This document shows, piece by piece, positions 1 to 64,000 of a stretch of DNA of 64,000 bases; position 1 is the stretch's first letter, and each line of letters opens with the position of its first letter. The notes under the pieces were generated by a model that saw nothing but the letters and a program-made list of their open reading frames with translations, searched no databases and was not told the origin of the DNA. The DNA is from Planctobacterium marinum (GTDB lineage Bacteria; Pseudomonadota; Gammaproteobacteria; Enterobacterales; Alteromonadaceae): contig NZ_AP027272.1 in NCBI RefSeq assembly GCF_036322805.1, positions 4,278,001-4,342,000 on the forward strand, in the 5' to 3' direction. Position numbers and translations under genes: made by a program.

Positions 1-197
1 TAGCCGGTCATCTTGCAGAACACCGGGTTGGCGTACAGGATTTTGTGATCCTGCACTTCCGGTGTGGTGATCAGTAACGAATCAAACGTATTCAGGACAA
101 ATAACTCCAGCACTCTGCCTAAAGAATCTCCCGCCAGATTGCGAAAGACATCGAACCCCGCCTCCTTGTGAATATTCGCCAGCACTTCAGTTTCCAC
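1..197 (-). CDS. PAS-domain protein, N-terminal part (cut by window edge)
   Basis: Only the first 65 codons are inside the window, read leftward and open to the edge. The start is a GTG at 195-197 with GAGG eight bases upstream. The peptide reaches a typical PAS entry (ILYANPVFCKMTGY-like) at its end: 'Y-A-N-P-x-F' followed by 'M-T-G'. PAS domains sense small ligands, light or redox state and usually sit in front of a histidine kinase, GGDEF or EAL output, which lies outside the window here. The PAS assignment is good; the output domain is unknown. Confidence 0.6.
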   Translation of the reverse strand, partial: METEVLANIHKEAGFDVFRNLAGDSLGRVLELFVLNTFDSLLITTPEVQDHKILYANPVFCKMTG

Positions 198-318
198 TAT
201 CACCACCTCGAAAAATATTGATAACAAGTACGAGATAAGTTTAGTAAAGGATTAAAAAAACTTTGAATGCGAGTTCTTAGAGCAAAATCCGCACATGATT
301 GAACAGGGTGCAGAATTG

Positions 319-711
319 TTATCCATTATCCGTGTCGTCATTCTCATGTGACTCGGTATCTAATTCCGAAGCATCCGAGGACGGTTCCAGGGATGTATTT
401 TCCTTTTGTGCCTCCCGCAAAGCCTCAAGGCGAGCTGAAGATTCTTCCGCTGAAAGTGTCTTCGGCGAGGTATCCTGTATCTCTGCTAATGGCTGCTGGT
501 AATCCGGCGAGGTTTCCTCCACATGGAGTTGAGCCGGAACAGAATCACTTTGAGCCAGCATTATCAGCCATACCAATACCAGTGCTGCAAAAACCAATAC
601 TGACCTGTTGCGAGCACTAGCGCTAAGCTTATCTTTAGTTAACAGATAAAACAGGCCTGCAACAATACAGGCAATCACGATTTCCGGAATGGCTTCAATA
701 ATCGAATCCAT
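319..711 (-). CDS. Small membrane protein, partner of the SPFH lipoprotein
   Basis: About 130 residues. Two hydrophobic segments, roughly residues 8-24 and 36-54, are followed by an acidic Ser/Glu/Asp-rich tail with no recognisable domain. The ATG at 709-711 is preferred because AGG lies eight bases upstream; an in-frame GTG two codons earlier is possible. The stop of the upstream SPFH gene lies only a few bases away, so the two are probably co-translated. An inner-membrane anchor or adaptor for that lipoprotein is a guess from context. I do not recognise the family. Confidence 0.65.
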   Translation of the reverse strand: MDSIIEAIPEIVIACIVAGLFYLLTKDKLSASARNRSVLVFAALVLVWLIMLAQSDSVPAQLHVEETSPDYQQPLAEIQDTSPKTLSAEESSARLEALREAQKENTSLEPSSDASELDTESHENDDTDNG

Positions 712-719
712 AATCACAC

Positions 720-1631
720 CTAATTCTTTTTACTTTTCGCGGTTTGTTTAACCTGCTCGGCAAATACCGCCTGTTGCAAACCTAAGGAACCCAGTGCCTC
801 AACAGGCACAAACACCTTGTTCTTGGACTCCGCCATTTTCTCTAAAACCTCCAAAGAACGGTACGACAAATACTTATCAGTGACGGACTTAGCCAGAATC
901 TCATTAACTTCTTTGGTGGCTTCGGCTTTTTCACGGTCGATGGCACGCTGCATTTGCGCTTGGGCCAACTCTCGTTCTTGCTGAATTTTTTGGATTTCAA
1001 ACTGGGCTTTTTCCCGTTCGATTTGTTCCCTGCGCTCAGCGGCTTGCTCTTTCGCTTTAGTAATTATTTCCGGGAATTGCACATCAGCCAGACCCAATCG
1101 TTTCAGTTTGAGCGGCGCGGCCTTGAGCGCTTCACCAATAGCGTTTTGCAATTCAGCGCTCAACCGCTCACGAGAACTGGCAACCTCATTGATTGTGTAT
1201 TTGGCCATTATCTGACGGGCGACATCCCGAATAATAGGCTGAGCATAGGTAACATAAATCTTGTTAAAGGAAATCAAGCCCTTTTCAGCCGGAACGCGTT
1301 TGTAGATATTATCGATTTGGGCATCATCTACGCTTACAGTCATGCGCAGGTCAAAACCCATATTCAATTGGTCTTTGGGCATGAACAAGGCAAAGCGCTC
1401 GGTTACCGGCTGGTCGGAAGTTTCCAATAACACGAGGGAATCACAATAGGCAAAACAGGGATCTAAACGAAACCGAGAGGGACCATAGTTATCCTTTTTA
1501 TAGCCATCTTTAGTGAGTACTTTACCGATATGTGCCGGCGGAACCTGTACCTTTTCGCCAAACAGGCTACAACCCGACACCAGCAACAAAGCGCTGGTCA
1601 CTATTACGGCTCTTAACATCAATACCTTCAT
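720..1631 (-). CDS. SPFH/Band-7 domain lipoprotein
   Basis: About 303 residues with a lipoprotein signal: hydrophobic run then Leu-Val-Ser-Gly-Cys near residue 21. The mature part resembles the SPFH (stomatin/prohibitin/flotillin/HflK) fold: a beta-rich region, then 'E-V-A-S-S-R-E-R-L' and a long Glu/Lys/Gln-rich helix (about residues 190-245, 'REQIEREKAQFEIQKIQQE') typical of Band-7 coiled coils. SPFH proteins oligomerise on membranes and control proteases or envelope organisation. Being a lipoprotein rather than TM-anchored is less common. ATG at 1629-1631 has GGGAAGAG upstream. It forms a two-gene unit with the small membrane protein that follows it. Confidence 0.75.
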   Translation of the reverse strand: MKVLMLRAVIVTSALLLVSGCSLFGEKVQVPPAHIGKVLTKDGYKKDNYGPSRFRLDPCFAYCDSLVLLETSDQPVTERFALFMPKDQLNMGFDLRMTVSVDDAQIDNIYKRVPAEKGLISFNKIYVTYAQPIIRDVARQIMAKYTINEVASSRERLSAELQNAIGEALKAAPLKLKRLGLADVQFPEIITKAKEQAAERREQIEREKAQFEIQKIQQERELAQAQMQRAIDREKAEATKEVNEILAKSVTDKYLSYRSLEVLEKMAESKNKVFVPVEALGSLGLQQAVFAEQVKQTAKSKKN

Positions 1632-1728
1632 CACGGCTCTTCCCTATTTAAATTTCAGTGTTGAGGGCTAAAAATAACACCTCTGTGGGGATGTGCAATG
1701 AGTAATAATCGAGAAACGTAGATACAAT

Positions 1729-1760
1729 AAAAAAAATGCAGAGTTGTAAAGCAACTCTGC
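1729..1760 (-). terminator. Rho-independent terminator of a candidate small RNA
   Basis: On the minus strand, GCAGAGTTG, a 5-nt loop and CAACTCTGC form a perfect 9-bp stem, followed by A and then eight T. No annotated minus-strand gene lies immediately upstream: the gene at 1952-2389 is on the plus strand. The terminator therefore ends either a short independent transcript or a leader of the SPFH gene. Confidence 0.7.
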
Positions 1761-1821
1761 AAATGAAGGAAAGATATCAAGGAACTTTCTACAGGAACAA
1801 TAGAAACTGGAGATTTCTATA
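1729..1821 (-). ncRNA. Candidate small RNA, about 93 nt
   Basis: A minus-strand TATACT (1828-1833) is a good -10 box. A start about seven bases on, near 1821, would give a transcript with a small 5' hairpin (TAGAAA, 7-nt loop, TTTCTA), a pyrimidine-rich single-stranded stretch, then the perfect 9-bp terminator stem and eight U. That layout resembles Hfq-dependent sRNAs. No convincing -35 box is visible. The alternative is a terminated 5' leader of the SPFH gene. No coding sequence is evident in it. Confidence 0.35.
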
Positions 1822-1951
1822 GTGTCTAGTATATTCAGTTAACCTAAACCTAATCTGAATAGAAACTAACGTTCAACCGCTTACTCAGAATGAGCAGAAA
1901 GAGCAACTAACATCTATAGTTGTATGAAGGTCGATGTAGTCAAATCTTGCG

Positions 1952-2389
1952 ATGAAATTGTTTTCAAACCCAAATGCGAAATTAAAAAGCAGGCACGGAC
2001 AATACCAGATAGCGGTTTTGGGAAACATCGTTGCTGTTTCAGCTGCAGGAACAGCCAGCCGGGAAGCGATTGAGAGATACAACAAGGATATGATGGAGGT
2101 CGTTTCTCAGTTTCAAGAGAAAAAATGGGCATTTTTAGGTTATTTGCACGGACCTGCAATACTCACGAGGCAAGCAGAATTGGAATTACAGAAATCCATA
2201 GAGTGGCGAGCAGAGAGAGGAATGGCTATCGGTGCTTTGATTACAGGTGACACAACCATTGAAGCCATGGTTCAAGAACAATTTGAACGTATTTATAAAA
2301 AGACGGATATACGTCTCGGCATGTTTAGCGATGAGGAAAGTGCCATTATCTGGCTTGAAGGACAAGGATTCAGTGCTGAAGTTATTTAA
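1952..2389 (+). CDS. SpoIIAA/STAS-like domain protein
   Basis: 145 residues, cytoplasmic, no signal peptide. The pattern of a beta strand (G-Q-Y-Q-I-A-V-L-G-N-I-V), helix, then 'K-W-A-F-L-G-Y-L-H-G-P' and a C-terminal 'F-S-D-E-E-S-A-I-I-W-L' resembles SpoIIAA-like (STAS-fold) proteins of unknown role found in marine gammaproteobacteria. No phosphorylatable serine motif of classic anti-anti-sigma factors is obvious. The start has a poor Shine-Dalgarno (GAAGG about 20 bases upstream), so the exact start is uncertain. It stands alone, convergent with ppiC. Confidence 0.6.
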   Translation: MKLFSNPNAKLKSRHGQYQIAVLGNIVAVSAAGTASREAIERYNKDMMEVVSQFQEKKWAFLGYLHGPAILTRQAELELQKSIEWRAERGMAIGALITGDTTIEAMVQEQFERIYKKTDIRLGMFSDEESAIIWLEGQGFSAEVI

Positions 2390-2488
2390 TACCAACTACA
2401 GGAACACAACGAGACGGTATTCCCGATATTGGGAACCTCGAATTTTCTTAAAATGGGATTGAGCAATGGTCCCAAATTTTGTCAGACA

Positions 2489-2767
2489 CTAACTCCGATA
2501 AACAGTCTTAATCAAGTGAAAGCCAAATTTGGTTTTTACCGGGCCATGCACTTCCAACAAGGCTTTTTTGAACACAACATCGTCAAAAGCTTTCACCATA
2601 TCACCACGATTAAACTCTCCTAAATCGCCTCCGCGTTTGCGGGAGGGGCAGATAGAATGCTTTTTGGCCAACTGCTGGAAGTTAGCGCCATTGCTCAATT
2701 GTTGCTTAAGCTTTTCAGCTTCTTCTTTAGTCTTTACCAGAATGTGGTAGGCACTCGCTCTGGGCAT
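2489..2767 (-). CDS. ppiC: Parvulin-type peptidyl-prolyl cis-trans isomerase
   Basis: 92 residues, a single parvulin domain with no signal peptide, the same length as E. coli PpiC (93). Family landmarks are visible: 'A-S-A-Y-H-I-L-V-K' at the N-terminus, 'F-x-x-L-A-K-K-H-S-x-C-P-S', 'G-G-D-L-G-E-F', and the C-terminal '[11 protein letters not shown]'. It catalyses cis-trans isomerisation of X-Pro bonds in cytoplasmic proteins. It is a single-gene unit with repeats directly upstream. Confidence 0.93.
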
Positions 2768-2925
2768 GAGATTCTCTTCTGATTACTTTTTTGTAAAGTA
2801 TAAAGGTAAATCAGAGAGTTGTAGTCAACTGTGTCAATTGAGGATGTCTGACAACCCACAATCGTCAAAGCCATTCATTCCAATCTGGGAGTTTCCCTCA
2901 CAATTTAAATTCTCCTCAATTGTTC

Positions 2926-3128
2926 AGTTCGAAGTCCATACGCACCTTGCCCATGCGCGAGATAAGTCGAAAGTGAAGAATAAACCTGAAAGAGAGAGAA
3001 CAGGGACGTTATCTCAGGCAATGCTGGCACAGGGACGTGCCATCATTGTCGGTCTTTCAGGTTCTTCAATTGAGGCTTATGTTGTCTCGCGCTCTGGGCA
3101 AAAGGGGGTTTTAGGGGAGCTCCCCTAA
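2926..3128 (+). repeat. 203-bp dispersed repeat, copy A
   Basis: Aligns without gaps to 54276-54478 at about 84% identity by hand count. It ends in an 18-bp perfect palindrome (TTAGGGGA/GCTC/CCTAA core, 3111-3128). It lies between ppiC and a LysR gene. It can be read as the end of a 120-codon ORF, but the differences between copies fall at codon positions 1, 2 and 3 about 7, 13 and 8 times, which does not fit protein selection. A structured non-coding element is more likely. Confidence 0.75.
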
Positions 3129-3240
3129 GAAGAAATAATGTCAAAGCACTGAAGTTTAATGCTCCGTACAGGGCTTAACGTTGCCAGTTGAATTTAGGTC
3201 AGAGTTCATTCGAGCAACGGCGCTTGCGCGTGCTTACCTT

Positions 3241-3258
3241 GTCGACATAAATGTCGAC
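3241..3258. repeat. Hairpin GTCGACAT-AA-ATGTCGAC
   Basis: Perfect 8-bp inverted repeat with a 2-nt loop, inside the repeat-rich 561-bp gap between ppiC and the LysR gene. No T-run follows, so it is not a standard terminator. It may be a REP-like unit. Confidence 0.6.
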
Positions 3259-3285
3259 CTACATATTATTTGTTTCCCACAATAT

Positions 3286-3318
3286 GGCCGAAATGGAGCC
3301 TTAGGGGAACCTCCCTAA
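3286..3318 (+). repeat. Fragment of the 203-bp repeat (3' end)
   Basis: Matches the last 33 bases of the 203-bp repeat: a GGCC-GAAA-like segment followed by TTAGGG, six bases and CCCTAA (3301-3318). The stem is weaker than in the full copies. It suggests a decayed or partial third copy just downstream of the LysR gene. Confidence 0.5.
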
Positions 3319-3328
3319 CAAAGATAAC

Positions 3329-4150
3329 TCAACCTTGCGCTATCTCTGCCAGAGAACTCACAATACCCGAGTCTTGCTGCCAGGCCAGCACGATATGTCT
3401 TGAAAAAGGCTCCCCTTTGATTTTTCGAAACTGCATCTCTGTATCAGCAATAATTTCTTTATAGTTGGGTAATAAGGCACAGCCTACCCCAGCCTTGACC
3501 AAGCCGATGGCGTATTCAATGGTTTGAATACGCGCCCGGACATCCACTTTAAACCCTGAACTGTTGAGTTTATTTTGCAGTGCCAGCCCAGCATCACAAG
3601 GCAGCCTTTGAATAAAAGCCAGGCCATGCAGGTCAGCCAATAACAATTCTTTTCTCAGGGTTAGCGGATGCCCTGCAGGTAAAGCAATTTGGAAAGTTTC
3701 CTGCCACATGAACTGTGATTGCTCGCCAGTGTTCAACCCGGTTTCGTTGATAATTCGGGCGTCGCATTCTTCTTCTGGCGGCACCAGAGTCAACTCAATC
3801 CCTGGATTTTCAGCGGTAAACTTCTGCAAGATTTGACTCATGCGCTGCACACCAAGCCCCCTTACAACCCCCAGCCGGAAGGGGATCTTGCGAGTTTCCG
3901 TTTTAAACAGTTCTTCAATCGCACTGGCCTGGCCCAGTAATTGTTTGGCCAGAGGATAAAGCTGCTCTCCCGCTTCCGTTGCTTTCATCCCCCGGGTATG
4001 CCGACTGAAAAGCGATTTTCCAACCGTATCTTCTAGCTGTTTCAAGGAGGAGGAAATGGAAGGCTGCGCCACGTAACAGCGTCTGGCAGCGCCACTAATG
4101 CTACCGGATTCTCTTACCGCCACAAAATAGCGTAAAGCACGTAAGTCCAT
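3329..4150 (-). CDS. LysR-family transcriptional regulator, probable gcdH regulator
   Basis: 273 residues, somewhat shorter than the usual 290-310. Residues 1-60 form the LysR winged helix-turn-helix ('L-R-Y-F-V-A-V', 'G-S-I-S-G-A-A-R-R-C-Y-V-A-Q-P-S-I-S-S-S-L-K-Q-L-E'). The rest is the periplasmic-binding-like effector domain. It is divergent from gcdH, with a perfect 9-bp-arm palindrome between the two, the usual layout for a LysR regulator controlling its neighbour and itself. A glutarate- or lysine-derived inducer is inference from the target gene. Confidence 0.88.
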   Translation of the reverse strand: MDLRALRYFVAVRESGSISGAARRCYVAQPSISSSLKQLEDTVGKSLFSRHTRGMKATEAGEQLYPLAKQLLGQASAIEELFKTETRKIPFRLGVVRGLGVQRMSQILQKFTAENPGIELTLVPPEEECDARIINETGLNTGEQSQFMWQETFQIALPAGHPLTLRKELLLADLHGLAFIQRLPCDAGLALQNKLNSSGFKVDVRARIQTIEYAIGLVKAGVGCALLPNYKEIIADTEMQFRKIKGEPFSRHIVLAWQQDSGIVSSLAEIAQG

Positions 4151-4178
4151 TATTTAGCCTCTATTGGAACAAACCATT

Positions 4179-4203
4179 TTGATATAGATTTTACCTATAT
4201 CAA
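4179..4203. promoter_or_regulatory. LysR-type operator between the regulator gene and gcdH
   Basis: TTGATATAG, seven bases, CTATATCAA: a perfect inverted repeat with 9-bp arms containing the T-N11-A core of LysR sites. It sits 28 bp from the regulator start and about 88 bp from the gcdH ATG. A plausible gcdH promoter follows (TTTATT, 16 bp, TACACT ending near 4251), so the site lies upstream of the -35 box as expected for an activator. Confidence 0.65.
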
Positions 4204-4290
4204 ACCTCAATAAAATATATTTTTTATTTATCTTACTTTCGGCTTACACTAGCGCCCATTAACATTTTGATTACATCACTGAGATATACC

Positions 4291-5478
4291 ATGAGTTCGT
4301 CAAGCAAAGTTGCATTTAGTTGGGAAGATCCGTTGTTATTAGATTCTTTTCTGGAGGAAGACGAGCGCTTAATTCGCGACAGTGCTCATCAGTACTGTCA
4401 GGAACGCCTGATGCCCAGAGTGCTTGAGGCCAACCGCCACGAACACTTTGACCGTGAAATTATGAACGAATTGGGTGAACTGGGCTTGTTGGGCTGCACC
4501 TTGCCAGAAAAATATGGCTGCGCCGAAGTTAACAATGTGGCCTACGGCCTGATTGCCCGTGAAGTTGAACGTGTGGACTCTGGCTATCGCAGTGCCATGA
4601 GTGTGCAATCATCCTTAGTGATGTACCCCATTTATACCTATGGTTCAGAAGCTCAGCGTGATAAGTATCTACCTAAATTGGCCAGCGGTGAATGGGTAGG
4701 CTGTTTTGGCTTAACTGAACCTAATTCAGGCTCTGATCCTGCCAGTATGGCCACACGAGCAGAAAAAGTAGACGGTGGTTATCGCTTAACAGGCACCAAG
4801 ATGTGGATCACCAATTCGCCGATTGCTGATGTATTCGTTGTATGGGGCAAACTCGACGGTGTCGTGCGTGGCTTTATCTTGGAAAAAGGTATGGATGGTC
4901 TGTCTGCACCCAAAATTGAAGGTAAATTCTCTTTAAGAGCCTCCATTACTGGTGAAATTGTGATGGACGGTGTGTTTGTTCCGGAAGAAAACCTAATGCC
5001 TAACGTAGAAGGCATTAAAGGTCCCTTCGGCTGCCTGAACAAAGCTCGCTATGGTATCGCCTGGGGCGCGTTAGGTGCAGCAGAGTTCTGCTGGCATGCT
5101 GCGCGTCAATATACCCTGGACAGAGAGCAATTTGGTCGACCACTAGCCGCCACACAGCTTATCCAGAAAAAACTGGCGGACATGCAAACTGAAATCACTA
5201 CTGGCTTAAGCGCTTGTTTAATGGCAGGACGCCTGATGGACCAAAATAAACTCGCGCCTGAAGCCATCTCCCTTATCAAGCGTAATTCCTGTGGCAAGGC
5301 ACTGGATATTGCGCGTGTCGCTCGTGACATGCACGGCGGCAACGGTATTGCCGATGAGTTCCACGTTATCCGTCACGTGATGAACCTCGAAGCGGTTAAT
5401 ACTTACGAAGGCACCCATGATGTGCACGCCCTGATTCTCGGCAGAGCACAAACCGGATTACAAGCATTCGCTGGTTAA
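4291..5478 (+). CDS. gcdH: Glutaryl-CoA dehydrogenase
   Basis: 395 residues. FAD-dependent acyl-CoA dehydrogenase that oxidatively decarboxylates glutaryl-CoA to crotonyl-CoA in lysine, tryptophan and glutarate breakdown. It shows '[14 protein letters not shown]' (flavin/substrate loop), '[10 protein letters not shown]', 'A-R-Y-G-I-A-W-G' and the C-terminal '[10 protein letters not shown]' carrying the catalytic Glu, all typical of GCDH rather than short-chain dehydrogenases. ATG at 4291 with GAG upstream is preferred over an in-frame TTG at 4267. The E1 and acyltransferase-like genes follow on the same strand. Confidence 0.93.
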
Positions 5479-5543
5479 CACCAACAATGCAACGAGTTAA
5501 GAACGTCAGGCAATAACAATAATAAAGCCTGAACGCTGTGCCC

Positions 5544-5561
5544 GCCCGGCTTGTGCCGGGC
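5544..5561 (+). other. Hairpin between gcdH and the E1 gene
   Basis: GCCCGGC, TTGT, GCCGGGC: a perfect 7-bp stem, followed by AATCCTTTAA rather than a T-run. It could weaken read-through from gcdH or protect the mRNA end. It is not a convincing intrinsic terminator. Confidence 0.45.
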
Positions 5562-5707
5562 AATCCTTTAACTTACGGCACATAAAAATAATAAGCAGAA
5601 AAAATCTGCACCTAACGACAGAGCTGAATGGTAGCAGTAAATCCTTGTCACCTGAGGCTCAATACATCATCCACGAGACAATTCATCCCGAAAATGAGCC
5701 TATTAAG

Positions 5708-7942
5708 ATGTTGGATCGCAATCAGTTAATCGAAGACAAGTTCCTCGATGCCGTCAAACAGGGTCAGTACCCCACTGCCCGTTCCCATACAAGTATTGCC
5801 GAATCGGGCTTAACCAATGAAGCCCTGGTAGATTTGTTTGAAACTCAAATCATGAGCCGCTTGCTGGATTTACAATCCCGAAAAATGCAAAAGCAAGGCA
5901 AGAGCTTTTACACCATAGGCAGCGCGGGCCATGAAGGCAATGCCGCTTATGGTAAAGCCTTTCGCCATGATGATATGGCGTTTTTGCACTATCGCAGTGG
6001 TGCTTTTATGGTGCAACGTGCCAAGCAAGTGAAGGGGCAAACGCCACTATACGACATGTTATTGTCATTTGCCGCCTCCAGTGAAGATCCCACCTCTGGT
6101 GGAAGACACAAAGTGCTGGGAAGTAAGAGCCTGTTTATCCCACCACAAACCAGTACCATCGCCTCTCATTTGCCCAAGGCGTCCGGCGCGGCCTTTAGTA
6201 TTGCCCTGAAACGCAAATTGCAACTGGAAGGCCCACTGCAAGACGATGGTGTGATCTTGTGTAATTTTGGCGATGCTTCAGCCAACCACTCTACGGCACA
6301 AGGGGCGATTAATGCCACTTGCTGGGCGGCATTTCAGTCCATTCCCATGCCCATCGTTTTTGTATGCGAAGACAATGGTATTGGTATTTCGACGCCAACC
6401 CCCGGAGGCTGGATAAAAGCCAACTTTAGTCAAAGACCCGGGCTCACCTATATTGAATGTGATGGCTTGAGCCTGACAGATACTTACGCAAAAGCTTGCG
6501 AAGCGGTCAGAATAGCTCGCGAAAAACGCAAGCCAGTGTTCTTGCACTTTCACACAGTCAGGTTATTGGGACACGCCGGCTCAGACAGTGAATTCTCCTA
6601 TCGCAAGGGCGCTGAAATCGACGCTATTGAGCACCAGGATCCGCTGTTGCACAGTGCTCGTTTATTGACTGAGAACGGAGTTTTATCCGCCGAACAGATC
6701 ACAAACATATACCTTTCGCTTAAAGCGCGGATTGAAGCCATCGCAGAACGCGCCGGTAATCGACCGCGGTTAACCTCGGCTAAGCAGGTGATGGATTCTC
6801 TGGTGCCAGCAAAGCGTTCGATACCCGATTTCGCTGAAAACCAGCCTCGAGAACAACTGTTTAAGCATGAGAAACACAACCTGAGTAAAAAGCAGCACCT
6901 TGCCAAAATCATCAACTGGACCTTAATGGACCTGATGAATCAGCAAGCTAATATCGTACTTTGCGGCGAAGATATTGGCCGTAAGGGTGGTGTTTACAGT
7001 GTCACCAGCAAACTTGTAGAAAAGTTTGGTAATTCTCGTGTTATCAATACCTTACTGGACGAACAGTCGATTCTGGGTTTGGCTATCGGTATGGCACACA
7101 ATGGCATCTTGCCCATTCCGGAAATCCAGTTTCTGGCTTACGTACACAATGCTGAAGACCAAATCAGAGGAGAGGCCGCGACACTACCGTTTTTCTCCAA
7201 TGGGCAGTTCGCCAACCCCATGGTGATACGAATCGCAGGGCTGGCTTATCAAAAGGGCTTCGGTGGTCATTTCCACAATGACAACTCCTTCGCCGTATTT
7301 CGGGATATTCCCGGACTCATTGTGGCCTGTCCTTCTAACGGCGAAGATGCCGCCCACATGCTGCGGGAATCTGTGCGATTGGCGCAAGAAGAACAACGCG
7401 TTGTAATCTTCCTGGAGCCGATTGCCATGTATATGCGCAAAGACCTGCACGAAGACGGTGATGGCCTCTGGACTTTTGAATATCCGGCGCCGGAACAGGC
7501 GATTGAAACGCCAATGGGCAAGCCCGCTGTATTCGGCACAGGTAAGAAGCTAGGCATCATTTCTTACGGCAATGGTTATTACCTGTCGCGCCAGGCAGAA
7601 AAACAATTAGCGGAACAAGGCATCGAAGCCCGTATTGTGGATATCCGCTGGTTAGCCCCGCTTAACGAGCAAGCCATTATTGAAGCCATCGCCGATTGTG
7701 AACACATATTGGTGGTGGATGAATGTCGTAAAACAGGCTCCATCAGTGAAGAGATAGTCACAGCACTTCAAGAAGCCAGAGAGCAATATCAGCTCACGAA
7801 AAAAGTGGCTCGAGTGGTGGCTGATGATAGCTTTATTCCACTTGGCAGTGCCTCCTATGAAGTATTACCTGACAAACAAGGTATCGTATCAGCGGCAATG
7901 GCTTTGGTAGATAATAGTGCGCCTTTAAAACAAGTTTCCTGA
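5708..7942 (+). CDS. Fused E1 alpha-beta subunit of a 2-oxoacid dehydrogenase
   Basis: 744 residues from ATG 5708 (an in-frame TTG at 5645 would add 21). Residues 1 to about 370 are an E1-alpha domain with the thiamine-pyrophosphate motif 'G-D-A-S-A-N-H-S' ... 'C-E-D-N-G-I-G-I-S'. From about 395 to 720 is a complete E1-beta domain ('C-G-E-D-I-G-R-K-G-G-V', 'E-I-Q-F-L-A-Y', C-terminal transketolase part). It decarboxylates a branched-chain or other 2-oxoacid and passes the acyl group to a lipoyl E2. No E2 or E3 lies nearby. The next gene is 16 bp downstream. The substrate is not predictable from sequence alone. Confidence 0.85.
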   Translation: MLDRNQLIEDKFLDAVKQGQYPTARSHTSIAESGLTNEALVDLFETQIMSRLLDLQSRKMQKQGKSFYTIGSAGHEGNAAYGKAFRHDDMAFLHYRSGAFMVQRAKQVKGQTPLYDMLLSFAASSEDPTSGGRHKVLGSKSLFIPPQTSTIASHLPKASGAAFSIALKRKLQLEGPLQDDGVILCNFGDASANHSTAQGAINATCWAAFQSIPMPIVFVCEDNGIGISTPTPGGWIKANFSQRPGLTYIECDGLSLTDTYAKACEAVRIAREKRKPVFLHFHTVRLLGHAGSDSEFSYRKGAEIDAIEHQDPLLHSARLLTENGVLSAEQITNIYLSLKARIEAIAERAGNRPRLTSAKQVMDSLVPAKRSIPDFAENQPREQLFKHEKHNLSKKQHLAKIINWTLMDLMNQQANIVLCGEDIGRKGGVYSVTSKLVEKFGNSRVINTLLDEQSILGLAIGMAHNGILPIPEIQFLAYVHNAEDQIRGEAATLPFFSNGQFANPMVIRIAGLAYQKGFGGHFHNDNSFAVFRDIPGLIVACPSNGEDAAHMLRESVRLAQEEQRVVIFLEPIAMYMRKDLHEDGDGLWTFEYPAPEQAIETPMGKPAVFGTGKKLGIISYGNGYYLSRQAEKQLAEQGIEARIVDIRWLAPLNEQAIIEAIADCEHILVVDECRKTGSISEEIVTALQEAREQYQLTKKVARVVADDSFIPLGSASYEVLPDKQGIVSAAMALVDNSAPLKQVS

Positions 7943-7958
7943 CAGGATAGTAAACCAC

Positions 7959-8999
7959 ATGAGCAATAAAAAACGCGCGATCGTGATCTGTCCGGGTCGC
8001 GGCACATACAACAAAGAAGAATTGGGTTATCTGACGAGATATCACGCCAACAAACAAGCCATGATTGATGTGATTGATGCCGACAGAAAAGCCCGCAACC
8101 AGCTCACCATTGCAGAACTGGATGGCGCTGAAAAATACAACATGCGCCAACACACTGCGGGCGAAAATGCCTCGTCGCTGATCTACGCCTGTGCTCGCGG
8201 TGACTTTTTAGATATCAATCGCGATGAGTACGATATCGTTGCAGTTACCGGAAACTCCATGGGCTGGTACATCGCCTGTGCGGTGGCGGGGGCCATCAAT
8301 CACGAAAATGGCGCAAAACTCATCAATACCATGGGCTCCATGATGACTAATGGGCTGATTGGTGGCCAGGCGATTTATCCTATCGTGGACGACAACTGGC
8401 AACATTGTCCCGAACGTTTCGCATTGGTTCTAAACGCCATTGAAATAATCAATCAGCAAGCAGAGTGCGAACTTTATGCATCCATTCAACTCGGTGGTTA
8501 CATGGTGTTCGGAGGCAATGAAGCAGCGCTTAAGGCACTTGCTCAGCACCTACCGGAATTGGAGAATCGCTACCCGATGCGCTTATTCAATCATGCGGCC
8601 TTTCATACGCCATTGATGAATGACATTGCCAACAAAGGGCAACAGCAGTTAAGTAAAAATCTATTTGGCGCGCCTGACATTCCGTTAATCGATGGTGAAG
8701 GCACTATCTGGCAACCCCACAGTACAGAAGTTTCAGACTTATACGATTACACCTTGGGCACTCAGGTTCGGGAAACTTATAACTTCAGCAAAGCCATTGA
8801 GGTGAGTATCAAAGAGTTTGCTCCTGATGCTTTGATTATCACTGGACCGGGAGCCACATTAGGCGGCGCCGTAGCCCAAACGCTCATCGCCCATAACTGG
8901 TACGATTTAACCGATAAGGCCAGCTTTATTGAAAGACAAAAAGCTGATCCGGTAATTTTAGCCATGGGCATGGAAGCGCAGCGAAAAATAGTCTGCTAA
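7959..8999 (+). CDS. Malonyltransferase-like (FabD-type fold) protein
   Basis: 346 residues, cytoplasmic. It resembles the ACP S-malonyltransferase alpha/beta fold, with a nucleophile elbow 'T-G-N-S-M-G-W-Y' near residue 97 in place of the usual GHSxG, and a late His in 'F-N-H-A-A-F-H-T-P' near residue 214 matching the catalytic His region of FabD. It starts 16 bp after the E1 gene and is probably in the same operon, so it may move an acyl group formed by the E1 or handle a CoA/ACP intermediate. It is not the housekeeping fabD by context. Substrate unknown. Confidence 0.7.
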   Translation: MSNKKRAIVICPGRGTYNKEELGYLTRYHANKQAMIDVIDADRKARNQLTIAELDGAEKYNMRQHTAGENASSLIYACARGDFLDINRDEYDIVAVTGNSMGWYIACAVAGAINHENGAKLINTMGSMMTNGLIGGQAIYPIVDDNWQHCPERFALVLNAIEIINQQAECELYASIQLGGYMVFGGNEAALKALAQHLPELENRYPMRLFNHAAFHTPLMNDIANKGQQQLSKNLFGAPDIPLIDGEGTIWQPHSTEVSDLYDYTLGTQVRETYNFSKAIEVSIKEFAPDALIITGPGATLGGAVAQTLIAHNWYDLTDKASFIERQKADPVILAMGMEAQRKIVC

Positions 9000-9143
9000 T
9001 ATTGCTTATAAATTCAGCAAGCACATGATTTTTGTTACAAAACGGTTTATTTTTTGTGGGAAGCATGTATTTTTAATAGCAGCTAAAGACTTACCAGGCT
9101 ATAGTTGGAAGTCTTCCGCCACTGAGTGGCGAATGATGTGTCT

Positions 9144-9162
9144 ACAATGATAATGATAGCGA
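9144..9162. promoter_or_regulatory. Possible Fur box upstream of exbD
   Basis: ACAATGATAATGATAGCGA contains two tandem NATGAT-type hexamers like those of Fur sites (GATAAT repeats), 52 bp before the exbD start. Only the left two-thirds fits the 19-bp consensus. Iron control of a TonB-system component makes sense, but the match is moderate. Confidence 0.35.
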
Positions 9163-9213
9163 CACAAATCGTATCGAATGTATTTCCCAAATGAGCGGAT
9201 ACGGAGTAATTAA

Positions 9214-9618
9214 ATGGCCAAGAAGCATAAAACAGTAGAAGACGAAGCTGATATCGACATGACACCCATGTTGGATATCGTATTCATCATGTTGATTTTC
9301 TTTATCGTAACAACCTCATTTGTGAAAGAGAAAGGCTTAGAAGTTCAACGTCCTAAAGATAATCAGCAGCAACAGCAGAACAAATCTGATGCAGTGAGTA
9401 TTCTGATCACCGAAACAGGTCAGATTTACATGAACAACCGTCTGGTTGATATTGAGCGTGTTAACGCTAACATTCAGAATTACCTGGCAGAAGTTGAGAC
9501 CGATGTTGCAGTTGTTAAAGCAGCTAAAGGGGCACCACACGGTATCGTAGTGCGTGTACTAGACCAGGCTGCTGAGGCCGGTATCGGTACTTTATCTGTT
9601 GCCGTAGACGGCGAATAA
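9214..9618 (+). CDS. exbD: Biopolymer transport protein ExbD
   Basis: 134 residues, anchored by one N-terminal TM helix (about 18-40). 'D-I-D-M-T-P-M-L-D-I-V-F' carries the proton-path Asp21, equivalent to E. coli ExbD Asp25. The periplasmic domain ends with 'V-L-D-Q-A-A-E-A-G-I-G-T-L-S-V-A-V'. It normally works with ExbB and TonB to energise outer-membrane uptake. No exbB or tonB is adjacent, so it stands alone here with its own terminator. A Gln-rich stretch follows 'R-P-K-D-N'. Confidence 0.93.
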   Translation: MAKKHKTVEDEADIDMTPMLDIVFIMLIFFIVTTSFVKEKGLEVQRPKDNQQQQQNKSDAVSILITETGQIYMNNRLVDIERVNANIQNYLAEVETDVAVVKAAKGAPHGIVVRVLDQAAEAGIGTLSVAVDGE

Positions 9619-9638
9619 GATAAACAAATCTTGTGAAG

Positions 9639-9664
9639 AAGCTCCCAAATGGGGGCTTTTTTTA
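9639..9664 (+). terminator. Intrinsic terminator of exbD
   Basis: AAGCTCCC, AAAT, GGGGGCTT with one G-T wobble, followed by a run of seven T. It ends the monocistronic exbD transcript. Confidence 0.85.
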
Positions 9665-9729
9665 TGTCTGAAATTCGAGACTTAACAAAGTAGTTGCTAC
9701 AGTGAAGCAGACAAAACAAAGGAGTCACT

Positions 9730-10296
9730 ATGCTTATTTTACGAAACTTGGTGTTGGTACTATTTTTAGCAATGCTCACTGGCTGTGCCGCTACCTCCTC
9801 AGAGGGAACGGTGGCCGAAAAACGACAAAAAGTACTGCAAATGAAAGACCAGGTACTGACTCAGCTATTCAAAGAAAAGCCTGACACGCGCAGCCAAATA
9901 AACTCTGCAGCAGGTTATGCCGTGTTTTCTAATGCTAATATCAACATCATCTTTGTAGCAGCGGGCGGCGGTTACGGTGTGGCGAAAAACATGCGCACCG
10001 GCAAGCACACCTACATGAATATGGCCGAAGGTGGTGTTGGACTGGGTTTTGGCGCTAAAGACTACCGCATCGTAATTGTGTTCCACAACGAGCAGGCACT
10101 TAATCGCTTTATCGAGTCTGGCTGGACCTTCGGTGGTAATGCCGATGCTGCGGCAAAAGCGGGCGATAAAGGCGGCTCAGTCGAAGGTGAAGCCTATTAT
10201 GGGGATGTCACAGTTTATACCTTTACCGAAACCGGATTGGCCTTTCAGGCTACTATCAAAGGCACTAAGTTTTGGGTGGATAAAGAGCTAAACTAA
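9730..10296 (+). CDS. SYLF-domain (YSC84-type) lipoprotein
   Basis: 188 residues starting at ATG 9730 with GGAG upstream. Lipobox Leu-Thr-Gly-Cys at residue 19. The rest matches the SYLF/YSC84 lipid-binding domain: 'A-G-Y-A-V-F-S-N', 'A-G-G-G-Y-G-V-A', 'G-G-V-G-L-G-F-G', and a C-terminal 'G-L-A-F-Q-A-T-I-K-G-T-K-F-W'. Bacterial members are periplasmic-facing lipoproteins of unclear function, thought to bind lipids. It has its own Shine-Dalgarno and probably its own promoter. Confidence 0.88.
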   Translation: MLILRNLVLVLFLAMLTGCAATSSEGTVAEKRQKVLQMKDQVLTQLFKEKPDTRSQINSAAGYAVFSNANINIIFVAAGGGYGVAKNMRTGKHTYMNMAEGGVGLGFGAKDYRIVIVFHNEQALNRFIESGWTFGGNADAAAKAGDKGGSVEGEAYYGDVTVYTFTETGLAFQATIKGTKFWVDKELN

Positions 10297-10316
10297 TCGG
10301 AATCCTAAAAAGCAAA

Positions 10317-10345
10317 AAGGCGACACACCAGTATGGGGTCGCCTT
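10317..10345 (-). terminator. Intrinsic terminator of the DUF1338 gene
   Basis: AAGGCGAC ... GTCGCCTT, a perfect 8-bp stem. On the minus strand it is followed by TTTTTGCTTTTT, so it ends the leftward transcript. It may also act weakly on the SYLF gene, which converges here. Confidence 0.75.
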
Positions 10346-10366
10346 GGATATTCGTCAGAAGCGTAG

Positions 10367-11173
10367 TTAAGAATCTAATTTACGGGCATTGGTGCTTTCA
10401 AAGATCTTATCAGCAGAAGCTGCTACAAAACCTTGATACAACTGACCATTTGACATTGGATAGCGCTGCGCAAATTCATAAAAACAGCTAGGAATGACAC
10501 GTTCGATGTCGCTGAATTTAACCGCAACTTGATCAGCCATGGTGGAAGACTGTGCTAACAACACCTCTTCGCCACCTTTGATCTCGCCACCAGAGGTATT
10601 GAGCTCAAAACCGGCATTTTTCAGGGTATCGTTGATGTCTACCAATTGATTTAAAGCATCAAGATGGTTAGAGCTCACCGTGAAGTGATTGGCACGGAAT
10701 CCCCACGCCGCCATCCAGGCCGCATATTCAGATTCTTGTAGCAGCGCGTCGTATTGCTCACTACTAATTTGCCAATGGACACCAGAATAAACAAATCCTT
10801 CAGCAGCAACAGCGGCAGTATCAATTTGATCCACCATAGATTTTACCGTGGCTTGTAACTGCTCGGAAAACTCCTCTACCAATAATTCACTAATGAATAC
10901 TTTAGGGCGGTTGGCCTCTGGGTGCTCGAAGTGTTTGGCGCGTAACTTTTTCTGCTCAAAGGTGTATTGACCTTTTTCTTCGTAGCCCAAGTTGGTGAAG
11001 TGGGCAGAGATCTTGTCCAGGTTTACTTTTTCCAGATTAAAGGTACGCAGCGCGATGTGATCGTTAACGATCTCGCCGTGCATACCCAACAGATCATGGA
11101 TTTTATGGGCAGAAGGGGTGATATTTATGTAGTCCTGCCAAAGATTGGCAAATAGGGTATCGAGTTTATTCAT
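10367..11173 (-). CDS. DUF1338 family protein (2-oxoadipate dioxygenase/decarboxylase-like)
   Basis: 268 residues, the short form of the family (Pseudomonas HglS is about 460). Conserved metal-site residues appear in 'V-N-D-H-I-A-L-R-T-F' (His and the substrate-binding Arg), 'W-G-F-R-A-N-H-F-T-V' (His) and 'P-S-C-F-Y-E-F-A-Q-R' (Glu). HglS-type members convert 2-oxoadipate to 2-hydroxyglutarate with Fe(II). Whether the short form does the same is not established here. It is downstream of astC-astA-astD but separated from astD by a strong terminator, so it is expressed by read-through or from its own promoter. Confidence 0.85.
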   Translation of the reverse strand: MNKLDTLFANLWQDYINITPSAHKIHDLLGMHGEIVNDHIALRTFNLEKVNLDKISAHFTNLGYEEKGQYTFEQKKLRAKHFEHPEANRPKVFISELLVEEFSEQLQATVKSMVDQIDTAAVAAEGFVYSGVHWQISSEQYDALLQESEYAAWMAAWGFRANHFTVSSNHLDALNQLVDINDTLKNAGFELNTSGGEIKGGEEVLLAQSSTMADQVAVKFSDIERVIPSCFYEFAQRYPMSNGQLYQGFVAASADKIFESTNARKLDS

Positions 11174-11211
11174 AGTGGTTCTTAAACAACTTCCAAATCA
11201 CAAACAACAAG

Positions 11212-11238
11212 AAAAAGCCCATCGCCGAAGCGATGAGC
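11212..11238 (-). terminator. Terminator after astD with a UUCG loop
   Basis: On the minus strand GCTCATCGC, TTCG, GCGATGGGC then TTTTTC: a 9-bp stem (one wobble) closed by the extra-stable C(UUCG)G tetraloop. It lies between astD and the DUF1338 gene and should set the amount of read-through. Confidence 0.85.
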
Positions 11239-11272
11239 ATAACTTTAGTAAAATGTATTTTAAATCAGACTT

Positions 11273-12745
11273 TTAGAATTTGAGACCTGGACTTAACGTA
11301 CCAGGCATAGCAACTTTCTCTAATTCCACTGATGCTACCGGATAGGCACAATAGTCTGCAGCATAATAGGCGCTGGCGCGGTGATTACCGCTATCACCAA
11401 TACCACCGAAAGGTGCGGCACTGCTGGCCCCGGTGATGGGTCTGTTCCAGTTAACGATACCAGCTCGAATACGGCTGAAGAAGTGCTGATAATCTGCTTC
11501 ACTATCCGCCAACAAGCCCGCAGATAAACCAAATGAGGTATTGTTTGCATGGTCAATGGCAACGTCAAAATCATCATAACGCACCACTTTAAGCAATGGT
11601 CCGAAGTGCTCTTCATCTGGCATGGTGTCGATAATCGAAGTGACATCAACAATACCCGGGGTGACAAAACCACTGTCAGTATCAGTGTGAGTCAGTTCCA
11701 CCAGCGATGTGGCACCCAAATCCAACAACTGCTGTTGCGCTTGCACCATCATACCAGCGGCTTGAGCAGACACCATAGCGCCCATGAAAGGCTGCTCAGC
11801 GGCGTCGTAATGACCCACGCTGATGTTACGCGTTACTTCAATGAGACGCGCTAAGATAGCATCACCTTGCGTACCGTTTTGTAAAAACAGTTTACGCGCA
11901 CAAGTACAACGCTGGCCGCTGGTGATAAAGGCTGACTGCACGATATCGTGCACAGCGGCATCGATATCAGCAACGTCTTTCACGATAAGTGGGTTATTGC
12001 CGCCCATTTCCAGCGCCAGAATCTTGCCCGGATGACCAGCGAATTGTTCGTGCAACAGCTTACCCGTGCGAGAACTACCAGTGAAAAACAGGCCATCGAT
12101 ACCATTGTGAGAAGCTAGTGCCTTACCGGTTTCAACATGCCCCTGGATCAAATTGACCACACCTGCTGGTAAACCCGCCTCTTGCCACAGTTTTACGGTT
12201 TCTTCCGCTACCATGGGGGTTAAATCACTGGGTTTAAATACCACAGTATTGCCTGCCAATAGGGCCGGAATAATATGACCATTCGGCAAATGGCCAGGGA
12301 AGTTATACGGACCAAACACCGCAACCACACCGTGAGGTTTGTGGCGAATAAACGCTTTGCCCAAAGGCATGGCGTTTTCTACCGTACCGGTGCGCTCGTT
12401 ATAAGCTTTAATGGAAATCGCAGCTTTCCCCATCATGGCGCCCACTTCAGTGGCAGTTTCCCATTCAGGCTTACCGGTTTCCATAGCGATCACTTTTGCC
12501 AATCGAGCTTTGTGCTCGCCCAACAAAGCGGCAAACTTTTCAACAATAGCAACACGCTCATCAAAGCTCACGTGTTGCCAGCTCTGGAATGCATTGCGAG
12601 CGGCAGCGACAGCGGCATCTACCTGAGCACTGCTGGCTGCACTGCCTTTCCAGATTTCCTGCTTTTTAGCCGGATCCACAGAGTTAACTCCGTGGCCTTC
12701 ACCAGCAACCCACTGGCCGCCGATGTAATGTATTTGTTCAGACAT
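11273..12745 (-). CDS. astD: Succinylglutamate-semialdehyde dehydrogenase
   Basis: 490 residues, full length for AstD. NAD-dependent oxidation of N-succinylglutamate 5-semialdehyde to N-succinylglutamate, fourth step of the arginine succinyltransferase pathway. Aldehyde dehydrogenase landmarks: 'G-P-Y-N-F-P-G-H-L', 'F-T-G-S-S-R-T-G' (NAD loop), 'L-E-M-G-G-N-N-P' (catalytic Glu) and 'S-G-Q-R-C-T-C-A-R' (catalytic Cys). Starts 2 bp after astA ends. Confidence 0.96.
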
Positions 12746-12747
12746 AC

Positions 12748-13782
12748 TTATTCTCCTAAATGTATCGGAGCAAAACGAATGTGCTCACCTGCGCTTAGGT
12801 TTAACGCCTTAGCCGCTTCAGGTGAGATTCGGGCAACGTCTTTTTCTTCGTTGACTTTGACGGCTGTCATCACACCACGGAAGTCTTTAACCTGGGTGTT
12901 AATAACGAAGTGACTGTCTTTTACACCACTCAAAGTGCTGTCAATTTCAATCGGTAAGTTGCGGCTGGCCTGCGCCGTGCGAATATAGTTCACATTCGCT
13001 TCTACAGTTGGACCGCCGTCAAAGATATCCACGTACCCGCCTTTGCTGAATCCTTCACTCAACAGCAAGTTAAGTGCCGGTTTGGTCTTCTCATGCACCT
13101 GACCGATCACCGCTTGTGCTTCTTTGCTCAGCAGATTCACATAAATTGGGTACTTAGGCATCAATTCCGCGATAAACACCTTTTGACCAATGCCGGTAAG
13201 ATAATCCGCAGTGGGAAAATCCATGGAGAAGAAGTGCTCTTCCAACCATTGCCAGAAAGGCGAATTACCATCTTCATCACTGACACCGCGCATTTCCGCA
13301 ATAATGGTATCGGAAAAACGCTGGCGGTGTTCCGCGATGAACAAAAAGCGAAACTTCGACAAAAAGCGACCATTGGCGCCTTTGCGCGCATCTTCACGCA
13401 AAAACAAAGTGCAGATTTCAGACGCGCCGGTGTAATCGTTACACAGAGTTAGCGTGCCCACTTCATTGCGGATGTTTAACTCTCTGGAAGCATGGATCAC
13501 CATACCCAAGTGATAGCAGTAGAAGGTATTGTCCATACCCACTGCTGCTTCAATACCACTTGTGCCTAAAACACGCCCGGTTTCAGGATCTTCCATTACA
13601 AACAGATAATCTTCCACGCCAGGTTTACTTACTTCTTTAGCAAAGGAAGCTTCGGCGTGTTCTATGCGCTTGCGAATAATTTCCTCGTTTACCGGTAATG
13701 ACGTAAAGCCAATACCGGACTCTTCGGCAATCTCATAGAGCGCCTGAAAATCATCTGAGGTAATAGGACGAATGATCACCAT
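12748..13782 (-). CDS. astA: Arginine N-succinyltransferase
   Basis: 344 residues, the usual length of AstA. Transfers succinyl from succinyl-CoA to the alpha-amino group of arginine, first step of the AST pathway. Starts '[12 protein letters not shown]', contains '[10 protein letters not shown]', 'R-F-L-F-I-A-E-H' and 'F-D-G-G-P-T-V', all typical of the family. Spacing to astC is 5 bp and to astD 2 bp, so the three form one operon. Confidence 0.96.
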
Positions 13783-13787
13783 AGGAC

Positions 13788-15325
<1,538 letters not shown>

Positions 15326-16489
15326 TCAATCCTCACCAAAGCTTAAAGCGATTTGGCGCATATCAACATCTTTCAGCGCAGCAACTGCACCTTTTGGCAT
15401 CCGGCAGGAAATCAGGTATTTCTTGGCATCTTCGATATTGAGCAATTTATAGCTTCTGAGCACTCTGAATCGAGCATAACAGCGCCCTTGTTCCAGAACA
15501 CGTCCAAGCGGTGAGCGTTCAACTAAAGGAGTTTTATCAGCCAGTTCTTGCATGCCCTGGAAAATGGGCACGCGTTTCATGTTCATGTGCTGGACGGCAT
15601 TTGCAGCAATTTGATATGACTGATTCCACATCATTGCCAACCAGACATCGGGATCGATTTTTACGTCTTGCAAGGCAAGGTGTTCTTCGCGCTTTTGCTC
15701 TTTATGGGCTTCCATCATGGCTTCTTGTTGCACATTATCGAAGTACTTGAAAAACATTTTTGTGATGGCGATTTTACCTAGCTCATGGTACATGCCTGCC
15801 AGATAGGCATGAAAAGGATCCACCTTGCCAAATTCGGCAATCTTCCGGCAACTAATACCGGTAGCAATAACCTGCTCCCACAGCTTTTGTTTAAAGGCCG
15901 GATAAGGGTCGGTAACCTTAGGGATCCAGCGTTGTACCGTCAGCATGGGGATCAATAACTTCAGATTTTCAATACCGAAAAAGCTTAAAGTCATGCGTAG
16001 CGTTTCAAAGCGCACAACTTTGCCTAATCTATCGGTTTTTCGATATTTCGGACTGTTGGATAGGTCCATGAGCTCTTTAGTCAACCAAGGAATGGCGGCG
16101 ATGGTGGGCTCTATCTTTGCAATTGAAGCAGCTTTAATAGCGAGGGCATCATAAACTGCGGCCAGACCATCATCCATGCCCAATACGTTTTGGCTTAAAT
16201 CATCAATGTTATCTATTTTCTTTTGCATTCTGTCGCACACTTCTTCGTGTACGATGGTACTGATGTTTTCCAGATAATGCAGTTTAGAGCGTTGATTCAG
16301 CTCTTTATCGCGCATCGCAATACGCTCCACATCCAACAGTTTGCGTCTGGAATTGTGCTGTTCTGAATGCTCAGCTTTGACCTTGCCTTCTACTTCGATG
16401 CCAGCCGCTTCCTGCCCGGTCTGCAATCCCATAAGCAGGTGGTAATATCGATTGTCTATGTCTGTGCGAATGTCTTGCGCGTCGCTCAT
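15326..16489 (-). CDS. HDOD-domain signalling protein
   Basis: 387 residues, cytoplasmic. The N-terminal ~110 residues are charged and helical. The middle and C-terminus (about 115-330) match an HDOD domain: 'I-A-A-I-P-W-L-T-K-E-L-M-D-L-S-N-S', 'F-F-G-I-E-N-L-K-L-L-I-P', 'A-Y-L-A-G-M-Y-H-E-L-G-K-I-A'. HDOD proteins are catalytically degenerate relatives of HD hydrolases involved in signal transduction and motility control. No catalytic HD pair is clear. The target is unknown. It lies 72 bp downstream of pabA on the same strand. Confidence 0.8.
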   Translation of the reverse strand: MSDAQDIRTDIDNRYYHLLMGLQTGQEAAGIEVEGKVKAEHSEQHNSRRKLLDVERIAMRDKELNQRSKLHYLENISTIVHEEVCDRMQKKIDNIDDLSQNVLGMDDGLAAVYDALAIKAASIAKIEPTIAAIPWLTKELMDLSNSPKYRKTDRLGKVVRFETLRMTLSFFGIENLKLLIPMLTVQRWIPKVTDPYPAFKQKLWEQVIATGISCRKIAEFGKVDPFHAYLAGMYHELGKIAITKMFFKYFDNVQQEAMMEAHKEQKREEHLALQDVKIDPDVWLAMMWNQSYQIAANAVQHMNMKRVPIFQGMQELADKTPLVERSPLGRVLEQGRCYARFRVLRSYKLLNIEDAKKYLISCRMPKGAVAALKDVDMRQIALSFGED

Positions 16490-16561
16490 TCCGTTTCTCA
16501 GTATCAGCTTTTAGGTGTTGTAATAAAGAAGCCAGATTGGCTCACAGTATCGCAGCCCGGC

Positions 16562-17158
16562 TTATGACCCGCCCTGCGATAAATTAAGTATATTTTGTAA
16601 AATCTGGTGGCCGTGTTCAGTCAAATGCGACTCTGGATGAAACTGAACTCCCCACAAAGGTAACGCTTTGTGAGCAATGGCCATCACTTCCGGAGCAACA
16701 GAATTTGAACTGTGGACAACAGCACTTATCTCAAATTCTTTCGGTATAGTTGTTTCACTTACTACCAATGAATGATAGCGGGTTACTGCAAACTTTTCAG
16801 GTACTCCACAAAACATTTGATGGCCGGTATGGCTAATCTCAGAAACTTTGCCATGCATTACTTTTGATGCGCGCCCTACCTGACAACCAAAAACTTGTGC
16901 GATCACCTGATGTCCGAGACAAACACCAAAAATGGGAACACTCCCCGCTAATTCGTCGACCAAAGACAATGAGATTCCGGCTTCATCTGGGGAACAAGGC
17001 CCAGGTGAAATGACGATCAATTCTGGCTTTAAACGGCGCACCTCAGCTACGGTGATCTGATTGTTGCGCACAACTTCCACCTCACAATCCAGCTCTTCAA
17101 AATAGCGCGCTAAATTAAAAGTAAAAGAATCAAAATTATCCAGCAGCAGAATTCGCAT
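16562..17158 (-). CDS. pabA: Aminodeoxychorismate/anthranilate synthase glutaminase subunit
   Basis: 198 residues, a class I glutamine amidotransferase. 'F-D-S-F-T-F-N-L' at the start, 'G-V-C-L-G-H-Q' (nucleophile Cys) near residue 80 and 'Q-F-H-P-E-S' (His/Glu of the triad) near 172. It supplies ammonia to PabB (folate) or TrpE (tryptophan). Being away from trp genes favours PabA, although many bacteria use one subunit for both. Confidence 0.88.
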   Translation of the reverse strand: MRILLLDNFDSFTFNLARYFEELDCEVEVVRNNQITVAEVRRLKPELIVISPGPCSPDEAGISLSLVDELAGSVPIFGVCLGHQVIAQVFGCQVGRASKVMHGKVSEISHTGHQMFCGVPEKFAVTRYHSLVVSETTIPKEFEISAVVHSSNSVAPEVMAIAHKALPLWGVQFHPESHLTEHGHQILQNILNLSQGGS

Positions 17159-17412
17159 ATCAGGGTATCAGGCCAACAAAACTGCGGAATTAAACAGCTT
17201 TAAGCGCACAAAATCAAGCACAGAAACCATAGGGTCCAAAGAATTAATGAATATGTTCAACAGGCGTTCACAGTTTGCCTGGAAAGCTGCCCCATTAACA
17301 GTTTAATACAATATTTGTTATCTTATTCTCGCAATGTATTTGCATCGTGTTCTGATCTCCATCTAGAATCTCAACTTGCCACATTAGGTTATTTTTTAAA
17401 CAAGGAAAGTTT

Positions 17413-19728
17413 ATGACTCTTCAATCCAGGCTGGTTTCTGCTATTGCACTAATTGTTTTTGTCGCATTACTCACCAACGTCACTATTAATTCAAGTCTTT
17501 CTATCGCTGAGATGAACGAGGCCTTATTGGATCAATATCAGAAGGACTTAGTCTCCAAACGCTCACTCGTTAAAGGGGAAATAGAAAACTACTTCCACAC
17601 TATCGAAGGGCAATTGACCGCACTGGCAACCAATAAAACGGTGCTGGACGCCAGTCGAGAATTTATTTCAGCCTTCGAAGGCTATTCAAACGAGCGAGCA
17701 TTTGACAATCAAATCGTCAGCAAAGTAAGTAATTACTACCAGAACCAGTTCCAATCTGAATACCAACTCCAAAACAATGATAGCGCTAATACTACAGCTA
17801 TGCTAAGTGGTTTAAGCGAAAACGCACTACTTTTACAACATGACTTTATTGTGCAAAACCCCAACCCATTAGGTAACAAAGACCGCCTGTATGAGCTAAA
17901 TAACGGTACTCAATATGCCAAAGTGCATGCCACTTACCATGAAACCTTCAAGGTATTTTTGGAGACCTTTGCTTACTACGATGTATTCATTGTTGATGCC
18001 CAAACAGGCAACCTGGTATACAGCGTATTTAAGGAGTTGGACTTTGCCACAAATTTGCGCAGTGGTCCCTATGCTCAAAGCGGTATCGCTGAGGCTTTTA
18101 ACAAAGCCGTGAATCTTCAACCCGGACAAACCTGGTTAACCGATTTCAAGGCTTATCTGCCCTCTTATAATAACCCTGCCAGTTTCATAGCCACCCCGGT
18201 GTATGATGAAGGTACTGTCTCGGCAGTGCTAATATTTCAAATGCCCATCAGTCGCTTGAATGACATCATGACCCATGAGCAAAAATGGCAGGATAGCGGT
18301 TTTGGTGACAGTGGCGAGATATATTTAATCGGTGAAGATCAGACATTGAGAAACGAAAGTCGCTTTTGGGTGGAAGACAAAAAAGCCTATCTCGCCACCT
18401 TAAAAAGTCGAGGTTATGCTGAGGTGGCCAGTGAGATTCAACTCAAAAACACCAGTATTGCCCTACAGCCGGTGAGGACTTCTGGCGCCAATAAAGCGCT
18501 TAGAGGGCAAAGTGGATTCGAAATAATTGAAGATTACCGCGGAGTGAAAGTGCTTTCGGCCTATGCAGCTGTTGAGGTAGGGCCTTACACTTGGGGCATC
18601 CTGGCAGAAATCGACGAAGAGGAAGCCTTCGCTCCCACTCATGAACTCACAGCAAAAATATGGGGCTACAGCACTCTGGTCACCGCATTGATGATCGCGG
18701 CCAGCGTCGTTCTCACCTTTTACCTGGCAAAAATGCTCATCAAACCACTGCTGAAAATCAGTGATGAGTTTCAAGCCTTAACTTCAGAAGATGCCAATCT
18801 GACCACTCGCATCCCTGAATCGGGTATTCCTGAAATAGATCGTATAGCCAATGGTTTTAACCAATTCATTGAACAGATCCGTAAAATTATCAGCATTGTG
18901 AAACAAAGTGCTGAAATGATTTCATCTGCGAGTACTGAATTGAGCGCCACTACGGAACAAACCAATCAAGCTGCGCAGGGTCAGCAGCAAGATGCCGAAG
19001 AAGTCACCTTGTCTATTCAGCAATTTAATCAAGCGATTCAGGAAGTCTCTGAAAATTCCGTGCTCGCAGCCAACAGCACTTCTGAAGCGAAACAAAATAC
19101 CGAAAAAAACTCTCAAAGAGCGGCCCAAACCAGTGAGAACATAGGACTTCTGGTACAGGAAGTCACTCAATCTGCCAATACCCTGCAAACATTGCAAACT
19201 GAAGTGGAAAATATCAACGAAGTATTGGTTGTCATTAACAGTATTGCGGATCAAACCAATTTATTGGCTCTCAACGCTGCAATAGAAGCCGCAAGAGCGG
19301 GCGAACACGGTCGCGGTTTTGCCGTGGTAGCCGATGAGGTGCGTAATTTAGCTTCTCGTACACAGGAAAGCACGGTGGAGATTCAGGGTAAGATCGCACA
19401 GCTGACAACTGTAGCCAATAATGCTGTGAGTTCCATGGGCAGGGCCTCCAATTCTGCCGAAGAGGGTATTGAACTGGTGGAGAGCGTTAATCAATCTCTG
19501 CAACAACTAAACCAACAAATCACCCAGTTGGCTTCGGTGAATTCTGCGGTGGCTTCTGCCAGCGAGCAACAAAAGTACACCTGTGACGAAATCAATCGCA
19601 ATGTCGAGCATGTTAGAGAATCATCAACTGAACTATGTCAGGCATCCGATGAAATTGCCCGTTCAGCGGTAGGTCTTGCCGAAATTGCGGCCGACCTGCA
19701 GCAAGAAGTGGGGCGATTCCGCACTTAG
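17413..19728 (+). CDS. Methyl-accepting chemotaxis protein
   Basis: 771 residues with AAGGAAAG upstream. TM1 about 7-28; a large periplasmic Cache-type sensor about 35-410 ('W-L-T-D-F-K-A-Y' ... 'A-V-L-I-F-Q-M-P-I'); TM2 about 415-440; HAMP about 440-495; coiled-coil signalling domain to the end. The CheA/CheW-binding tip '[21 protein letters not shown]' is near residues 612-635. The ligand cannot be inferred. No C-terminal CheR/CheB pentapeptide is present. Confidence 0.93.
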
Positions 19729-19734
19729 TAAGCC

Positions 19735-20604
19735 CTAATCACCGAGCCGCTTAGCATTTTTCTTGGCCCAAGCGGCTAAAAATACTGAGCCAATATACAT
19801 GGTCACGCCATAAACACCAGCAGAAGTAGCAAATGCCGGACTGGATAAGAAAGTGATGGCGATGAGTATGGCCATCGATGCATTTTGCACCCCCACCTCA
19901 ATGCCCAAAGTAACTCGCTCCCTGAACGCCAATCCGCTTAGGTGGGCCAACAGGATCCCGGTGCCAATGGCGGCAAAATTTAAAATGATGGTGGCCCAAA
20001 ACACCTTATCAAAAGAGCTCATTAACATGTCGCGCTCCTGGATCACGATAGCGATGATCAGCACAATCATAAAAATCAATGATATTTTACGAAAAATCCC
20101 CTCAATGGATAATGCCGTTTGCTCCCAGCGGGAGCGAAACCATATGCCCGCCAAAACCGGTGCCAGAGTTAACACCATCAGGCCAATAGAAGTTTTTAAC
20201 AATGAAAACGATTGTGCTTCAGCACTGCTAAATTGCAGGATGGCAAATTGAATAATCCAAGGCGTGGTAAAGACACAAATCACGGTAGTTACGGCAGTCA
20301 ATGATACTGACAAAGCCAAATTGGCTCTGGCCAGATGACTAATCACATTAGAAGTAGTGCCACCCGGACAGGCAGCCAGGATCATTAATCCAATGGCCAA
20401 CTCTTCAGACAAATTAAATAAAATGGCAACGGCGAAGGCCAACGCTGGCAACAATAGAATTTGCCCAATCAAGCCCACCAATATTGGCTTGGGCGTGCGC
20501 CACAAGCGAGCGAAGTCCGCTTTGGTGAGACTCAGCCCCATCCCGAACATAATTACCGCCAGGATTAGCGGCAGTAATACCTGTGTTAAGACTGAGTCTT
20601 GCAT
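19735..20604 (-). CDS. Bile acid:sodium symporter (BASS) family transporter
   Basis: 289 residues, nearly all in hydrophobic helices (about nine). 'M-F-G-M-G-L-S-L' in the first helix pair, 'A-A-C-P-G-G-T-T-S-N-V-I-S-H-L-A' and 'E-V-G-V-Q-N-A-S-M-A' mark the BASS sodium sites. It imports organic anions with sodium. The class II aldolase gene lies 86 bp upstream on the same strand, so the transporter may bring in that enzyme's substrate; this is inference. Converges with the chemoreceptor gene, 6 bp apart. Confidence 0.85.
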   Translation of the reverse strand: MQDSVLTQVLLPLILAVIMFGMGLSLTKADFARLWRTPKPILVGLIGQILLLPALAFAVAILFNLSEELAIGLMILAACPGGTTSNVISHLARANLALSVSLTAVTTVICVFTTPWIIQFAILQFSSAEAQSFSLLKTSIGLMVLTLAPVLAGIWFRSRWEQTALSIEGIFRKISLIFMIVLIIAIVIQERDMLMSSFDKVFWATIILNFAAIGTGILLAHLSGLAFRERVTLGIEVGVQNASMAILIAITFLSSPAFATSAGVYGVTMYIGSVFLAAWAKKNAKRLGD

Positions 20605-20690
20605 TGTTCACCTGTTATTCTCTTTTTGAACTACCCTCACCCGTATGGTGTGGTATGTCAAATGCTTTACTGTTGCAAAGCTTTAGCGCA

Positions 20691-21494
20691 TTAATATTTA
20701 AAGCTATCGTCCTGAGCTTGAACGATCTGATATAGAGGTTGAAAGTTACCCCAGGTTACTAAATCGTTGGCATTCATGGCTCGCGTTTTTACGGCAATTT
20801 CATGGGGGATGGGTTTCAACGCGCCAGCGGCTTGTGCCAGAAGCTGGCTTTCGCAGCAACTGTCCATCAAAACAAAGTTTGCCGCGGCGGCATCCACGGT
20901 TTTACCAACGGTTAGTAGTCCATGGTTTTGTAAGATTACCGCCAGGTTGTCAGCAAGTGCCTCGGCGATGAGGTCGCCCTCATCCAAATCGGCTACAACA
21001 CCTGTAAAGTGATCAAACAAACCGTGATTTTCATAGAACATACAAGCATCTTGTGAAATAGGTGCCAGTTTTTGGCCCAGTGCCGAAAAAGCTCTGCCAT
21101 TACGAGTATGGGCATGAGCAACCGCGTTAACATCGGGCCGCGCCATGTGAATACGAGAATGAATGGCAAACGCAGCGTTGTTGATGGCGTGCTTTCCTTC
21201 GAGTATTTCCCCCTGATGGCTCACTCGCACCAGATCACTGGCTTTAATATGGCGAAAATGTACCGCTAATGGGTTAACCCAAAAGGTATCTTTTTCCACG
21301 GCATCACGCACGGTGATGTGCCCTGCCAGCCCTTCGTCAAACCCTTGCAGTGCAAATACTCGAAAGGCCGCTGCCAAACGCACTTTATCGTACTCCCGCT
21401 GCTGTATAGGATCATCAAATACTGGCGGCTGTGGCACAACGTATTGCTCCGCGCCAATAGTCATGTTTTCGATAGTAGTTTGATTTTGAGACAT
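20691..21494 (-). CDS. Class II aldolase/adducin family protein
   Basis: 267 residues. Matches the class II aldolase/adducin head fold: 'F-D-E-G-L-A-G-H-I-T-V-R', 'N-P-L-A-V-H-F', 'A-H-A-H-T-R-N-G-R-A-F-S-A-L' (zinc His-x-His) and 'I-L-Q-N-H-G-L-L-T-V-G' (third zinc His). Family members are fuculose-phosphate-type aldolases, but many 250-270-residue relatives have unknown substrates. Divergent from a LysR regulator with a palindrome between them. Confidence 0.85.
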   Translation of the reverse strand: MSQNQTTIENMTIGAEQYVVPQPPVFDDPIQQREYDKVRLAAAFRVFALQGFDEGLAGHITVRDAVEKDTFWVNPLAVHFRHIKASDLVRVSHQGEILEGKHAINNAAFAIHSRIHMARPDVNAVAHAHTRNGRAFSALGQKLAPISQDACMFYENHGLFDHFTGVVADLDEGDLIAEALADNLAVILQNHGLLTVGKTVDAAAANFVLMDSCCESQLLAQAAGALKPIPHEIAVKTRAMNANDLVTWGNFQPLYQIVQAQDDSFKY

Positions 21495-21556
21495 TACATA
21501 CTCCGCTCATTTTTTAAACTGATTGGATTTTATATTCCAGCAAGATAAACTCAAAT

Positions 21557-21570
21557 GATGAATATTCATC
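21557..21570. promoter_or_regulatory. LysR-type palindrome upstream of the aldolase gene
   Basis: GATGAATATTCATC is a perfect 14-bp palindrome in the 92-bp gap between the divergent LysR and aldolase genes, 16 bp before the LysR start. Likely operator for autoregulation and control of the aldolase/transporter unit. Confidence 0.5.
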
Positions 21571-21586
21571 CTCATCAATTAATCTT

Positions 21587-22498
21587 ATGCATAGTATTGA
21601 TTATAATCTGTTCCATGTTTTGCTAACCATTTATCAACAAGGTTCGGTGAGCAAGGCCGCGGATAAACTGCATCTGACGCAACCGGCAGTGAGCCATGCT
21701 TTGGCCCGGTTGCGGGAACACTTTAATGACAGGTTATTCGAGCGCCACGGACGCCAGATGATCGCCACCGAATACTGTCAGGGTATCATTGCCGATGTAG
21801 AGAGTAGCTTGCACACCCTGCAAAACACGCTCATGGCTAACACTCAGTGGCAACCTGGGAAGCGACCACGCACCTTTAACATTGCCGTGCGAGATATCCT
21901 GGAAGCACTTTACTTTCCGGCCCTGGTGGCCAGGCTGCAACAAATCGCCCCACAAATGCGCCTGCGCAATCACAACGTTGAGCCAAAATACCTTGCCTCT
22001 GCACTAAACAATGGGGAGATTGACCTGGCATTGGACTCACTGATCGCCATGCCAGGCAACATAAACAATCAAAAACTAGGTACAAACAAATTTGTTTTGT
22101 TATGCCGCGAAGGCCATGCGATTACGAGGCAATGCGATCTCGAGAACTATCAAAAATGGCCACATGTGGTAGCCGCGTTGAAAGATTCAGACATTAATCT
22201 CGTAGACAATGCCTTAACCGCAGCAAACTTAAAACGGGATGTGGTACTGCGCTGTGAAAACTTCTATGGTGCCGTGCAAGTGGTATGCAATACGGATTTG
22301 ATCATGACAGCACCGGAAACCGCAGCGCGTCAGTTTGCAACTCACCTGCCACTGACTATTTTACCGCTGCCATTACAGTTACCACAGATCAGCATTCATC
22401 TTTACTGGTGGCAAGCGGCGGAATTAGATCCCGCCGTGATGTGGTTAAAAAACGAAATTACAGTGCTGTCAGAAGACCTGATTAAGGACGCTTTATAA
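21587..22498 (+). CDS. LysR-family transcriptional regulator
   Basis: 303 residues, standard length. N-terminal helix-turn-helix '[25 protein letters not shown]' (residues about 19-42), followed by the effector-binding domain. The motif style ('[10 protein letters not shown]') is that of the NodD/SyrM-like branch. Divergent from the aldolase/BASS genes, which it probably controls. Its end overlaps the convergent trpS by 17 bp. Confidence 0.9.
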
Positions 22499-23489
22499 AG
22501 CCCACGGCATCGTACACTTTTGCCAGGGTTTCAGCGGCTCTGGCAGAAGCGCGCTCGGCTCCGCTTTTCATTATGGCGTCAAGGGCAGCTCGGTCTTCCC
22601 GCAAGGCTTTGAATTTTTCCTGAATTGGCTCCACCAACGCCACAACGGCATCAGCGACATCCGTTTTGAGGTGTCCATACATTTTGTCTTCGTATTCCGG
22701 TACCAAATCCGCCACAGCACGTCCGGTGGACAAAGATAACAAGGTCAACAGATTAGAAACGCCGGGCTTTTCAGCCACGTCAAAATAAATACGGGCTTGT
22801 TCGTCTGAATCGGTGACTGCGCGTTTTATTTTTTTCGCCAGCTTTTTAGGCTCTTCTAATAAACCAATATAGTTATTGGGATTATCATCCGACTTGGACA
22901 TTTTTTTGGTGGGTTCCTGAAGGCTCATAATGCGCGCACCAAATTCAGGAATATAAGGGTCTGGTAGTGTAAACAGATCGCCGTATAAATTGTTCATACG
23001 AGTGGCGATGTCTCGAGTGAGCTCCAGATGCTGTTTTTGATCTTCGCCTACCGGGACTTTATTCGCCTGATACAACAAAATGTCTGCGGCTTGTAGTGCC
23101 GGATAGCTATACAAGCCCACGTTGATATTATTGACGTTCTTCGCTGACTTATCTTTGAACTGGGTCATGCGATTCAACTCACCCATTTGAGCGTAGCAAT
23201 TCATGATCCAGGCCAGTTGGGCGTGCTCCGGCACATGCGACTGCATAAACAAAGTACTTTTAACAGGATCGATGCCACAGGCCACATACAGCGCTAAACC
23301 ATCAAGGCAGGCTTCATAAAGCTGCTTGGGGTCCTGACGCACGGTAATGGCGTGCAAGTCTACCAACATATAAAGGCAGTCGTGATCTTCCTGCATGCTC
23401 ACCCATTGTTTTAAGGCGCCCATATAATTGCCGATAGTCAATTGCCCGGAAGGTTGGCAGCCGCTTAATACAATGGGTTTACTACTCAT
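22482..23489 (-). CDS. trpS: Tryptophanyl-tRNA synthetase
   Basis: 335 residues, normal for bacterial TrpRS. Class I signatures: '[10 protein letters not shown]' (HIGH-type) near residue 14 and 'K-K-M-S-K-S' near 196. Charges tRNA-Trp. It follows rpe by 28 bp on the same strand; E. coli has gph between these two, which is missing here. Confidence 0.97.
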
Positions 23490-23517
23490 CAGAAACTCTC
23501 TTTATTAAATATAATTA

Positions 23518-24204
23518 CTATTTACTGTTTACCTGCGCCAATTCGCTGCGCATGGCGTCGATTACCTGCTGATAATCTGGTTGGTTAAAAATCGCTGAGC
23601 CAGCGACGAACATATCCGCACCAGCCTCTGCTATGGCGCGAATATTATCGACTTTCACGCCGCCGTCAATTTCTATTCGGGTCGCTAATCCTTGCTCCTG
23701 GATCAGATGTTTAAGATCGCGAAGCTTATCCAGGGTTTTCGGGATAAAGGCTTGTCCACCAAAACCGGGATTTACCGACATCAATAATACGAAATCCAGC
23801 TTATAAATAACATAGTCCAGAACGGAAAGTGGGGTTGCTGGATTCAATACCAAGCCAGCTTTGCATCCTTTGTCTTTAATCAATTGAATACTGCGATCAA
23901 CATGCTCACTCGCCTCGGGATGAAAACTGATATAACTGGCGCCCGCATCCGCAAACTGCTCAATAAGGGCATCCACTGGTTTCACCATCAAATGCACGTC
24001 GATATCTGCAGTAATACCATAATCTCGCAAGGCCTTACATACTGCCGGTCCAAATGTCAGGTTGGGCACATAGTGATTATCCATCACATCAAAGTGGATC
24101 ACATCCGCTCCCGCTGCTACTACCCGAGCAACATCGTCACCCAGGCGTGCCAAGTCAGCAGATAAGATAGAAGGGGCAATCAGGAATTCCTGCGAATCAA
24201 ACAT
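23518..24204 (-). CDS. rpe: Ribulose-phosphate 3-epimerase
   Basis: 228 residues, a TIM-barrel enzyme interconverting ribulose 5-phosphate and xylulose 5-phosphate. '[14 protein letters not shown]', '[12 protein letters not shown]' (metal His/Asp), 'V-N-P-G-F-G-G-Q' and 'I-D-G-G-V' are all present. Pairs with trpS as in the conserved dam-rpe-gph-trpS order, though dam is about 2 kb away with other genes between. Confidence 0.97.
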
Positions 24205-24275
24205 CTTTCACTCTCAATCAAGCAATAATCCAGGCGCACAAAATACCAGTTACACCTCCATATGGCTAAGCCTTA

Positions 24276-24307
24276 TTTTGGTGCGATTGCGCTAATTTTG
24301 TGCACAA
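24276..24307. promoter_or_regulatory. Possible NtrC-type enhancer
   Basis: TTGGTGC, GATT, GCGCTAA then TTTTGTGCAC gives imperfect dyads like NtrC sites (TTGGTGCA/TGCACCAA), about 150 bp upstream of a sigma-54-like promoter. Only two arms match well; the call depends on the promoter. Confidence 0.3.
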
Positions 24308-24433
24308 CCCGAATTGTTCAGCTGGGTTTTGTAGCTACAACTAATCACAGTCAAATTTTTCAAAACCAAATATAACTATATTTTTCAGGCACTTAAGCGG
24401 CACTTAAAACTTCCTTAAAGGGATAAAATAAAC

Positions 24434-24449
24434 GGGCATCAGTTTTGCT
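24434..24449 (+). promoter_or_regulatory. Sigma-54 (RpoN)-type promoter for the TorF-family protein
   Basis: GGGCATCAGTTTTGCT fits the -24/-12 pattern: GG at 24435-24436 and GC at 24447-24448 with exactly 10 bases between, plus GGCA and TTGC cores. Transcription would start near 24460, 30 bp before the ATG. TorF/TIGR02001 proteins often sit next to glnK-amtB in other genomes, which supports nitrogen control. Confidence 0.45.
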
Positions 24450-24489
24450 CTAGTTAGGCCAGCACACTACAAAAAACGGAGAAACACAC

Positions 24490-25134
24490 ATGAAATTAAC
24501 TAAAACTAGCGCCGCAATCGCTTTTGCCGTTGCTGCCTGCACATTCTCGCAAGCCTCTTATGCCGAAGTTAGCGCCAATGTTGGTTTGGTATCGGAATAC
24601 CATTTCCGCGGTATTCAGCAAACTTCGTCTGCCTCAGCAAGTGCCGGTCTTGATTACGAAGAGGGTGGTTTTTACCTGGGTACTTGGGTAGCAGACGTTG
24701 AAGACGGTCTGGAAATCGATTTTTACGGTGGTTACGGTTTTGATATCAGTGAAGATGTGTCTGCCAGTATCGGCGTAACTACATACCAGTACACGGGTGA
24801 CTTCGATTCTGCTTACAACGAACTGAACCTTGGCTTAGGTTGGGGCATGCTGTCTATTGAGTACACCATTGGTGAATGGGATGACGACGCAGACCTTGGC
24901 ATTCCTGGCGGCGACTACACATTCTTAGGCCTGACTTTAGAGCACGAAGGTTTCTACGGTACGTTCGGTACCTTTGGTGATGAAGCAGACGGGGAATATT
25001 TTGAAGTAGGTTATGGCACCGAAATCGGTGGTTTTGATGCTGGCATCTCTATGGTGTTTGCTGACAGTGACTTGGGTGGCGGTGAAAGCGACGAAACCAT
25101 CCTGTTCAGTATCGGCAAATCTTTCTCACTGTAA
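24490..25134 (+). CDS. TorF-family putative outer membrane porin (TIGR02001 type)
   Basis: 214 residues with a classic signal peptide cleaved after Ala-Ser-Tyr-Ala (about residue 25). The mature part begins 'V-S-A-N-V-G-L-V-S-E-Y-H-F-R-G-I-Q-Q' and is a series of short alternating strands rich in Gly, Tyr and acidic residues ending in Phe-Ser-Leu, as expected of a small beta-barrel. Family members are proposed outer-membrane channels; substrate unknown. GGAG lies upstream of ATG 24490. Unlike many genomes, no glnK or amtB follows. Confidence 0.8.
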   Translation: MKLTKTSAAIAFAVAACTFSQASYAEVSANVGLVSEYHFRGIQQTSSASASAGLDYEEGGFYLGTWVADVEDGLEIDFYGGYGFDISEDVSASIGVTTYQYTGDFDSAYNELNLGLGWGMLSIEYTIGEWDDDADLGIPGGDYTFLGLTLEHEGFYGTFGTFGDEADGEYFEVGYGTEIGGFDAGISMVFADSDLGGGESDETILFSIGKSFSL

Positions 25135-25541
25135 ATAAAGATTCACTCAGAAGCACGGATGCTTCAATCCAAATATGTCTGCCGGGCTCTGTAGGGTGAG
25201 CCCGGCGGATATATCCCGGCGGTTATGCAGGATGCATGGCCGCCAGTCCCTTTGCTTACTGTACTTTACAACTACAGTACATAAATTATGTAAATGCCCC
25301 GCAGCAACCATCTCTTCCTATTCAGGTAAAATTCATTCCAATTTTTTTAGTATTGCTATATTGCCGATAAACACTGCTTTATCCAAAATTTATGAACTTT
25401 TGTTACTGAAGTTGTCCAAACATCAAGATGTTAACTCACAGCCAAATATCGCGCTTTGTATGCTAAACAAGCGGATTGCTGAGATAAACGACAGATTTTT
25501 AACGACCAACTTCCTCTAATCTTTGTCAGACAGGACGTATA
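25135..25541. other. Intergenic region with two strong hairpins
   Basis: 407 bp without a supported gene. GCCGGGCT ... AGCCCGGC (25181-25206) is a perfect 8-bp stem just after the TorF gene and probably ends or protects its mRNA, though no T-run follows. A second, two-tier hairpin (GGCGG-TT-ATGCA ... TGCAT-GG-CCGCC) spans 25218-25244. The remaining 300 bp are AT-rich. A reading frame at 25175-25519 runs through both hairpins and lacks coding character. Confidence 0.55.
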
Positions 25542-25880
25542 ATGAAACAAAGTGTTGCAACCAGGATTGAGAATATGCTCTCCACAAGAAATCAAAAAAT
25601 GTTAGTACTGAGTACAGCATTAGTGGCTATGCTCTCCTTCGCTGGTGAATTGGAAGATGACAGTTTGCAATTCTGCAATTGCTCCGCCGACAGCACCTTT
25701 GACAAATCATTGCCCTTGAGCCACCCGGTTAATCGCTGTGCCAAACAACAAGCGTCCGGTGTCAGTTGGGTTTCTTGGTTCTCAGGTAGCAGTGCCAGTA
25801 AGCAGTTCCACTATCTGGACTTGTTGGAGCTGTTGACAAGAGTCACCGATAGCGGTCAGGATAACAGCACAGCCAGCTAA
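25542..25880 (+). CDS. Hypothetical protein with an N-terminal hydrophobic segment
   Basis: 112 residues, family not recognised. A positively charged N-terminus precedes a hydrophobic stretch at about residues 21-33 ('L-V-L-S-T-A-L-V-A-M-L'), followed by a Cys-containing segment ('F-C-N-C-S' and later 'N-R-C-A-K') and a Ser-rich middle. This suggests one membrane pass or an uncleaved signal with cysteines outside. AGGACG lies upstream of ATG 25542. The DUF2970 gene starts 14 bp downstream and is probably co-transcribed. Confidence 0.55.
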   Translation: MKQSVATRIENMLSTRNQKMLVLSTALVAMLSFAGELEDDSLQFCNCSADSTFDKSLPLSHPVNRCAKQQASGVSWVSWFSGSSASKQFHYLDLLELLTRVTDSGQDNSTAS

Positions 25881-25894
25881 TCGGGACTATCCTG

Positions 25895-26122
25895 ATGTCT
25901 CAGCCAACTAAAACGCCCTCGGAATCACAACCCACTCAGCCAGCATCCTTGTGGCAAGTGATAAAAAGCGTATCAGCCAGCATGTTCGGCGTGCAGAGTT
26001 CTAAAAACCACCACAGTGATTTTCAGCAACCCTCGTTTGTGCCTTACTTGATTGTGGGTATTGGTTTTGTCTTACTGTTTATCACAGCTTTGGTAATAGT
26101 GGTGAATCTTGTATTACCTTAA
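25895..26122 (+). CDS. DUF2970 family membrane protein
   Basis: 75 residues. The pattern 'L-W-Q-V-I-K-S-V-S-A-S-M-F-G-V-Q-S' followed by one C-terminal TM helix (about 50-72) is that of DUF2970, small inner-membrane proteins of unknown function in proteobacteria. A Ser/Thr/Pro-rich N-terminus is cytoplasmic. Its last 9 bp overlap the convergent dam gene. Confidence 0.75.
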   Translation: MSQPTKTPSESQPTQPASLWQVIKSVSASMFGVQSSKNHHSDFQQPSFVPYLIVGIGFVLLFITALVIVVNLVLP

Positions 26123-26953
26123 AACTTTCCTGGCAGGCGAATAAACCGCCAATAGTTCAGCTACTTTTTTCCGCTCATCGCCTTTGCGGCTAATAAATCG
26201 CGCCACCGACAATTTTCGCAACTTAGCAGACTTGTATATATCCCGAGTAAATGGCGTGTCGTGATTGCTGATCAAAACAAAACGCTCATTGTTTTGACTT
26301 AACTCAGTAGCCAGTTGTGCCAATTCTTCTTGCAAAGCCAAGCTAAACCCCTGCTTGGCATAAGACGTAAAATAGGCCGTTTCAGACACTGGCGCATAGG
26401 GTGGGTCACAATATATCGCCGAATCTGCCGGCGCTTGCAGCATAACTTGCTGAAAGGGTAAACAACTGAATGTGGCTCTTGCGGATTTTTGTGCAAATAA
26501 CACTATTTCTTTGCGCGGGAAATAAGGGGCTTTATAACGCCCAAATGGCACATTAAATTTGCCGGAGAGATTGTAACGACAAAGCCCATTGTAGCCGTGA
26601 CGATTCAGGTACAAAAACAACACTGCCCGCTGAAACACATCGATGCTGTGATTAAACTGATCCCGCAGCTGATAGTAAACCTTTTCCTGATTGTATTCCG
26701 GCGTGAAATATCGCTCAGCTTCGGCAATATAGGATTGGCTATCCGTTTGCAGAATTTTATACAGATTGATCAGATCTTCGTTGATGTCATTAAGATGATA
26801 GCTTTCAAAGTCAGTATTGAGAAACACTGATCCCGCACCAACAAAGGGCTCCACCAACACACTTGCTTTGGGCAATTCTTTATTTATGCGCTCAATGAGG
26901 TTGTATTTGCCACCAGCCCACTTTAAAAAGGCACGGTGTTTAGATTGCGGCAT
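26114..26953 (-). CDS. dam: DNA adenine methyltransferase (GATC)
   Basis: 279 residues, the size of Dam. 'F-L-K-W-A-G-G-K-Y' (SAM-binding motif I) at residues 9-17, 'E-P-F-V-G-A-G-S-V-F' and 'Y-C-D-P-P-Y' (catalytic motif) near residue 182. Methylates adenine in GATC, used in mismatch repair, replication timing and gene control. Lies 67 bp downstream of damX in the conserved aroK-aroB-damX-dam block. Confidence 0.96.
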   Translation of the reverse strand: MPQSKHRAFLKWAGGKYNLIERINKELPKASVLVEPFVGAGSVFLNTDFESYHLNDINEDLINLYKILQTDSQSYIAEAERYFTPEYNQEKVYYQLRDQFNHSIDVFQRAVLFLYLNRHGYNGLCRYNLSGKFNVPFGRYKAPYFPRKEIVLFAQKSARATFSCLPFQQVMLQAPADSAIYCDPPYAPVSETAYFTSYAKQGFSLALQEELAQLATELSQNNERFVLISNHDTPFTRDIYKSAKLRKLSVARFISRKGDERKKVAELLAVYSPARKVLR

Positions 26954-27020
26954 GCTGTTATTATTATCTGACCTGAAAAACTGAACGCTGAGATTGTACC
27001 TGACTGATAAAAAATTACAG

Positions 27021-29009
27021 CTAATTCACACTGGCAATTTCATTGCGTACTTGCGTTAGGTTTTTGGCAAAAGGCTCCGTGCCGGGAAACTGTGCCGAAA
27101 AGTTCTGTGCCGCAGCTCTGGCAGCATCAAGACTGGTATAATTTTGGTTGTGCACCACCACAAACCAATCACCACCATAGCGACGAGTTTTGTATACCCA
27201 GACATCATTGAGCAATCGATTATCCACAAGGTACTCTTGTAACAGCGATTCACTGCTAATCCCCGATATCTGTAATACAAAACTGTTCTGCGGTAACTCT
27301 AATAATAGGGGTTCGTGATATTGGTAGCTGGTGGTTTGCTCTCCTGGCAGCGCACTATCTGTTGTTGCGGTGACAGTATCAGAGCCGCTATTGTTCCCTG
27401 ACGGCAAGTTTAACTGTGTTTCCAGGGCTTGAGTAACCGTATCCGGTGTAACCTCAGGCTGTGCCACAATGTCTTCCACGGGGTAATCGTTAACTTCACC
27501 ACGACGAGTATCTAAAGATAACGGCTGCTGTGCATTACGATTGTCGGATGTAACAGGCGTGTTTGTTGGTGTCCCGGTGCCAGAAGTACCAGGTGTAACG
27601 TTTTGCGGCTCCACTATATCAGTAACTAAGTCTTGTTCAGATTGTGAAGCTTGGTCAATCGAGTCTTGTGTGGTGTTTTGCTCGTTTGTGGCATTCAGAA
27701 CCACGGGGTCGCTGGCGACAGCTTGTGGTTGCTCTGCTGTGCCTACTTGAGTTGTCGTAACCCGTGACGTCATTACTTCCAGGGTGGCTAGCGCATCCAT
27801 TACGGAAGCCGATAGCGCCTCATCCTGAGCGACTGCACCATTTTGATTGAGGGTGCTATCTTGTGCCAGTGCACTGATATCAGTACTAATCCCATTGGTC
27901 ACCAATTCGGCAGGTGCCTCTATGGCGCTTTCAGTATCAGTCACATTATTAGTGCTTGTGGAGCTAATAGTTCCGGTATCTCTTAGTTGCTTTAACTGCT
28001 CGGCACTGATATCGGCAATAAACTCTGACGTGGGTGAGTCGGCACTTTGTTTGCTGAAAGTAGCAACATTGATATCACTTTCGAGCGTTGATTCTATCGC
28101 TGAATTCTGCGACTGGTTGCTATTTTCAATACGCTCCATTGCATCGCTGAAGTTCATGGCAACACGCTGATTATCCAGAGACTCCGTTCTCTCTGGCTCT
28201 GCTTCTAATTCTAATTCAGCGGGCTGTCTCGTAATTTCCGAAGCGGACTTACTCTGAAACAAAAATTGAGTAAACTCCTTCACCGCAGCCGACGTAACAT
28301 CAAAATATTGCCAAATCAATAAGGAAGAGAAGCTGGCCAGAAACACCAAAGCCAACGCAAGCTTTACCCACCAGATTTTTAGCGGAGATTGTCTCATCAC
28401 AGGACTGTTGGCACGGCTTTTCATGCGCTCCTGAAACAACGCCCTGCGGTTAGCGATGAGTTCGTCCAGATCGCCTTCAATCTCCGTTTCTTCATCATAT
28501 TCAAGGGTTTGAGTAGTCAGTAAAACCGGTTTGTCGTTATTGTTAGTGGGTAACCATGATTTCACGTCTTCCGCCCAATAGTGTTCACCAAACATCAAGA
28601 TATTAATTTGCTCACCATTGCGGGCGAAGCGATTTTGCAGCACCAGGTCCCAAAGCTCTCGCAGCACATCCTCAGGAATATTCTCAGCCGCAGTGATAGC
28701 AATCAGAATCGGCTCACTTTTATCCGCTCTAGCAGCAAAAGCCTGCACCAGAGAGTGCCCCCTGGTGAGACGAATTTGCAACTGCTCGCAAAGCTGCTGA
28801 AGGTAATAATGGCTATTTTTACCACGTCGGGCGTTAATGAAGGCCACATTTGCCCGTTGACTTTGCTGCCCTAGAAACGCCTCAACAAAACCTTGCTGTA
28901 CCGCCACATCCTCACCGGTGACAAACACCATTTGCGAGGAGTGTGCCACCAGATATTCCAGCCTCTGTGAAATATCAGTGTATTCGGTTAACAAGGTTGA
29001 GTGTTGCAT
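27021..29009 (-). CDS. damX: SPOR-domain cell-division protein DamX-like
   Basis: 662 residues, longer than E. coli DamX (428) because of an extended linker. Residues 1-190 form an ATPase-like domain with a degenerate P-loop region ('F-V-T-G-E-D-V-A') lacking GKT. TM helix about 208-231, then about 350 residues rich in Ser, Thr, Gln and Glu in the periplasm, and a SPOR domain about 590-655 ('N-S-F-V-L-Q-I-S-G', 'V-Y-K-T-R-R-Y-G-G-D-W-F-V-V') that binds denuded septal peptidoglycan. Acts at the division site. Follows aroB by 42 bp. Confidence 0.9.
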   Translation of the reverse strand: MQHSTLLTEYTDISQRLEYLVAHSSQMVFVTGEDVAVQQGFVEAFLGQQSQRANVAFINARRGKNSHYYLQQLCEQLQIRLTRGHSLVQAFAARADKSEPILIAITAAENIPEDVLRELWDLVLQNRFARNGEQINILMFGEHYWAEDVKSWLPTNNNDKPVLLTTQTLEYDEETEIEGDLDELIANRRALFQERMKSRANSPVMRQSPLKIWWVKLALALVFLASFSSLLIWQYFDVTSAAVKEFTQFLFQSKSASEITRQPAELELEAEPERTESLDNQRVAMNFSDAMERIENSNQSQNSAIESTLESDINVATFSKQSADSPTSEFIADISAEQLKQLRDTGTISSTSTNNVTDTESAIEAPAELVTNGISTDISALAQDSTLNQNGAVAQDEALSASVMDALATLEVMTSRVTTTQVGTAEQPQAVASDPVVLNATNEQNTTQDSIDQASQSEQDLVTDIVEPQNVTPGTSGTGTPTNTPVTSDNRNAQQPLSLDTRRGEVNDYPVEDIVAQPEVTPDTVTQALETQLNLPSGNNSGSDTVTATTDSALPGEQTTSYQYHEPLLLELPQNSFVLQISGISSESLLQEYLVDNRLLNDVWVYKTRRYGGDWFVVVHNQNYTSLDAARAAAQNFSAQFPGTEPFAKNLTQVRNEIASVN

Positions 29010-29051
29010 TTAGGGTTTATTTACCTTCAAAGTCCAATCAAATTCGTACAA

Positions 29052-30119
29052 CTAACTTAAAATGTTTTTTAACAATTCACTATCTATGTCTGAGGTCACC
29101 ACCGCGTTACCAATCCCCTGCGGAATAATAAAGCGAATCTGACCGGCTTCGACTTTTTTATCGTGCTGCATGTGCGCCATAAACTGTTGGAACCCCATGT
29201 CTTCAGGTGCATCCACAGGTAAGTCGAACGCCTCGTGTAAATTGCGAATGCGACTGACTTCTGACGCTGTCAACCAGCCTTTTTGCCGTGCAACTTTTGA
29301 AGCAATTATGGTGCCAGCAGAAACAGCTTCGCCGTGTAACCAATTGCCATAACCTTGCTCAGCTTCTATGGCATGCCCAAAAGTATGGCCGAGATTAAGT
29401 AAAGCGCGTAATCCTTTTTCTCGCTCGTCTTGGGCGACAATTTCAGCTTTTATCTCACAACAGCGATAAATCATTTTTTGAATGACATCAGTTTGCAAGT
29501 CTTTGATGGCTTGCTGCTGCAACTCTAACCATTGGAAAAATTCGGCATCATAGATAATACCGTATTTGATGACTTCAGCCATACCCGCCGAAAACTCTCG
29601 TGGCGGTAACGTGGTTAAAGTTTGAGTATCGATGATCACGGTTTGCGGCTGATAAAACGCACCAATCATATTCTTGCCTAAAGCATGATTTACTGCGGTT
29701 TTACCACCAACACTGGAATCCACTTGTGACAACAAGGTAGTTGGCATCTGGATAAACGGAATACCGCGCTGATAACTGGCGGCAACATACCCAGTCAGAT
29801 CACCAATAACACCACCACCTAGCGCGAGTAAAGTGGCATCTCGCGCAGCGTGATTTTGCAATAACTCGCCAATCACTTGTTCCATGGTGTGCAGTGTTTT
29901 GTACTCTTCACCATCTGGAACCTGAATAAACACCAAATCTATATCAGCAAGTGCAGAGCGTAACTTTTCAGCCCACAGGCCATAAACCACAGGATTGGTC
30001 ACCACAAACAGGCGATTAGTTTTCAGGTGTTTTTTAATGAGTTCTGGTTGAGAAAGTGGGTTCTCAGAAATGATAATGGGGTAGCTTCGCACCCCCAACT
30101 CAACTGTTAAGGTCGACAT
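29052..30119 (-). CDS. aroB: 3-Dehydroquinate synthase
   Basis: 355 residues from the ATG at 30117-30119 (GGAG six bases upstream; an in-frame TTG at 30134 is less likely). Converts DAHP to 3-dehydroquinate, second step of the shikimate pathway. 'D-G-E-E-Y-K', 'L-G-G-G-V-I-G-D-L-T-G-Y-V-A-A' (NAD loop), 'Q-V-D-S-S-V-G-G-K-T' and the zinc ligands in 'N-L-G-H-T-F-G-H-A' and 'L-H-G-E-A-V' are visible. Follows aroK by 26 bp. Confidence 0.97.
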   Translation of the reverse strand: MSTLTVELGVRSYPIIISENPLSQPELIKKHLKTNRLFVVTNPVVYGLWAEKLRSALADIDLVFIQVPDGEEYKTLHTMEQVIGELLQNHAARDATLLALGGGVIGDLTGYVAASYQRGIPFIQMPTTLLSQVDSSVGGKTAVNHALGKNMIGAFYQPQTVIIDTQTLTTLPPREFSAGMAEVIKYGIIYDAEFFQWLELQQQAIKDLQTDVIQKMIYRCCEIKAEIVAQDEREKGLRALLNLGHTFGHAIEAEQGYGNWLHGEAVSAGTIIASKVARQKGWLTASEVSRIRNLHEAFDLPVDAPEDMGFQQFMAHMQHDKKVEAGQIRFIIPQGIGNAVVTSDIDSELLKNILS

Positions 30120-30145
30120 GCGCGCTCCCCCCAAAGGATATTTAG

Positions 30146-30661
30146 TTACAGACCTATTTTGCTTATGATGGCATTCGCCACTGCTCTGGCGCTTTGATCG
30201 TCTGTTTGAACTGTATAATCGGCAATTTCTTCATAAAGTGGATTGCGCTCTCCCGCTAATCCCTTCAGTACTTGTTCTGGATCGTTATTTTGCAACAGCG
30301 GGCGACGCTTATCTCTTTGCGTTCGAGCCACTTGTTTGTCAATAGTCGTTTCCAGATACACAACAATGCCTCTGGCTGACAATCGGTTGCGCACAGAATT
30401 ACGCACGATTGAGCCACCGCCAGTGGCGAGTACAATGCCTTGCTTTTCGGTTAAATCAGTGATGACAGACTCTTCTCTATCGCGAAAACCTTCTTCGCCT
30501 TCAATATCAAATACCCAGGAAATATCCGCACCAGTGCGTTTTTCTATTTCCTGATCAGAGTCAAAAAATTCTAAGTGTAATTCGTCTGCCAGATGTCTGC
30601 CAATGGTGCTTTTACCAGCCCCCATCGGCCCTATTAAAAAAATGTTTCTTTTTTCGGCCAT
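30146..30661 (-). CDS. aroK: Shikimate kinase
   Basis: 171 residues. P-loop 'G-P-M-G-A-G-K-S-T' at residues 11-19, '[12 protein letters not shown]' (shikimate-binding Asp), 'F-R-D-R-E', 'L-A-T-G-G-G-S' and the lid 'R-D-K-R-R-P-L' are all typical. Phosphorylates shikimate at the 3-OH. First gene of the aroK-aroB-damX-dam run, 160 bp after pilQ. Confidence 0.97.
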
Positions 30662-30821
30662 TTTATCTACGTCAACAATCTAAAAAAATGGAAATTCCAA
30701 CCTCGCTCGATTTTCGAGAGCGGGATTATCTCAGTTACAGGCGCGATTTGGCAACCCTTTTGCTTGCCTTATCTTCGGTTTGCTTCGAATAACTCGCTGG
30801 ATATGGGGATTTTTTGGGGTT

Positions 30822-32549
30822 TTACAAGGAATCCGTCAGAATTTTTGGCGTCACAAAAATTAACAGCTCCCGTTTGTCGTTCACTTGTTGGCTGTTTCTG
30901 AACAATCCTCCAAGTACTGGTAGGTCACCCAGCAGTGGTACTTTTGTATCCGCATCAGAGATGGTTTGCTGGAAAATACCGCCAAGCACTATGGTCTCGC
31001 CGTTTTCCACCAGTACCTGTGTGCTTATTTCCTGAGTATCTATCGCAACGGCCGGGCCAGTGGGTGTAGACACTGTCTCACCACGGGTATCTTGGGTAAC
31101 CACTAAATCCAAAATAATGCGATTATCAGGGGTAATATGGGGCGTCACCATCATACTTAATACCGCTTTTTTAAATTCTACTGAGGTAGCGCCACTGGAG
31201 GTGGCTTGAACATAAGGTATCTCGGTGCCTTGTTCAATATAAGCTTCATGTTGATTAGCGACAGTTATTCTGGGACTGGCGATGACCTCGCCTTTATTTT
31301 CCGTCTCAAGCGCGGATAGCTCCAGATCCAGAATAGTACCGTCCACCAGGCGTGCTACGGTAAAACCGATGCGCCCCGCAGGAGAGCTAACCGGCAAATT
31401 AACGTTCAACCTATCATCGATTGAAGGTACGGTACCCGCGGAAAGCTGATCTGCTGCCACCAGAGACCCCGAAACGCCATCTTCATCTTGCCGGTCGCTA
31501 AAGCCCCAACGGACTCCCAACTGTTCGTCGACGCCGTCGCGCACGGTCACCATACGTGATTCAATCAGTACCTGACGCACGGGAACATCCAGTAATTCAA
31601 TCATCTGCACTGCTTCGTTAATTGACTCAGCTGTATCCTTAATAATAATGGTATTAGTGCGGTTATCTACAGTTGCGGTGCCGCGACTACCTAATACACC
31701 ACCTTCGGGAGACTTGAGGATAAGCGCTAGCTCTTCAGCTTTGGCATAGTTGATTTGAACGTGCCTTGTATTCAGTGGCGCCAGTTGAGCCGCTTCTTGT
31801 TTTGATTGCAACATTTGCGCCTCGCGAGCAGCAAGCTCCTCTGCAGGGGCCACCAGCAATATGTTGCCTTCCATTCTCTGATCTAATCCTTTGATACGTA
31901 GAATGATATTCAGTGCTTGATCCCATGGCACATCAGATAAACTTACTGTGACATTGCCCTCAACCGAATCAGTGGTAACCAAATTGAAACCGTTCACCTG
32001 AGCAATAATTTGCAGCACTTGCCTGACCGGCACATCCTGGAAGTCCAAAGAAATTGGCTCACCAGAAAACTGTGCTTTGAATTGTGATTTATTATCCGCT
32101 TCCTTGACGGCATTAATTGTAATCAATAAGCGATTTTGTTGTTTCTCATGGCTGTGCAGAAAATCCTCTGACAGTTCAAAAACCGCAGAGCTTTGCAAGG
32201 CATCTTCAAAGGTTTCAATATATTCAACCGGCGTAGCGAATTCAGAGACATTCAGACGCATAAGTTGCCCTTCGCCTAATGAGGTGCCTGGCAGTGTTAA
32301 ATGCAATAAACGATGTTCCTTAGCTAGTACAACTTGAAAATCGTCTTTATCAAACTCGAATATGACCTCACCACTGCCATCTTCCAGTTGCTTGAAATCA
32401 ATATTTACCAATGTGGTCATGGCAGATTGAGATTGCACCGCATTAGGATCCACAAGTCGCACATCACTCTGCCGGGCACTAGTTGTCGTTGCCAGAAAAA
32501 TCAGAAGTAGCGAAGCCATTAAGGGCTTCAGGATTTGTTTGTTAAACAT
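30822..32549 (-). CDS. pilQ: Type IV pilus secretin PilQ
   Basis: 575 residues, similar to Vibrio PilQ and shorter than the ~700-residue Pseudomonas form. Signal peptide about 1-25; one AMIN-type domain about 45-130 (binds peptidoglycan); STN/N0 about 165-225 ('V-P-V-R-Q-V-L-Q-I-I-A-Q-V-N-G-F-N-L-V'); secretin N-domain about 255-340; secretin barrel to the end ('G-E-V-I-A-S-P-R-I-T-V-A-N', 'V-P-L-L-G-D-L-P-V-L-G-G-L-F'). Forms the outer-membrane pore for the pilus. Overlaps pilP by 8 bp. Confidence 0.96.
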   Translation of the reverse strand: MFNKQILKPLMASLLLIFLATTTSARQSDVRLVDPNAVQSQSAMTTLVNIDFKQLEDGSGEVIFEFDKDDFQVVLAKEHRLLHLTLPGTSLGEGQLMRLNVSEFATPVEYIETFEDALQSSAVFELSEDFLHSHEKQQNRLLITINAVKEADNKSQFKAQFSGEPISLDFQDVPVRQVLQIIAQVNGFNLVTTDSVEGNVTVSLSDVPWDQALNIILRIKGLDQRMEGNILLVAPAEELAAREAQMLQSKQEAAQLAPLNTRHVQINYAKAEELALILKSPEGGVLGSRGTATVDNRTNTIIIKDTAESINEAVQMIELLDVPVRQVLIESRMVTVRDGVDEQLGVRWGFSDRQDEDGVSGSLVAADQLSAGTVPSIDDRLNVNLPVSSPAGRIGFTVARLVDGTILDLELSALETENKGEVIASPRITVANQHEAYIEQGTEIPYVQATSSGATSVEFKKAVLSMMVTPHITPDNRIILDLVVTQDTRGETVSTPTGPAVAIDTQEISTQVLVENGETIVLGGIFQQTISDADTKVPLLGDLPVLGGLFRNSQQVNDKRELLIFVTPKILTDSL

Positions 32550-33078
32550 TATTTGCTTCTCCGGCGCCTTGGGACATCGTGAGTTTTGAGTTTTCTACTT
32601 GCCAGCATCCAGCTCCATCGGGTAACTGCTCAGTATAGTAAACCGTATCATTTTCTATTCGGGTAATTCGGCCAAAGAACAAACCTAAATGGTCTCCTAC
32701 AGTAGCCCTATGCAAACTGCCATCGCTGGCGGTGATCAATACCCAATTCTTATTCTTGCTGGTAAAGAAACCTTGAATCGTTAGTGCGTCTGTACCATAA
32801 GCTTCCAAAGGCTCTCGGGCTCTGGTTAAATCCGGTTGAGCACAGCTGTTTTGCGTCAGTTCCTGTACATCTAACCCTTGATTTTTAGGCCGTTCATACG
32901 GACTACGTAGGTTTTCAGCACTGTATTGAAAGGCTGGAACCGGCTCAAATTCAGGATAGGGCTCAATGGGTGGCGGTGTTGATGTTTGCACGCGCGCAAT
33001 GAATTGCTGCAAATCAGAAGTATCAGCACTGCAACCGGCCAATAGTAAACTAAATGATAGGGCAAATATCAGTCTCAT
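32542..33078 (-). CDS. pilP: Type IV pilus assembly lipoprotein PilP
   Basis: 178 residues. Lipobox Leu-Ala-Gly-Cys with the lipidated Cys at 16, a proline-rich linker, then the beta-sandwich PilP domain ('L-E-A-Y-G-T-D-A-L-T-I-Q-G-F-F', 'V-G-D-H-L-G-L-F-F-G-R-I'). Links the PilN/PilO inner-membrane complex to the PilQ secretin. Overlaps pilO by 4 bp and pilQ by 8 bp. Confidence 0.95.
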   Translation of the reverse strand: MRLIFALSFSLLLAGCSADTSDLQQFIARVQTSTPPPIEPYPEFEPVPAFQYSAENLRSPYERPKNQGLDVQELTQNSCAQPDLTRAREPLEAYGTDALTIQGFFTSKNKNWVLITASDGSLHRATVGDHLGLFFGRITRIENDTVYYTEQLPDGAGCWQVENSKLTMSQGAGEANNV

Positions 33079-33674
33079 TGCGCCTCCACCTCCGCTCCTG
33101 CTCGATAGGTTTTAGCTTCTATTGTCAGTTTTATATCGCTACTTTGCGGATCCAGTTGAAAATCGTGAATGGTGACAATCCGAGGGAGAGAGGCCACTTT
33201 CGAAAAGAATGCACCAAACTGATGATAGCGGCCTTTAACCTCAATCTTTATGGGGAGTTCTGTGTAAAACTCTTTGGGGATCTCATTTTGCCAATTAATG
33301 GCTTTAAAGGTGAGCCCGGAAGAAGTACCCACTAAAGTGATATCATCTAATAATCCCGGCGTTTCATTGCTGGTGGGTAACGATTTAACCACCTTTTTGA
33401 AATCCTCTTGTAACTTTTCCAGTTGCTGCTGATAAGCCCCAAGGTTGGCTGCTACCAAATATTTGGCTTCATAAGTATTGCGCAGTTCAAATTCTTTTTT
33501 CTGAACAGCATCCAGCATAGGCAACTTATCTTTCACCAGAAAATAAAATGCCCCACCAGCCACTAACAAACTCACCACGATAGCAAAAACCGTTTTAACC
33601 TCAAAAGGCCAGTAGCCAATCTGTTCGAAGTCCAGCTCATTCATTTCCTTGAGTTTGTTGAAATCGAACTTCAT
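33075..33674 (-). CDS. pilO: Type IV pilus alignment protein PilO
   Basis: 199 residues. One N-terminal TM helix (about 26-46), a coiled coil, then a ferredoxin-like periplasmic domain ('F-F-S-K-V-A-S-L-P-R-I-V-T-I-H-D-F'). The N-terminus 'L-N-E-L-D-F-E-Q-I-G-Y-W-P' is typical of PilO. Heterodimerises with PilN and contacts PilP. Overlaps both neighbours by 4 bp, so translation is coupled. Confidence 0.95.
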   Translation of the reverse strand: MKFDFNKLKEMNELDFEQIGYWPFEVKTVFAIVVSLLVAGGAFYFLVKDKLPMLDAVQKKEFELRNTYEAKYLVAANLGAYQQQLEKLQEDFKKVVKSLPTSNETPGLLDDITLVGTSSGLTFKAINWQNEIPKEFYTELPIKIEVKGRYHQFGAFFSKVASLPRIVTIHDFQLDPQSSDIKLTIEAKTYRAGAEVEAQ

Positions 33675-34258
33675 TTCGCTTGCTCCACTTCTTCCAGACT
33701 CACTAAGGGTGGTGCAATGGTTGGACTAATCATAAAGGACAGCCGGAATTCACTGATGGCTTCAGATGTAGAGGTATCTGCCCTTACCGATGAAATCTCG
33801 CTACTGATAAATACCTTGGAGTTATCGAGACGACGCATAAACTCTGACAAACGGTTATTTGACTCACTCACGCCCTGCAATTCAATGGCGTTTTCTTTGC
33901 GCACCAGTTTTCTGAAGGTAATACCACTGGGCACAATCTTAGCCAGTTCATCCAATACAACAGGACTGACATTGCGATGTTCCTGAAGCTGCTGTATGAG
34001 CGAAATACGCTTCTCAATATTTTCTTTTTGTTGTTTAATAGTAGCTATCTGACCAATCTTGGTATCCACAATGGCGATTTCTTTTTCCAGAAATTGATTG
34101 CGGACTTTCTGGTTATTGATCATGGTATCCAGAAACTCGCCGATACCCAGAACAACCAATACCATCACTACAGAAGCGCCACCCAATAACGCCAGGTAAG
34201 CCTGTTTTTGTCTCTCTCGTAGCTTCTCGCGCCATGGCAATAAGTTTATATGTGACAT
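33671..34258 (-). CDS. pilN: Type IV pilus assembly protein PilN
   Basis: 195 residues from the ATG at 34256-34258 with GGAG nine bases upstream; an in-frame GTG at 34276 would add six. Starts with the PilM-binding peptide 'I-N-L-L-P-W-R-E', then a TM helix about 24-44, a coiled coil and a small ferredoxin-like domain. Inner-membrane partner of PilO. The start lies inside the end of pilM. Confidence 0.95.
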   Translation of the reverse strand: MSHINLLPWREKLRERQKQAYLALLGGASVVMVLVVLGIGEFLDTMINNQKVRNQFLEKEIAIVDTKIGQIATIKQQKENIEKRISLIQQLQEHRNVSPVVLDELAKIVPSGITFRKLVRKENAIELQGVSESNNRLSEFMRRLDNSKVFISSEISSVRADTSTSEAISEFRLSFMISPTIAPPLVSLEEVEQAK

Positions 34259-35304
34259 GTGCTCAAACTCCGCCACGCTAGACCCGCTGCAATCGCAAAT
34301 TGTGCGCCTTTAAATTCACTCAAATCGACATTTTTAGCGCTGTCACAATGCTCAAATGGATCGAACACTTCAACTTCCAGTTGCATATCCATGGCCAGGT
34401 CTTCGCTCAAACCTGAGATGGTTGCACCGCCACCGCAAAGGTATATTTTTCCGGGTTGTTCGGCATTAAAAGTGGTGACATACAATTGCAAGATTCGATT
34501 GATCTGCATTTGCAAAGAAGATAAAAATTGTGGGTACATTACATCCCGCCAGTTTTCGGGAAGGTCGCCAGACAGCAACCCCTTTTGCACTTCGTTTTTC
34601 GGTAACTCATAGGCCATCGCCATATCATTGACTAACGCATCGGTACCATAGGGTAATTCGCGACTCATGATAACTTGGTTATCCTTTATGGCCGTAAGCT
34701 GCAACTGTGCTGCACCAATCGACAAACAAAACACCACTTCGTCAGTTTGAAATTGCCCCAGATTTAACATTGCATTTCCCAAGGCATAACCTTCAATGTC
34801 CATGACTTTTAAATTGTAATCGGCTTCACCACAAAGCAAAGTACGATTCTCAACAATGTTTTTATGGGCAACACTAAGTAAAACGTCGGAGCGCCCCGGT
34901 TTCCTGGCGCAAGCTCCAATTTCTTCAAAGTCGATATAAACTTCATTAATTGGGTAAGGGATTAAACTATCTGCTTCAATCTCAATTTGCGCTTCAAGAT
35001 CCACATCACTCAAACCGCTGTCCATATCGATGACTTTGGTCAATACCGTGGCACCTGACACCGCCATGGCAACGCTTTTGGGATTGTTCTGAAGGGACTT
35101 TCTGAGTTTTTTAATGGCGTGGCTCACAGCATCGAAATCTTTGATTTCACGCTCCTGAAAAGCGTCACCATAAATGGCTTCGCAGGCAATAGCATCAATA
35201 CAAAAGCGTTTACCTTTCTGAGAAAGTAATACAGCCTTGACGAATCGGCTGCCAATATCGACACCCAATATTTGTTTTTTATTGTTGCTCAGCGTGAGAT
35301 TCAA
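34246..35304 (-). CDS. pilM: Type IV pilus actin-like ATPase PilM
   Basis: 352 residues. Actin/FtsA-like fold: 'G-V-D-I-G-S-R-F-V-K-A-V' (phosphate 1), 'F-C-L-S-I-G-A-A-Q' (phosphate 2) and 'Y-L-C-G-G-G-A-T' (adenosine motif). Cytoplasmic; binds the PilN N-terminal peptide. First gene of pilMNOPQ, divergent from mrcA. Confidence 0.96.
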   Translation of the reverse strand: MNLTLSNNKKQILGVDIGSRFVKAVLLSQKGKRFCIDAIACEAIYGDAFQEREIKDFDAVSHAIKKLRKSLQNNPKSVAMAVSGATVLTKVIDMDSGLSDVDLEAQIEIEADSLIPYPINEVYIDFEEIGACARKPGRSDVLLSVAHKNIVENRTLLCGEADYNLKVMDIEGYALGNAMLNLGQFQTDEVVFCLSIGAAQLQLTAIKDNQVIMSRELPYGTDALVNDMAMAYELPKNEVQKGLLSGDLPENWRDVMYPQFLSSLQMQINRILQLYVTTFNAEQPGKIYLCGGGATISGLSEDLAMDMQLEVEVFDPFEHCDSAKNVDLSEFKGAQFAIAAGLAWRSLSTCHI

Positions 35305-35666
35305 GTTGCTATCTCTTTAATCTACTCTTTAGAATCATAGAATAATTTTTAAAATATGTAACAAAAATAGTTAGTTCTGGTGACACTAACGTATTAATTT
35401 TCATGCAATTCAGCGACGCTTATTGTCATTATTTCGTTGTTTTACGGATTTACTTTAGTTTTATCAGCCAAAGGGGCGTTATTTCTCTTAGAAATAGGCA
35501 AATTTGGGAAGCTTTACTCGTTATTAGTAACAAAATGGATAGCCTGAGCGTTTCACATATCCCCCCTTTTTAATATAAAATAAGCAGCACGCTCTAATTC
35601 TTCAAAGTTAATAGTTCTGCCCTTGGCAGATAATCATTTGGATATGGCACAGGAACATACCTACAC
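35305..35666. other. Divergent promoter region between pilM and mrcA
   Basis: 362 AT-rich bases carrying the promoters of pilMNOPQ (leftward) and mrcA (rightward). A small hairpin (TATTTCT, CTT, AGAAATA) is near 35480. No gene, repeat or clear operator is visible. Confidence 0.5.
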
Positions 35667-38270
35667 GTGAGTAAGTGGCTTAAGTATTTGATCAGTGTAT
35701 TCGCCCTTGGGTCGGTCTTGGGTGTAGGTGCCATTGCAGGTGTATATTTTTATATTCGACCCGAATTGCCCAGCGTTGAGATCCTGAAAGATGTAAAGCT
35801 GCAAACACCAATGCAAATCTATACCCGTGATGGTCGATTAATATCGCAATACGGTGTAAAGCGCCGTATCCCGGTGACACTAGAAGAAGTTCCGCAACAA
35901 CTTATCGATGCTATTTTGGCAACAGAAGATAGCCGCTTTTACGAGCATCCTGGCATAGACCCAATCGGTATCATACGGGCTGCATTCAACTTAATGGTGA
36001 CCGGACGTCTCAGCCAAGGTGGCAGTACACTTACCATGCAGCTGGCCAGAGGTTTTTTCTTAACCCGTGATAAAACCTTTGTGCGTAAGCTCAAAGAGAT
36101 CTTTATCGCCTGGCACATGGAGCGAGTGCTCACCAAAGACGAGATCCTCTCGCTGTATATCAATAAAGTAGAATTAGGTCATCGCTCCTTCGGATTTGGT
36201 GCAGCAGCACAAGTTTATTACGGCAAATCTTTAGATGAGCTCAATTTAGCTCAAATCGCCACATTGGCGGGTTTGCCCAAAGCCCCTTCCACAATGAATC
36301 CCATTAGTCGTCCGGAGCGCTCTGTTGATCGACGTCGGGTTGTTTTAGGTAGAATGCTAAGCGAAAAGTTTATCACCAGAGCACAATATGAATCGGCGGC
36401 CAACGAACCGGTAAGTGCGGCTTTGCACGGAGCGGAAATCGAACTTGATGCGCCTTATCTGGCGGATGTAATCTACAACGAAATGGTATCTATTTACGGT
36501 AAGGAAGAAGCCGAAACTGGTGGCTATAAAGTGTATGCCACCGCCGACTATGAAAGCCAAAAAGCCGCTATCGCAGCGCTAAGACAAAATCTACATGATT
36601 ATGATGAACGTCACGGTTATCGCGGTATTATCGGCCAACTATGGCGCAAGTCGCCGCCATCAGAAGAGGCTGATGATGGCAGTTTTATCCCCGATATGGC
36701 TTGGTCAGAACAAAAGATTGTCAGTCATCTTAAGGGCTTTTCCAACTATGGTCCGCTGCGCCCCGCAGTTGTTACCAATGTATTCGAACAGGCGATAACA
36801 GTTATTGATAAAAGTGGAGCCTTTCATCGCATCGAATGGGATGGTCTGGCGTGGGCAAGACCCTACATCACGGATACACGACAAGGTACGCCTCCCGAAA
36901 CTGCCAGTGATATCCTTCAGGAAGGTGCGCTGATCTGGATACGTCAACGAGATGAGGATGACCGTTGGCAGTTATCACAATTTCCAGAGGCCAGTAGTGC
37001 CTTAGTGGCACTGGATCCCAATAACGGGGCGGTACGTGCACTTGTTGGAGGCTATAGTTTTTATCAAAGTCAATTTAACCGTGCCACACAAGCAAAACGG
37101 CAAGTGGGCTCCAATATCAAACCCTTTTTGTACTCTGCAGCCCTTGAACAAGGCCACACGATTGCTTCGGTAATTAATGATGCCCCAATAAATCAATGGG
37201 ACAGAAGCTCAGGACGAGCATGGCGTCCAGCAAACTCTCCGGCGGTTTACGACGGCCCTATTCGCATGCGTATCGCCTTGGGTAAATCTAAGAACGTGGT
37301 GGCAGTGCGACTGCTGAGGGCAGTTGGTATCGATAATGTGCGCAATCATCTGCGCAAATTTGGTTTTCAAATGGAAGACCTGCCACGCGATGAATCACTA
37401 TCTCTGGGTTCGGCCTCGATCACGCCAATTGAAGTTGCCAATGGCTTTGTCACCATTGCTAATGGAGGCTACGCAGTCAGCCCTCATTTTATCGAGCGCA
37501 TTGAAGGCCAATATGGAGAATATGTATGGCATGCCAATCCTCTTACCGCCTGTCCCGTATGTGAGCAAACCGAAGGTTTAACGGCACAGTTGGGGCAACC
37601 AGAAGTCGGAGATAACCCTAACAACGACGAGCATTTAAACCCACTGCCGCCACAAGCGGAACAAGTGGTGAGCAGCCAAAATATGTTTTTAGTATCGGAA
37701 ATGTTGAGAACCGCCATCACAGGTAGCGGTAGTGTTCGGAATAAAACCTACTGGCGTGGCACTGGCTGGCGGGCTAACTCATTAATCAGACGTAAAGATC
37801 TGGCGGGAAAAACCGGTACCACCAATGACTCAAAAGATACCTGGTTTAGTGGCTTTGCTCCGGATCTGGTGGCCACTGTCTGGGTTGGCTTTGACGATCC
37901 CAGTCGTTCCCTAGGCAGAACAGCCGCTTATCCTTATCTCATCAACAATAATCCGCATAAAACCACCATCATTGGAAACGCAATGCAAGGTGGTGAAGAT
38001 GGTGCCAAAGCCGCGCAACCTGCGTGGATCCGATATATGCAAAAGGCCTTGGCGGACTCACCAGAAATGAGTAAAGCCATCCCCGAAAATATTGTCTCGG
38101 TGCGCATCGATCGCGGTACCGGGAAACTCACCGGTCGCACGGATCACACATCCAAATTCGAATATTTCATCACCGGTACGGAACCTGTAGAGTGGGTTGC
38201 TGAGCATGAGATTATCGATGAGACTCAAGACGAAGAGCAAAAAAACGCACTGGAAGATGAGATTTTTTAA
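35667..38270 (+). CDS. mrcA: Penicillin-binding protein 1A
   Basis: 867 residues from a GTG start with AGGA about 10 bases upstream. TM helix about 9-31; GT51 glycosyltransferase about 55-230 ('A-T-E-D-S-R-F-Y-E-H-P-G-I-D', catalytic Glu near 86); an OB-like insert about 310-420; transpeptidase with 'G-S-N-I-K-P-F' (SxxK, near 481), 'S-K-N' near 541 and 'K-T-G-T-T' near 714. Polymerises and cross-links peptidoglycan. Divergent from the pil operon, as in E. coli. Confidence 0.97.
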   Translation: MSKWLKYLISVFALGSVLGVGAIAGVYFYIRPELPSVEILKDVKLQTPMQIYTRDGRLISQYGVKRRIPVTLEEVPQQLIDAILATEDSRFYEHPGIDPIGIIRAAFNLMVTGRLSQGGSTLTMQLARGFFLTRDKTFVRKLKEIFIAWHMERVLTKDEILSLYINKVELGHRSFGFGAAAQVYYGKSLDELNLAQIATLAGLPKAPSTMNPISRPERSVDRRRVVLGRMLSEKFITRAQYESAANEPVSAALHGAEIELDAPYLADVIYNEMVSIYGKEEAETGGYKVYATADYESQKAAIAALRQNLHDYDERHGYRGIIGQLWRKSPPSEEADDGSFIPDMAWSEQKIVSHLKGFSNYGPLRPAVVTNVFEQAITVIDKSGAFHRIEWDGLAWARPYITDTRQGTPPETASDILQEGALIWIRQRDEDDRWQLSQFPEASSALVALDPNNGAVRALVGGYSFYQSQFNRATQAKRQVGSNIKPFLYSAALEQGHTIASVINDAPINQWDRSSGRAWRPANSPAVYDGPIRMRIALGKSKNVVAVRLLRAVGIDNVRNHLRKFGFQMEDLPRDESLSLGSASITPIEVANGFVTIANGGYAVSPHFIERIEGQYGEYVWHANPLTACPVCEQTEGLTAQLGQPEVGDNPNNDEHLNPLPPQAEQVVSSQNMFLVSEMLRTAITGSGSVRNKTYWRGTGWRANSLIRRKDLAGKTGTTNDSKDTWFSGFAPDLVATVWVGFDDPSRSLGRTAAYPYLINNNPHKTTIIGNAMQGGEDGAKAAQPAWIRYMQKALADSPEMSKAIPENIVSVRIDRGTGKLTGRTDHTSKFEYFITGTEPVEWVAEHEIIDETQDEEQKNALEDEIF

Positions 38271-38372
38271 GTGCAACGCGCAACTGCGTTGCTCGTCTTA
38301 CCAGCGCAATTGCCCACAATAAAACCTGTTTTACCGTTATACTTCCAATAATTTGACCCTGATAAAAGCATT

Positions 38373-40064
38373 ATGAATCAAGATAACAACGATCCTTTGT
38401 ATATCCCCTACGCTGGCCCCGCTCTGTTAGAAACACCTTTGTTAAACAAAGGTAGTGCCTTCAGCCACGACGAGCGAGCTGCATTTAACCTGGCGGGCCT
38501 TTTACCCCCACGCTACGAAACCATTGAAGAGCAGCTAGAGCGCTGTTGGGCACAGTATTCCAGTTTTGCTGATCCTATGAATAAACACATTTATTTGCGG
38601 GCTATCCAGGATACTAATGAAACGCTCTATTATCGTCTGATTCAGGAGCACATTGACGAGATGATGCCCATCATCTACACCCCAACGGTGGGTGATGCCT
38701 GTGAACAGTTTTCAGATATCTACCGCAAGTCCAGAGGTTTGTTTTTATCTTATGCCGACCGACACGATATCGACGACATCTTGCGTAATGCTACTAAACG
38801 CAATGTTAAAGTCATTGTAGTTACCGATGGTGAGCGCATCCTTGGATTAGGTGACCAGGGCATAGGCGGTATGGGCATTCCCATTGGTAAGCTTGCACTT
38901 TACACCGCCTGTGGTGGTATTAGTCCGGCGTATACTATGCCTATTATGCTCGATGTGGGTACCAACAACAAAAAGCTTTTGGAAGATCCTATGTACATGG
39001 GCTGTCGTCACCCACGTATTAGTCAGTCAGAATACGATGAGTTTATCGAACTATTCATGAATGCAGTGGAAAAACGCTGGCCTGGAGTCATGATCCAATT
39101 TGAAGATTTCGCGCAACACAACGCCACGCCGATATTACAACGCTATCGCGACAAGTTTTGTTGTTTTAACGATGACATTCAGGGCACCGCCTCTGTCACC
39201 GTGGGTACACTAATGTGCGCCACTAAGGCCATCAAAACTCAGTTGAAAGAATTGAACGTGGTATTTGTCGGTGCGGGCTCAGCGGGATGCGGTATCGCTG
39301 AGCAAATCATTCAACAAATGAGCGCAGAGGGACTAGCACCAGAAAAGGCCCGAAGCCAGATTTTCATGGTGGACAGACACGGTTTAGTTACCGACCAAAC
39401 TCGTGATTTACGGGACTTTCAACAATGTCTGGCGCAAGACAGTAGCAATCTGAAAAAATGGCAGTTTGCCGGCCAATTCCCTTCACTGTTGGAAGTGGTC
39501 AACAATGCTAAGCCAACGGTTATCATTGGCGTATCAGGTGTTGGTGGACTCTTTACGGAAGAAGTCATCAAGGCCATGGCCAGCCATGTTGAACGCCCTA
39601 TTATCTTTCCCTTGAGCAACCCTTCAAGACAGGTTGAAGCGCACCCTGCCGATGTTATTCGATGGACCGACGGGCGCGCTATTGTGGCCACTGGTAGTCC
39701 GTTTTTACCGGTGGAATTTGAAGGCCAGAAATTCAATATTCCCCAGTGTAATAACAGTTACATTTTCCCTGGCATTGGCTTGGGCGTATTAGCCAGTAAA
39801 GCCAGTCGCATTACCGACGAAATGCTATTGACCGCCAGTTCTACACTAGCTGAGTGCTCACCGCTAGCTAACACTGGCGAAGGAGATTTATTGCCACCTC
39901 TAAGGGAAGTGCAACAGGTGAGTAGAAAGATTGCTTTTGCTGTGGCCAAACAAGCTCAGCAGCAAAACCTGGCACTACAAGTAAGCGACGAGGTTATTCT
40001 GGAGCGCATAGACCGCTTCTTCTGGCACGCAGAATACCGTCCATACAAACGCGTCAGCTTGTGA
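38373..40064 (+). CDS. maeA: NAD-dependent malic enzyme
   Basis: 563 residues, close to E. coli MaeA (565). Oxidative decarboxylation of malate to pyruvate. '[10 protein letters not shown]', 'R-G-L-F-L-S', '[15 protein letters not shown]' (malic domain) and '[12 protein letters not shown]' (NAD Rossmann) are typical of the long form. Converges with the histidine kinase gene; a GCCCTG/CAGGGC hairpin lies in the 20-bp gap. Confidence 0.96.
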
Positions 40065-40084
40065 TCGATTAAAGGCCCTGCTCG

Positions 40085-43084
40085 TCAGGGCAATACCGCA
40101 ATAAAATCTTCCACATGATTTTGTAACGCAGCTAATTTAATCTGCACTTTCTGCGCGTCTTCTTTGCGCGCAGCTAATTCTATTTTCTCTGCGCAGGCGG
40201 ATACTTTAACTGCGCCTAAGCTGCCACTAGAACCTTTTATTTTATGGGCCAGTTTGCCCACTTCACTCCAGTTTTCTGTATCGACGTACTGGCTCAACTT
40301 GGCGAGTTCTTCCGGCATGGAACTCCTGAACAAACCAATTAGCCTGGTTGCCAGGGTTTCGCTATTGCCGATGCGTTCCATGAATCCCTGTTTATCCCAA
40401 ACTCTATCATTGTCGTCGAGTGAGCTATCGGACTCATAAAAGTCAGCAACATCAATTCGAACTTCACTGACATCCTCCGTGCGCTTTTCCACTCCCAACC
40501 AAACATCCAGTTTAGTTTGCAGTTCCTCTGCAGAGACCGGCTTAGAAAGGTAATCATCCATACCTGCGGCAAGGCATTTCTCGCGGTCGCCTTTCATGGC
40601 ATTGGCCGTCATAGCAATAATAGGGATCGAAGTATTCTCTATACCTTGAGCACCGCTACGGATTGCCCTGGTAGCTTCATAACCGTCCATTTTGGGCATC
40701 TGGCAATCCATCAGAACCGCTGCAAAGGCGTGAGGATCGTCCTGTGCGGCAAGTATATCCAGCGCTTTTAAACCATTCTCTGCTGTTTCCACCTCATAGC
40801 CCAATCCACCTAACATCCCCTTGGCTACCTCTTGGTTAATAACATTATCTTCCACAAGCAACAAACGGGTTCGAGCTTCTTTCACATAGGATTTATATTG
40901 TTTGAGCTGCTCTTTTGTGACCATCGAGTTGTTGTCGAAGTTACTTCCACCATCTAACACCACAACCAGTGCATCATAAAGATCGGAGCAAGTCACTGGT
41001 TTGGTAAAATAGGCTTTAAACCCGATTTGAGCAAAAAAACTTGGATCACGCGTATTACCAATTGAGGTCATCATTATCATTGGTACTCGTTGGGTAATCG
41101 CGTCCTCCTGGATCATTTTACCCAATGAAGCTCCATCCATGCCGGGCATTTGCATGTCCAGGATAGCGGCATCAAAATCAGGGTTGCGGCGCAATATTTT
41201 TAGAGCACTGACGCCATCTTCAGCTTCCGCCACCTCGGCACCCCATTTTTTCAATTGCTTGCTCAGTACCTCGCGATTGGTGGCATTGTCGTCCACCACC
41301 AAAATATGTTTGCCACGCACCGACGCCTTAATCTTGGGTACCTGAATTTGTTTCCCAGGAGCAAGCAATACTTCAAAGCCAAAGGTGCTGCCACTGCCAA
41401 ACTCACTTTCCACCCAAATCCGGCCGGACATAATTTCGGTAAGCTGTTTTGCAATAGCCAGTCCCAATCCTGTGCCGCCGTATTTGCGCGTGGTGGAACT
41501 GTCCACTTGCGTGAAAGAACTGAACAAACTTTCAAGCTTTTCAGGTGGGATGCCAATACCAGTATCAGATACCGTGCACTGTAGACGCCAGGTTAAATCT
41601 GTGGCTTTTTCAATACCGACTTTGACCACCACTTCACCTTGCGAGGTAAACTTAATGGCATTACCCACTAAGTTATTAAGCACCTGACGGATACGTCCAG
41701 GATCGCCATTAGCCCAACAACGCTCAAGATCCACCTCATCCAAAACCAGCTCCAGGCCTTTTTCCTCGGCTCGCTGTGCCAGGCTTTCGATGGCTTCATC
41801 AAATAACGCTCGCACATCAAAATCAATAGATTCCAGTTCGATCTTACCCGCTTCGACTTTTGAGAAATCCAGAATGTCATTGATTAGATCTAGCAAGGAC
41901 TCCGCACTGGATTGTGCCAATCTTACATATCGCGCTTGCTGCTGTTCTAATTTGGTATCCAGCAATAAGCCTAACATGCCAATCACACCATTCATGGGAG
42001 TGCGAATTTCGTGACTCATATTAGCCAAAAATTCACCTTTGGCCTGCACGGCAGCTTCGGCTCGCTCTTTTTCCGCAATTAATTGCTGTTGATGTTCTTC
42101 AATCTGTCCGTTTATTACTTTAGATAACAGCACTGCTAAGGTGACAAACAACAGCATGAGTGATAACGCGACGATGATATTCATTTCCAGCAGCTGGCTC
42201 ACCTCAGCCAAAATCTCTTCTTCACGACTGATCCCAATAAACTTCCAGCCCAGTTGCGGTGATTTATAAACGGAAGCGTAATAACTCTCATCATCTAGGT
42301 TAATTTGGGTATAGCCCGACTGCATGGCAAACACCGAGGCAAGCGCTCCGCCGTAGATATCATTGATGTGCTTGAAGTTGTTTTCCGGACGATTGGGGTC
42401 TACCAGAATGGTGCCGCTATCCTCCACTAACATGACAAACCCAGACTTGCCGAGTTTTATCTGGGCAATGCGCTGTGTCAGACTTTTCATGGACAAATCC
42501 ATGCCTATCACACCTGCAAGGCCGCCATTTTGTCCATAAAGCGCTTTAACCGTGCTGACGATGACCTTATCGCCTATTTTCCAATAATAGGCATCGGTAC
42601 GGACAATCTCGCCTGAAGCAGACACTGCCGTTGTGTACCAAGGTCGAATACGCGGATCATATTGCCGGGAAATAGCTTCCTGTGGCCAGGATACGTACCC
42701 TCCCTGCTCATTACCCATGTAGATGTAGGTTAGGTCGGGATTACTTTGGGCAAAATCCTCGAAAAGGGTAAATATATCTCGCTCTACCGCCGAACCCGCG
42801 AGCGGTTGCATCATAGTAGCAGTTGCTGTCGTCAGGTATTGGGTTAAACCATCTTGCCCCTTAGAGACTGCCTCCAGCCCAGCCAGGTAATCGACACTTT
42901 CCGCAATTTTCTGCAGCAGTATGGTCAAACCATTATTTATCTGTCTGACTTCCCGCTCGTTAGACAAAGTGAAGTTTTCAATCGCCTGGCGTTTACCATG
43001 CTGCACCATCAATATACTGATGATGACAGAAGGTAAAACCACCGCCGTTACAAAGGCGATGACTAACTTTTGCGACATTTTCAT
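40085..43084 (-). CDS. Hybrid sensor histidine kinase with Cache, two receivers and Hpt
   Basis: 999 residues. TM1 about 7-28; periplasmic dCache domain about 35-290 ('D-P-R-I-R-P-W-Y', 'G-V-I-G-M-D-L-S'); TM2 about 300-322; coiled coil; HisKA with 'S-H-E-I-R-T-P' (His about 358); HATPase about 470-590 ('D-T-G-I-G-I-P', 'G-T-G-L-G-L-A-I'); receiver 1 with Asp about 641; receiver 2 with Asp about 791; Hpt with 'A-H-K-I-K-G-S-S-G' (His about 946). This is a complete phosphorelay in one protein. No HAMP is obvious. The partner regulator and ligand are unknown; dCache often binds amino acids or organic acids. Confidence 0.93.
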
Positions 43085-43182
43085 ATAAAGAGGATGATCC
43101 CTACTTCCAGTCCCTTGTTTTTAAGAATCTGGAAGGTGCTAATAAATATGTTAATTAGTTGTAACTTAACACTATAAGACAA

Positions 43183-43210
43183 ATAAAAAAGCCGCAAGAA
43201 ATTGCGGCTT
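43183..43210 (-). terminator. Terminator of the arg operon
   Basis: On the minus strand AAGCCGCAA, TTTC, TTGCGGCTT followed by TTTTATT: a perfect 9-bp stem and a T-run 24 bp after the argH stop. Confidence 0.92.
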
Positions 43211-43233
43211 CGAATCGACAATAGGTTATTTTA

Positions 43234-45216
43234 TTAACCCACCGAGACCTTTGCAATCAACTGACTCTGTAATTGTTCCGGTCCGGGTAGTCCAACCAGA
43301 TACTCCATAGCCACCTCATCACAGGCGTGCTTTTTAGGACAGATATCACAGTCTTTGATGACCTTTTCAGGTAATCCCCCCATATCGGTCGTAACAAAAC
43401 CTAACTTGGCAAAAAAGTCTGGCACGCGAGTCAGTACAATAACCCGCTTTAATTCAATATGACGAGCCTGTTCCAGCAAATACTGGATCATGGCTTTACC
43501 TTGGCCTTTACCCTGAATATCCGATTGCACACCTACTGAGCGAATTTCAGCAAGCCCGGTTTGGTAAATATAAAGACAGGCACAGCCGATAACTTTGCCA
43601 TCCAGTTCAGCCACCACAAAGTTTTGGATGTCGTGCACTATGTTGTCGCGGCTTCGAGGTAAGGTTTCCCCCTTGTCAGACCAAAAACTAACAATATTCT
43701 CAATGGCATCTACGTCGGTCATTTTTGCCTGACGTACACTTAACGCAGCGGCTTTTTGGGCGTTAAGTCGCTGCTGAACATGGCGCAGGGCTATTTGAAT
43801 TTGTGGCTCAGAAGGACTGCCCATTACCTGGCTTGGGAAGATGTCAGCCAGATCTCGTCGGGAAGTGTCCAGTGCCAGTTCCACTTGCTCTCGGGATGTC
43901 CCACCTAAGACCTGGCGCTTATCAAGACAAGACTCAATAGTGAGGTATTGATAAACATCCTCACCAATTAATGAGGAATACACTTGTAGTTCAGCTAAGG
44001 TAAACTCTTCCAGCGCTTTGCCTTCGGAGATGGCTTTGAGTACCACTTCACCAACAATGTGGTGGGCTTCTCTGAAGGGTATTTGCTTGCTCACCAGGTA
44101 ATCAGCTAATTCTGTGGCATTGGCGTAGCCTTGCTGTGCTGCTGCCAAGGTAGCACTGCTATTCACCTTGATCCCTTCGGCCACTAATACACCCATTTGC
44201 AAACAAAGTTGCCAGCTATCCATGGCATCAAACAGACCTTCTTTGTCTTCCTGCATGTCTTTATTGTAGGCCAAAGGCAGCGCCTTCATGGTGGTTAGCA
44301 TACCGCTTAACGAACCGTACACCCGCCCCGTTTTGCCCCGGATCAGCTCCAGCGCATCCGGGTTTTTCTTTTGTGGCATCAATGAAGAGCCAGACGTCAC
44401 CTGATCGCTTAATTCAATAAACCCGGCCTCGCCACTATTGTAGAAGATAAGATCCTCGGCAAAGCGCGATAAGTGCATCATGCTAATGCTGGCACAGGAC
44501 ATCAGCTCAATGACGTGATCTCTGTCTGACACGGCATCTAAGCTATTCAAGGTGGGTCTGCGAAAACCCAGATCACTGGCCAGAGCGTGTCTATCTATAG
44601 GATAGGCGGTGCCAGCAAGCGCACCTGAACCCAGCGGAGAGGTGTCTGCTCGATAAAGGGCATCGTTGAGCCGCCCGATATCCCGGTCAAACATTTCCAC
44701 GTAGGCCAAACACCAATGACCAAAGGTGACTGGTTGTGCCCGTTGCAAATGGGTATATCCCGGAAGTACCGTTCCTTTCTCACGCTGCGCCAGATCCATC
44801 AACGCCTGCTGCAGACTCACAAGTGCCAGCGACAGCTCCTCACCTTTGGCTTTACACCAAAGCTTGAGATCTGTGGCCACCTGGTCGTTACGACTGCGAC
44901 CCGTATGTAACTTTTTACCTAAATCACCCACAGCCTGGATCAGCTTCTGCTCAACCCAACTATGGATATCTTCGGCATCCGAAGTGAGAATCTGTTGCGG
45001 GTCTTTCTCTACCTCTTCAGACAGAGTCAATAGCGCTGTTTGCAGTGCCTGCTGTTCATCGGAACTTAACACCCCCACCTGCTCCAGCGCTTTAGACCAG
45101 CAGATTGACCCTTGGATATCCTGCTCCACCAGACGATAGTCCACAGGCAAAGAGTCATTAAATTTTTTAAACAATTCACTAGGTTGTTGTTTGAACCTAC
45201 CGCCCCATAGCGCCAT
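43234..45216 (-). CDS. argH: Argininosuccinate lyase fused to N-acetylglutamate synthase (ArgH-ArgA)
   Basis: 660 residues versus ~460 for plain ArgH. Residues 1-465: lyase ('G-G-R-F-K', 'H-T-G-R-S-R-N-D-Q', '[12 protein letters not shown]' near 279) splitting argininosuccinate into arginine and fumarate. Residues about 490-630: GNAT acetyltransferase ('[15 protein letters not shown]') and a Cys cluster '[12 protein letters not shown]' common in short ArgA types. Such fusions are known in Alteromonadales/Vibrionales, where the GNAT part makes N-acetylglutamate. One protein thus covers first and last steps. Last gene of the operon, 19 bp after argG. Confidence 0.95.
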
Positions 45217-45235
45217 AACGTTTCCTCAATATGCC

Positions 45236-46447
45236 TTATTGCTTCGCCTGCATTGCCTTAATTCTGCTGGCAAGACTATATAATCGAATAAATCCTTCCG
45301 CATGCTTTTGATCGTATACATCATCCGCACCAAAGGTAGCAAAATCCTCTGAATAAAGACTATTCACCGAGGCTTTTTGGATCACAGTGGCGTTACCTTT
45401 GTAAAGTTTAATGACCACATCACCGGTAATTTGTTGCGCAAATGCCTGCGCTCCCGCCAACAATGCCTGACATAGTGGTGTGAACCAGCGACCGTCATAC
45501 AGTACATGAGAAAACTCAAGCCCTAAGCTCTCTCTGTGTTTTAACGAGTGTTTATCTAATACCAAAGTTTCGATGGCTTTATACCCTTTGTAAATAAGCG
45601 TGCCGCCGGGGGTTTCATAACAACCTCTGGATTTCATGCCCACCAGTCTATTCTCTACGATATCAATACGGCCAACACCGTGAGCCGCGGCGATACCATT
45701 GAGTTTTTCCAAAGCTTGCAAAGGCGACAGAAGTTCACCATTAACATGAGTGATCATGCCTTCCTGAAAACTCAATTGCACGGTTTCCGGCGCATCCGGC
45801 GCATCTTCCGGATCAACGGTCATGGTCCAAACTTGTTTAGAAGGCTCACACCAAGGGTCTTCTAATTCTCCGCCCTCGTGAGAAATATGCCAGGCGTTAG
45901 CGTCTCTACTGTAAATTTTTGTAGCAGAAGCGGTGGTTTTGATATTGCGCGTTGCCAGATAATCCAGCAGGTCTTCACGAGACACCATGTCCCACTCACG
46001 CCAAGGGGCAATCACTTTTAAATCGGGGGCAAGGGCAGCAAACGCACCTTCAAAACGCACTTGATCGTTGCCTTTACCGGTACAACCGTGACACAAGGCA
46101 TCCGCACCGACTTTACGGGCTACTTCCACTTGCGCTTTGGCGATAACTGGTCTGGCCATGGAGGTTCCCAGTAGGTATTCGCCCTCGTACACAGCCCCGG
46201 TTTGAATCGTTGGGAAAATATAGTCTTTAACAAACTCTTCCTTTAAATCAACGATGTAACACTCACTGGCACCCGAAGCGATGGCTTTTTCGTGCAGGCC
46301 TTCCAGCTCTTCTTCACCCTGTCCAACGTCTGCGGCAAAGGCCACCACGTCACAATCATAGTTTTCTTTGAGCCAAGGGATAATGGCAGACGTATCCAGG
46401 CCACCTGAATAAGCTAGTACTACTTTTTTAACGTTTTGCTCTGACAT
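45236..46447 (-). CDS. argG: Argininosuccinate synthase
   Basis: 403 residues from ATG 46445-46447 with AGGAG eight bases upstream; a longer open frame to 46552 overlaps argF and is not used. ATP-dependent joining of citrulline and aspartate. '[10 protein letters not shown]' (ATP loop), '[12 protein letters not shown]' and 'E-T-P-G-G-T-L' are diagnostic. The gap to argF is 10 bp. Confidence 0.97.
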
Positions 46448-46457
46448 CTCAGATCTC

Positions 46458-47372
46458 CTATTTATCTGCCAAAAGCCACAGTAATATGGCGTTTTGAGCG
46501 TGCATACGGTTTTCAGCTTGAAGCAGTAATAGTGACTGCTCACCATCAACAACTTCAGTGGTAATTTCTAAATCTCTGTGGGCAGGCTGACAATGCATCG
46601 CCCACTTAGCGCCAGCGCTGTGCATCAGCTCACTATTGAGCTGAAACGGCTGAAACTGGCTTTTAATCTGTTCCAGCGGTGTGCTATCTCCCATTGAGAT
46701 CCAAGTATCGGTATAAAGCACATCAACATCTTTCAGGCTGCTGACATCTTGAGTCAATACAATGTTACTGCCGCTGGTTTTCGCTTGATGTTGACACCAT
46801 TGGGTAATATCGTCATCTGGCTCATATCCTGATGGTGTCGCAATTGTTAAGTTTACGCCCAAGATAGCCCCTACAATCATCAAGGAATGACAGACATTAT
46901 TACCATCGCCTAGATAGGCCAGGTGTACCTGGGTTAAATCAGCGAACTTTTCTTTCAGTGCCAGATAATCAGCCAGCGCCTGGCAGGGATGGTAGAGATC
47001 GCACAGTGCGTTGATAACCGGCACATGAGTATTGTCCGCCAAAGTCGTTAAGGTACTGTGCTTGAATACCCGCGCGACGATCGCGTCTGCCCAACAGCCT
47101 AGATTACCCGCCATATCTTTACCCGACTCACGGCCAGCCAAGTTGTCACCCGCCATGTCCAGATATAAAAAGTGGCCACCTAGCTTATTAATACCAATGT
47201 CAAAGCTCACTCGAGTGCGCAGAGACGGTTTTTCAAACAATCCCACCACTGATTTACCAGCCAATGCCGAGCTGTATTTGCCCGGATAGGTTTTAATATC
47301 CAAAGCAGTATCCAGTAAGGTGTTGATATCTGCTTGTGTCCAATGGGTAAAAGTTAACAGGTCTTGTTTCAC
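46458..47372 (-). CDS. argF: Ornithine carbamoyltransferase
   Basis: 304 residues. Makes citrulline from ornithine and carbamoyl phosphate. Carbamoyl-phosphate motif 'P-S-L-R-T-R-V-S-F' near residue 49 and '[13 protein letters not shown]'. The ornithine-side loop reads 'M-H-C-Q-P-A-H', where the classical enzyme has HCLP, a Leu to Gln change in the catalytic Cys loop. Short form of the enzyme compared with E. coli (334). Overlaps argB by 4 bp. Confidence 0.93.
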
Positions 47373-48193
47373 AACGAGGTTCCTTTTGAGCTGTCAGCTT
47401 GAAGATTCGGCACGATACAGGTGCCACAGGACTGCCCCTTGAGCAGGGCGAGCATTTGTTCAGGTGTTTTCCAGGAACTGATAAACACCGATTTTTGGGT
47501 TTGATTGGCTGTCGCTAGTGCTGAATTCACTTTCACCACCATGCCGCCTTGAATAACATTTTGTTCAGTTAGACTGGATATTTGAGCACTGTCCAGCTGG
47601 CTGATTAACTGTTTATCCTGGTCTAATACCCCGGCGACATCGGATAACAGCAGCAGCTCTGCTGATAATAGCTGCGCTACCACCGCGGCGGCATCATCGG
47701 CATTTACGTTTAATAAGTTACCGACTTCGTCGCAGGCAATGGAAGCGACCACAGGTAAATAATCGCCGTTGCTTAGCATGGTGAGTAAGTTACTGTCGGC
47801 CGGGCTTACTTTGCCCACTGAACCAAACCGAGGCTCTGTAATTTGTGCCTTGCACATGCCGCCATCCAATAGAGTAAGCCCCACCGGGTTTAAACCTGCT
47901 ACTTTAGCCTGTGCACAGATTTCACTATTAACTGTGCCAGCCAATGCGCCGACGACATAGGGAATATGAGCTTTCGGGGTAACCCGCACACCATCAATTT
48001 TTTCGCTGCTAAAGTCCAAAGCCTCCAATAAGGCTTGTGTGGTGTCACCACCACCATGCACCAGCACCACTGCATAGCGCGTTTGCAATTGCTGCAACAC
48101 TTGCAGCACTGATTGCAGAGCCGCGCCATCTTTTAGAAGTGCGCCTCCGACTTTCGCCACCAACCAGGATTTACCGATAGTATTCGCCATCAT
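47369..48193 (-). CDS. argB: Acetylglutamate kinase
   Basis: 274 residues from the ATG whose A is the last base of the argC stop (TGATG overlap); GGAG precedes it. Phosphorylates N-acetylglutamate. 'V-A-K-V-G-G-A-L-L', 'V-L-V-H-G-G-G' and 'N-V-N-A-D-D-A-A' are amino-acid-kinase motifs. It lacks the long N-terminal helix of arginine-inhibited hexameric forms, so it is probably the E. coli-like dimeric type (inference). Confidence 0.95.
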   Translation of the reverse strand: MMANTIGKSWLVAKVGGALLKDGAALQSVLQVLQQLQTRYAVVLVHGGGDTTQALLEALDFSSEKIDGVRVTPKAHIPYVVGALAGTVNSEICAQAKVAGLNPVGLTLLDGGMCKAQITEPRFGSVGKVSPADSNLLTMLSNGDYLPVVASIACDEVGNLLNVNADDAAAVVAQLLSAELLLLSDVAGVLDQDKQLISQLDSAQISSLTEQNVIQGGMVVKVNSALATANQTQKSVFISSWKTPEQMLALLKGQSCGTCIVPNLQADSSKGTSL

Positions 48194-49221
48194 CAGCTCC
48201 CCAGTAAACCTGTGGTATCGGGTAAGCCCAGCATCAGATTTGCACATTGCATCGCTTGAGACGCGGCCCCTTTAAGTAAATTGTCGATGGCACTGCTGAC
48301 CACAATATAATGATTTTGCTCAGAATATTGCCAATGCAAATGGCATTTAGGGGAATGCACCACCTGATCCAATTTCGGCCACTGCTGCACCAGATTGACA
48401 AGCTCAGTACCATCGTAAGCACTGTGAAAAGCGTTATCGATAGCCTGTTGGCTGGCCTCAGCGGTGAGCTTTAAGGTAATAGTTGCCAAAATACCCCGTT
48501 TAAAATTGCCCAGGTGCGGGTTGAAAATCACCTGGTTATCCAAATAACTGGCGATTTCGGGTTGATGACGATGGCTCAGCACGCCGTAAGCTTGCAAACT
48601 GACTTCACACAGGCTGTTGGTCATGGTGGCTTTTCTACCTGCACCACTTACACCTGATGTGGCATTGATCACAGGTAAAACCGATGAATCAATCAAACCG
48701 GCTGCCTGTAGGGGTTTTAAAGCCAACAATGAAGCCGTTGGATAACAACCGGGAACAGCGATGAGTTGTGCTTGTTTAATTTCATCGGCATACCATTCTG
48801 CCAGGCCATAAACAGCACCGTCTAATAAGCTTTGTTGGTTATGGGCAAAGCCATAATTTTGCGCAAAAACTTGGGTCTCTTTTAATCTAAAGGCGCCAGA
48901 TAAATCCAGCACTTTTGCGCCATATTGTAATAATTTAGGACAAATATCGTGGCTGAACTCATGGGGAGTGGCCAGAAAGATAATGTCGCTATTTTTCGCT
49001 ACCTGCTCCAACTGCTCTGCTGTGAGCGCAGTGAGTTTCAGTTCATCACTGGTAAACGGTGTTTGATAAAAACGATTGTCCAGTTGCCACAAACCTTTAT
49101 CGGCATCCTGACTGTGCTCGGAAACATAAACACCCTGCAATTGCATAACTGGATGCTTGTCCACCAGCAATGCTAATTCCATACCTGTATACCCACTGGC
49201 GCCCAACAATGACACATTCAT
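48193..49221 (-). CDS. argC: N-acetyl-gamma-glutamyl-phosphate reductase
   Basis: 342 residues. NADPH-dependent reduction of acetylglutamyl phosphate to the semialdehyde. 'L-G-A-S-G-Y-T-G-M-E-L' (dinucleotide loop), 'F-L-A-T-P-H-E-F-S', 'V-P-G-C-Y-P-T-A' with the catalytic Cys, and 'S-G-V-S-G-A-G-R-K'. First structural gene of argC-B-F-G-H(A). Upstream lies a leader ORF and a terminator, described separately. Confidence 0.96.
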   Translation of the reverse strand: MNVSLLGASGYTGMELALLVDKHPVMQLQGVYVSEHSQDADKGLWQLDNRFYQTPFTSDELKLTALTAEQLEQVAKNSDIIFLATPHEFSHDICPKLLQYGAKVLDLSGAFRLKETQVFAQNYGFAHNQQSLLDGAVYGLAEWYADEIKQAQLIAVPGCYPTASLLALKPLQAAGLIDSSVLPVINATSGVSGAGRKATMTNSLCEVSLQAYGVLSHRHQPEIASYLDNQVIFNPHLGNFKRGILATITLKLTAEASQQAIDNAFHSAYDGTELVNLVQQWPKLDQVVHSPKCHLHWQYSEQNHYIVVSSAIDNLLKGAASQAMQCANLMLGLPDTTGLLGS

Positions 49222-49258
49222 TATGTTTTTCTCTTTTTAAAGATTAATAAGGATAGAT

Positions 49259-49296
49259 AAAAAAAATGAGTGGTTGTTGCAGAGCAAGCAACCACT
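49259..49296 (-). terminator. Leader terminator (attenuator) upstream of argC
   Basis: On the minus strand AGTGGTTG-C-TTGC, TCT, GCAA-CAACCACT forms an 8-bp stem extended by 4 bp across a single bulged C, then CA and eight T. It lies inside the argC 5' leader, 38 bp before the start codon and 5 bases after the stop of a 25-codon ORF ending Arg-Arg. A terminator here would abort the arg operon transcript unless overridden. Confidence 0.8.
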
Positions 49297-49301
49297 ATGT
49301 T

Positions 49302-49379
49302 CTATCGTCGCAAAATGAAGTATGCGACCAGAGTAATGGCAGGGAGTAAATTGGTTAAAGGTTTCAGTAAAACTTTCAT
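49302..49379 (-). CDS. Candidate arginine leader peptide of the argC operon
   Basis: ATG at 49377-49379, TAG at 49302-49304, 25 codons. N-terminus M-K-V-L-L-K-P, hydrophobic middle, and the last five residues F-I-L-R-R encoded ...TTG CGA CGA TAG. Both Arg codons are CGA. The attenuator hairpin begins 5 bases after the stop, so a ribosome held on the Arg codons would cover its 5' arm. The upstream GGA is only one base from the ATG, a weak ribosome site, which is the main doubt. The first five upstream codons hold a stop, so no longer start exists in frame. It is not a known family; the role is inference. Confidence 0.4.
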   Translation of the reverse strand: MKVLLKPLTNLLPAITLVAYFILRR

Positions 49380-49459
49380 GTCCGTTAAAAAATCAAATTC
49401 GGGGTCAGCTTCTTGTTAAAGGAGAATGTGCCACACAAAATATATTTATGCAACATTTT

Positions 49460-49473
49460 TGCATTTTTATTTA
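49460..49473. promoter_or_regulatory. Possible ArgR box of the arg operon
   Basis: TGCATTTTTATTTA matches the ArgR half-pair pattern TGMAT-N4-ATTCA with one mismatch. It lies about 240 bp upstream of argC, in the AT-rich promoter zone and upstream of the leader ORF, overlapping a plausible leftward -10 region (TAAATA). A second box at the standard 21-bp centre distance is not seen. Confidence 0.35.
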
Positions 49474-49576
49474 TTTTAAATTTTTATTACAAACGGGCAA
49501 AAATTCATAAACCGCACTTTACATTATAATTATCAGTAGCTTACATAAAAAACACCTTGTTTCAACAAATTGCATA

Positions 49577-50800
49577 ATGGTTTATTACCCATTCATGAAA
49601 AATAAGGAGTTTAAGCAGAACAAGACATTTGTACGATTAAGCGCTAGGGTAATTCTACATTTGGATTCATCTACATCTGTACTTGTGAAAATTACCTACT
49701 TTAGCCAAACGCTTCTGCTTGTATTAACAATAATCCTATCTGTTCATGCCCTCAGTGAACCATTACCCGATTTACCTGAGCCTGTATCCAACAATGCAGT
49801 GGTGACAGTCGACACCGAGTCAGGCAGCTGGTTTATCACTTTTATGGGCCTGGCTGAAGGTAAGGATTGGCAGGATGTGCACAATAAAGTGTGGGCGCTC
49901 AAATCTGGCGATACTCGTTGGCAGGAAAAAACGCCCGTGCCCGCCACATTGCCATTAAAAGGCCGCCTGGCCAGTATCGCTGTAGCGCTTAATGGTAAGG
50001 CCTGGCTATTCGGTGGCTACACAGTTGCCGAAGATCACAGCGAAATCTCCAGTCCCGACAACTACAGCTACGATGTACTCACTGATAACTACACCAAACT
50101 GAAAGACATGCCGGTGCCTGTGGATGATGCCGTCGCGGTTACCTATCAAAATCGCTACATTTATCTTATTAGTGGCTGGCACAATGACGGCAACGTGAAT
50201 CTGGTGCAGATTTACGACACCAAAACCGATAGTTGGCAACAAGGTTCTCCTTATCCGGGTGCGCCGGTATTTGGTCATGCAGGTGGCATATTGGATGATC
50301 AAATATTGGTTTGCGATGGAGTCAAAGTAGTGCCGCAGCGCGCTAAAAGAAGAACCTTTGCCCCAGAATCGGCTTGTTACAAAGGTATCATCAATCCAAG
50401 TCACATCAACAAGATTGACTGGCAAATTGTCGCTCACCCAACCGGAAAGTCTCGCTATCGCATGGCAGCGAAAGGAGTTAAAACCCCATCCTTGGAAGGT
50501 GTGCTGTTTATCGGCGGCAGCGATAACCCCTACAACTACAATGGTGTGGGCTATAACGGCGAACCATCCGAACCTGATGAAATGATCTGGTTTTATCATT
50601 TCGATGAAAAACGTTGGCAACTGCTAGCCAACGACGACCCCACAATGGATCACCGTGGACTACTGGAATATGAAGCAGGCTTCTACATCATTGCGGGTAT
50701 GGGGAAAAACCAACAGGTACTTAATCGAATAACTCACTTTAATAAGCAGCAATTGCTGACTACTATTAGTGAAAACAAAAATAACTTGGGACAAGAATAA
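49577..50800 (+). CDS. Periplasmic Kelch-repeat protein (NanM/mutarotase-like)
   Basis: 407 codons as drawn, but a GTG at 49685 gives a much better start: V-K-I-T-Y-F then a hydrophobic run ending Val-His-Ala-Leu-Ser, a typical signal peptide. The mature part has five or six Kelch blades ('G-K-A-W-L-F-G-G-Y', 'R-Y-I-Y-L-I-S-G-W', 'D-S-W-Q-Q-G-S-P', 'F-Y-I-I-A-G-M-G') like the beta-propeller of N-acetylneuraminate epimerase. A sugar epimerase or binding role is inference. It is followed 5 bp later by a diguanylate cyclase, so it may be a sensor partner instead. Confidence 0.75.
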   Translation: MVYYPFMKNKEFKQNKTFVRLSARVILHLDSSTSVLVKITYFSQTLLLVLTIILSVHALSEPLPDLPEPVSNNAVVTVDTESGSWFITFMGLAEGKDWQDVHNKVWALKSGDTRWQEKTPVPATLPLKGRLASIAVALNGKAWLFGGYTVAEDHSEISSPDNYSYDVLTDNYTKLKDMPVPVDDAVAVTYQNRYIYLISGWHNDGNVNLVQIYDTKTDSWQQGSPYPGAPVFGHAGGILDDQILVCDGVKVVPQRAKRRTFAPESACYKGIINPSHINKIDWQIVAHPTGKSRYRMAAKGVKTPSLEGVLFIGGSDNPYNYNGVGYNGEPSEPDEMIWFYHFDEKRWQLLANDDPTMDHRGLLEYEAGFYIIAGMGKNQQVLNRITHFNKQQLLTTISENKNNLGQE

Positions 50801-50805
50801 CGGCA

Positions 50806-51951
50806 ATGAAGCCTGCAACAGATACCAATGAGCTAGAACTGGATTTCCAGCGCCGGGCGGATTTCGACTTTATCAAGCGGGCGCTGCCGGGGGTATATTT
50901 GTATTTATTTGCCTGGCCGGTGATATTTCTCTCTACCGGCTTCTCGCAAAAACACCCGGATGAAAGCATTCTATTTGGGGCGCTCTTTACCGTGGTTTGT
51001 CTGTTGCGGCTGGTGCATGGCAAAGCCACTGCCAAGCATTACGAACAGCACTACCACGTCTGGAATATCAGCCTGACTACCCTGTGTCTGACTCACGCAG
51101 GCACCTGGGGCGCACTATTTTATCTGGTCAATTTTGTACCTCATTACGCGGAATTATCCATATTAGTCAACCTGGTCACAGCCGGCATAGCCAGTGCTTC
51201 AGTGCAAAGTTTGATCACTAAATTCAAACTGACTTGTTGGTATATTTCCTTTCTGCTATTGCCTCTTTGTACCGGTACTCTGCTTACTGGTGAGCAATTT
51301 CAATTGTGCTTTATCGTTTTCATGTTCTGGCTATACCTGCTGCTGGTGGGAAGACGCTATCGACGGGAATATGAACGGGCATTTCGCATTGAAAAAACCC
51401 TGTCAGAAAAGCAAATTGAATTGCATCGGTTGAACCGTACCGATCCTTTAACCCAAGCCCACAACCGGCGCTATTTCAACGAACAGATAGATTTTTACTG
51501 GCAACATTGCGCAGAACAACGGACCCATCTCAATCTGGTGATGCTAGATATCGATCACTTCAAACGCATCAATGATGAATTTGGTCATCCAACTGGCGAC
51601 CAGTGCTTAAAACATTTTGTCTCTGTTATTTCTAACCTGACAGCCGGTAATTCAGCTGAGTTATTTCGTTATGGTGGTGAAGAGTTTGCCGTGTTATTAC
51701 CGAACGCGGATCCAGAAAAAGCGACTTTTTTTGCCGAACTGGCCAGAGATACACTGGAAAAATCACCACTAATATTGAAGCAAGATAGTATTAATATGAC
51801 CCTAAGCGCCGGAGTCTGTAGCGTCATTCCCGAGGCCTTTAAGTCCCAGGAATTATTGGTGGAACTGGCGGATCAGGCTCTATATAGTGCCAAAAGTGCC
51901 GGACGTAATTGTGTTCAGGCAAAACAATACGTAACAGACAAACTCAATTAA
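50806..51951 (+). CDS. Membrane-bound diguanylate cyclase (GGDEF)
   Basis: 381 residues. Six predicted TM helices within residues 25-190, then a linker and a GGDEF domain about 210-375. The active-site signature is R-Y-G-G-E-E-F near 290, the active 'GGEEF' variant, with 'D-I-D-H-F-K-R-I-N-D-E-F-G-H' upstream for metal and GTP. The allosteric I-site RxxD five residues before is absent (N-S-A-E-L-F). Makes cyclic di-GMP. Starts 5 bp after the Kelch gene. Confidence 0.93.
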   Translation: MKPATDTNELELDFQRRADFDFIKRALPGVYLYLFAWPVIFLSTGFSQKHPDESILFGALFTVVCLLRLVHGKATAKHYEQHYHVWNISLTTLCLTHAGTWGALFYLVNFVPHYAELSILVNLVTAGIASASVQSLITKFKLTCWYISFLLLPLCTGTLLTGEQFQLCFIVFMFWLYLLLVGRRYRREYERAFRIEKTLSEKQIELHRLNRTDPLTQAHNRRYFNEQIDFYWQHCAEQRTHLNLVMLDIDHFKRINDEFGHPTGDQCLKHFVSVISNLTAGNSAELFRYGGEEFAVLLPNADPEKATFFAELARDTLEKSPLILKQDSINMTLSAGVCSVIPEAFKSQELLVELADQALYSAKSAGRNCVQAKQYVTDKLN

Positions 51952-51962
51952 GGATGACGCCT

Positions 51963-52376
51963 GTGAGTACCCAGAAAAACATTGCCTTGGTGGCTCATGA
52001 TCATATGAAACCCGCACTGCTCAACTGGGCAGAAAAGCACAAACAAGAACTGGCGCAACACAAACTGGTGGGCACAGGGACTACCGGAGGCCTGGTGGCA
52101 GAAAAGCTCAACTTACCAGTAACCCGCTTTAAAAGTGGTCCACTGGGCGGCGATCAGCAAATCGGTGCCTTAATCGCAGAGCAAAAACTAGATCTGTTAG
52201 TGTTCTTTTGGGATCCCCTCAATCCCGCACCTCACGACCCCGATGTAAAAGCGCTACTGCGACTGTGCTCGGTATGGAATGTGCCAGTAGCCTGTAGCGA
52301 GGCCACTGCCGATCTCATTATCACCTCTACCTTGTTTAACGACCCAGACTATCAGCGCTTTATCCCCAGTTACTGA
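51963..52376 (+). CDS. mgsA: Methylglyoxal synthase
   Basis: 137 residues from a GTG with AAGGA eight bases upstream; the ATG at 51954 has its Shine-Dalgarno too close. Converts dihydroxyacetone phosphate to methylglyoxal, a phosphate-independent overflow from glycolysis. 'I-A-L-V-A-H-D-H-M-K', 'G-T-G-T-T-G', 'S-G-P-L-G-G-D-Q-Q-I-G' (with the catalytic Asp) and 'F-F-W-D-P-L-N-P-A-P-H-D-P-D-V' are diagnostic. Starts 11 bp after the GGDEF gene. Confidence 0.95.
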   Translation: MSTQKNIALVAHDHMKPALLNWAEKHKQELAQHKLVGTGTTGGLVAEKLNLPVTRFKSGPLGGDQQIGALIAEQKLDLLVFFWDPLNPAPHDPDVKALLRLCSVWNVPVACSEATADLIITSTLFNDPDYQRFIPSY

Positions 52377-52536
52377 GTTTCAGAATCTTTACACTCAGGT
52401 TACAAAATTTTACCTTGACTGGCATCGAGATAAACTATAATTAAAAAATACTGACACGTTTTTTGCGTTGAAACGTTCTATATAGGTATAACAAGCAAAC
52501 CAGGCTTGTTTGGCGATACTGAATTGGAGAGTAACG

Positions 52537-53091
52537 ATGAAAAAATTCCTACTGGCCACCATAACCACCGCCTTGTTCATCAGCACTAACAGCCATGCTG
52601 ACGAACAAGAAAATCTGGATAGAGTCGATGAATCCGAACGCGTAGCTGTTACCTGGGTAAACCCGAAAGAATATACCGACGTCAAACCTGCCAATGGTAT
52701 TCGCTCTCGCTTTCGCAACCGAACCCTGGAAACGCTGCATGAATACATGGACGAACTGGCCGCTGATTTACCCGAAGGACAGAAGCTCACTTTCAACGTC
52801 ACCGACCTGGATTTGGCAGGTCGAGTCTGGCCAGGCAGTTTTGTTGGCTTTGACACCACAGGTGATGTAAGGCTAATCAAACGCGTTGAAATCCCGCGTA
52901 TGGATTTCAGCTATGAACTGTTAGATAGCGATGGTAGCGTGCTTAAATCCGGCACCGAAGAACTCAAGGATATGGCCTTTATGGATGGTATATCCACAGC
53001 AAGGCGCGATGACCCGCTTAAATACGAGAAAAATATGCTGCGCGACTGGTTCAGAAAAGAGTTTAAGCAGGAACTACTAGCCAGTAATTAA
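52537..53091 (+). CDS. DUF3016 family secreted protein
   Basis: 184 residues from ATG 52537 with GGAGAG upstream. Signal peptide ends at Asn-Ser-His-Ala (about residue 19). The rest fits DUF3016: 'V-A-V-T-W-V-N-P-K-E-Y-T-D', 'L-P-E-G-Q-K-L-T-F-N-V-T-D-L-D-L-A-G' and a basic C-terminus. Periplasmic, function unknown. A terminator follows directly, so it is a single-gene unit. Confidence 0.85.
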   Translation: MKKFLLATITTALFISTNSHADEQENLDRVDESERVAVTWVNPKEYTDVKPANGIRSRFRNRTLETLHEYMDELAADLPEGQKLTFNVTDLDLAGRVWPGSFVGFDTTGDVRLIKRVEIPRMDFSYELLDSDGSVLKSGTEELKDMAFMDGISTARRDDPLKYEKNMLRDWFRKEFKQELLASN

Positions 53092-53111
53092 GGCGCTAAT
53101 AACACATTGTG

Positions 53112-53138
53112 AAAGCGGGACATAAGTTCCGCTTTTTT
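53112..53138 (+). terminator. Terminator of the DUF3016 gene
   Basis: AAAGCGG ... CCGCTTT followed by TTT, 20 bp after the stop. It also lies at the stop of the convergent hydrolase gene. Confidence 0.85.
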
Positions 53139-54186
53139 ATTGGCTGTTTCTGTTGGCTGTTTTCATTCGATATTTCGCAACCATAGATTGAATTACTGAA
53201 TCGACTTTCTCTGGTGATTGGAATTGAATATAATGACGCGTGTTTTTAAACGTCAACAGCTCTGCATCGGAAGACCAGTTAGCTTTGTCCTGATGCATTC
53301 GAGTTTGTTCTTTAAATATGCTTTCCAGGCTTTCTCTACTCAAAGCAATCTTTTTTAACTCAGAATCTGAAATCGCTGAAATATCGAGATGAGCATCGAT
53401 TGCAATGAGCGGAATATCACCGATATATTTATTAAGTCCAAGTTGATGCAATATATCAGTAAGCGCCTTGACCTCAGACTGGAGAGCTAAAAACGATTTA
53501 GGTCGGAAGCCTTCGATTATTTTATGTTCGGTCGCAGACCAATCAACTTCAGGTTCATGATGCTCAGTATATTTTGAAGTAATTCTTAATAGTCCTAAAT
53601 TCTTCAAAATTGGCTCAGACCAAATTAAAAGGTTGTCTTCAAGATCTTCGACCCATTCAGCAGAGAAGTGACCGTCAAGATTACTTTCGAGATCTGGATG
53701 CGAAGAATCAATAAGAATGATCCCTGCAACGAGAGATGGGTATTTGTTAGCAAATAAAGTTGCATACGCTCCACCTAACGAATGTCCAACCAACAGGTAT
53801 GGGGCAGATTCACCAGAGGCATCAAGAAGTGAACTTAATTCATCAATAACTCGATTGCTAAACTCTTGATTTAATAATCGAGGCTCACTCCACATAATAC
53901 CGGACCTATCATATGCGCAAGCACGAGTGTACATACCTACTCTGCTAAGAACTCTGTTCCACGACATACTTCCATAACTATCCATTCCAGACTCAAAAAT
54001 AACTGTTGGACTTCCTGTACCAGTACAATGGATATGCATTTTGTGGTCGCCAATATCAACAACTTTCCCCGGTGCAGGGAACTTCTTTCGAAGGCTATTG
54101 CTGGATATCTGCTCGTAAATAACTCCGACTAAGATCAAAATGGTGGCTATTGGAAGAAGCAGTTTTGCACTGAATAGTCTATTCAT
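53137..54186 (-). CDS. Membrane-anchored alpha/beta hydrolase
   Basis: 349 residues from the ATG at 54184-54186 (GTG 12 bases earlier possible). One N-terminal TM helix (about 8-26), then the hydrolase fold: 'V-I-F-E-S-G-M-D-S-Y-G', 'Y-D-R-S-G-I-M-W-S', nucleophile elbow 'G-H-S-L-G-G-A-Y' near residue 137, acidic residue in 'I-D-S-S-H-P-D' and a late His in 'K-N-T-R-H-Y-I-Q'. Substrate unknown. The poor ribosome site and the repeat upstream are consistent with a recently acquired region. Confidence 0.8.
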   Translation of the reverse strand: MNRLFSAKLLLPIATILILVGVIYEQISSNSLRKKFPAPGKVVDIGDHKMHIHCTGTGSPTVIFESGMDSYGSMSWNRVLSRVGMYTRACAYDRSGIMWSEPRLLNQEFSNRVIDELSSLLDASGESAPYLLVGHSLGGAYATLFANKYPSLVAGIILIDSSHPDLESNLDGHFSAEWVEDLEDNLLIWSEPILKNLGLLRITSKYTEHHEPEVDWSATEHKIIEGFRPKSFLALQSEVKALTDILHQLGLNKYIGDIPLIAIDAHLDISAISDSELKKIALSRESLESIFKEQTRMHQDKANWSSDAELLTFKNTRHYIQFQSPEKVDSVIQSMVAKYRMKTANRNSQ

Positions 54187-54275
54187 TTTTTGAAGCACGG
54201 CAGTTTCATTTCCAATGATATATGAACATTATCGCGACACGCATAATAAAATCTACAAATACTGCTCTGCTGTAT

Positions 54276-54478
54276 AGTTCGGAGACCATATGAATCTTGC
54301 CCATGTGCGAGATAAAGTGAAACTGAAGAGCCCCCCTGAGAGAGGGACAACAGGGATGTTGTCTCAGGCAATGCTGGCGCAGGGACGCACCATCATTGCC
54401 GGTATTTCAGGTTCTTCAGTTGCGGCTTATGTTGTCTCGCGCCTTGGGCAAAAGGGGGTTTCAGGGGATCGCCCCTGA
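54276..54478 (+). repeat. 203-bp dispersed repeat, copy B
   Basis: Same length as copy A at 2926-3128 and gap-free. Its terminal stem is TCAGGGG, ATCG, CCCCTGA: relative to copy A's TTAGGGG/CCCCTAA both bases of one pair have changed (T-A to C-G), preserving the stem. It sits between the hydrolase and the ccdAB-type genes. Confidence 0.75.
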
Positions 54479-54585
54479 GAAACAAGTACATCACTATACT
54501 GGAGTTAATGAATCGCAGGTTGTTAATTAAGGAATTTACCGGGACTCCCATCATATGACCTATACATACCGAGACTACAATTCAT

Positions 54586-54614
54586 TTGTGATGCGCATTA
54601 ATTACGCGCATAAT
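54586..54614 (+). promoter_or_regulatory. Promoter and operator of the ccdAB-type pair
   Basis: TTGTGA (54586-54591), 17 bp, CATAAT (54609-54614) is a reasonable sigma-70 promoter. The inverted repeat ATGCGC, nine bases, GCGCAT (54591-54611) fills the spacer, the expected position for repression by the antitoxin or the complex. The ccdA start is 33 bp further on. Confidence 0.55.
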
Positions 54615-54647
54615 TGGTAACAGGCGTGTCAACAATAACAGATCCCC

Positions 54648-54878
54648 ATGCGACAAAAAGTTTCTTGCAATACAACAATCAATCGCAATCTTTTGAATGA
54701 AGCAAAAAGCCTTGATATCAAACTGTCAGAAGTGTTTGAGAATGCCTTGTCGCATGCCGTGGCAGAAAAACGAAAAGAACGTTGGCTGTCCCAAAACTCT
54801 GATGCAATTACTCAACATAACGATGAAATCAAAAAGTCAGGTACATTTTCAGAAATGATTGGGCAGTTAGATGATTAA
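54648..54878 (+). CDS. ccdA: CcdA-family antitoxin
   Basis: 76 residues. N-terminal ribbon-helix-helix-like segment ('V-S-C-N-T-T-I-N-R-N-L-L-N-E-A-K-S-L-D-I-K-L-S-E-V-F-E-N-A-L') for DNA binding, then 'R-W-L-S-Q-N-S-D-A-I-T-Q-H-N-D-E-I-K-K-S-G-T-F', the conserved CcdA C-terminus that wraps the toxin. The toxin gene overlaps the last 8 bp, so the two are co-translated. Confidence 0.85.
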   Translation: MRQKVSCNTTINRNLLNEAKSLDIKLSEVFENALSHAVAEKRKERWLSQNSDAITQHNDEIKKSGTFSEMIGQLDD

Positions 54879-55167
54879 GCAATTCACAGTCTGCGCTTAT
54901 TCGTCATCACTTGTGGTTGTGCTCACAAACACTGTTTTCAATGACGTCGAAAGTATCTTAATTGCACCAATCAAATCCTCTGGAAGCAGACAGTTGGTTC
55001 AGGACTTACAAATACCCTGTAACATAGATAACCAACACTACTTTGTTGATTTATTGGACATAGCAACAGTTTCGAAACGATTTCTCAAAGCCAAGAAAAA
55101 TTCAGACCTGTCTCACCTTAGAGATCCCATCAAAGCAGGCATAGATCTTTTGATTGATGGATTTTAG
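54871..55167 (+). CDS. ccdB: CcdB-family toxin
   Basis: 98 residues, near the 101 of F-plasmid CcdB. Beta-rich start ('F-T-V-C-A-Y'), 'D-L-Q-I-P-C-N-I-D-N-Q-H-Y-F-V-D-L-L-D' and a C-terminal helix ending 'L-I-D-G-F'. CcdB poisons DNA gyrase. The terminal Trp-Gly-Ile that F-CcdB needs for gyrase poisoning is Asp-Gly-Phe here, so activity or target may differ. Chromosomal location next to a repeat suggests acquisition. Confidence 0.8.
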   Translation: MIKQFTVCAYSSSLVVVLTNTVFNDVESILIAPIKSSGSRQLVQDLQIPCNIDNQHYFVDLLDIATVSKRFLKAKKNSDLSHLRDPIKAGIDLLIDGF

Positions 55168-55175
55168 CTTACATG

Positions 55176-55904
55176 TCACTGTTCTTGTTTGCTTACAAGT
55201 GTTTCCAATTCCTCTTCCATTTTTTCGATCGCATCAATCCAAAAAGGGACATCAAAAGGATTTCCTTCAGGCTTTTCCTGATATGAAAAGTGGTTATGAT
55301 TTGGGGTCAGCATTGCCCAAAATTGAGATTCAAACTCTTCACTATGAAATTCCAGGTTGCCCTTTTTCTTTTCAATTTCAAAAAAGGCCAGCCGGGCATC
55401 AGCGGACTCCAGGCCTGCCTGTTGGAATACGATACCACCACCGTAAGTTTCATATAGGGATTTATTGATCTTCCAGTTCTTAACAAAACCGTTGGCCATA
55501 TCATTCATGAATTTATCCATGTGAATATCATCTTTGGCTTCTACTTCTTTTTGCCATTGCTGTTGCATTTCTACGAGTATTTTCTTTTGCTTTAACTCTT
55601 CAGAAGAAAGGGAACGTGTAGCTTCAATCTTCATTAACTCAGCTAATTTCAACTCGTCTTTTTTGCGATGTATTTCTTTGGAAAGTTTTCCAAATGCCTT
55701 GAATTGTGATAACTCTTCCTCAGAGGGCAGCAATTTATTTTGCTCTGCATAATGATTTAAAAGCGTTCCAAAGATCTGCTTGTTCGCCTCTTTTTCACTG
55801 GTCGTTACAACCTGCTGCTCAAGCACAGTCGCATAATGCACTTGCTCTTGGGCGAAGATGGAAAAAGACAAAAACAGAAAAAATAAAACGGCAAGAGGTC
55901 GCAT
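55176..55904 (-). CDS. Secreted helical protein of unknown function
   Basis: 242 residues. Signal peptide ends after Phe-Ala-Gln (about residue 19). The mature protein is mostly charged helix with Lys/Glu-rich segments ('E-I-H-R-K-K-D-E-L-K-L-A-E-L-M-K', 'S-L-S-S-E-E-L-K-Q-K-K-I') followed by a more globular aromatic-rich C-terminus ('Y-G-G-G-I-V-F-Q-Q-A-G'). A periplasmic chaperone-like fold is possible, but I recognise no family. It converges with ccdB, 8 bp apart. Confidence 0.65.
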   Translation of the reverse strand: MRPLAVLFFLFLSFSIFAQEQVHYATVLEQQVVTTSEKEANKQIFGTLLNHYAEQNKLLPSEEELSQFKAFGKLSKEIHRKKDELKLAELMKIEATRSLSSEELKQKKILVEMQQQWQKEVEAKDDIHMDKFMNDMANGFVKNWKINKSLYETYGGGIVFQQAGLESADARLAFFEIEKKKGNLEFHSEEFESQFWAMLTPNHNHFSYQEKPEGNPFDVPFWIDAIEKMEEELETLVSKQEQ

Positions 55905-56005
55905 AGAATCAAATCCTTTTGTATGGCTGCATCAAATATGACTATAACTCAGCCAAGACTAAACACTCAACTTTAACGAGTACTTTTTCACCCTCCAAAA
56001 AGAGA

Positions 56006-56470
56006 TTACAAAAGACTTTGAATGGAGCGATACACTTCAGCGGCGCGTTCTGCAGGAATATTGTTTTTCTGGGCACTGCCCTCGCTGCTGGCCACCCGCA
56101 CGAAACCTGAGTTGTCGGTCTCAGATTCTGTTTCCTGATCATCATTATCGCTTTGCGATTCTTCTCTGGCTTGTGCCAGGCGCTCACTCAGTGACTGCTG
56201 GTTAGCTTCATTCTGTTGCAGAATACGGGCTTGAGGAGAAAGCTCCACCTCAGGCTGATTAGCCTGACCAATACCAAAGGCGTTAACGGGCTGCTCCGCG
56301 AGGTTATCTTGCTGAAACCCAGCATTGAGCGCGGAGCTTTGAGAAGAGTTTAAAGAAGGTGCACGCGAGGAATTACCGATACCAAACGTATCAGTATTAA
56401 GCAAATCGCTGGCTGTCGTGGTACGACGAAAACCCGCGTTCAAAATGTTGGTTGTAGTGGAAATTTCCAT
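56006..56470 (-). CDS. Low-complexity protein with an internal duplication
   Basis: 154 residues, family not recognised. Begins M-E-I-S, as does the YjfB-like protein at 57062. Two related units follow: 'L-N-A-G-F-R-R-T' ... 'F-G-I-G-N' (about 10-33) and 'L-N-A-G-F-Q-Q-D' ... 'F-G-I-G-Q' (about 48-70). The rest is acidic, Gln/Ser/Glu-rich and probably disordered, ending in a helical 'A-A-E-V-Y-R-S-I-Q-S'. No signal peptide. It may belong with the motility-linked genes beside it. Confidence 0.55.
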   Translation of the reverse strand: MEISTTTNILNAGFRRTTTASDLLNTDTFGIGNSSRAPSLNSSQSSALNAGFQQDNLAEQPVNAFGIGQANQPEVELSPQARILQQNEANQQSLSERLAQAREESQSDNDDQETESETDNSGFVRVASSEGSAQKNNIPAERAAEVYRSIQSLL

Positions 56471-56566
56471 AACAACACCAATTACCTGTAACTACCCCTC
56501 ACAGATAATTATGGTACTTTTTGCTTAAAAAACAAGCTTTATACGGCAGTCGACAGCCTTAACTCG

Positions 56567-56884
56567 TTAACTTTCAGCCAAAACACCTTTAAATTGCGCC
56601 AAAGTCACGAACAACGACTCCATTTTCTTTACCACTGCCGATAACGCAGCGGTTTTATCGGCCTCTGCGCCCATGGCTTGCATATCACTGATGTCATTGC
56701 TCAGTTCGGCGATATAAGGGGCAAATCGCTCACTAGTTACTGTAAATCCGGCGTCTGCTGGAAATATGGCTTTGTGTTTTGCTTTGCCTTGACTGCTTAG
56801 TTGATCAAGCGCACTGTCGGCATCTACAGCCCGGCGATACAAGACCTGCAGATTTTCATTTAACTTCTCTAATACTGCGTCCAT
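56567..56884 (-). CDS. Small helical protein of unknown function
   Basis: 105 residues, predicted all-helical and acidic, no TM or signal peptide. Contains 'V-L-Y-R-R-A-V-D-A-D-S-A-L-D-Q-L' and a C-terminal 'K-K-M-E-S-L-F-V-T-L-A-Q-F-K'. It shares a 177-bp divergent promoter region with the YjfB-family gene. No family recognised. Confidence 0.5.
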   Translation of the reverse strand: MDAVLEKLNENLQVLYRRAVDADSALDQLSSQGKAKHKAIFPADAGFTVTSERFAPYIAELSNDISDMQAMGAEADKTAALSAVVKKMESLFVTLAQFKGVLAES

Positions 56885-56918
56885 TAAAATACCTGAAAAT
56901 TTTTTCCAAAAAAATGTC

Positions 56919-56945
56919 TAAAGGATAGTCAACTTTTGCCGATAC
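56919..56945 (+). promoter_or_regulatory. Sigma-28 (FliA) promoter of the YjfB-family gene
   Basis: TAAA, exactly 15 bases, GCCGATAC matches the FliA consensus TAAA-N15-GCCGATAA at 11 of 12 positions. The YjfB-family start is 116 bp downstream on the same strand, which puts the gene in the late flagellar regulon. Confidence 0.7.
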
Positions 56946-57061
56946 CCTATCGAAGGCGGGCAATTCTGCCTGCTTTTTAATCCGGCGACAAGGCTATCAG
57001 CTTAACTACCCCTCAAATTGTAAAGCGGGTGCCGAGACGTCACAACTATTAGGAACTAGGT

Positions 57062-57250
57062 ATGGAAATTTCAGGAAACTCTGGAAACTCCGGTGTGTCT
57101 TCGCTAGAACTCAAGGGCTTGCAGCTGTCGAAAGACCAGCAGGAAGCAGAGGGCGCGCAGACACTTCAGCTGCTGGACTCAGCCGCTGGCGTACCGAGTG
57201 GCCCATCAGGTGATGTGGCAAAAGGCGGAAATATTGATACTTTCGCTTAA
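57062..57250 (+). CDS. YjfB-family putative motility protein
   Basis: 62 residues with AGGAACTAGG before ATG 57062. Begins M-E-I-S and ends 'G-G-N-I-D-T-F-A', the two landmarks of the YjfB motility family (M-D-I-S ... G-x-N-I-D-x-x-A), with a helical 'K-D-Q-Q-E-A-E-G-A-Q-T-L-Q-L-L' in the middle. Function in motility is suggested by flagellar-regulon membership in other bacteria, and the FliA promoter here agrees. Confidence 0.7.
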   Translation: MEISGNSGNSGVSSLELKGLQLSKDQQEAEGAQTLQLLDSAAGVPSGPSGDVAKGGNIDTFA

Positions 57251-57257
57251 TGCAACA

Positions 57258-58283
57258 TCATGGATGAAGCCGTAAATCCATAGGCGTTTTGCCAGGCTGG
57301 CCACCAATCTCTCGGACGAGTTTGGGAACCAGATATCCTGGCTGGCGCTTTATCACTTCTGCCACGATCTGGCGTGCGCGGTCATCGCTCACGTTGAAGT
57401 GACTGGCTCCCTCTACTTTATCCAACATATGCAAATAATAAGGTAACACGTCTGCTTCAAAGAGCTTTTCATGCAGCTCAATAAGCGCATCGGCATTGTC
57501 GTTTATCCCTTTGAGCAGCACCGATTGATTGAGCAAGGTCACCCCGGAGCTGTGTAATAGCTGTAGTTTTTGGTTGAGTGGGTCATCAATTTCATTGGCG
57601 TGATTAATATGCACCACCATCACCGGCTTCAATCTGGTTTGAGTAAACCATTCAAGTAATTCCGGTGTAATGCGATTGGGTATCACCACGGGTAAACGGG
57701 TGTGAATACGCAAGGTTTTGACATGCTCAATGGCTTCGAGTTGTTTTGTCATCCACAGCAGGAAATCGTCTTTGGCCATCAAGGGATCGCCACCAGAGTA
57801 GATCACCTCATTAATCGCCTTGTCCGCAGCGATATAGTCAAATACGGGCAGCCAATCTTGCTTGCGTAAGGCATTGTCCTGATAGGGAAAATGCCGCCTG
57901 AAGCAATAGCGGCAATTCACTGCGCAGCCGCCTTTTACCACCAGCAATACCCGGCTTTGGTACTTGTGTAAAAGGCCCGCGTTCTCGTTATTCTGTTCCA
58001 GCAAAGGATCAGCAGTAAAACCGGGGGCGGCCCCGAACTCCTGTGCATCAGGAAATACCTGTAGCAGCAAAGGGTCCACGCGGTTGCCTTTCTCCATTCT
58101 GGAGACAAAAGCTTGTGGCACAATCATTGGAAATAGCTTGCGCGCCTCGATGTCTTTTTGGTATTTGTCAGTATCCAGATCCAGTGTTTTTAACAAAGAT
58201 TCAGGAGATTTGTACGCTGTCGCTAACTCTTTTTGCCAGTGACTCTCTACAGTGAGTGGTTTTTCCGGTATTATCTGCGCCAA
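57258..58283 (-). CDS. epmB: EF-P lysine 2,3-aminomutase (beta-lysine formation)
   Basis: 341 residues, radical-SAM enzyme related to lysine 2,3-aminomutase. 'C-A-V-N-C-R-Y-C' (CxxxCxxC, 4Fe-4S) near residues 122-129, 'I-Y-S-G-G-D-P-L-M' and 'R-I-H-T-R-L-P-V-V-I-P' are characteristic. Converts (S)-alpha-lysine to (R)-beta-lysine for EF-P Lys34. Divergent from efp over 43 bp, a very short shared promoter region. Confidence 0.95.
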   Translation of the reverse strand: MAQIIPEKPLTVESHWQKELATAYKSPESLLKTLDLDTDKYQKDIEARKLFPMIVPQAFVSRMEKGNRVDPLLLQVFPDAQEFGAAPGFTADPLLEQNNENAGLLHKYQSRVLLVVKGGCAVNCRYCFRRHFPYQDNALRKQDWLPVFDYIAADKAINEVIYSGGDPLMAKDDFLLWMTKQLEAIEHVKTLRIHTRLPVVIPNRITPELLEWFTQTRLKPVMVVHINHANEIDDPLNQKLQLLHSSGVTLLNQSVLLKGINDNADALIELHEKLFEADVLPYYLHMLDKVEGASHFNVSDDRARQIVAEVIKRQPGYLVPKLVREIGGQPGKTPMDLRLHP

Positions 58284-58326
58284 TTATATGCTACCCAATG
58301 AAATAGTAAGAATTTAAGAGGAATTT

Positions 58327-58896
58327 ATGGCTAATTTCAGCACCAATGAATTCAAATCGGGCTTAAAAATAATGCTCGATGGCGAACCTTGCAACATTTT
58401 AGAGAATGAATATGTAAAACCGGGCAAAGGCCAGGCGTTTAATCGCGTTAAAATCCGTAAGCTTATTTCTGGAAAAGTGCTGGAAAAAACGTTTCGCTCT
58501 GGCGAATCAGTGGAAGGCGCTGACGTTATGGATCACGACCTGGCTTACCTCTACAGCGATGGTGAATTCTGGCACTTCATGAACAATGATACGTTCGAGC
58601 AGTTAGCTGCAGATGACAAAGCCGTAGGCGACAACGTTAAGTGGTTGGTAGAAAATGATATTTGTACCTTAACGCTGTGGAATGGTTCTCCAATCGCTGT
58701 AACGCCGCCAAACTTTGTAGAGCTGGAAATCACTGAAACCGACCCAGGCCTGAAAGGTGATACCGCCGGTACCGGTGGTAAACCCGCTACTTTGAGCACA
58801 GGTGCAGTCGTACGCGTACCTTTGTTCGTACAAACTGGCGAAGTGATCAAAGTTGACACTCGCACCGGTGAGTACGTTTCTCGCGTTCAAAAATAA
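58327..58896 (+). CDS. efp: Elongation factor P
   Basis: 189 residues with AAGAGGAA upstream. Relieves ribosome stalling at polyproline. The loop '[10 protein letters not shown]' holds Lys34, the residue beta-lysylated by EpmA/EpmB; the two modification genes flank it. Three beta-barrel domains (KOW-like, OB, C-terminal '[10 protein letters not shown]'). A terminator follows. Confidence 0.97.
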
Positions 58897-58912
58897 TCGC
58901 CTGATGAATCTT

Positions 58913-58938
58913 AAAAGCCCACTTAATGTGGGCTTTTT
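58913..58938 (+). terminator. Terminator of efp
   Basis: AAAAGCCCAC, TTAAT, GTGGGCTTTTT: a strong stem with a T-run 17 bp after efp and 16 bp before the epmA start. Read-through or a second promoter is needed for epmA. Confidence 0.9.
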
Positions 58939-58953
58939 CGTCTTTGGAATCTC

Positions 58954-59919
58954 ATGAACTGGCAACCCGGAACCGAATTAGCTACCCTGCAGGCTCGTGC
59001 CAAACTAAATGCCTATATCCGGCATTTTTTTGCACAGCGCAATGTACTGGAAGTGGAAACACCGCTACTGGCGACGGCCGGTGTGACCGATCCCCATCTG
59101 GTGAATTTCAGTACCGACATGCTCCTGCCCGGCGGACAATCTGCTCAGAAACTGTATCTGCAAACCTCTCCAGAATATGCCATGAAGCGTCTGTTATGCG
59201 CTGGTAGCGGCAGTATTTATCAGATTTGCAAAGCATTTCGCAACGAAGAGCAAGGGCGGTTTCACAATCCAGAATTTACTATGTTGGAGTGGTATCGTGA
59301 GGGTTTTGACCACTGGCAGCTGATGCAGGAGATGCAGGACTTATTGCACCCACTTTTTGAAAGTGGAAAATTTCAACAGCTCAGCTACCAACAGGCCTTC
59401 CAACAGTTCCTGAACTTTGATCCTTTAGCAGATTGCGATAAAACATTAGCAACCGCTTGCATCGCGCACGGTTTCGACAATTTCGCTACGCTAGATACCC
59501 CCAGAGATACGCAATTACAATTGTTGTTCAGTCATGTTATCGAGCCACAGATTGCTCAGGAAACACCCTGTTTTATTTACCACTTTCCCGCCTCGCAAGC
59601 GGCCTTGGCTAAGATATCGCCTCAAGACAGTCGGGTAGCGGAACGTTTTGAGCTGTATTACAAAGGATTCGAACTGGCAAATGGCTTCCACGAATTATCC
59701 TCGCCTGAAGAACAAACCGAACGTTTCGCTCAAGACAACGCTCAGCGACGCGACATGGGAATTGCTGAAGCCCAGCATGATGAAAGATTTCTGGCGGCAC
59801 TAAAGCAGGGTTTACCTGATTGCGCAGGTGTTGCTTTGGGATTAGACAGGGTTTTAATGCTGCTGCAAGACAAACAAGATATTGACGAGGTTATCAGTTT
59901 TAGTATTCGGCGGGCTTGA
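58954..59919 (+). CDS. epmA: EF-P lysine (beta-lysyl) ligase
   Basis: 321 residues, a lysyl-tRNA-synthetase paralogue lacking the anticodon domain (PoxA/GenX). Class II motifs: 'V-E-T-P-L-L' (motif 1), 'F-R-N-E-E-Q-G-R-F-H-N-P-E-F-T-M-L-E-W-Y' (motif 2) and 'G-V-A-L-G-L-D-R-V-L-M' (motif 3). Attaches beta-lysine to EF-P Lys34. Ends TTGA, overlapping a possible upstream start of the next gene. Confidence 0.96.
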   Translation: MNWQPGTELATLQARAKLNAYIRHFFAQRNVLEVETPLLATAGVTDPHLVNFSTDMLLPGGQSAQKLYLQTSPEYAMKRLLCAGSGSIYQICKAFRNEEQGRFHNPEFTMLEWYREGFDHWQLMQEMQDLLHPLFESGKFQQLSYQQAFQQFLNFDPLADCDKTLATACIAHGFDNFATLDTPRDTQLQLLFSHVIEPQIAQETPCFIYHFPASQAALAKISPQDSRVAERFELYYKGFELANGFHELSSPEEQTERFAQDNAQRRDMGIAEAQHDERFLAALKQGLPDCAGVALGLDRVLMLLQDKQDIDEVISFSIRRA

Positions 59920-59945
59920 GAAAAGGAACTATCAAAAAGGATTTA

Positions 59946-61019
59946 ATGATGCAGGTTGAACAAGAATTACTAGACAAGGTAGAAGCAAAACTAAATCGAC
60001 AAAATGCTTTGAAAGCAGCCCTGCTGGTTCCTTTTTGGTGTTTGCCGCTACTCGTGACCTGGTATTGGGTTTTCCACAACTATGGTAAAGCCGTACCGAT
60101 GTTTTTGCTTGCCAGCGGCATCATTATCGGTTTGGCAATAAGGTTTCATGGGCGAGGCTTTATAGGTACATTTTCCTTAATCGCATTAATAGCACATTTA
60201 TTATTGGTGGCCGCAGCAACGCTTTCTGGACTGCTATTGGGTAAAGGCGAAACCATCTGGGCAGTAATACTGCTTGGTCTATATATTGGCGGTGCATGGT
60301 TGGCGTCATTTTTAGCCCGAATTCAAATTCCATTTCTGGAGCAAAGAGCGTATTTTCTGCTTGCTGAAAAAACACAGCACCCAAGCGCAAAACGATGGCG
60401 CAACAAGTGGTTTTTGGCCCTCCCAAGCATGTGTATTTTAAGTGCTTCCCTGTTATTCATTACTATGATCGGCCTGTATTCACTTGATGAATACAATCGA
60501 GGACTTGCACCTTATGTAGCAGAGCAAAAAGCACAAGATACCCTGCAAAAACGAGCCATTAATGTCACACCAGCCAGTCTCGATAAATTATCAACAAAAG
60601 AGGCACTACGACATGTTTACGCCTACAGTGGTGGTGAGCTAATCAGTGCTAGTGGTCATTTTATTCATACCTATCCACTCTCCAATTATAAAGCGCAAAC
60701 CATACTGAAATATTTGATTGAACATCGAGACAACGTAAGAGCTAAGTTTCTACTGGGACTCTTGACTGAGAAAGAGCATGGGCAAGCACTGATTGAAGAA
60801 GCGGCTGATGCTGGGGATATCTATGCCAAAATCCACTTAGCGGCGCAATTCGCGTGTTACGACAAACCAGAGATTGCCCGTGACCTGCTAAACCGGTTGA
60901 GAAAAACAACAAGGGAAACTCACCCTCGAGGTAGAATTAACCGGATCTTGTCTATTGGTTTTGGGCAATTTTGTGCAGAAAAAGATTATTCACCTGTCTC
61001 TATCGAGTACGTGCTCTGA
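59946..61019 (+). CDS. Polytopic membrane protein with a soluble C-terminal domain
   Basis: 357 residues from ATG 59946 (AAAGGA upstream); a TTG at 59916 overlapping epmA is possible. About five TM helices in residues 12-190, then a soluble part of ~165 residues with helical pairs ('A-K-F-L-L-G-L-L-T-E-K-E-H-G-Q-A-L-I-E-E-A-A-D-A-G-D-I-Y-A-K') resembling Sel1/TPR-like repeats. Function unknown. Probably co-transcribed with epmA. Confidence 0.6.
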   Translation: MMQVEQELLDKVEAKLNRQNALKAALLVPFWCLPLLVTWYWVFHNYGKAVPMFLLASGIIIGLAIRFHGRGFIGTFSLIALIAHLLLVAAATLSGLLLGKGETIWAVILLGLYIGGAWLASFLARIQIPFLEQRAYFLLAEKTQHPSAKRWRNKWFLALPSMCILSASLLFITMIGLYSLDEYNRGLAPYVAEQKAQDTLQKRAINVTPASLDKLSTKEALRHVYAYSGGELISASGHFIHTYPLSNYKAQTILKYLIEHRDNVRAKFLLGLLTEKEHGQALIEEAADAGDIYAKIHLAAQFACYDKPEIARDLLNRLRKTTRETHPRGRINRILSIGFGQFCAEKDYSPVSIEYVL

Positions 61020-61046
61020 CCATAACTCTTCGCCATACTTACAAAC

Positions 61047-61070
61047 AAAAAAGCCCGCCATAGGCGGGCT
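61047..61070 (-). terminator. Terminator of the small secreted protein gene
   Basis: AGCCCGCC, ATA, GGCGGGCT: a perfect 8-bp stem. The minus strand continues TTTTTTG, so it ends the leftward transcript of the gene at 61090-61569. It could also act on the converging membrane-protein gene. Confidence 0.88.
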
Positions 61071-61089
61071 ACCCCAGGTGCCACCAGTA

Positions 61090-61569
61090 TCAAAGACTGA
61101 GTACAATCCTTTCCTGGCCTTTGTAGGTGATGTCTTTGACATTATTGTGCGAGAGCGTGAGTTTCTCTATCTGAAGGTCGCGATAATGAGCGGGGATCTC
61201 AATCTCACGTTGCACTGCGCCATTGCTATCGGTGCGCAGCACGGTCAGCAAAGTCACTTTCAGGGGCCGTTTTACACCCTGCAACATTTTGGGATTTTCC
61301 ACTGCATATACTTTGAGTAACACGCCAGCTTCCGGTTGTTTTAAATCGTTAGTCACTGTGACATCCAACATCACTTTCTGCGATGTTTTATAGTCAAAAT
61401 CAGCACTCACCATAAGTTCTTTGGAGCTTCCAGCCTTGTTAGTAGTTTGTGATTTTGCAGCGAGGGTTGGTTGCAGCACTTCCGCTTTTGCTTGCGCATG
61501 CTGCATCACAGCGCTCAACGCTAAAGAGCCAGTTAATAACAGTGAAAGCATTGGTTTTTGAGTTTTCAT
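61090..61569 (-). CDS. Small secreted beta-rich protein
   Basis: 159 residues. Signal peptide ends near Ala-Gln-Ala (about 27). The mature domain is strand-rich ('K-V-M-L-D-V-T-V-T-N-D-L-K-Q-P-E-A-G-V-L-L-K-V-Y-A-V') with 'V-R-T-D-S-N-G-A-V-Q-R-E-I-E-I-P', reminiscent of an Ig-like or carboxypeptidase-regulatory fold. It starts 9 bp after the LruC-domain gene and is probably its operon partner. Function unknown. Confidence 0.65.
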   Translation of the reverse strand: MKTQKPMLSLLLTGSLALSAVMQHAQAKAEVLQPTLAAKSQTTNKAGSSKELMVSADFDYKTSQKVMLDVTVTNDLKQPEAGVLLKVYAVENPKMLQGVKRPLKVTLLTVLRTDSNGAVQREIEIPAHYRDLQIEKLTLSHNNVKDITYKGQERIVLSL

Positions 61570-61578
61570 AACAGACTC

Positions 61579-63204
61579 CTATTGAAACACATGAGTTTGA
61601 CGACCGGGCACCAGGTACCAATCTGGCTTGAGCAGCCCTGATGACTCTACCCAATCTTGGTAGTCAGGATAGGCCCACAGAACGTCTATGTACTCACGAG
61701 GGTATTGCCAATCGCTGTTGAGCTTTAATCCCCAAGGCAAGTTTTGCGCATTTTTGTAATAGCGCTGCTGGGCTGGGTCGGAATCATCGGCGTGGGTGCC
61801 GAACAAGTAGGGATCAGCCAGGTCAGTTGGACCGTAACCTGCGAAATGGATTTCGTGGCCGCGTTTATTGCTGCGGAAGATAAAAAAATCCAAATCAGCG
61901 TGCAGGAGTTGACTTAAATCTTCGTGGAAATCTACCTCAAAACTAAAGGGCACAGGAGGGAACTTCTCACAGTGCAGGTGAGTGTTGAAGTGAGAACATT
62001 GGCCGCTACTTTCACCGGTCTGCGTGTATAAAGTGGAGTTACGCCATAGCTGAATAACTGCGTCAGTCTGATAGTCTTCGGTAAATTTGTCGAACCGCTC
62101 ACCAGCAATACTCAAGCTCGCCGATTTAACTGCGTCTGGCGCTACATCCATTAAACGCAGTGCAAACCCGTTAGCATTAGACGCCCCTCTGGCATCGATA
62201 AAGCCGCTGATTTTTAGTCCAGAAATCCCGCCTTGTGCACTGTAAATGGTTTGCAAACGCTCACGAATAACCAGGTCGTTCATGTCGTAATCACCCAGTT
62301 TGGGCCAATTGTCTTCATAAGCTAAAGTTACCCAGTCCTGCTGACTAGGGTAGTAACTGCTGTAAGCCTTGCGATAATCATTGGGAAACTCGTCTTGCTC
62401 ATCAGCGACACCATCTGCATCACTATCATTGACTTTGGGCATTGTCACCAATGTATCTTTTTGAATGGCAGTACTTGGTGTAGCTTTCACGCTAAATACA
62501 GCATCATTGAAGTCATTGTCCCCCCAAGTGCGTGGTAAATCCTCAAACCCCATAATGACCTCCTGTACTTCTTCATCATAAAGTAATACCACGTGCTGAC
62601 GCAGTTCGGCAGTGTGTTCAGGATTGAGATCGCTGAGGGAGTAGTAGTAAGGAATGCGGTTATCTTTCACCCCAGTCCACCATGAATAACCATTGGCGGC
62701 GATGAAAAAGCCGATTGTGGTGCCCGCGGTAAATTCACCAATATTCACTCGATGGCCCGTTGCCATGTGTGGATAAGAGAGGTTAGGAAACACAATAGTC
62801 ACGTCCACATCCTCTTTTCTGGTGGGCGGATTACCCGTGGGATAGCTGAAGAAGCCGAAGGCATTTTTGTACCCGGCTCCTTCATGCAAGAAGGTTACAT
62901 AAACCTCGGCTGTTTCAGTCAAGGTGATAGTCGAGCCGGTGTCATCAGTTAAAAACGCTTCGTTTATTTTGGACTCTGGTAGTGCGTTGTTAATACGTTG
63001 AAAAAAATCAGCAGAGTATTCTTCTCGTGCCCAAATCATGTTCTGTGGTTTTCCGGTGTTTTGGTTGTAACCCACTGGCCAGTTTTGCCCAGACAAGAAT
63101 TGCCACTGATAAACCCCATTAATCATTTCTGAGGCACGTGGCATCGATGTAATCAGCGATCCCAACATCATGGTGGCGATAAACATAGCGGTAGATTTTC
63201 GCAT
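61579..63204 (-). CDS. LruC/DUF4842-domain secreted protein
   Basis: 541 residues. Signal peptide ends near Pro-Arg-Ala-Ser (about 25). A DUF4114-like half with 'G-F-E-D-L-P-R-T-W-G-D-N-D-F-N-D-A-V-F' (about 218-236), a single thrombospondin-type calcium motif 'D-S-D-A-D-G-V-A-D-E-Q-D' (about 262), and a C-terminal LruC/DUF4842 half with 'D-Y-D-M-N-D-L-V-I' (about 300). Both halves share a D-x-D/N-x-N-D loop. Surface or matrix protein; many relatives carry extra repeats. GAGAAACAG precedes the ATG. Confidence 0.85.
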   Translation of the reverse strand: MRKSTAMFIATMMLGSLITSMPRASEMINGVYQWQFLSGQNWPVGYNQNTGKPQNMIWAREEYSADFFQRINNALPESKINEAFLTDDTGSTITLTETAEVYVTFLHEGAGYKNAFGFFSYPTGNPPTRKEDVDVTIVFPNLSYPHMATGHRVNIGEFTAGTTIGFFIAANGYSWWTGVKDNRIPYYYSLSDLNPEHTAELRQHVVLLYDEEVQEVIMGFEDLPRTWGDNDFNDAVFSVKATPSTAIQKDTLVTMPKVNDSDADGVADEQDEFPNDYRKAYSSYYPSQQDWVTLAYEDNWPKLGDYDMNDLVIRERLQTIYSAQGGISGLKISGFIDARGASNANGFALRLMDVAPDAVKSASLSIAGERFDKFTEDYQTDAVIQLWRNSTLYTQTGESSGQCSHFNTHLHCEKFPPVPFSFEVDFHEDLSQLLHADLDFFIFRSNKRGHEIHFAGYGPTDLADPYLFGTHADDSDPAQQRYYKNAQNLPWGLKLNSDWQYPREYIDVLWAYPDYQDWVESSGLLKPDWYLVPGRQTHVFQ

Positions 63205-63475
63205 TTCTGTTTCTCCAGTTATTTTCTGTCATGACTAGAGCGAGGACCATGCCAAACCTGAATAAACAATAAAATTCAATGGCTTATGTATTTTTAGAGA
63301 AAACTTCTAGAGAGAATTTTTGCATTTCGCATTGCAAATCGAGGATTTTTCGCAAAATGGCGAGACTTTTCTCTGCTCAAAAAGTGCCAGTACCCGCCAA
63401 AAGCTAATAAAACGTACCTGGCCCGTTTCGTGCGTAATAGAGCAAACACAGTGATAAATTCGGAGTTACGGCAAC

Positions 63476-64000
63476 ATGCAACATGCCACCGAACAAAAGA
63501 ACATGATGGTGTTTTCTATCGCCCTTAATGGCTATCAGTGGTTGTATCGCCACTGTATCAATAGCCATCGCGAATACGCAGACAGAATTAATGCTGAGTA
63601 CGTTTGCGTGTCTCGCCCCAGATTTACGTCGATGGGCATTGAATGCTGTTGGTTGAAGCTACTCCTTCTCAGAGAGGCATTAAATAAGGGATACCAATGG
63701 GTCTTGTTTATTGATGCCGACGCCTACGTACAACAAGAAGCTCCCGATATCCGTTTACACGCAGACGAAGCGAAAAGTATCTATATGGCAAATGGAAAGA
63801 CAGGTCGGTTTAACTCGGGTGTTATTTTGTTACGCAACGGGAAACCAGCAAAACAATTCATCGATGAGGTGATTGCATCAAAAGGACAACCCTTAGCCAA
63901 AGCACATCAAGTGGGCTGGGGCGAAAATGGTTATATTATTCAAGCCGCCGCTGCAAATCCTCATGTCGCCAGATTACCACTTCAGTGGAATAATACCTGG
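63476..64000 (+). CDS. Glycosyltransferase, N-terminal part (cut by window edge)
   Basis: 175 codons from ATG 63476 (GGAG ten bases upstream), open to the window end. 'V-F-S-I-A-L-N-G-Y' start, 'Y-Q-W-V-L-F-I-D-A-D-A-Y-V' with a DxD metal/nucleotide-sugar motif near residues 80-90, and 'F-N-S-G-V-I-L-L-R-N' typical of galactosyl-type transferases (GT34/GT77-like). No signal peptide, so likely cytoplasmic. Acceptor unknown. Confidence 0.7.
   Translation, partial: MQHATEQKNMMVFSIALNGYQWLYRHCINSHREYADRINAEYVCVSRPRFTSMGIECCWLKLLLLREALNKGYQWVLFIDADAYVQQEAPDIRLHADEAKSIYMANGKTGRFNSGVILLRNGKPAKQFIDEVIASKGQPLAKAHQVGWGENGYIIQAAAANPHVARLPLQWNNTW

Follow-up and report, generated by a model that had tools for sequence, protein, structure and literature searches.

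The window, that is, the whole 64,000-nucleotide stretch of Planctobacterium marinum DNA that was analysed, carries an arginine biosynthesis operon on its minus strand. The first gene of the controlled operon, argC (48193-49221), was recognized by its open reading frame (ORF) and Pfam semialdehyde dehydrogenase domains. The remainder of the operon (43234-48247, minus strand) consists of argB, argF, argG and argH in that order, identified by Pfam matches to AA_kinase, OTCace, argininosuccinate synthase and Lyase_1/ASL_C2 plus Acetyltransf_1. The argH gene (43234-45216, minus strand), which carries a C-terminal GNAT domain, is a probable fusion of ArgH with ArgA (acetylglutamate synthase). The arg leader occupies the stretch from 49221 to 49577, where a divergent gene of the kelch type begins (49577-50800, plus strand). 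Since this upstream gene is divergent, a terminator before argC is needed by no other transcript. The kelch-repeat gene itself matched N-acetylneuraminate epimerase weakly and below the cutoff.

Arginine biosynthesis in gammaproteobacteria is a textbook example of repressor control, and two ArgR-box-like 14-mers, TAAATAAAAATGCA (49473-49460) and TGCATAAATATATT (49452-49439), lie upstream on the minus strand (49439-49473) with their starts 21 bp apart. Against TGAATWWWWATTCA, which we take to be the ArgR-box consensus, they score 12/14 and 10/14, respectively. Other AT-rich 14-mers in the vicinity score as high as TGCATAAATATATT, and at -269 there is an 11/14 site, so the second ArgR-like box rests on its spacing. 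Both 14-mers are kept in the nearest relative. Rfam models, that for the T-box included, gave no match at gathering thresholds in the arg leader of the window, nor was anything matched at eight relatives' loci; a permissive search of 49180-49560 returned just two unrelated below-gathering matches and no T-box. The sole gathering-level Rfam match in the window is a TwoAYGGAY RNA at 2948-3097 (plus strand, 48.3 bits).

Within the leader, a 25-codon ORF (49302-49379, minus strand) encodes MKVLLKPLTNLLPAITLVAYFILRR and ends TTG CGA CGA TAG, the two arginine codons occupying 49310-49308 and 49307-49305 (49305-49310 overall, minus strand). Beginning 5 nt past the stop is a terminator hairpin of 12 pairs with one bulge (49269-49296, minus strand; -13.8 kcal/mol), followed after CA by a tract of eight T (49259-49266, minus strand). 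The first-pass annotation had described this arrangement and had proposed an arginine-codon attenuator on that basis; the observation was confirmed. The leader ORF also contains CTCCCTGCC (49338-49346, minus strand), an instance of a YUCCCUG motif common to many relatives, which by an uncontrolled count lies no more than 80 nt upstream of CGACGA in 48 CGACGA-bearing regions. CGACGATAR followed by T7 within 20-50 nt occurs once in the 4.87-Mb genome, at the argC leader (reversed control pattern: 0), and by this pattern there is no second copy of the arrangement elsewhere in the genome.

The comparison with relatives covered three samples of argC upstream regions. The family sample comprised 120 regions (49 genera) of 384 family genomes with an argC match, favouring closer ArgC and taking in 30 further genomes; the second comprised 65 regions from 20 other families of the order, out of 120 matching genomes, one same-family region of 66 having been excluded; and the third comprised 29 loci outside the order from 85 matching genomes, of which 26 were scored and three were too short. 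A short ORF with Arg-Arg near its end was found upstream of argC in 67 of the 120 family regions and 26 of the 65 regions from other families, against means of 12.35 and 8.25 in 20 shuffles. Antisense counts of such ORFs (26/120 and 11/65) were also above the shuffles, an excess that is put down to the complement of CGACGA itself; counts of CGA-CGA are free of this effect. Short ORFs with CGA-CGA in frame close to their end occurred in 63/120 family regions (50 shuffles: mean 0.38, maximum 3) and in 16/65 from the other families (mean 0.28, maximum 1). RR was the most enriched of the 20 doublets, with z = 15.3 in the family and 6.4 elsewhere, the next in the family being NN (5.2) and DD (3.2).

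Long flanks were taken for 84 loci. In 40 of these, an ORF of no more than 60 codons, running from ATG to stop and carrying CGA-CGA close to its end, lies upstream of argC; nine matched control windows gave 0-2. Arg-Arg short ORFs precede argC in 27 of the 49 sampled family genera, a distribution far wider than first noted, and no RR leader was found in the regions taken from the other 22. CGACGA was present in 25/49 family genera and 7/20 other families, these genomes being related and not independent samples, and in none of the 26 regions scored outside the order. The poor ribosome site discussed below and the commonness of short ORFs in the region would fit a chance ORF beside an ordinary terminator; set against these comparative counts, the control windows, the frame test that follows and the genome-wide uniqueness of the pattern, such a coincidence is extremely improbable.

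Frame statistics favour a coding leader. An ATG in frame with CGACGA and without an intervening stop was found in 84 of 86 CGACGA regions, as opposed to 8 and 3 for the two other frames; a stop came within five codons in 69 of the 86, as opposed to 13 and 20, and directly after CGACGA in 40. Of the 71 RR pairs in family leaders, 61 are CGA-CGA, whereas CGA contributes 37 of 723 Arg codons in the sampled argC genes. The codon is less rare in nine ORFs of the window (27/150). We infer that the leaders are under selection for a pair of slow Arg codons. In the Salmonella his leader, Arg-Arg pairs with CGA de-attenuate strongly, as stated in the available part of that study (PMC4046918), and a conserved Arg-codon attenuator with this preference would provide a natural test of the theory by which attenuators should use whichever synonymous codon responds most strongly to starvation (PMC1183508). 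A possible small hairpin, GTCGCA...TGCGAC, is predicted at 49307-49328 (minus strand) with the first CGA in its 3' arm; its role in the leader is doubtful, since among the 86 sequences CGACGA falls in hairpins no more often than in shuffled versions. An Arg-codon hairpin as the cause of CGACGA was rejected (mean pairing 0.58 vs 0.60 in shuffled versions of the 86 sequences). Shine-Dalgarno matches were no longer than 3 nt in 60 of 87 leaders, a count drawn from a wider window than the 86 of the frame test, and three more had no ATG in the stretch inspected. The earlier reservation about a poor leader ribosome site was therefore justified, for the window and for most relatives.

The first-pass annotation had proposed to judge the attenuator by whether relatives conserve the ORF, its Arg codons and the terminator, and in the nearest relative the ORF, both Arg codons and the terminator are indeed conserved. 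The leader ORF of Planctobacterium marinum K7 (G001/L002) is equal in length to that of the window and likewise ends CGA CGA TAG. Across the 26 leader codons, the window and the nearest relative have 11 identical, 2 synonymous and 13 replaced, with the end kept. In a third genome of the genus (G002) the leader peptide is MTRHIFHNSISSLDRPLSSRRR, and in Alteromonadaceae bacterium XY-R5 (L003) it ends in SLPCYAPIAVRRRY.

A ligand-sensing arrest peptide of the TnaC or SpeFL sort, arresting at the stop, had been offered as an alternative. It would accord with the Arg residue directly before the stop, with the observation that the stop position most disturbs the window terminator in the model described below, and with a peptide body that is conserved within clades (for example SLPSFASMLYRR in g5 and SLPCY..RR in g10). 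Conservation is confined to clades, which weakens the proposal: across clades only the Arg residues recur, some leaders being as short as MSTTIRR and MHTLKLRR, and half of the codons were replaced between the window and its nearest relative while the end was kept. Peptide sensing also leaves the fixed CGA choice unexplained, and the leader is without a Pfam match. The register of UCCC relative to the Arg codons differs between g25/g3 and g10, pointing to constraint on the RNA and not on the peptide, and the presence of Arg-Arg in all architectures described below argues against a sequence-specific arrest peptide. We consider this alternative quite unlikely, though an arrest peculiar to single clades would be compatible with the bodies conserved inside them.

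The terminator stem is kept in both G001 and G002, one of its pairs being U-A, U-G or C-G depending on which of the three Planctobacterium genomes is considered. A terminator of -7 kcal/mol or stronger between the Arg codons and argC was called in 41 of 80 leaders; mononucleotide shuffles gave 7, 6 and 3 of 80. The survey includes CGACGC and CGACGT leaders as well as G440_f27, where the terminator may be that of the upstream gene. The other 39 of the 80 had no terminator at this threshold, with a 50-base limit that under-calls some and misses the long hairpins of g25. Arg-Arg leaders without a strong terminator call (in g8, g9, g28, g31, g48, g15 and g44) could suggest that the leader peptide acts mainly via Rho or mRNA stability, the hairpin being incidental, as the speF leader does in Salmonella according to the available part of the report (PMC6386406). 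Such a mode of action would not account for a terminator conserved with pairing-preserving changes in the window and two congeners, nor for the enrichment of strong terminators, and is highly improbable here.

The argC leader is thus best regarded, with good probability, as a transcription attenuator of the ribosome-mediated kind, which would sense charged tRNA-Arg and govern argCBFGH(A) downstream of an ArgR-type operator. A short ORF with consecutive end-product codons stands upstream of a biosynthetic operon, an intrinsic terminator separates it from the first gene (in the window, G001 and G002), and both codons and terminator are conserved in relatives; the arginine attenuator originally proposed is well supported by this comparison of sequences. 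What can be read directly from the DNA is the ORF with its codons, the terminator, the conservation of all of these and their association with argC; from them we infer translation, termination and the direction of control. With arginine plentiful, the ribosome would pass CGA CGA, stop at UAG and leave; the hairpin (49296-49269) would then form and RNA polymerase would halt in the T tract (49266-49259). When tRNA-Arg charging falls, the ribosome would linger at the slow CGA-CGA pair, next to the hairpin; termination would then fail and argC would be transcribed.

The weakest link in this attenuation scheme is the step at which a ribosome dwelling on CGA-CGA may hinder completion of the hairpin while the polymerase crosses the T tract. 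Least certain of all is the suggestion that, in the window leader, the stalled ribosome crowds or covers the base of the hairpin and no separate antiterminator takes part. The first-pass annotation had expected a ribosome on either Arg codon, or at the stop, to cover the 5' arm of the terminator. Assuming a +15 footprint, this holds only with the stop in the A site, where 4 nt of the stem are covered; from the second CGA the ribosome reaches 49296, and from the first its edge at 49299 falls 2 nt short of the stem, so that occlusion from either Arg codon is not supported. In the model of the window, placing the first CGA in the A site leaves the terminator intact, the second CGA lowers the base pairs to 0.75, and with the stop the base falls to 0.00 and the upper part to 0.31. 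In G001 the second CGA has no effect and the base is weakened to 0.25 by the stop position alone, and in G002 the terminator is unaffected at every ribosome position. Plain occlusion is accordingly marginal in Planctobacterium. A ribosome parked at the stop would, in the model, favour read-through, the wrong direction if release is slow.

Separate antiterminators were sought as well. The pairing of AACCA with TGGTT suggested at the outset is not kept in the nearest relative and leaves the terminator undisturbed in the model. A general antiterminator formed between the post-stop segment and the terminator 5' arm was rejected (0.319 vs 0.316 shuffled, 50 leaders). Part of g5 has a classical-looking antiterminator in which GAGGUCUG, from the ribosome edge onward, pairs with CAGACCUU in the terminator 5' arm; it is lost with the ribosome at the stop, divergent g5 members do not have it, and its shuffle ranks are only 0.07-0.29. 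Occlusion is direct in g47 and f16, whose terminators use the Arg codons as their own 5' arm.

The leader resembles the trp, his, leu, ilv, thr and phe attenuators of gammaproteobacteria, in which a short ORF with end-product codons and an intrinsic terminator likewise precede a biosynthetic operon. It differs from these in using arginine, in having two or three regulatory codons that are fixed as CGA, in the very close placement of stop and terminator and, in the window, in having no separate antiterminator that could be found; for leuA, an attenuator with an anti-antiterminator is described in the available part of one report (PMC2659441). The leader of speF (orf34/SpeFL) in Salmonella and E. 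coli also relays arginine availability through two consecutive Arg codons, and its Salmonella form is the nearest known parallel for arginine. These are internal in a conserved HIRRT core, which the window leader does not have. Nor does the latter match SpeFL/orf34 (DUF2618), the leader peptide having no Pfam match at E 0.001 and the downstream gene being argC, not speF. The Salmonella speF leader, as far as the available part of its description goes, controls ornithine decarboxylase via Rho, RNase G and masking of the ribosome site, and kept its regulation when its Arg codons were swapped for CGACGA (PMC6386406).

Arginine T-boxes also control arginine genes at the RNA level by tRNA charging, but they bind tRNA directly; T-boxes are named as RNA-level control of arginine genes in the accessible text of a comparative paper (PMC1262725). 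The ArgR regulon of gammaproteobacteria covers the same genes, and ArgR-box-like sites precede the argC leader, but ArgR acts at initiation. In its available part, a proteobacterial regulon study places the arg genes under ArgR and does not mention an arg attenuator (PMC5343134). A screen for cis-acting RNAs in Shewanella does not name argC in its main text, and no arginine attenuator upstream of argC was found in the openly licensed literature. We read the leader as a known kind of attenuator with a new amino acid, arginine, working alongside ArgR. An Arg-codon attenuator conserved downstream of ArgR-type sites would extend to arginine the set of amino acids that these bacteria sense via ribosome stalling, and would show a repressor and an attenuator stacked on one operon, as in trp.

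Several architectures are distinguished among the relatives. In the window type, the terminator directly follows the leader stop. In a large clade (g3, g5, g10, g12, g16, g17, g25, g37 and g43), the leaders repeatedly combine the motif UCUCCCUG with a helix GCUAYGC:GCRUAGC and a neighbouring terminator; the alignment of the motif lacks 21 rows and has at least two mis-anchored (G211 and G120). The helix spans the Arg codons and lies directly before the terminator (for example in L010, L019, L024 and L080, and in g5, g10, g25 and g37). It hardly varies within aligned subclades, where one compensatory pair was seen (g10 group) against several in the terminators; G328_g25 and G315_g5 are absent from this alignment and G167_g25 is shortened. 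With a ribosome on the first CGA, the modelled mean probability of the helix drops from 0.82 to 0.10 over 40 sequences, four rows having been skipped and three g51 or g25 members having no helix even when free of ribosomes.

This conservation of UCUCCCUG and the helix beside the terminator could indicate that the RNA itself is the sensor, as an arginine or ornithine riboswitch or a protein site, with the ORF secondary. All four g7 genomes (L093, L097, L099 and L108), moreover, retain the CUCCCUG motif and a hairpin downstream of it before argC without CGA-CGA. The helix is absent from the window, however, no Rfam family was matched, and the coding constraint is evident from the frame and codon statistics, so that an RNA sensor is very unlikely as an explanation of the leader. 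A broader proposal retains the attenuator: the order would possess a family of arginine attenuators built on the fixed CGA-CGA pair and rebuilt many times around different hairpins, one large clade having a composite sensor whose RNA module (UCUCCCUG with the helix beside the terminator) reads a second signal, be it arginine, ornithine or a protein, besides tRNA-Arg charging. We put this forward as speculative and unlikely.

A third set of relatives (g8, g9, g14, g28, g31 and g48) has minimal peptides of the kind cited above, and a strong terminator was called within it in g14 only. In L036, L038, L041, L043 and L118 (g46, g48, g31, g9 and g38), a common stretch resembling GTGTAAATAACC...AATAAGGCTAC was observed immediately before the minimal leader peptides or before the first gene.
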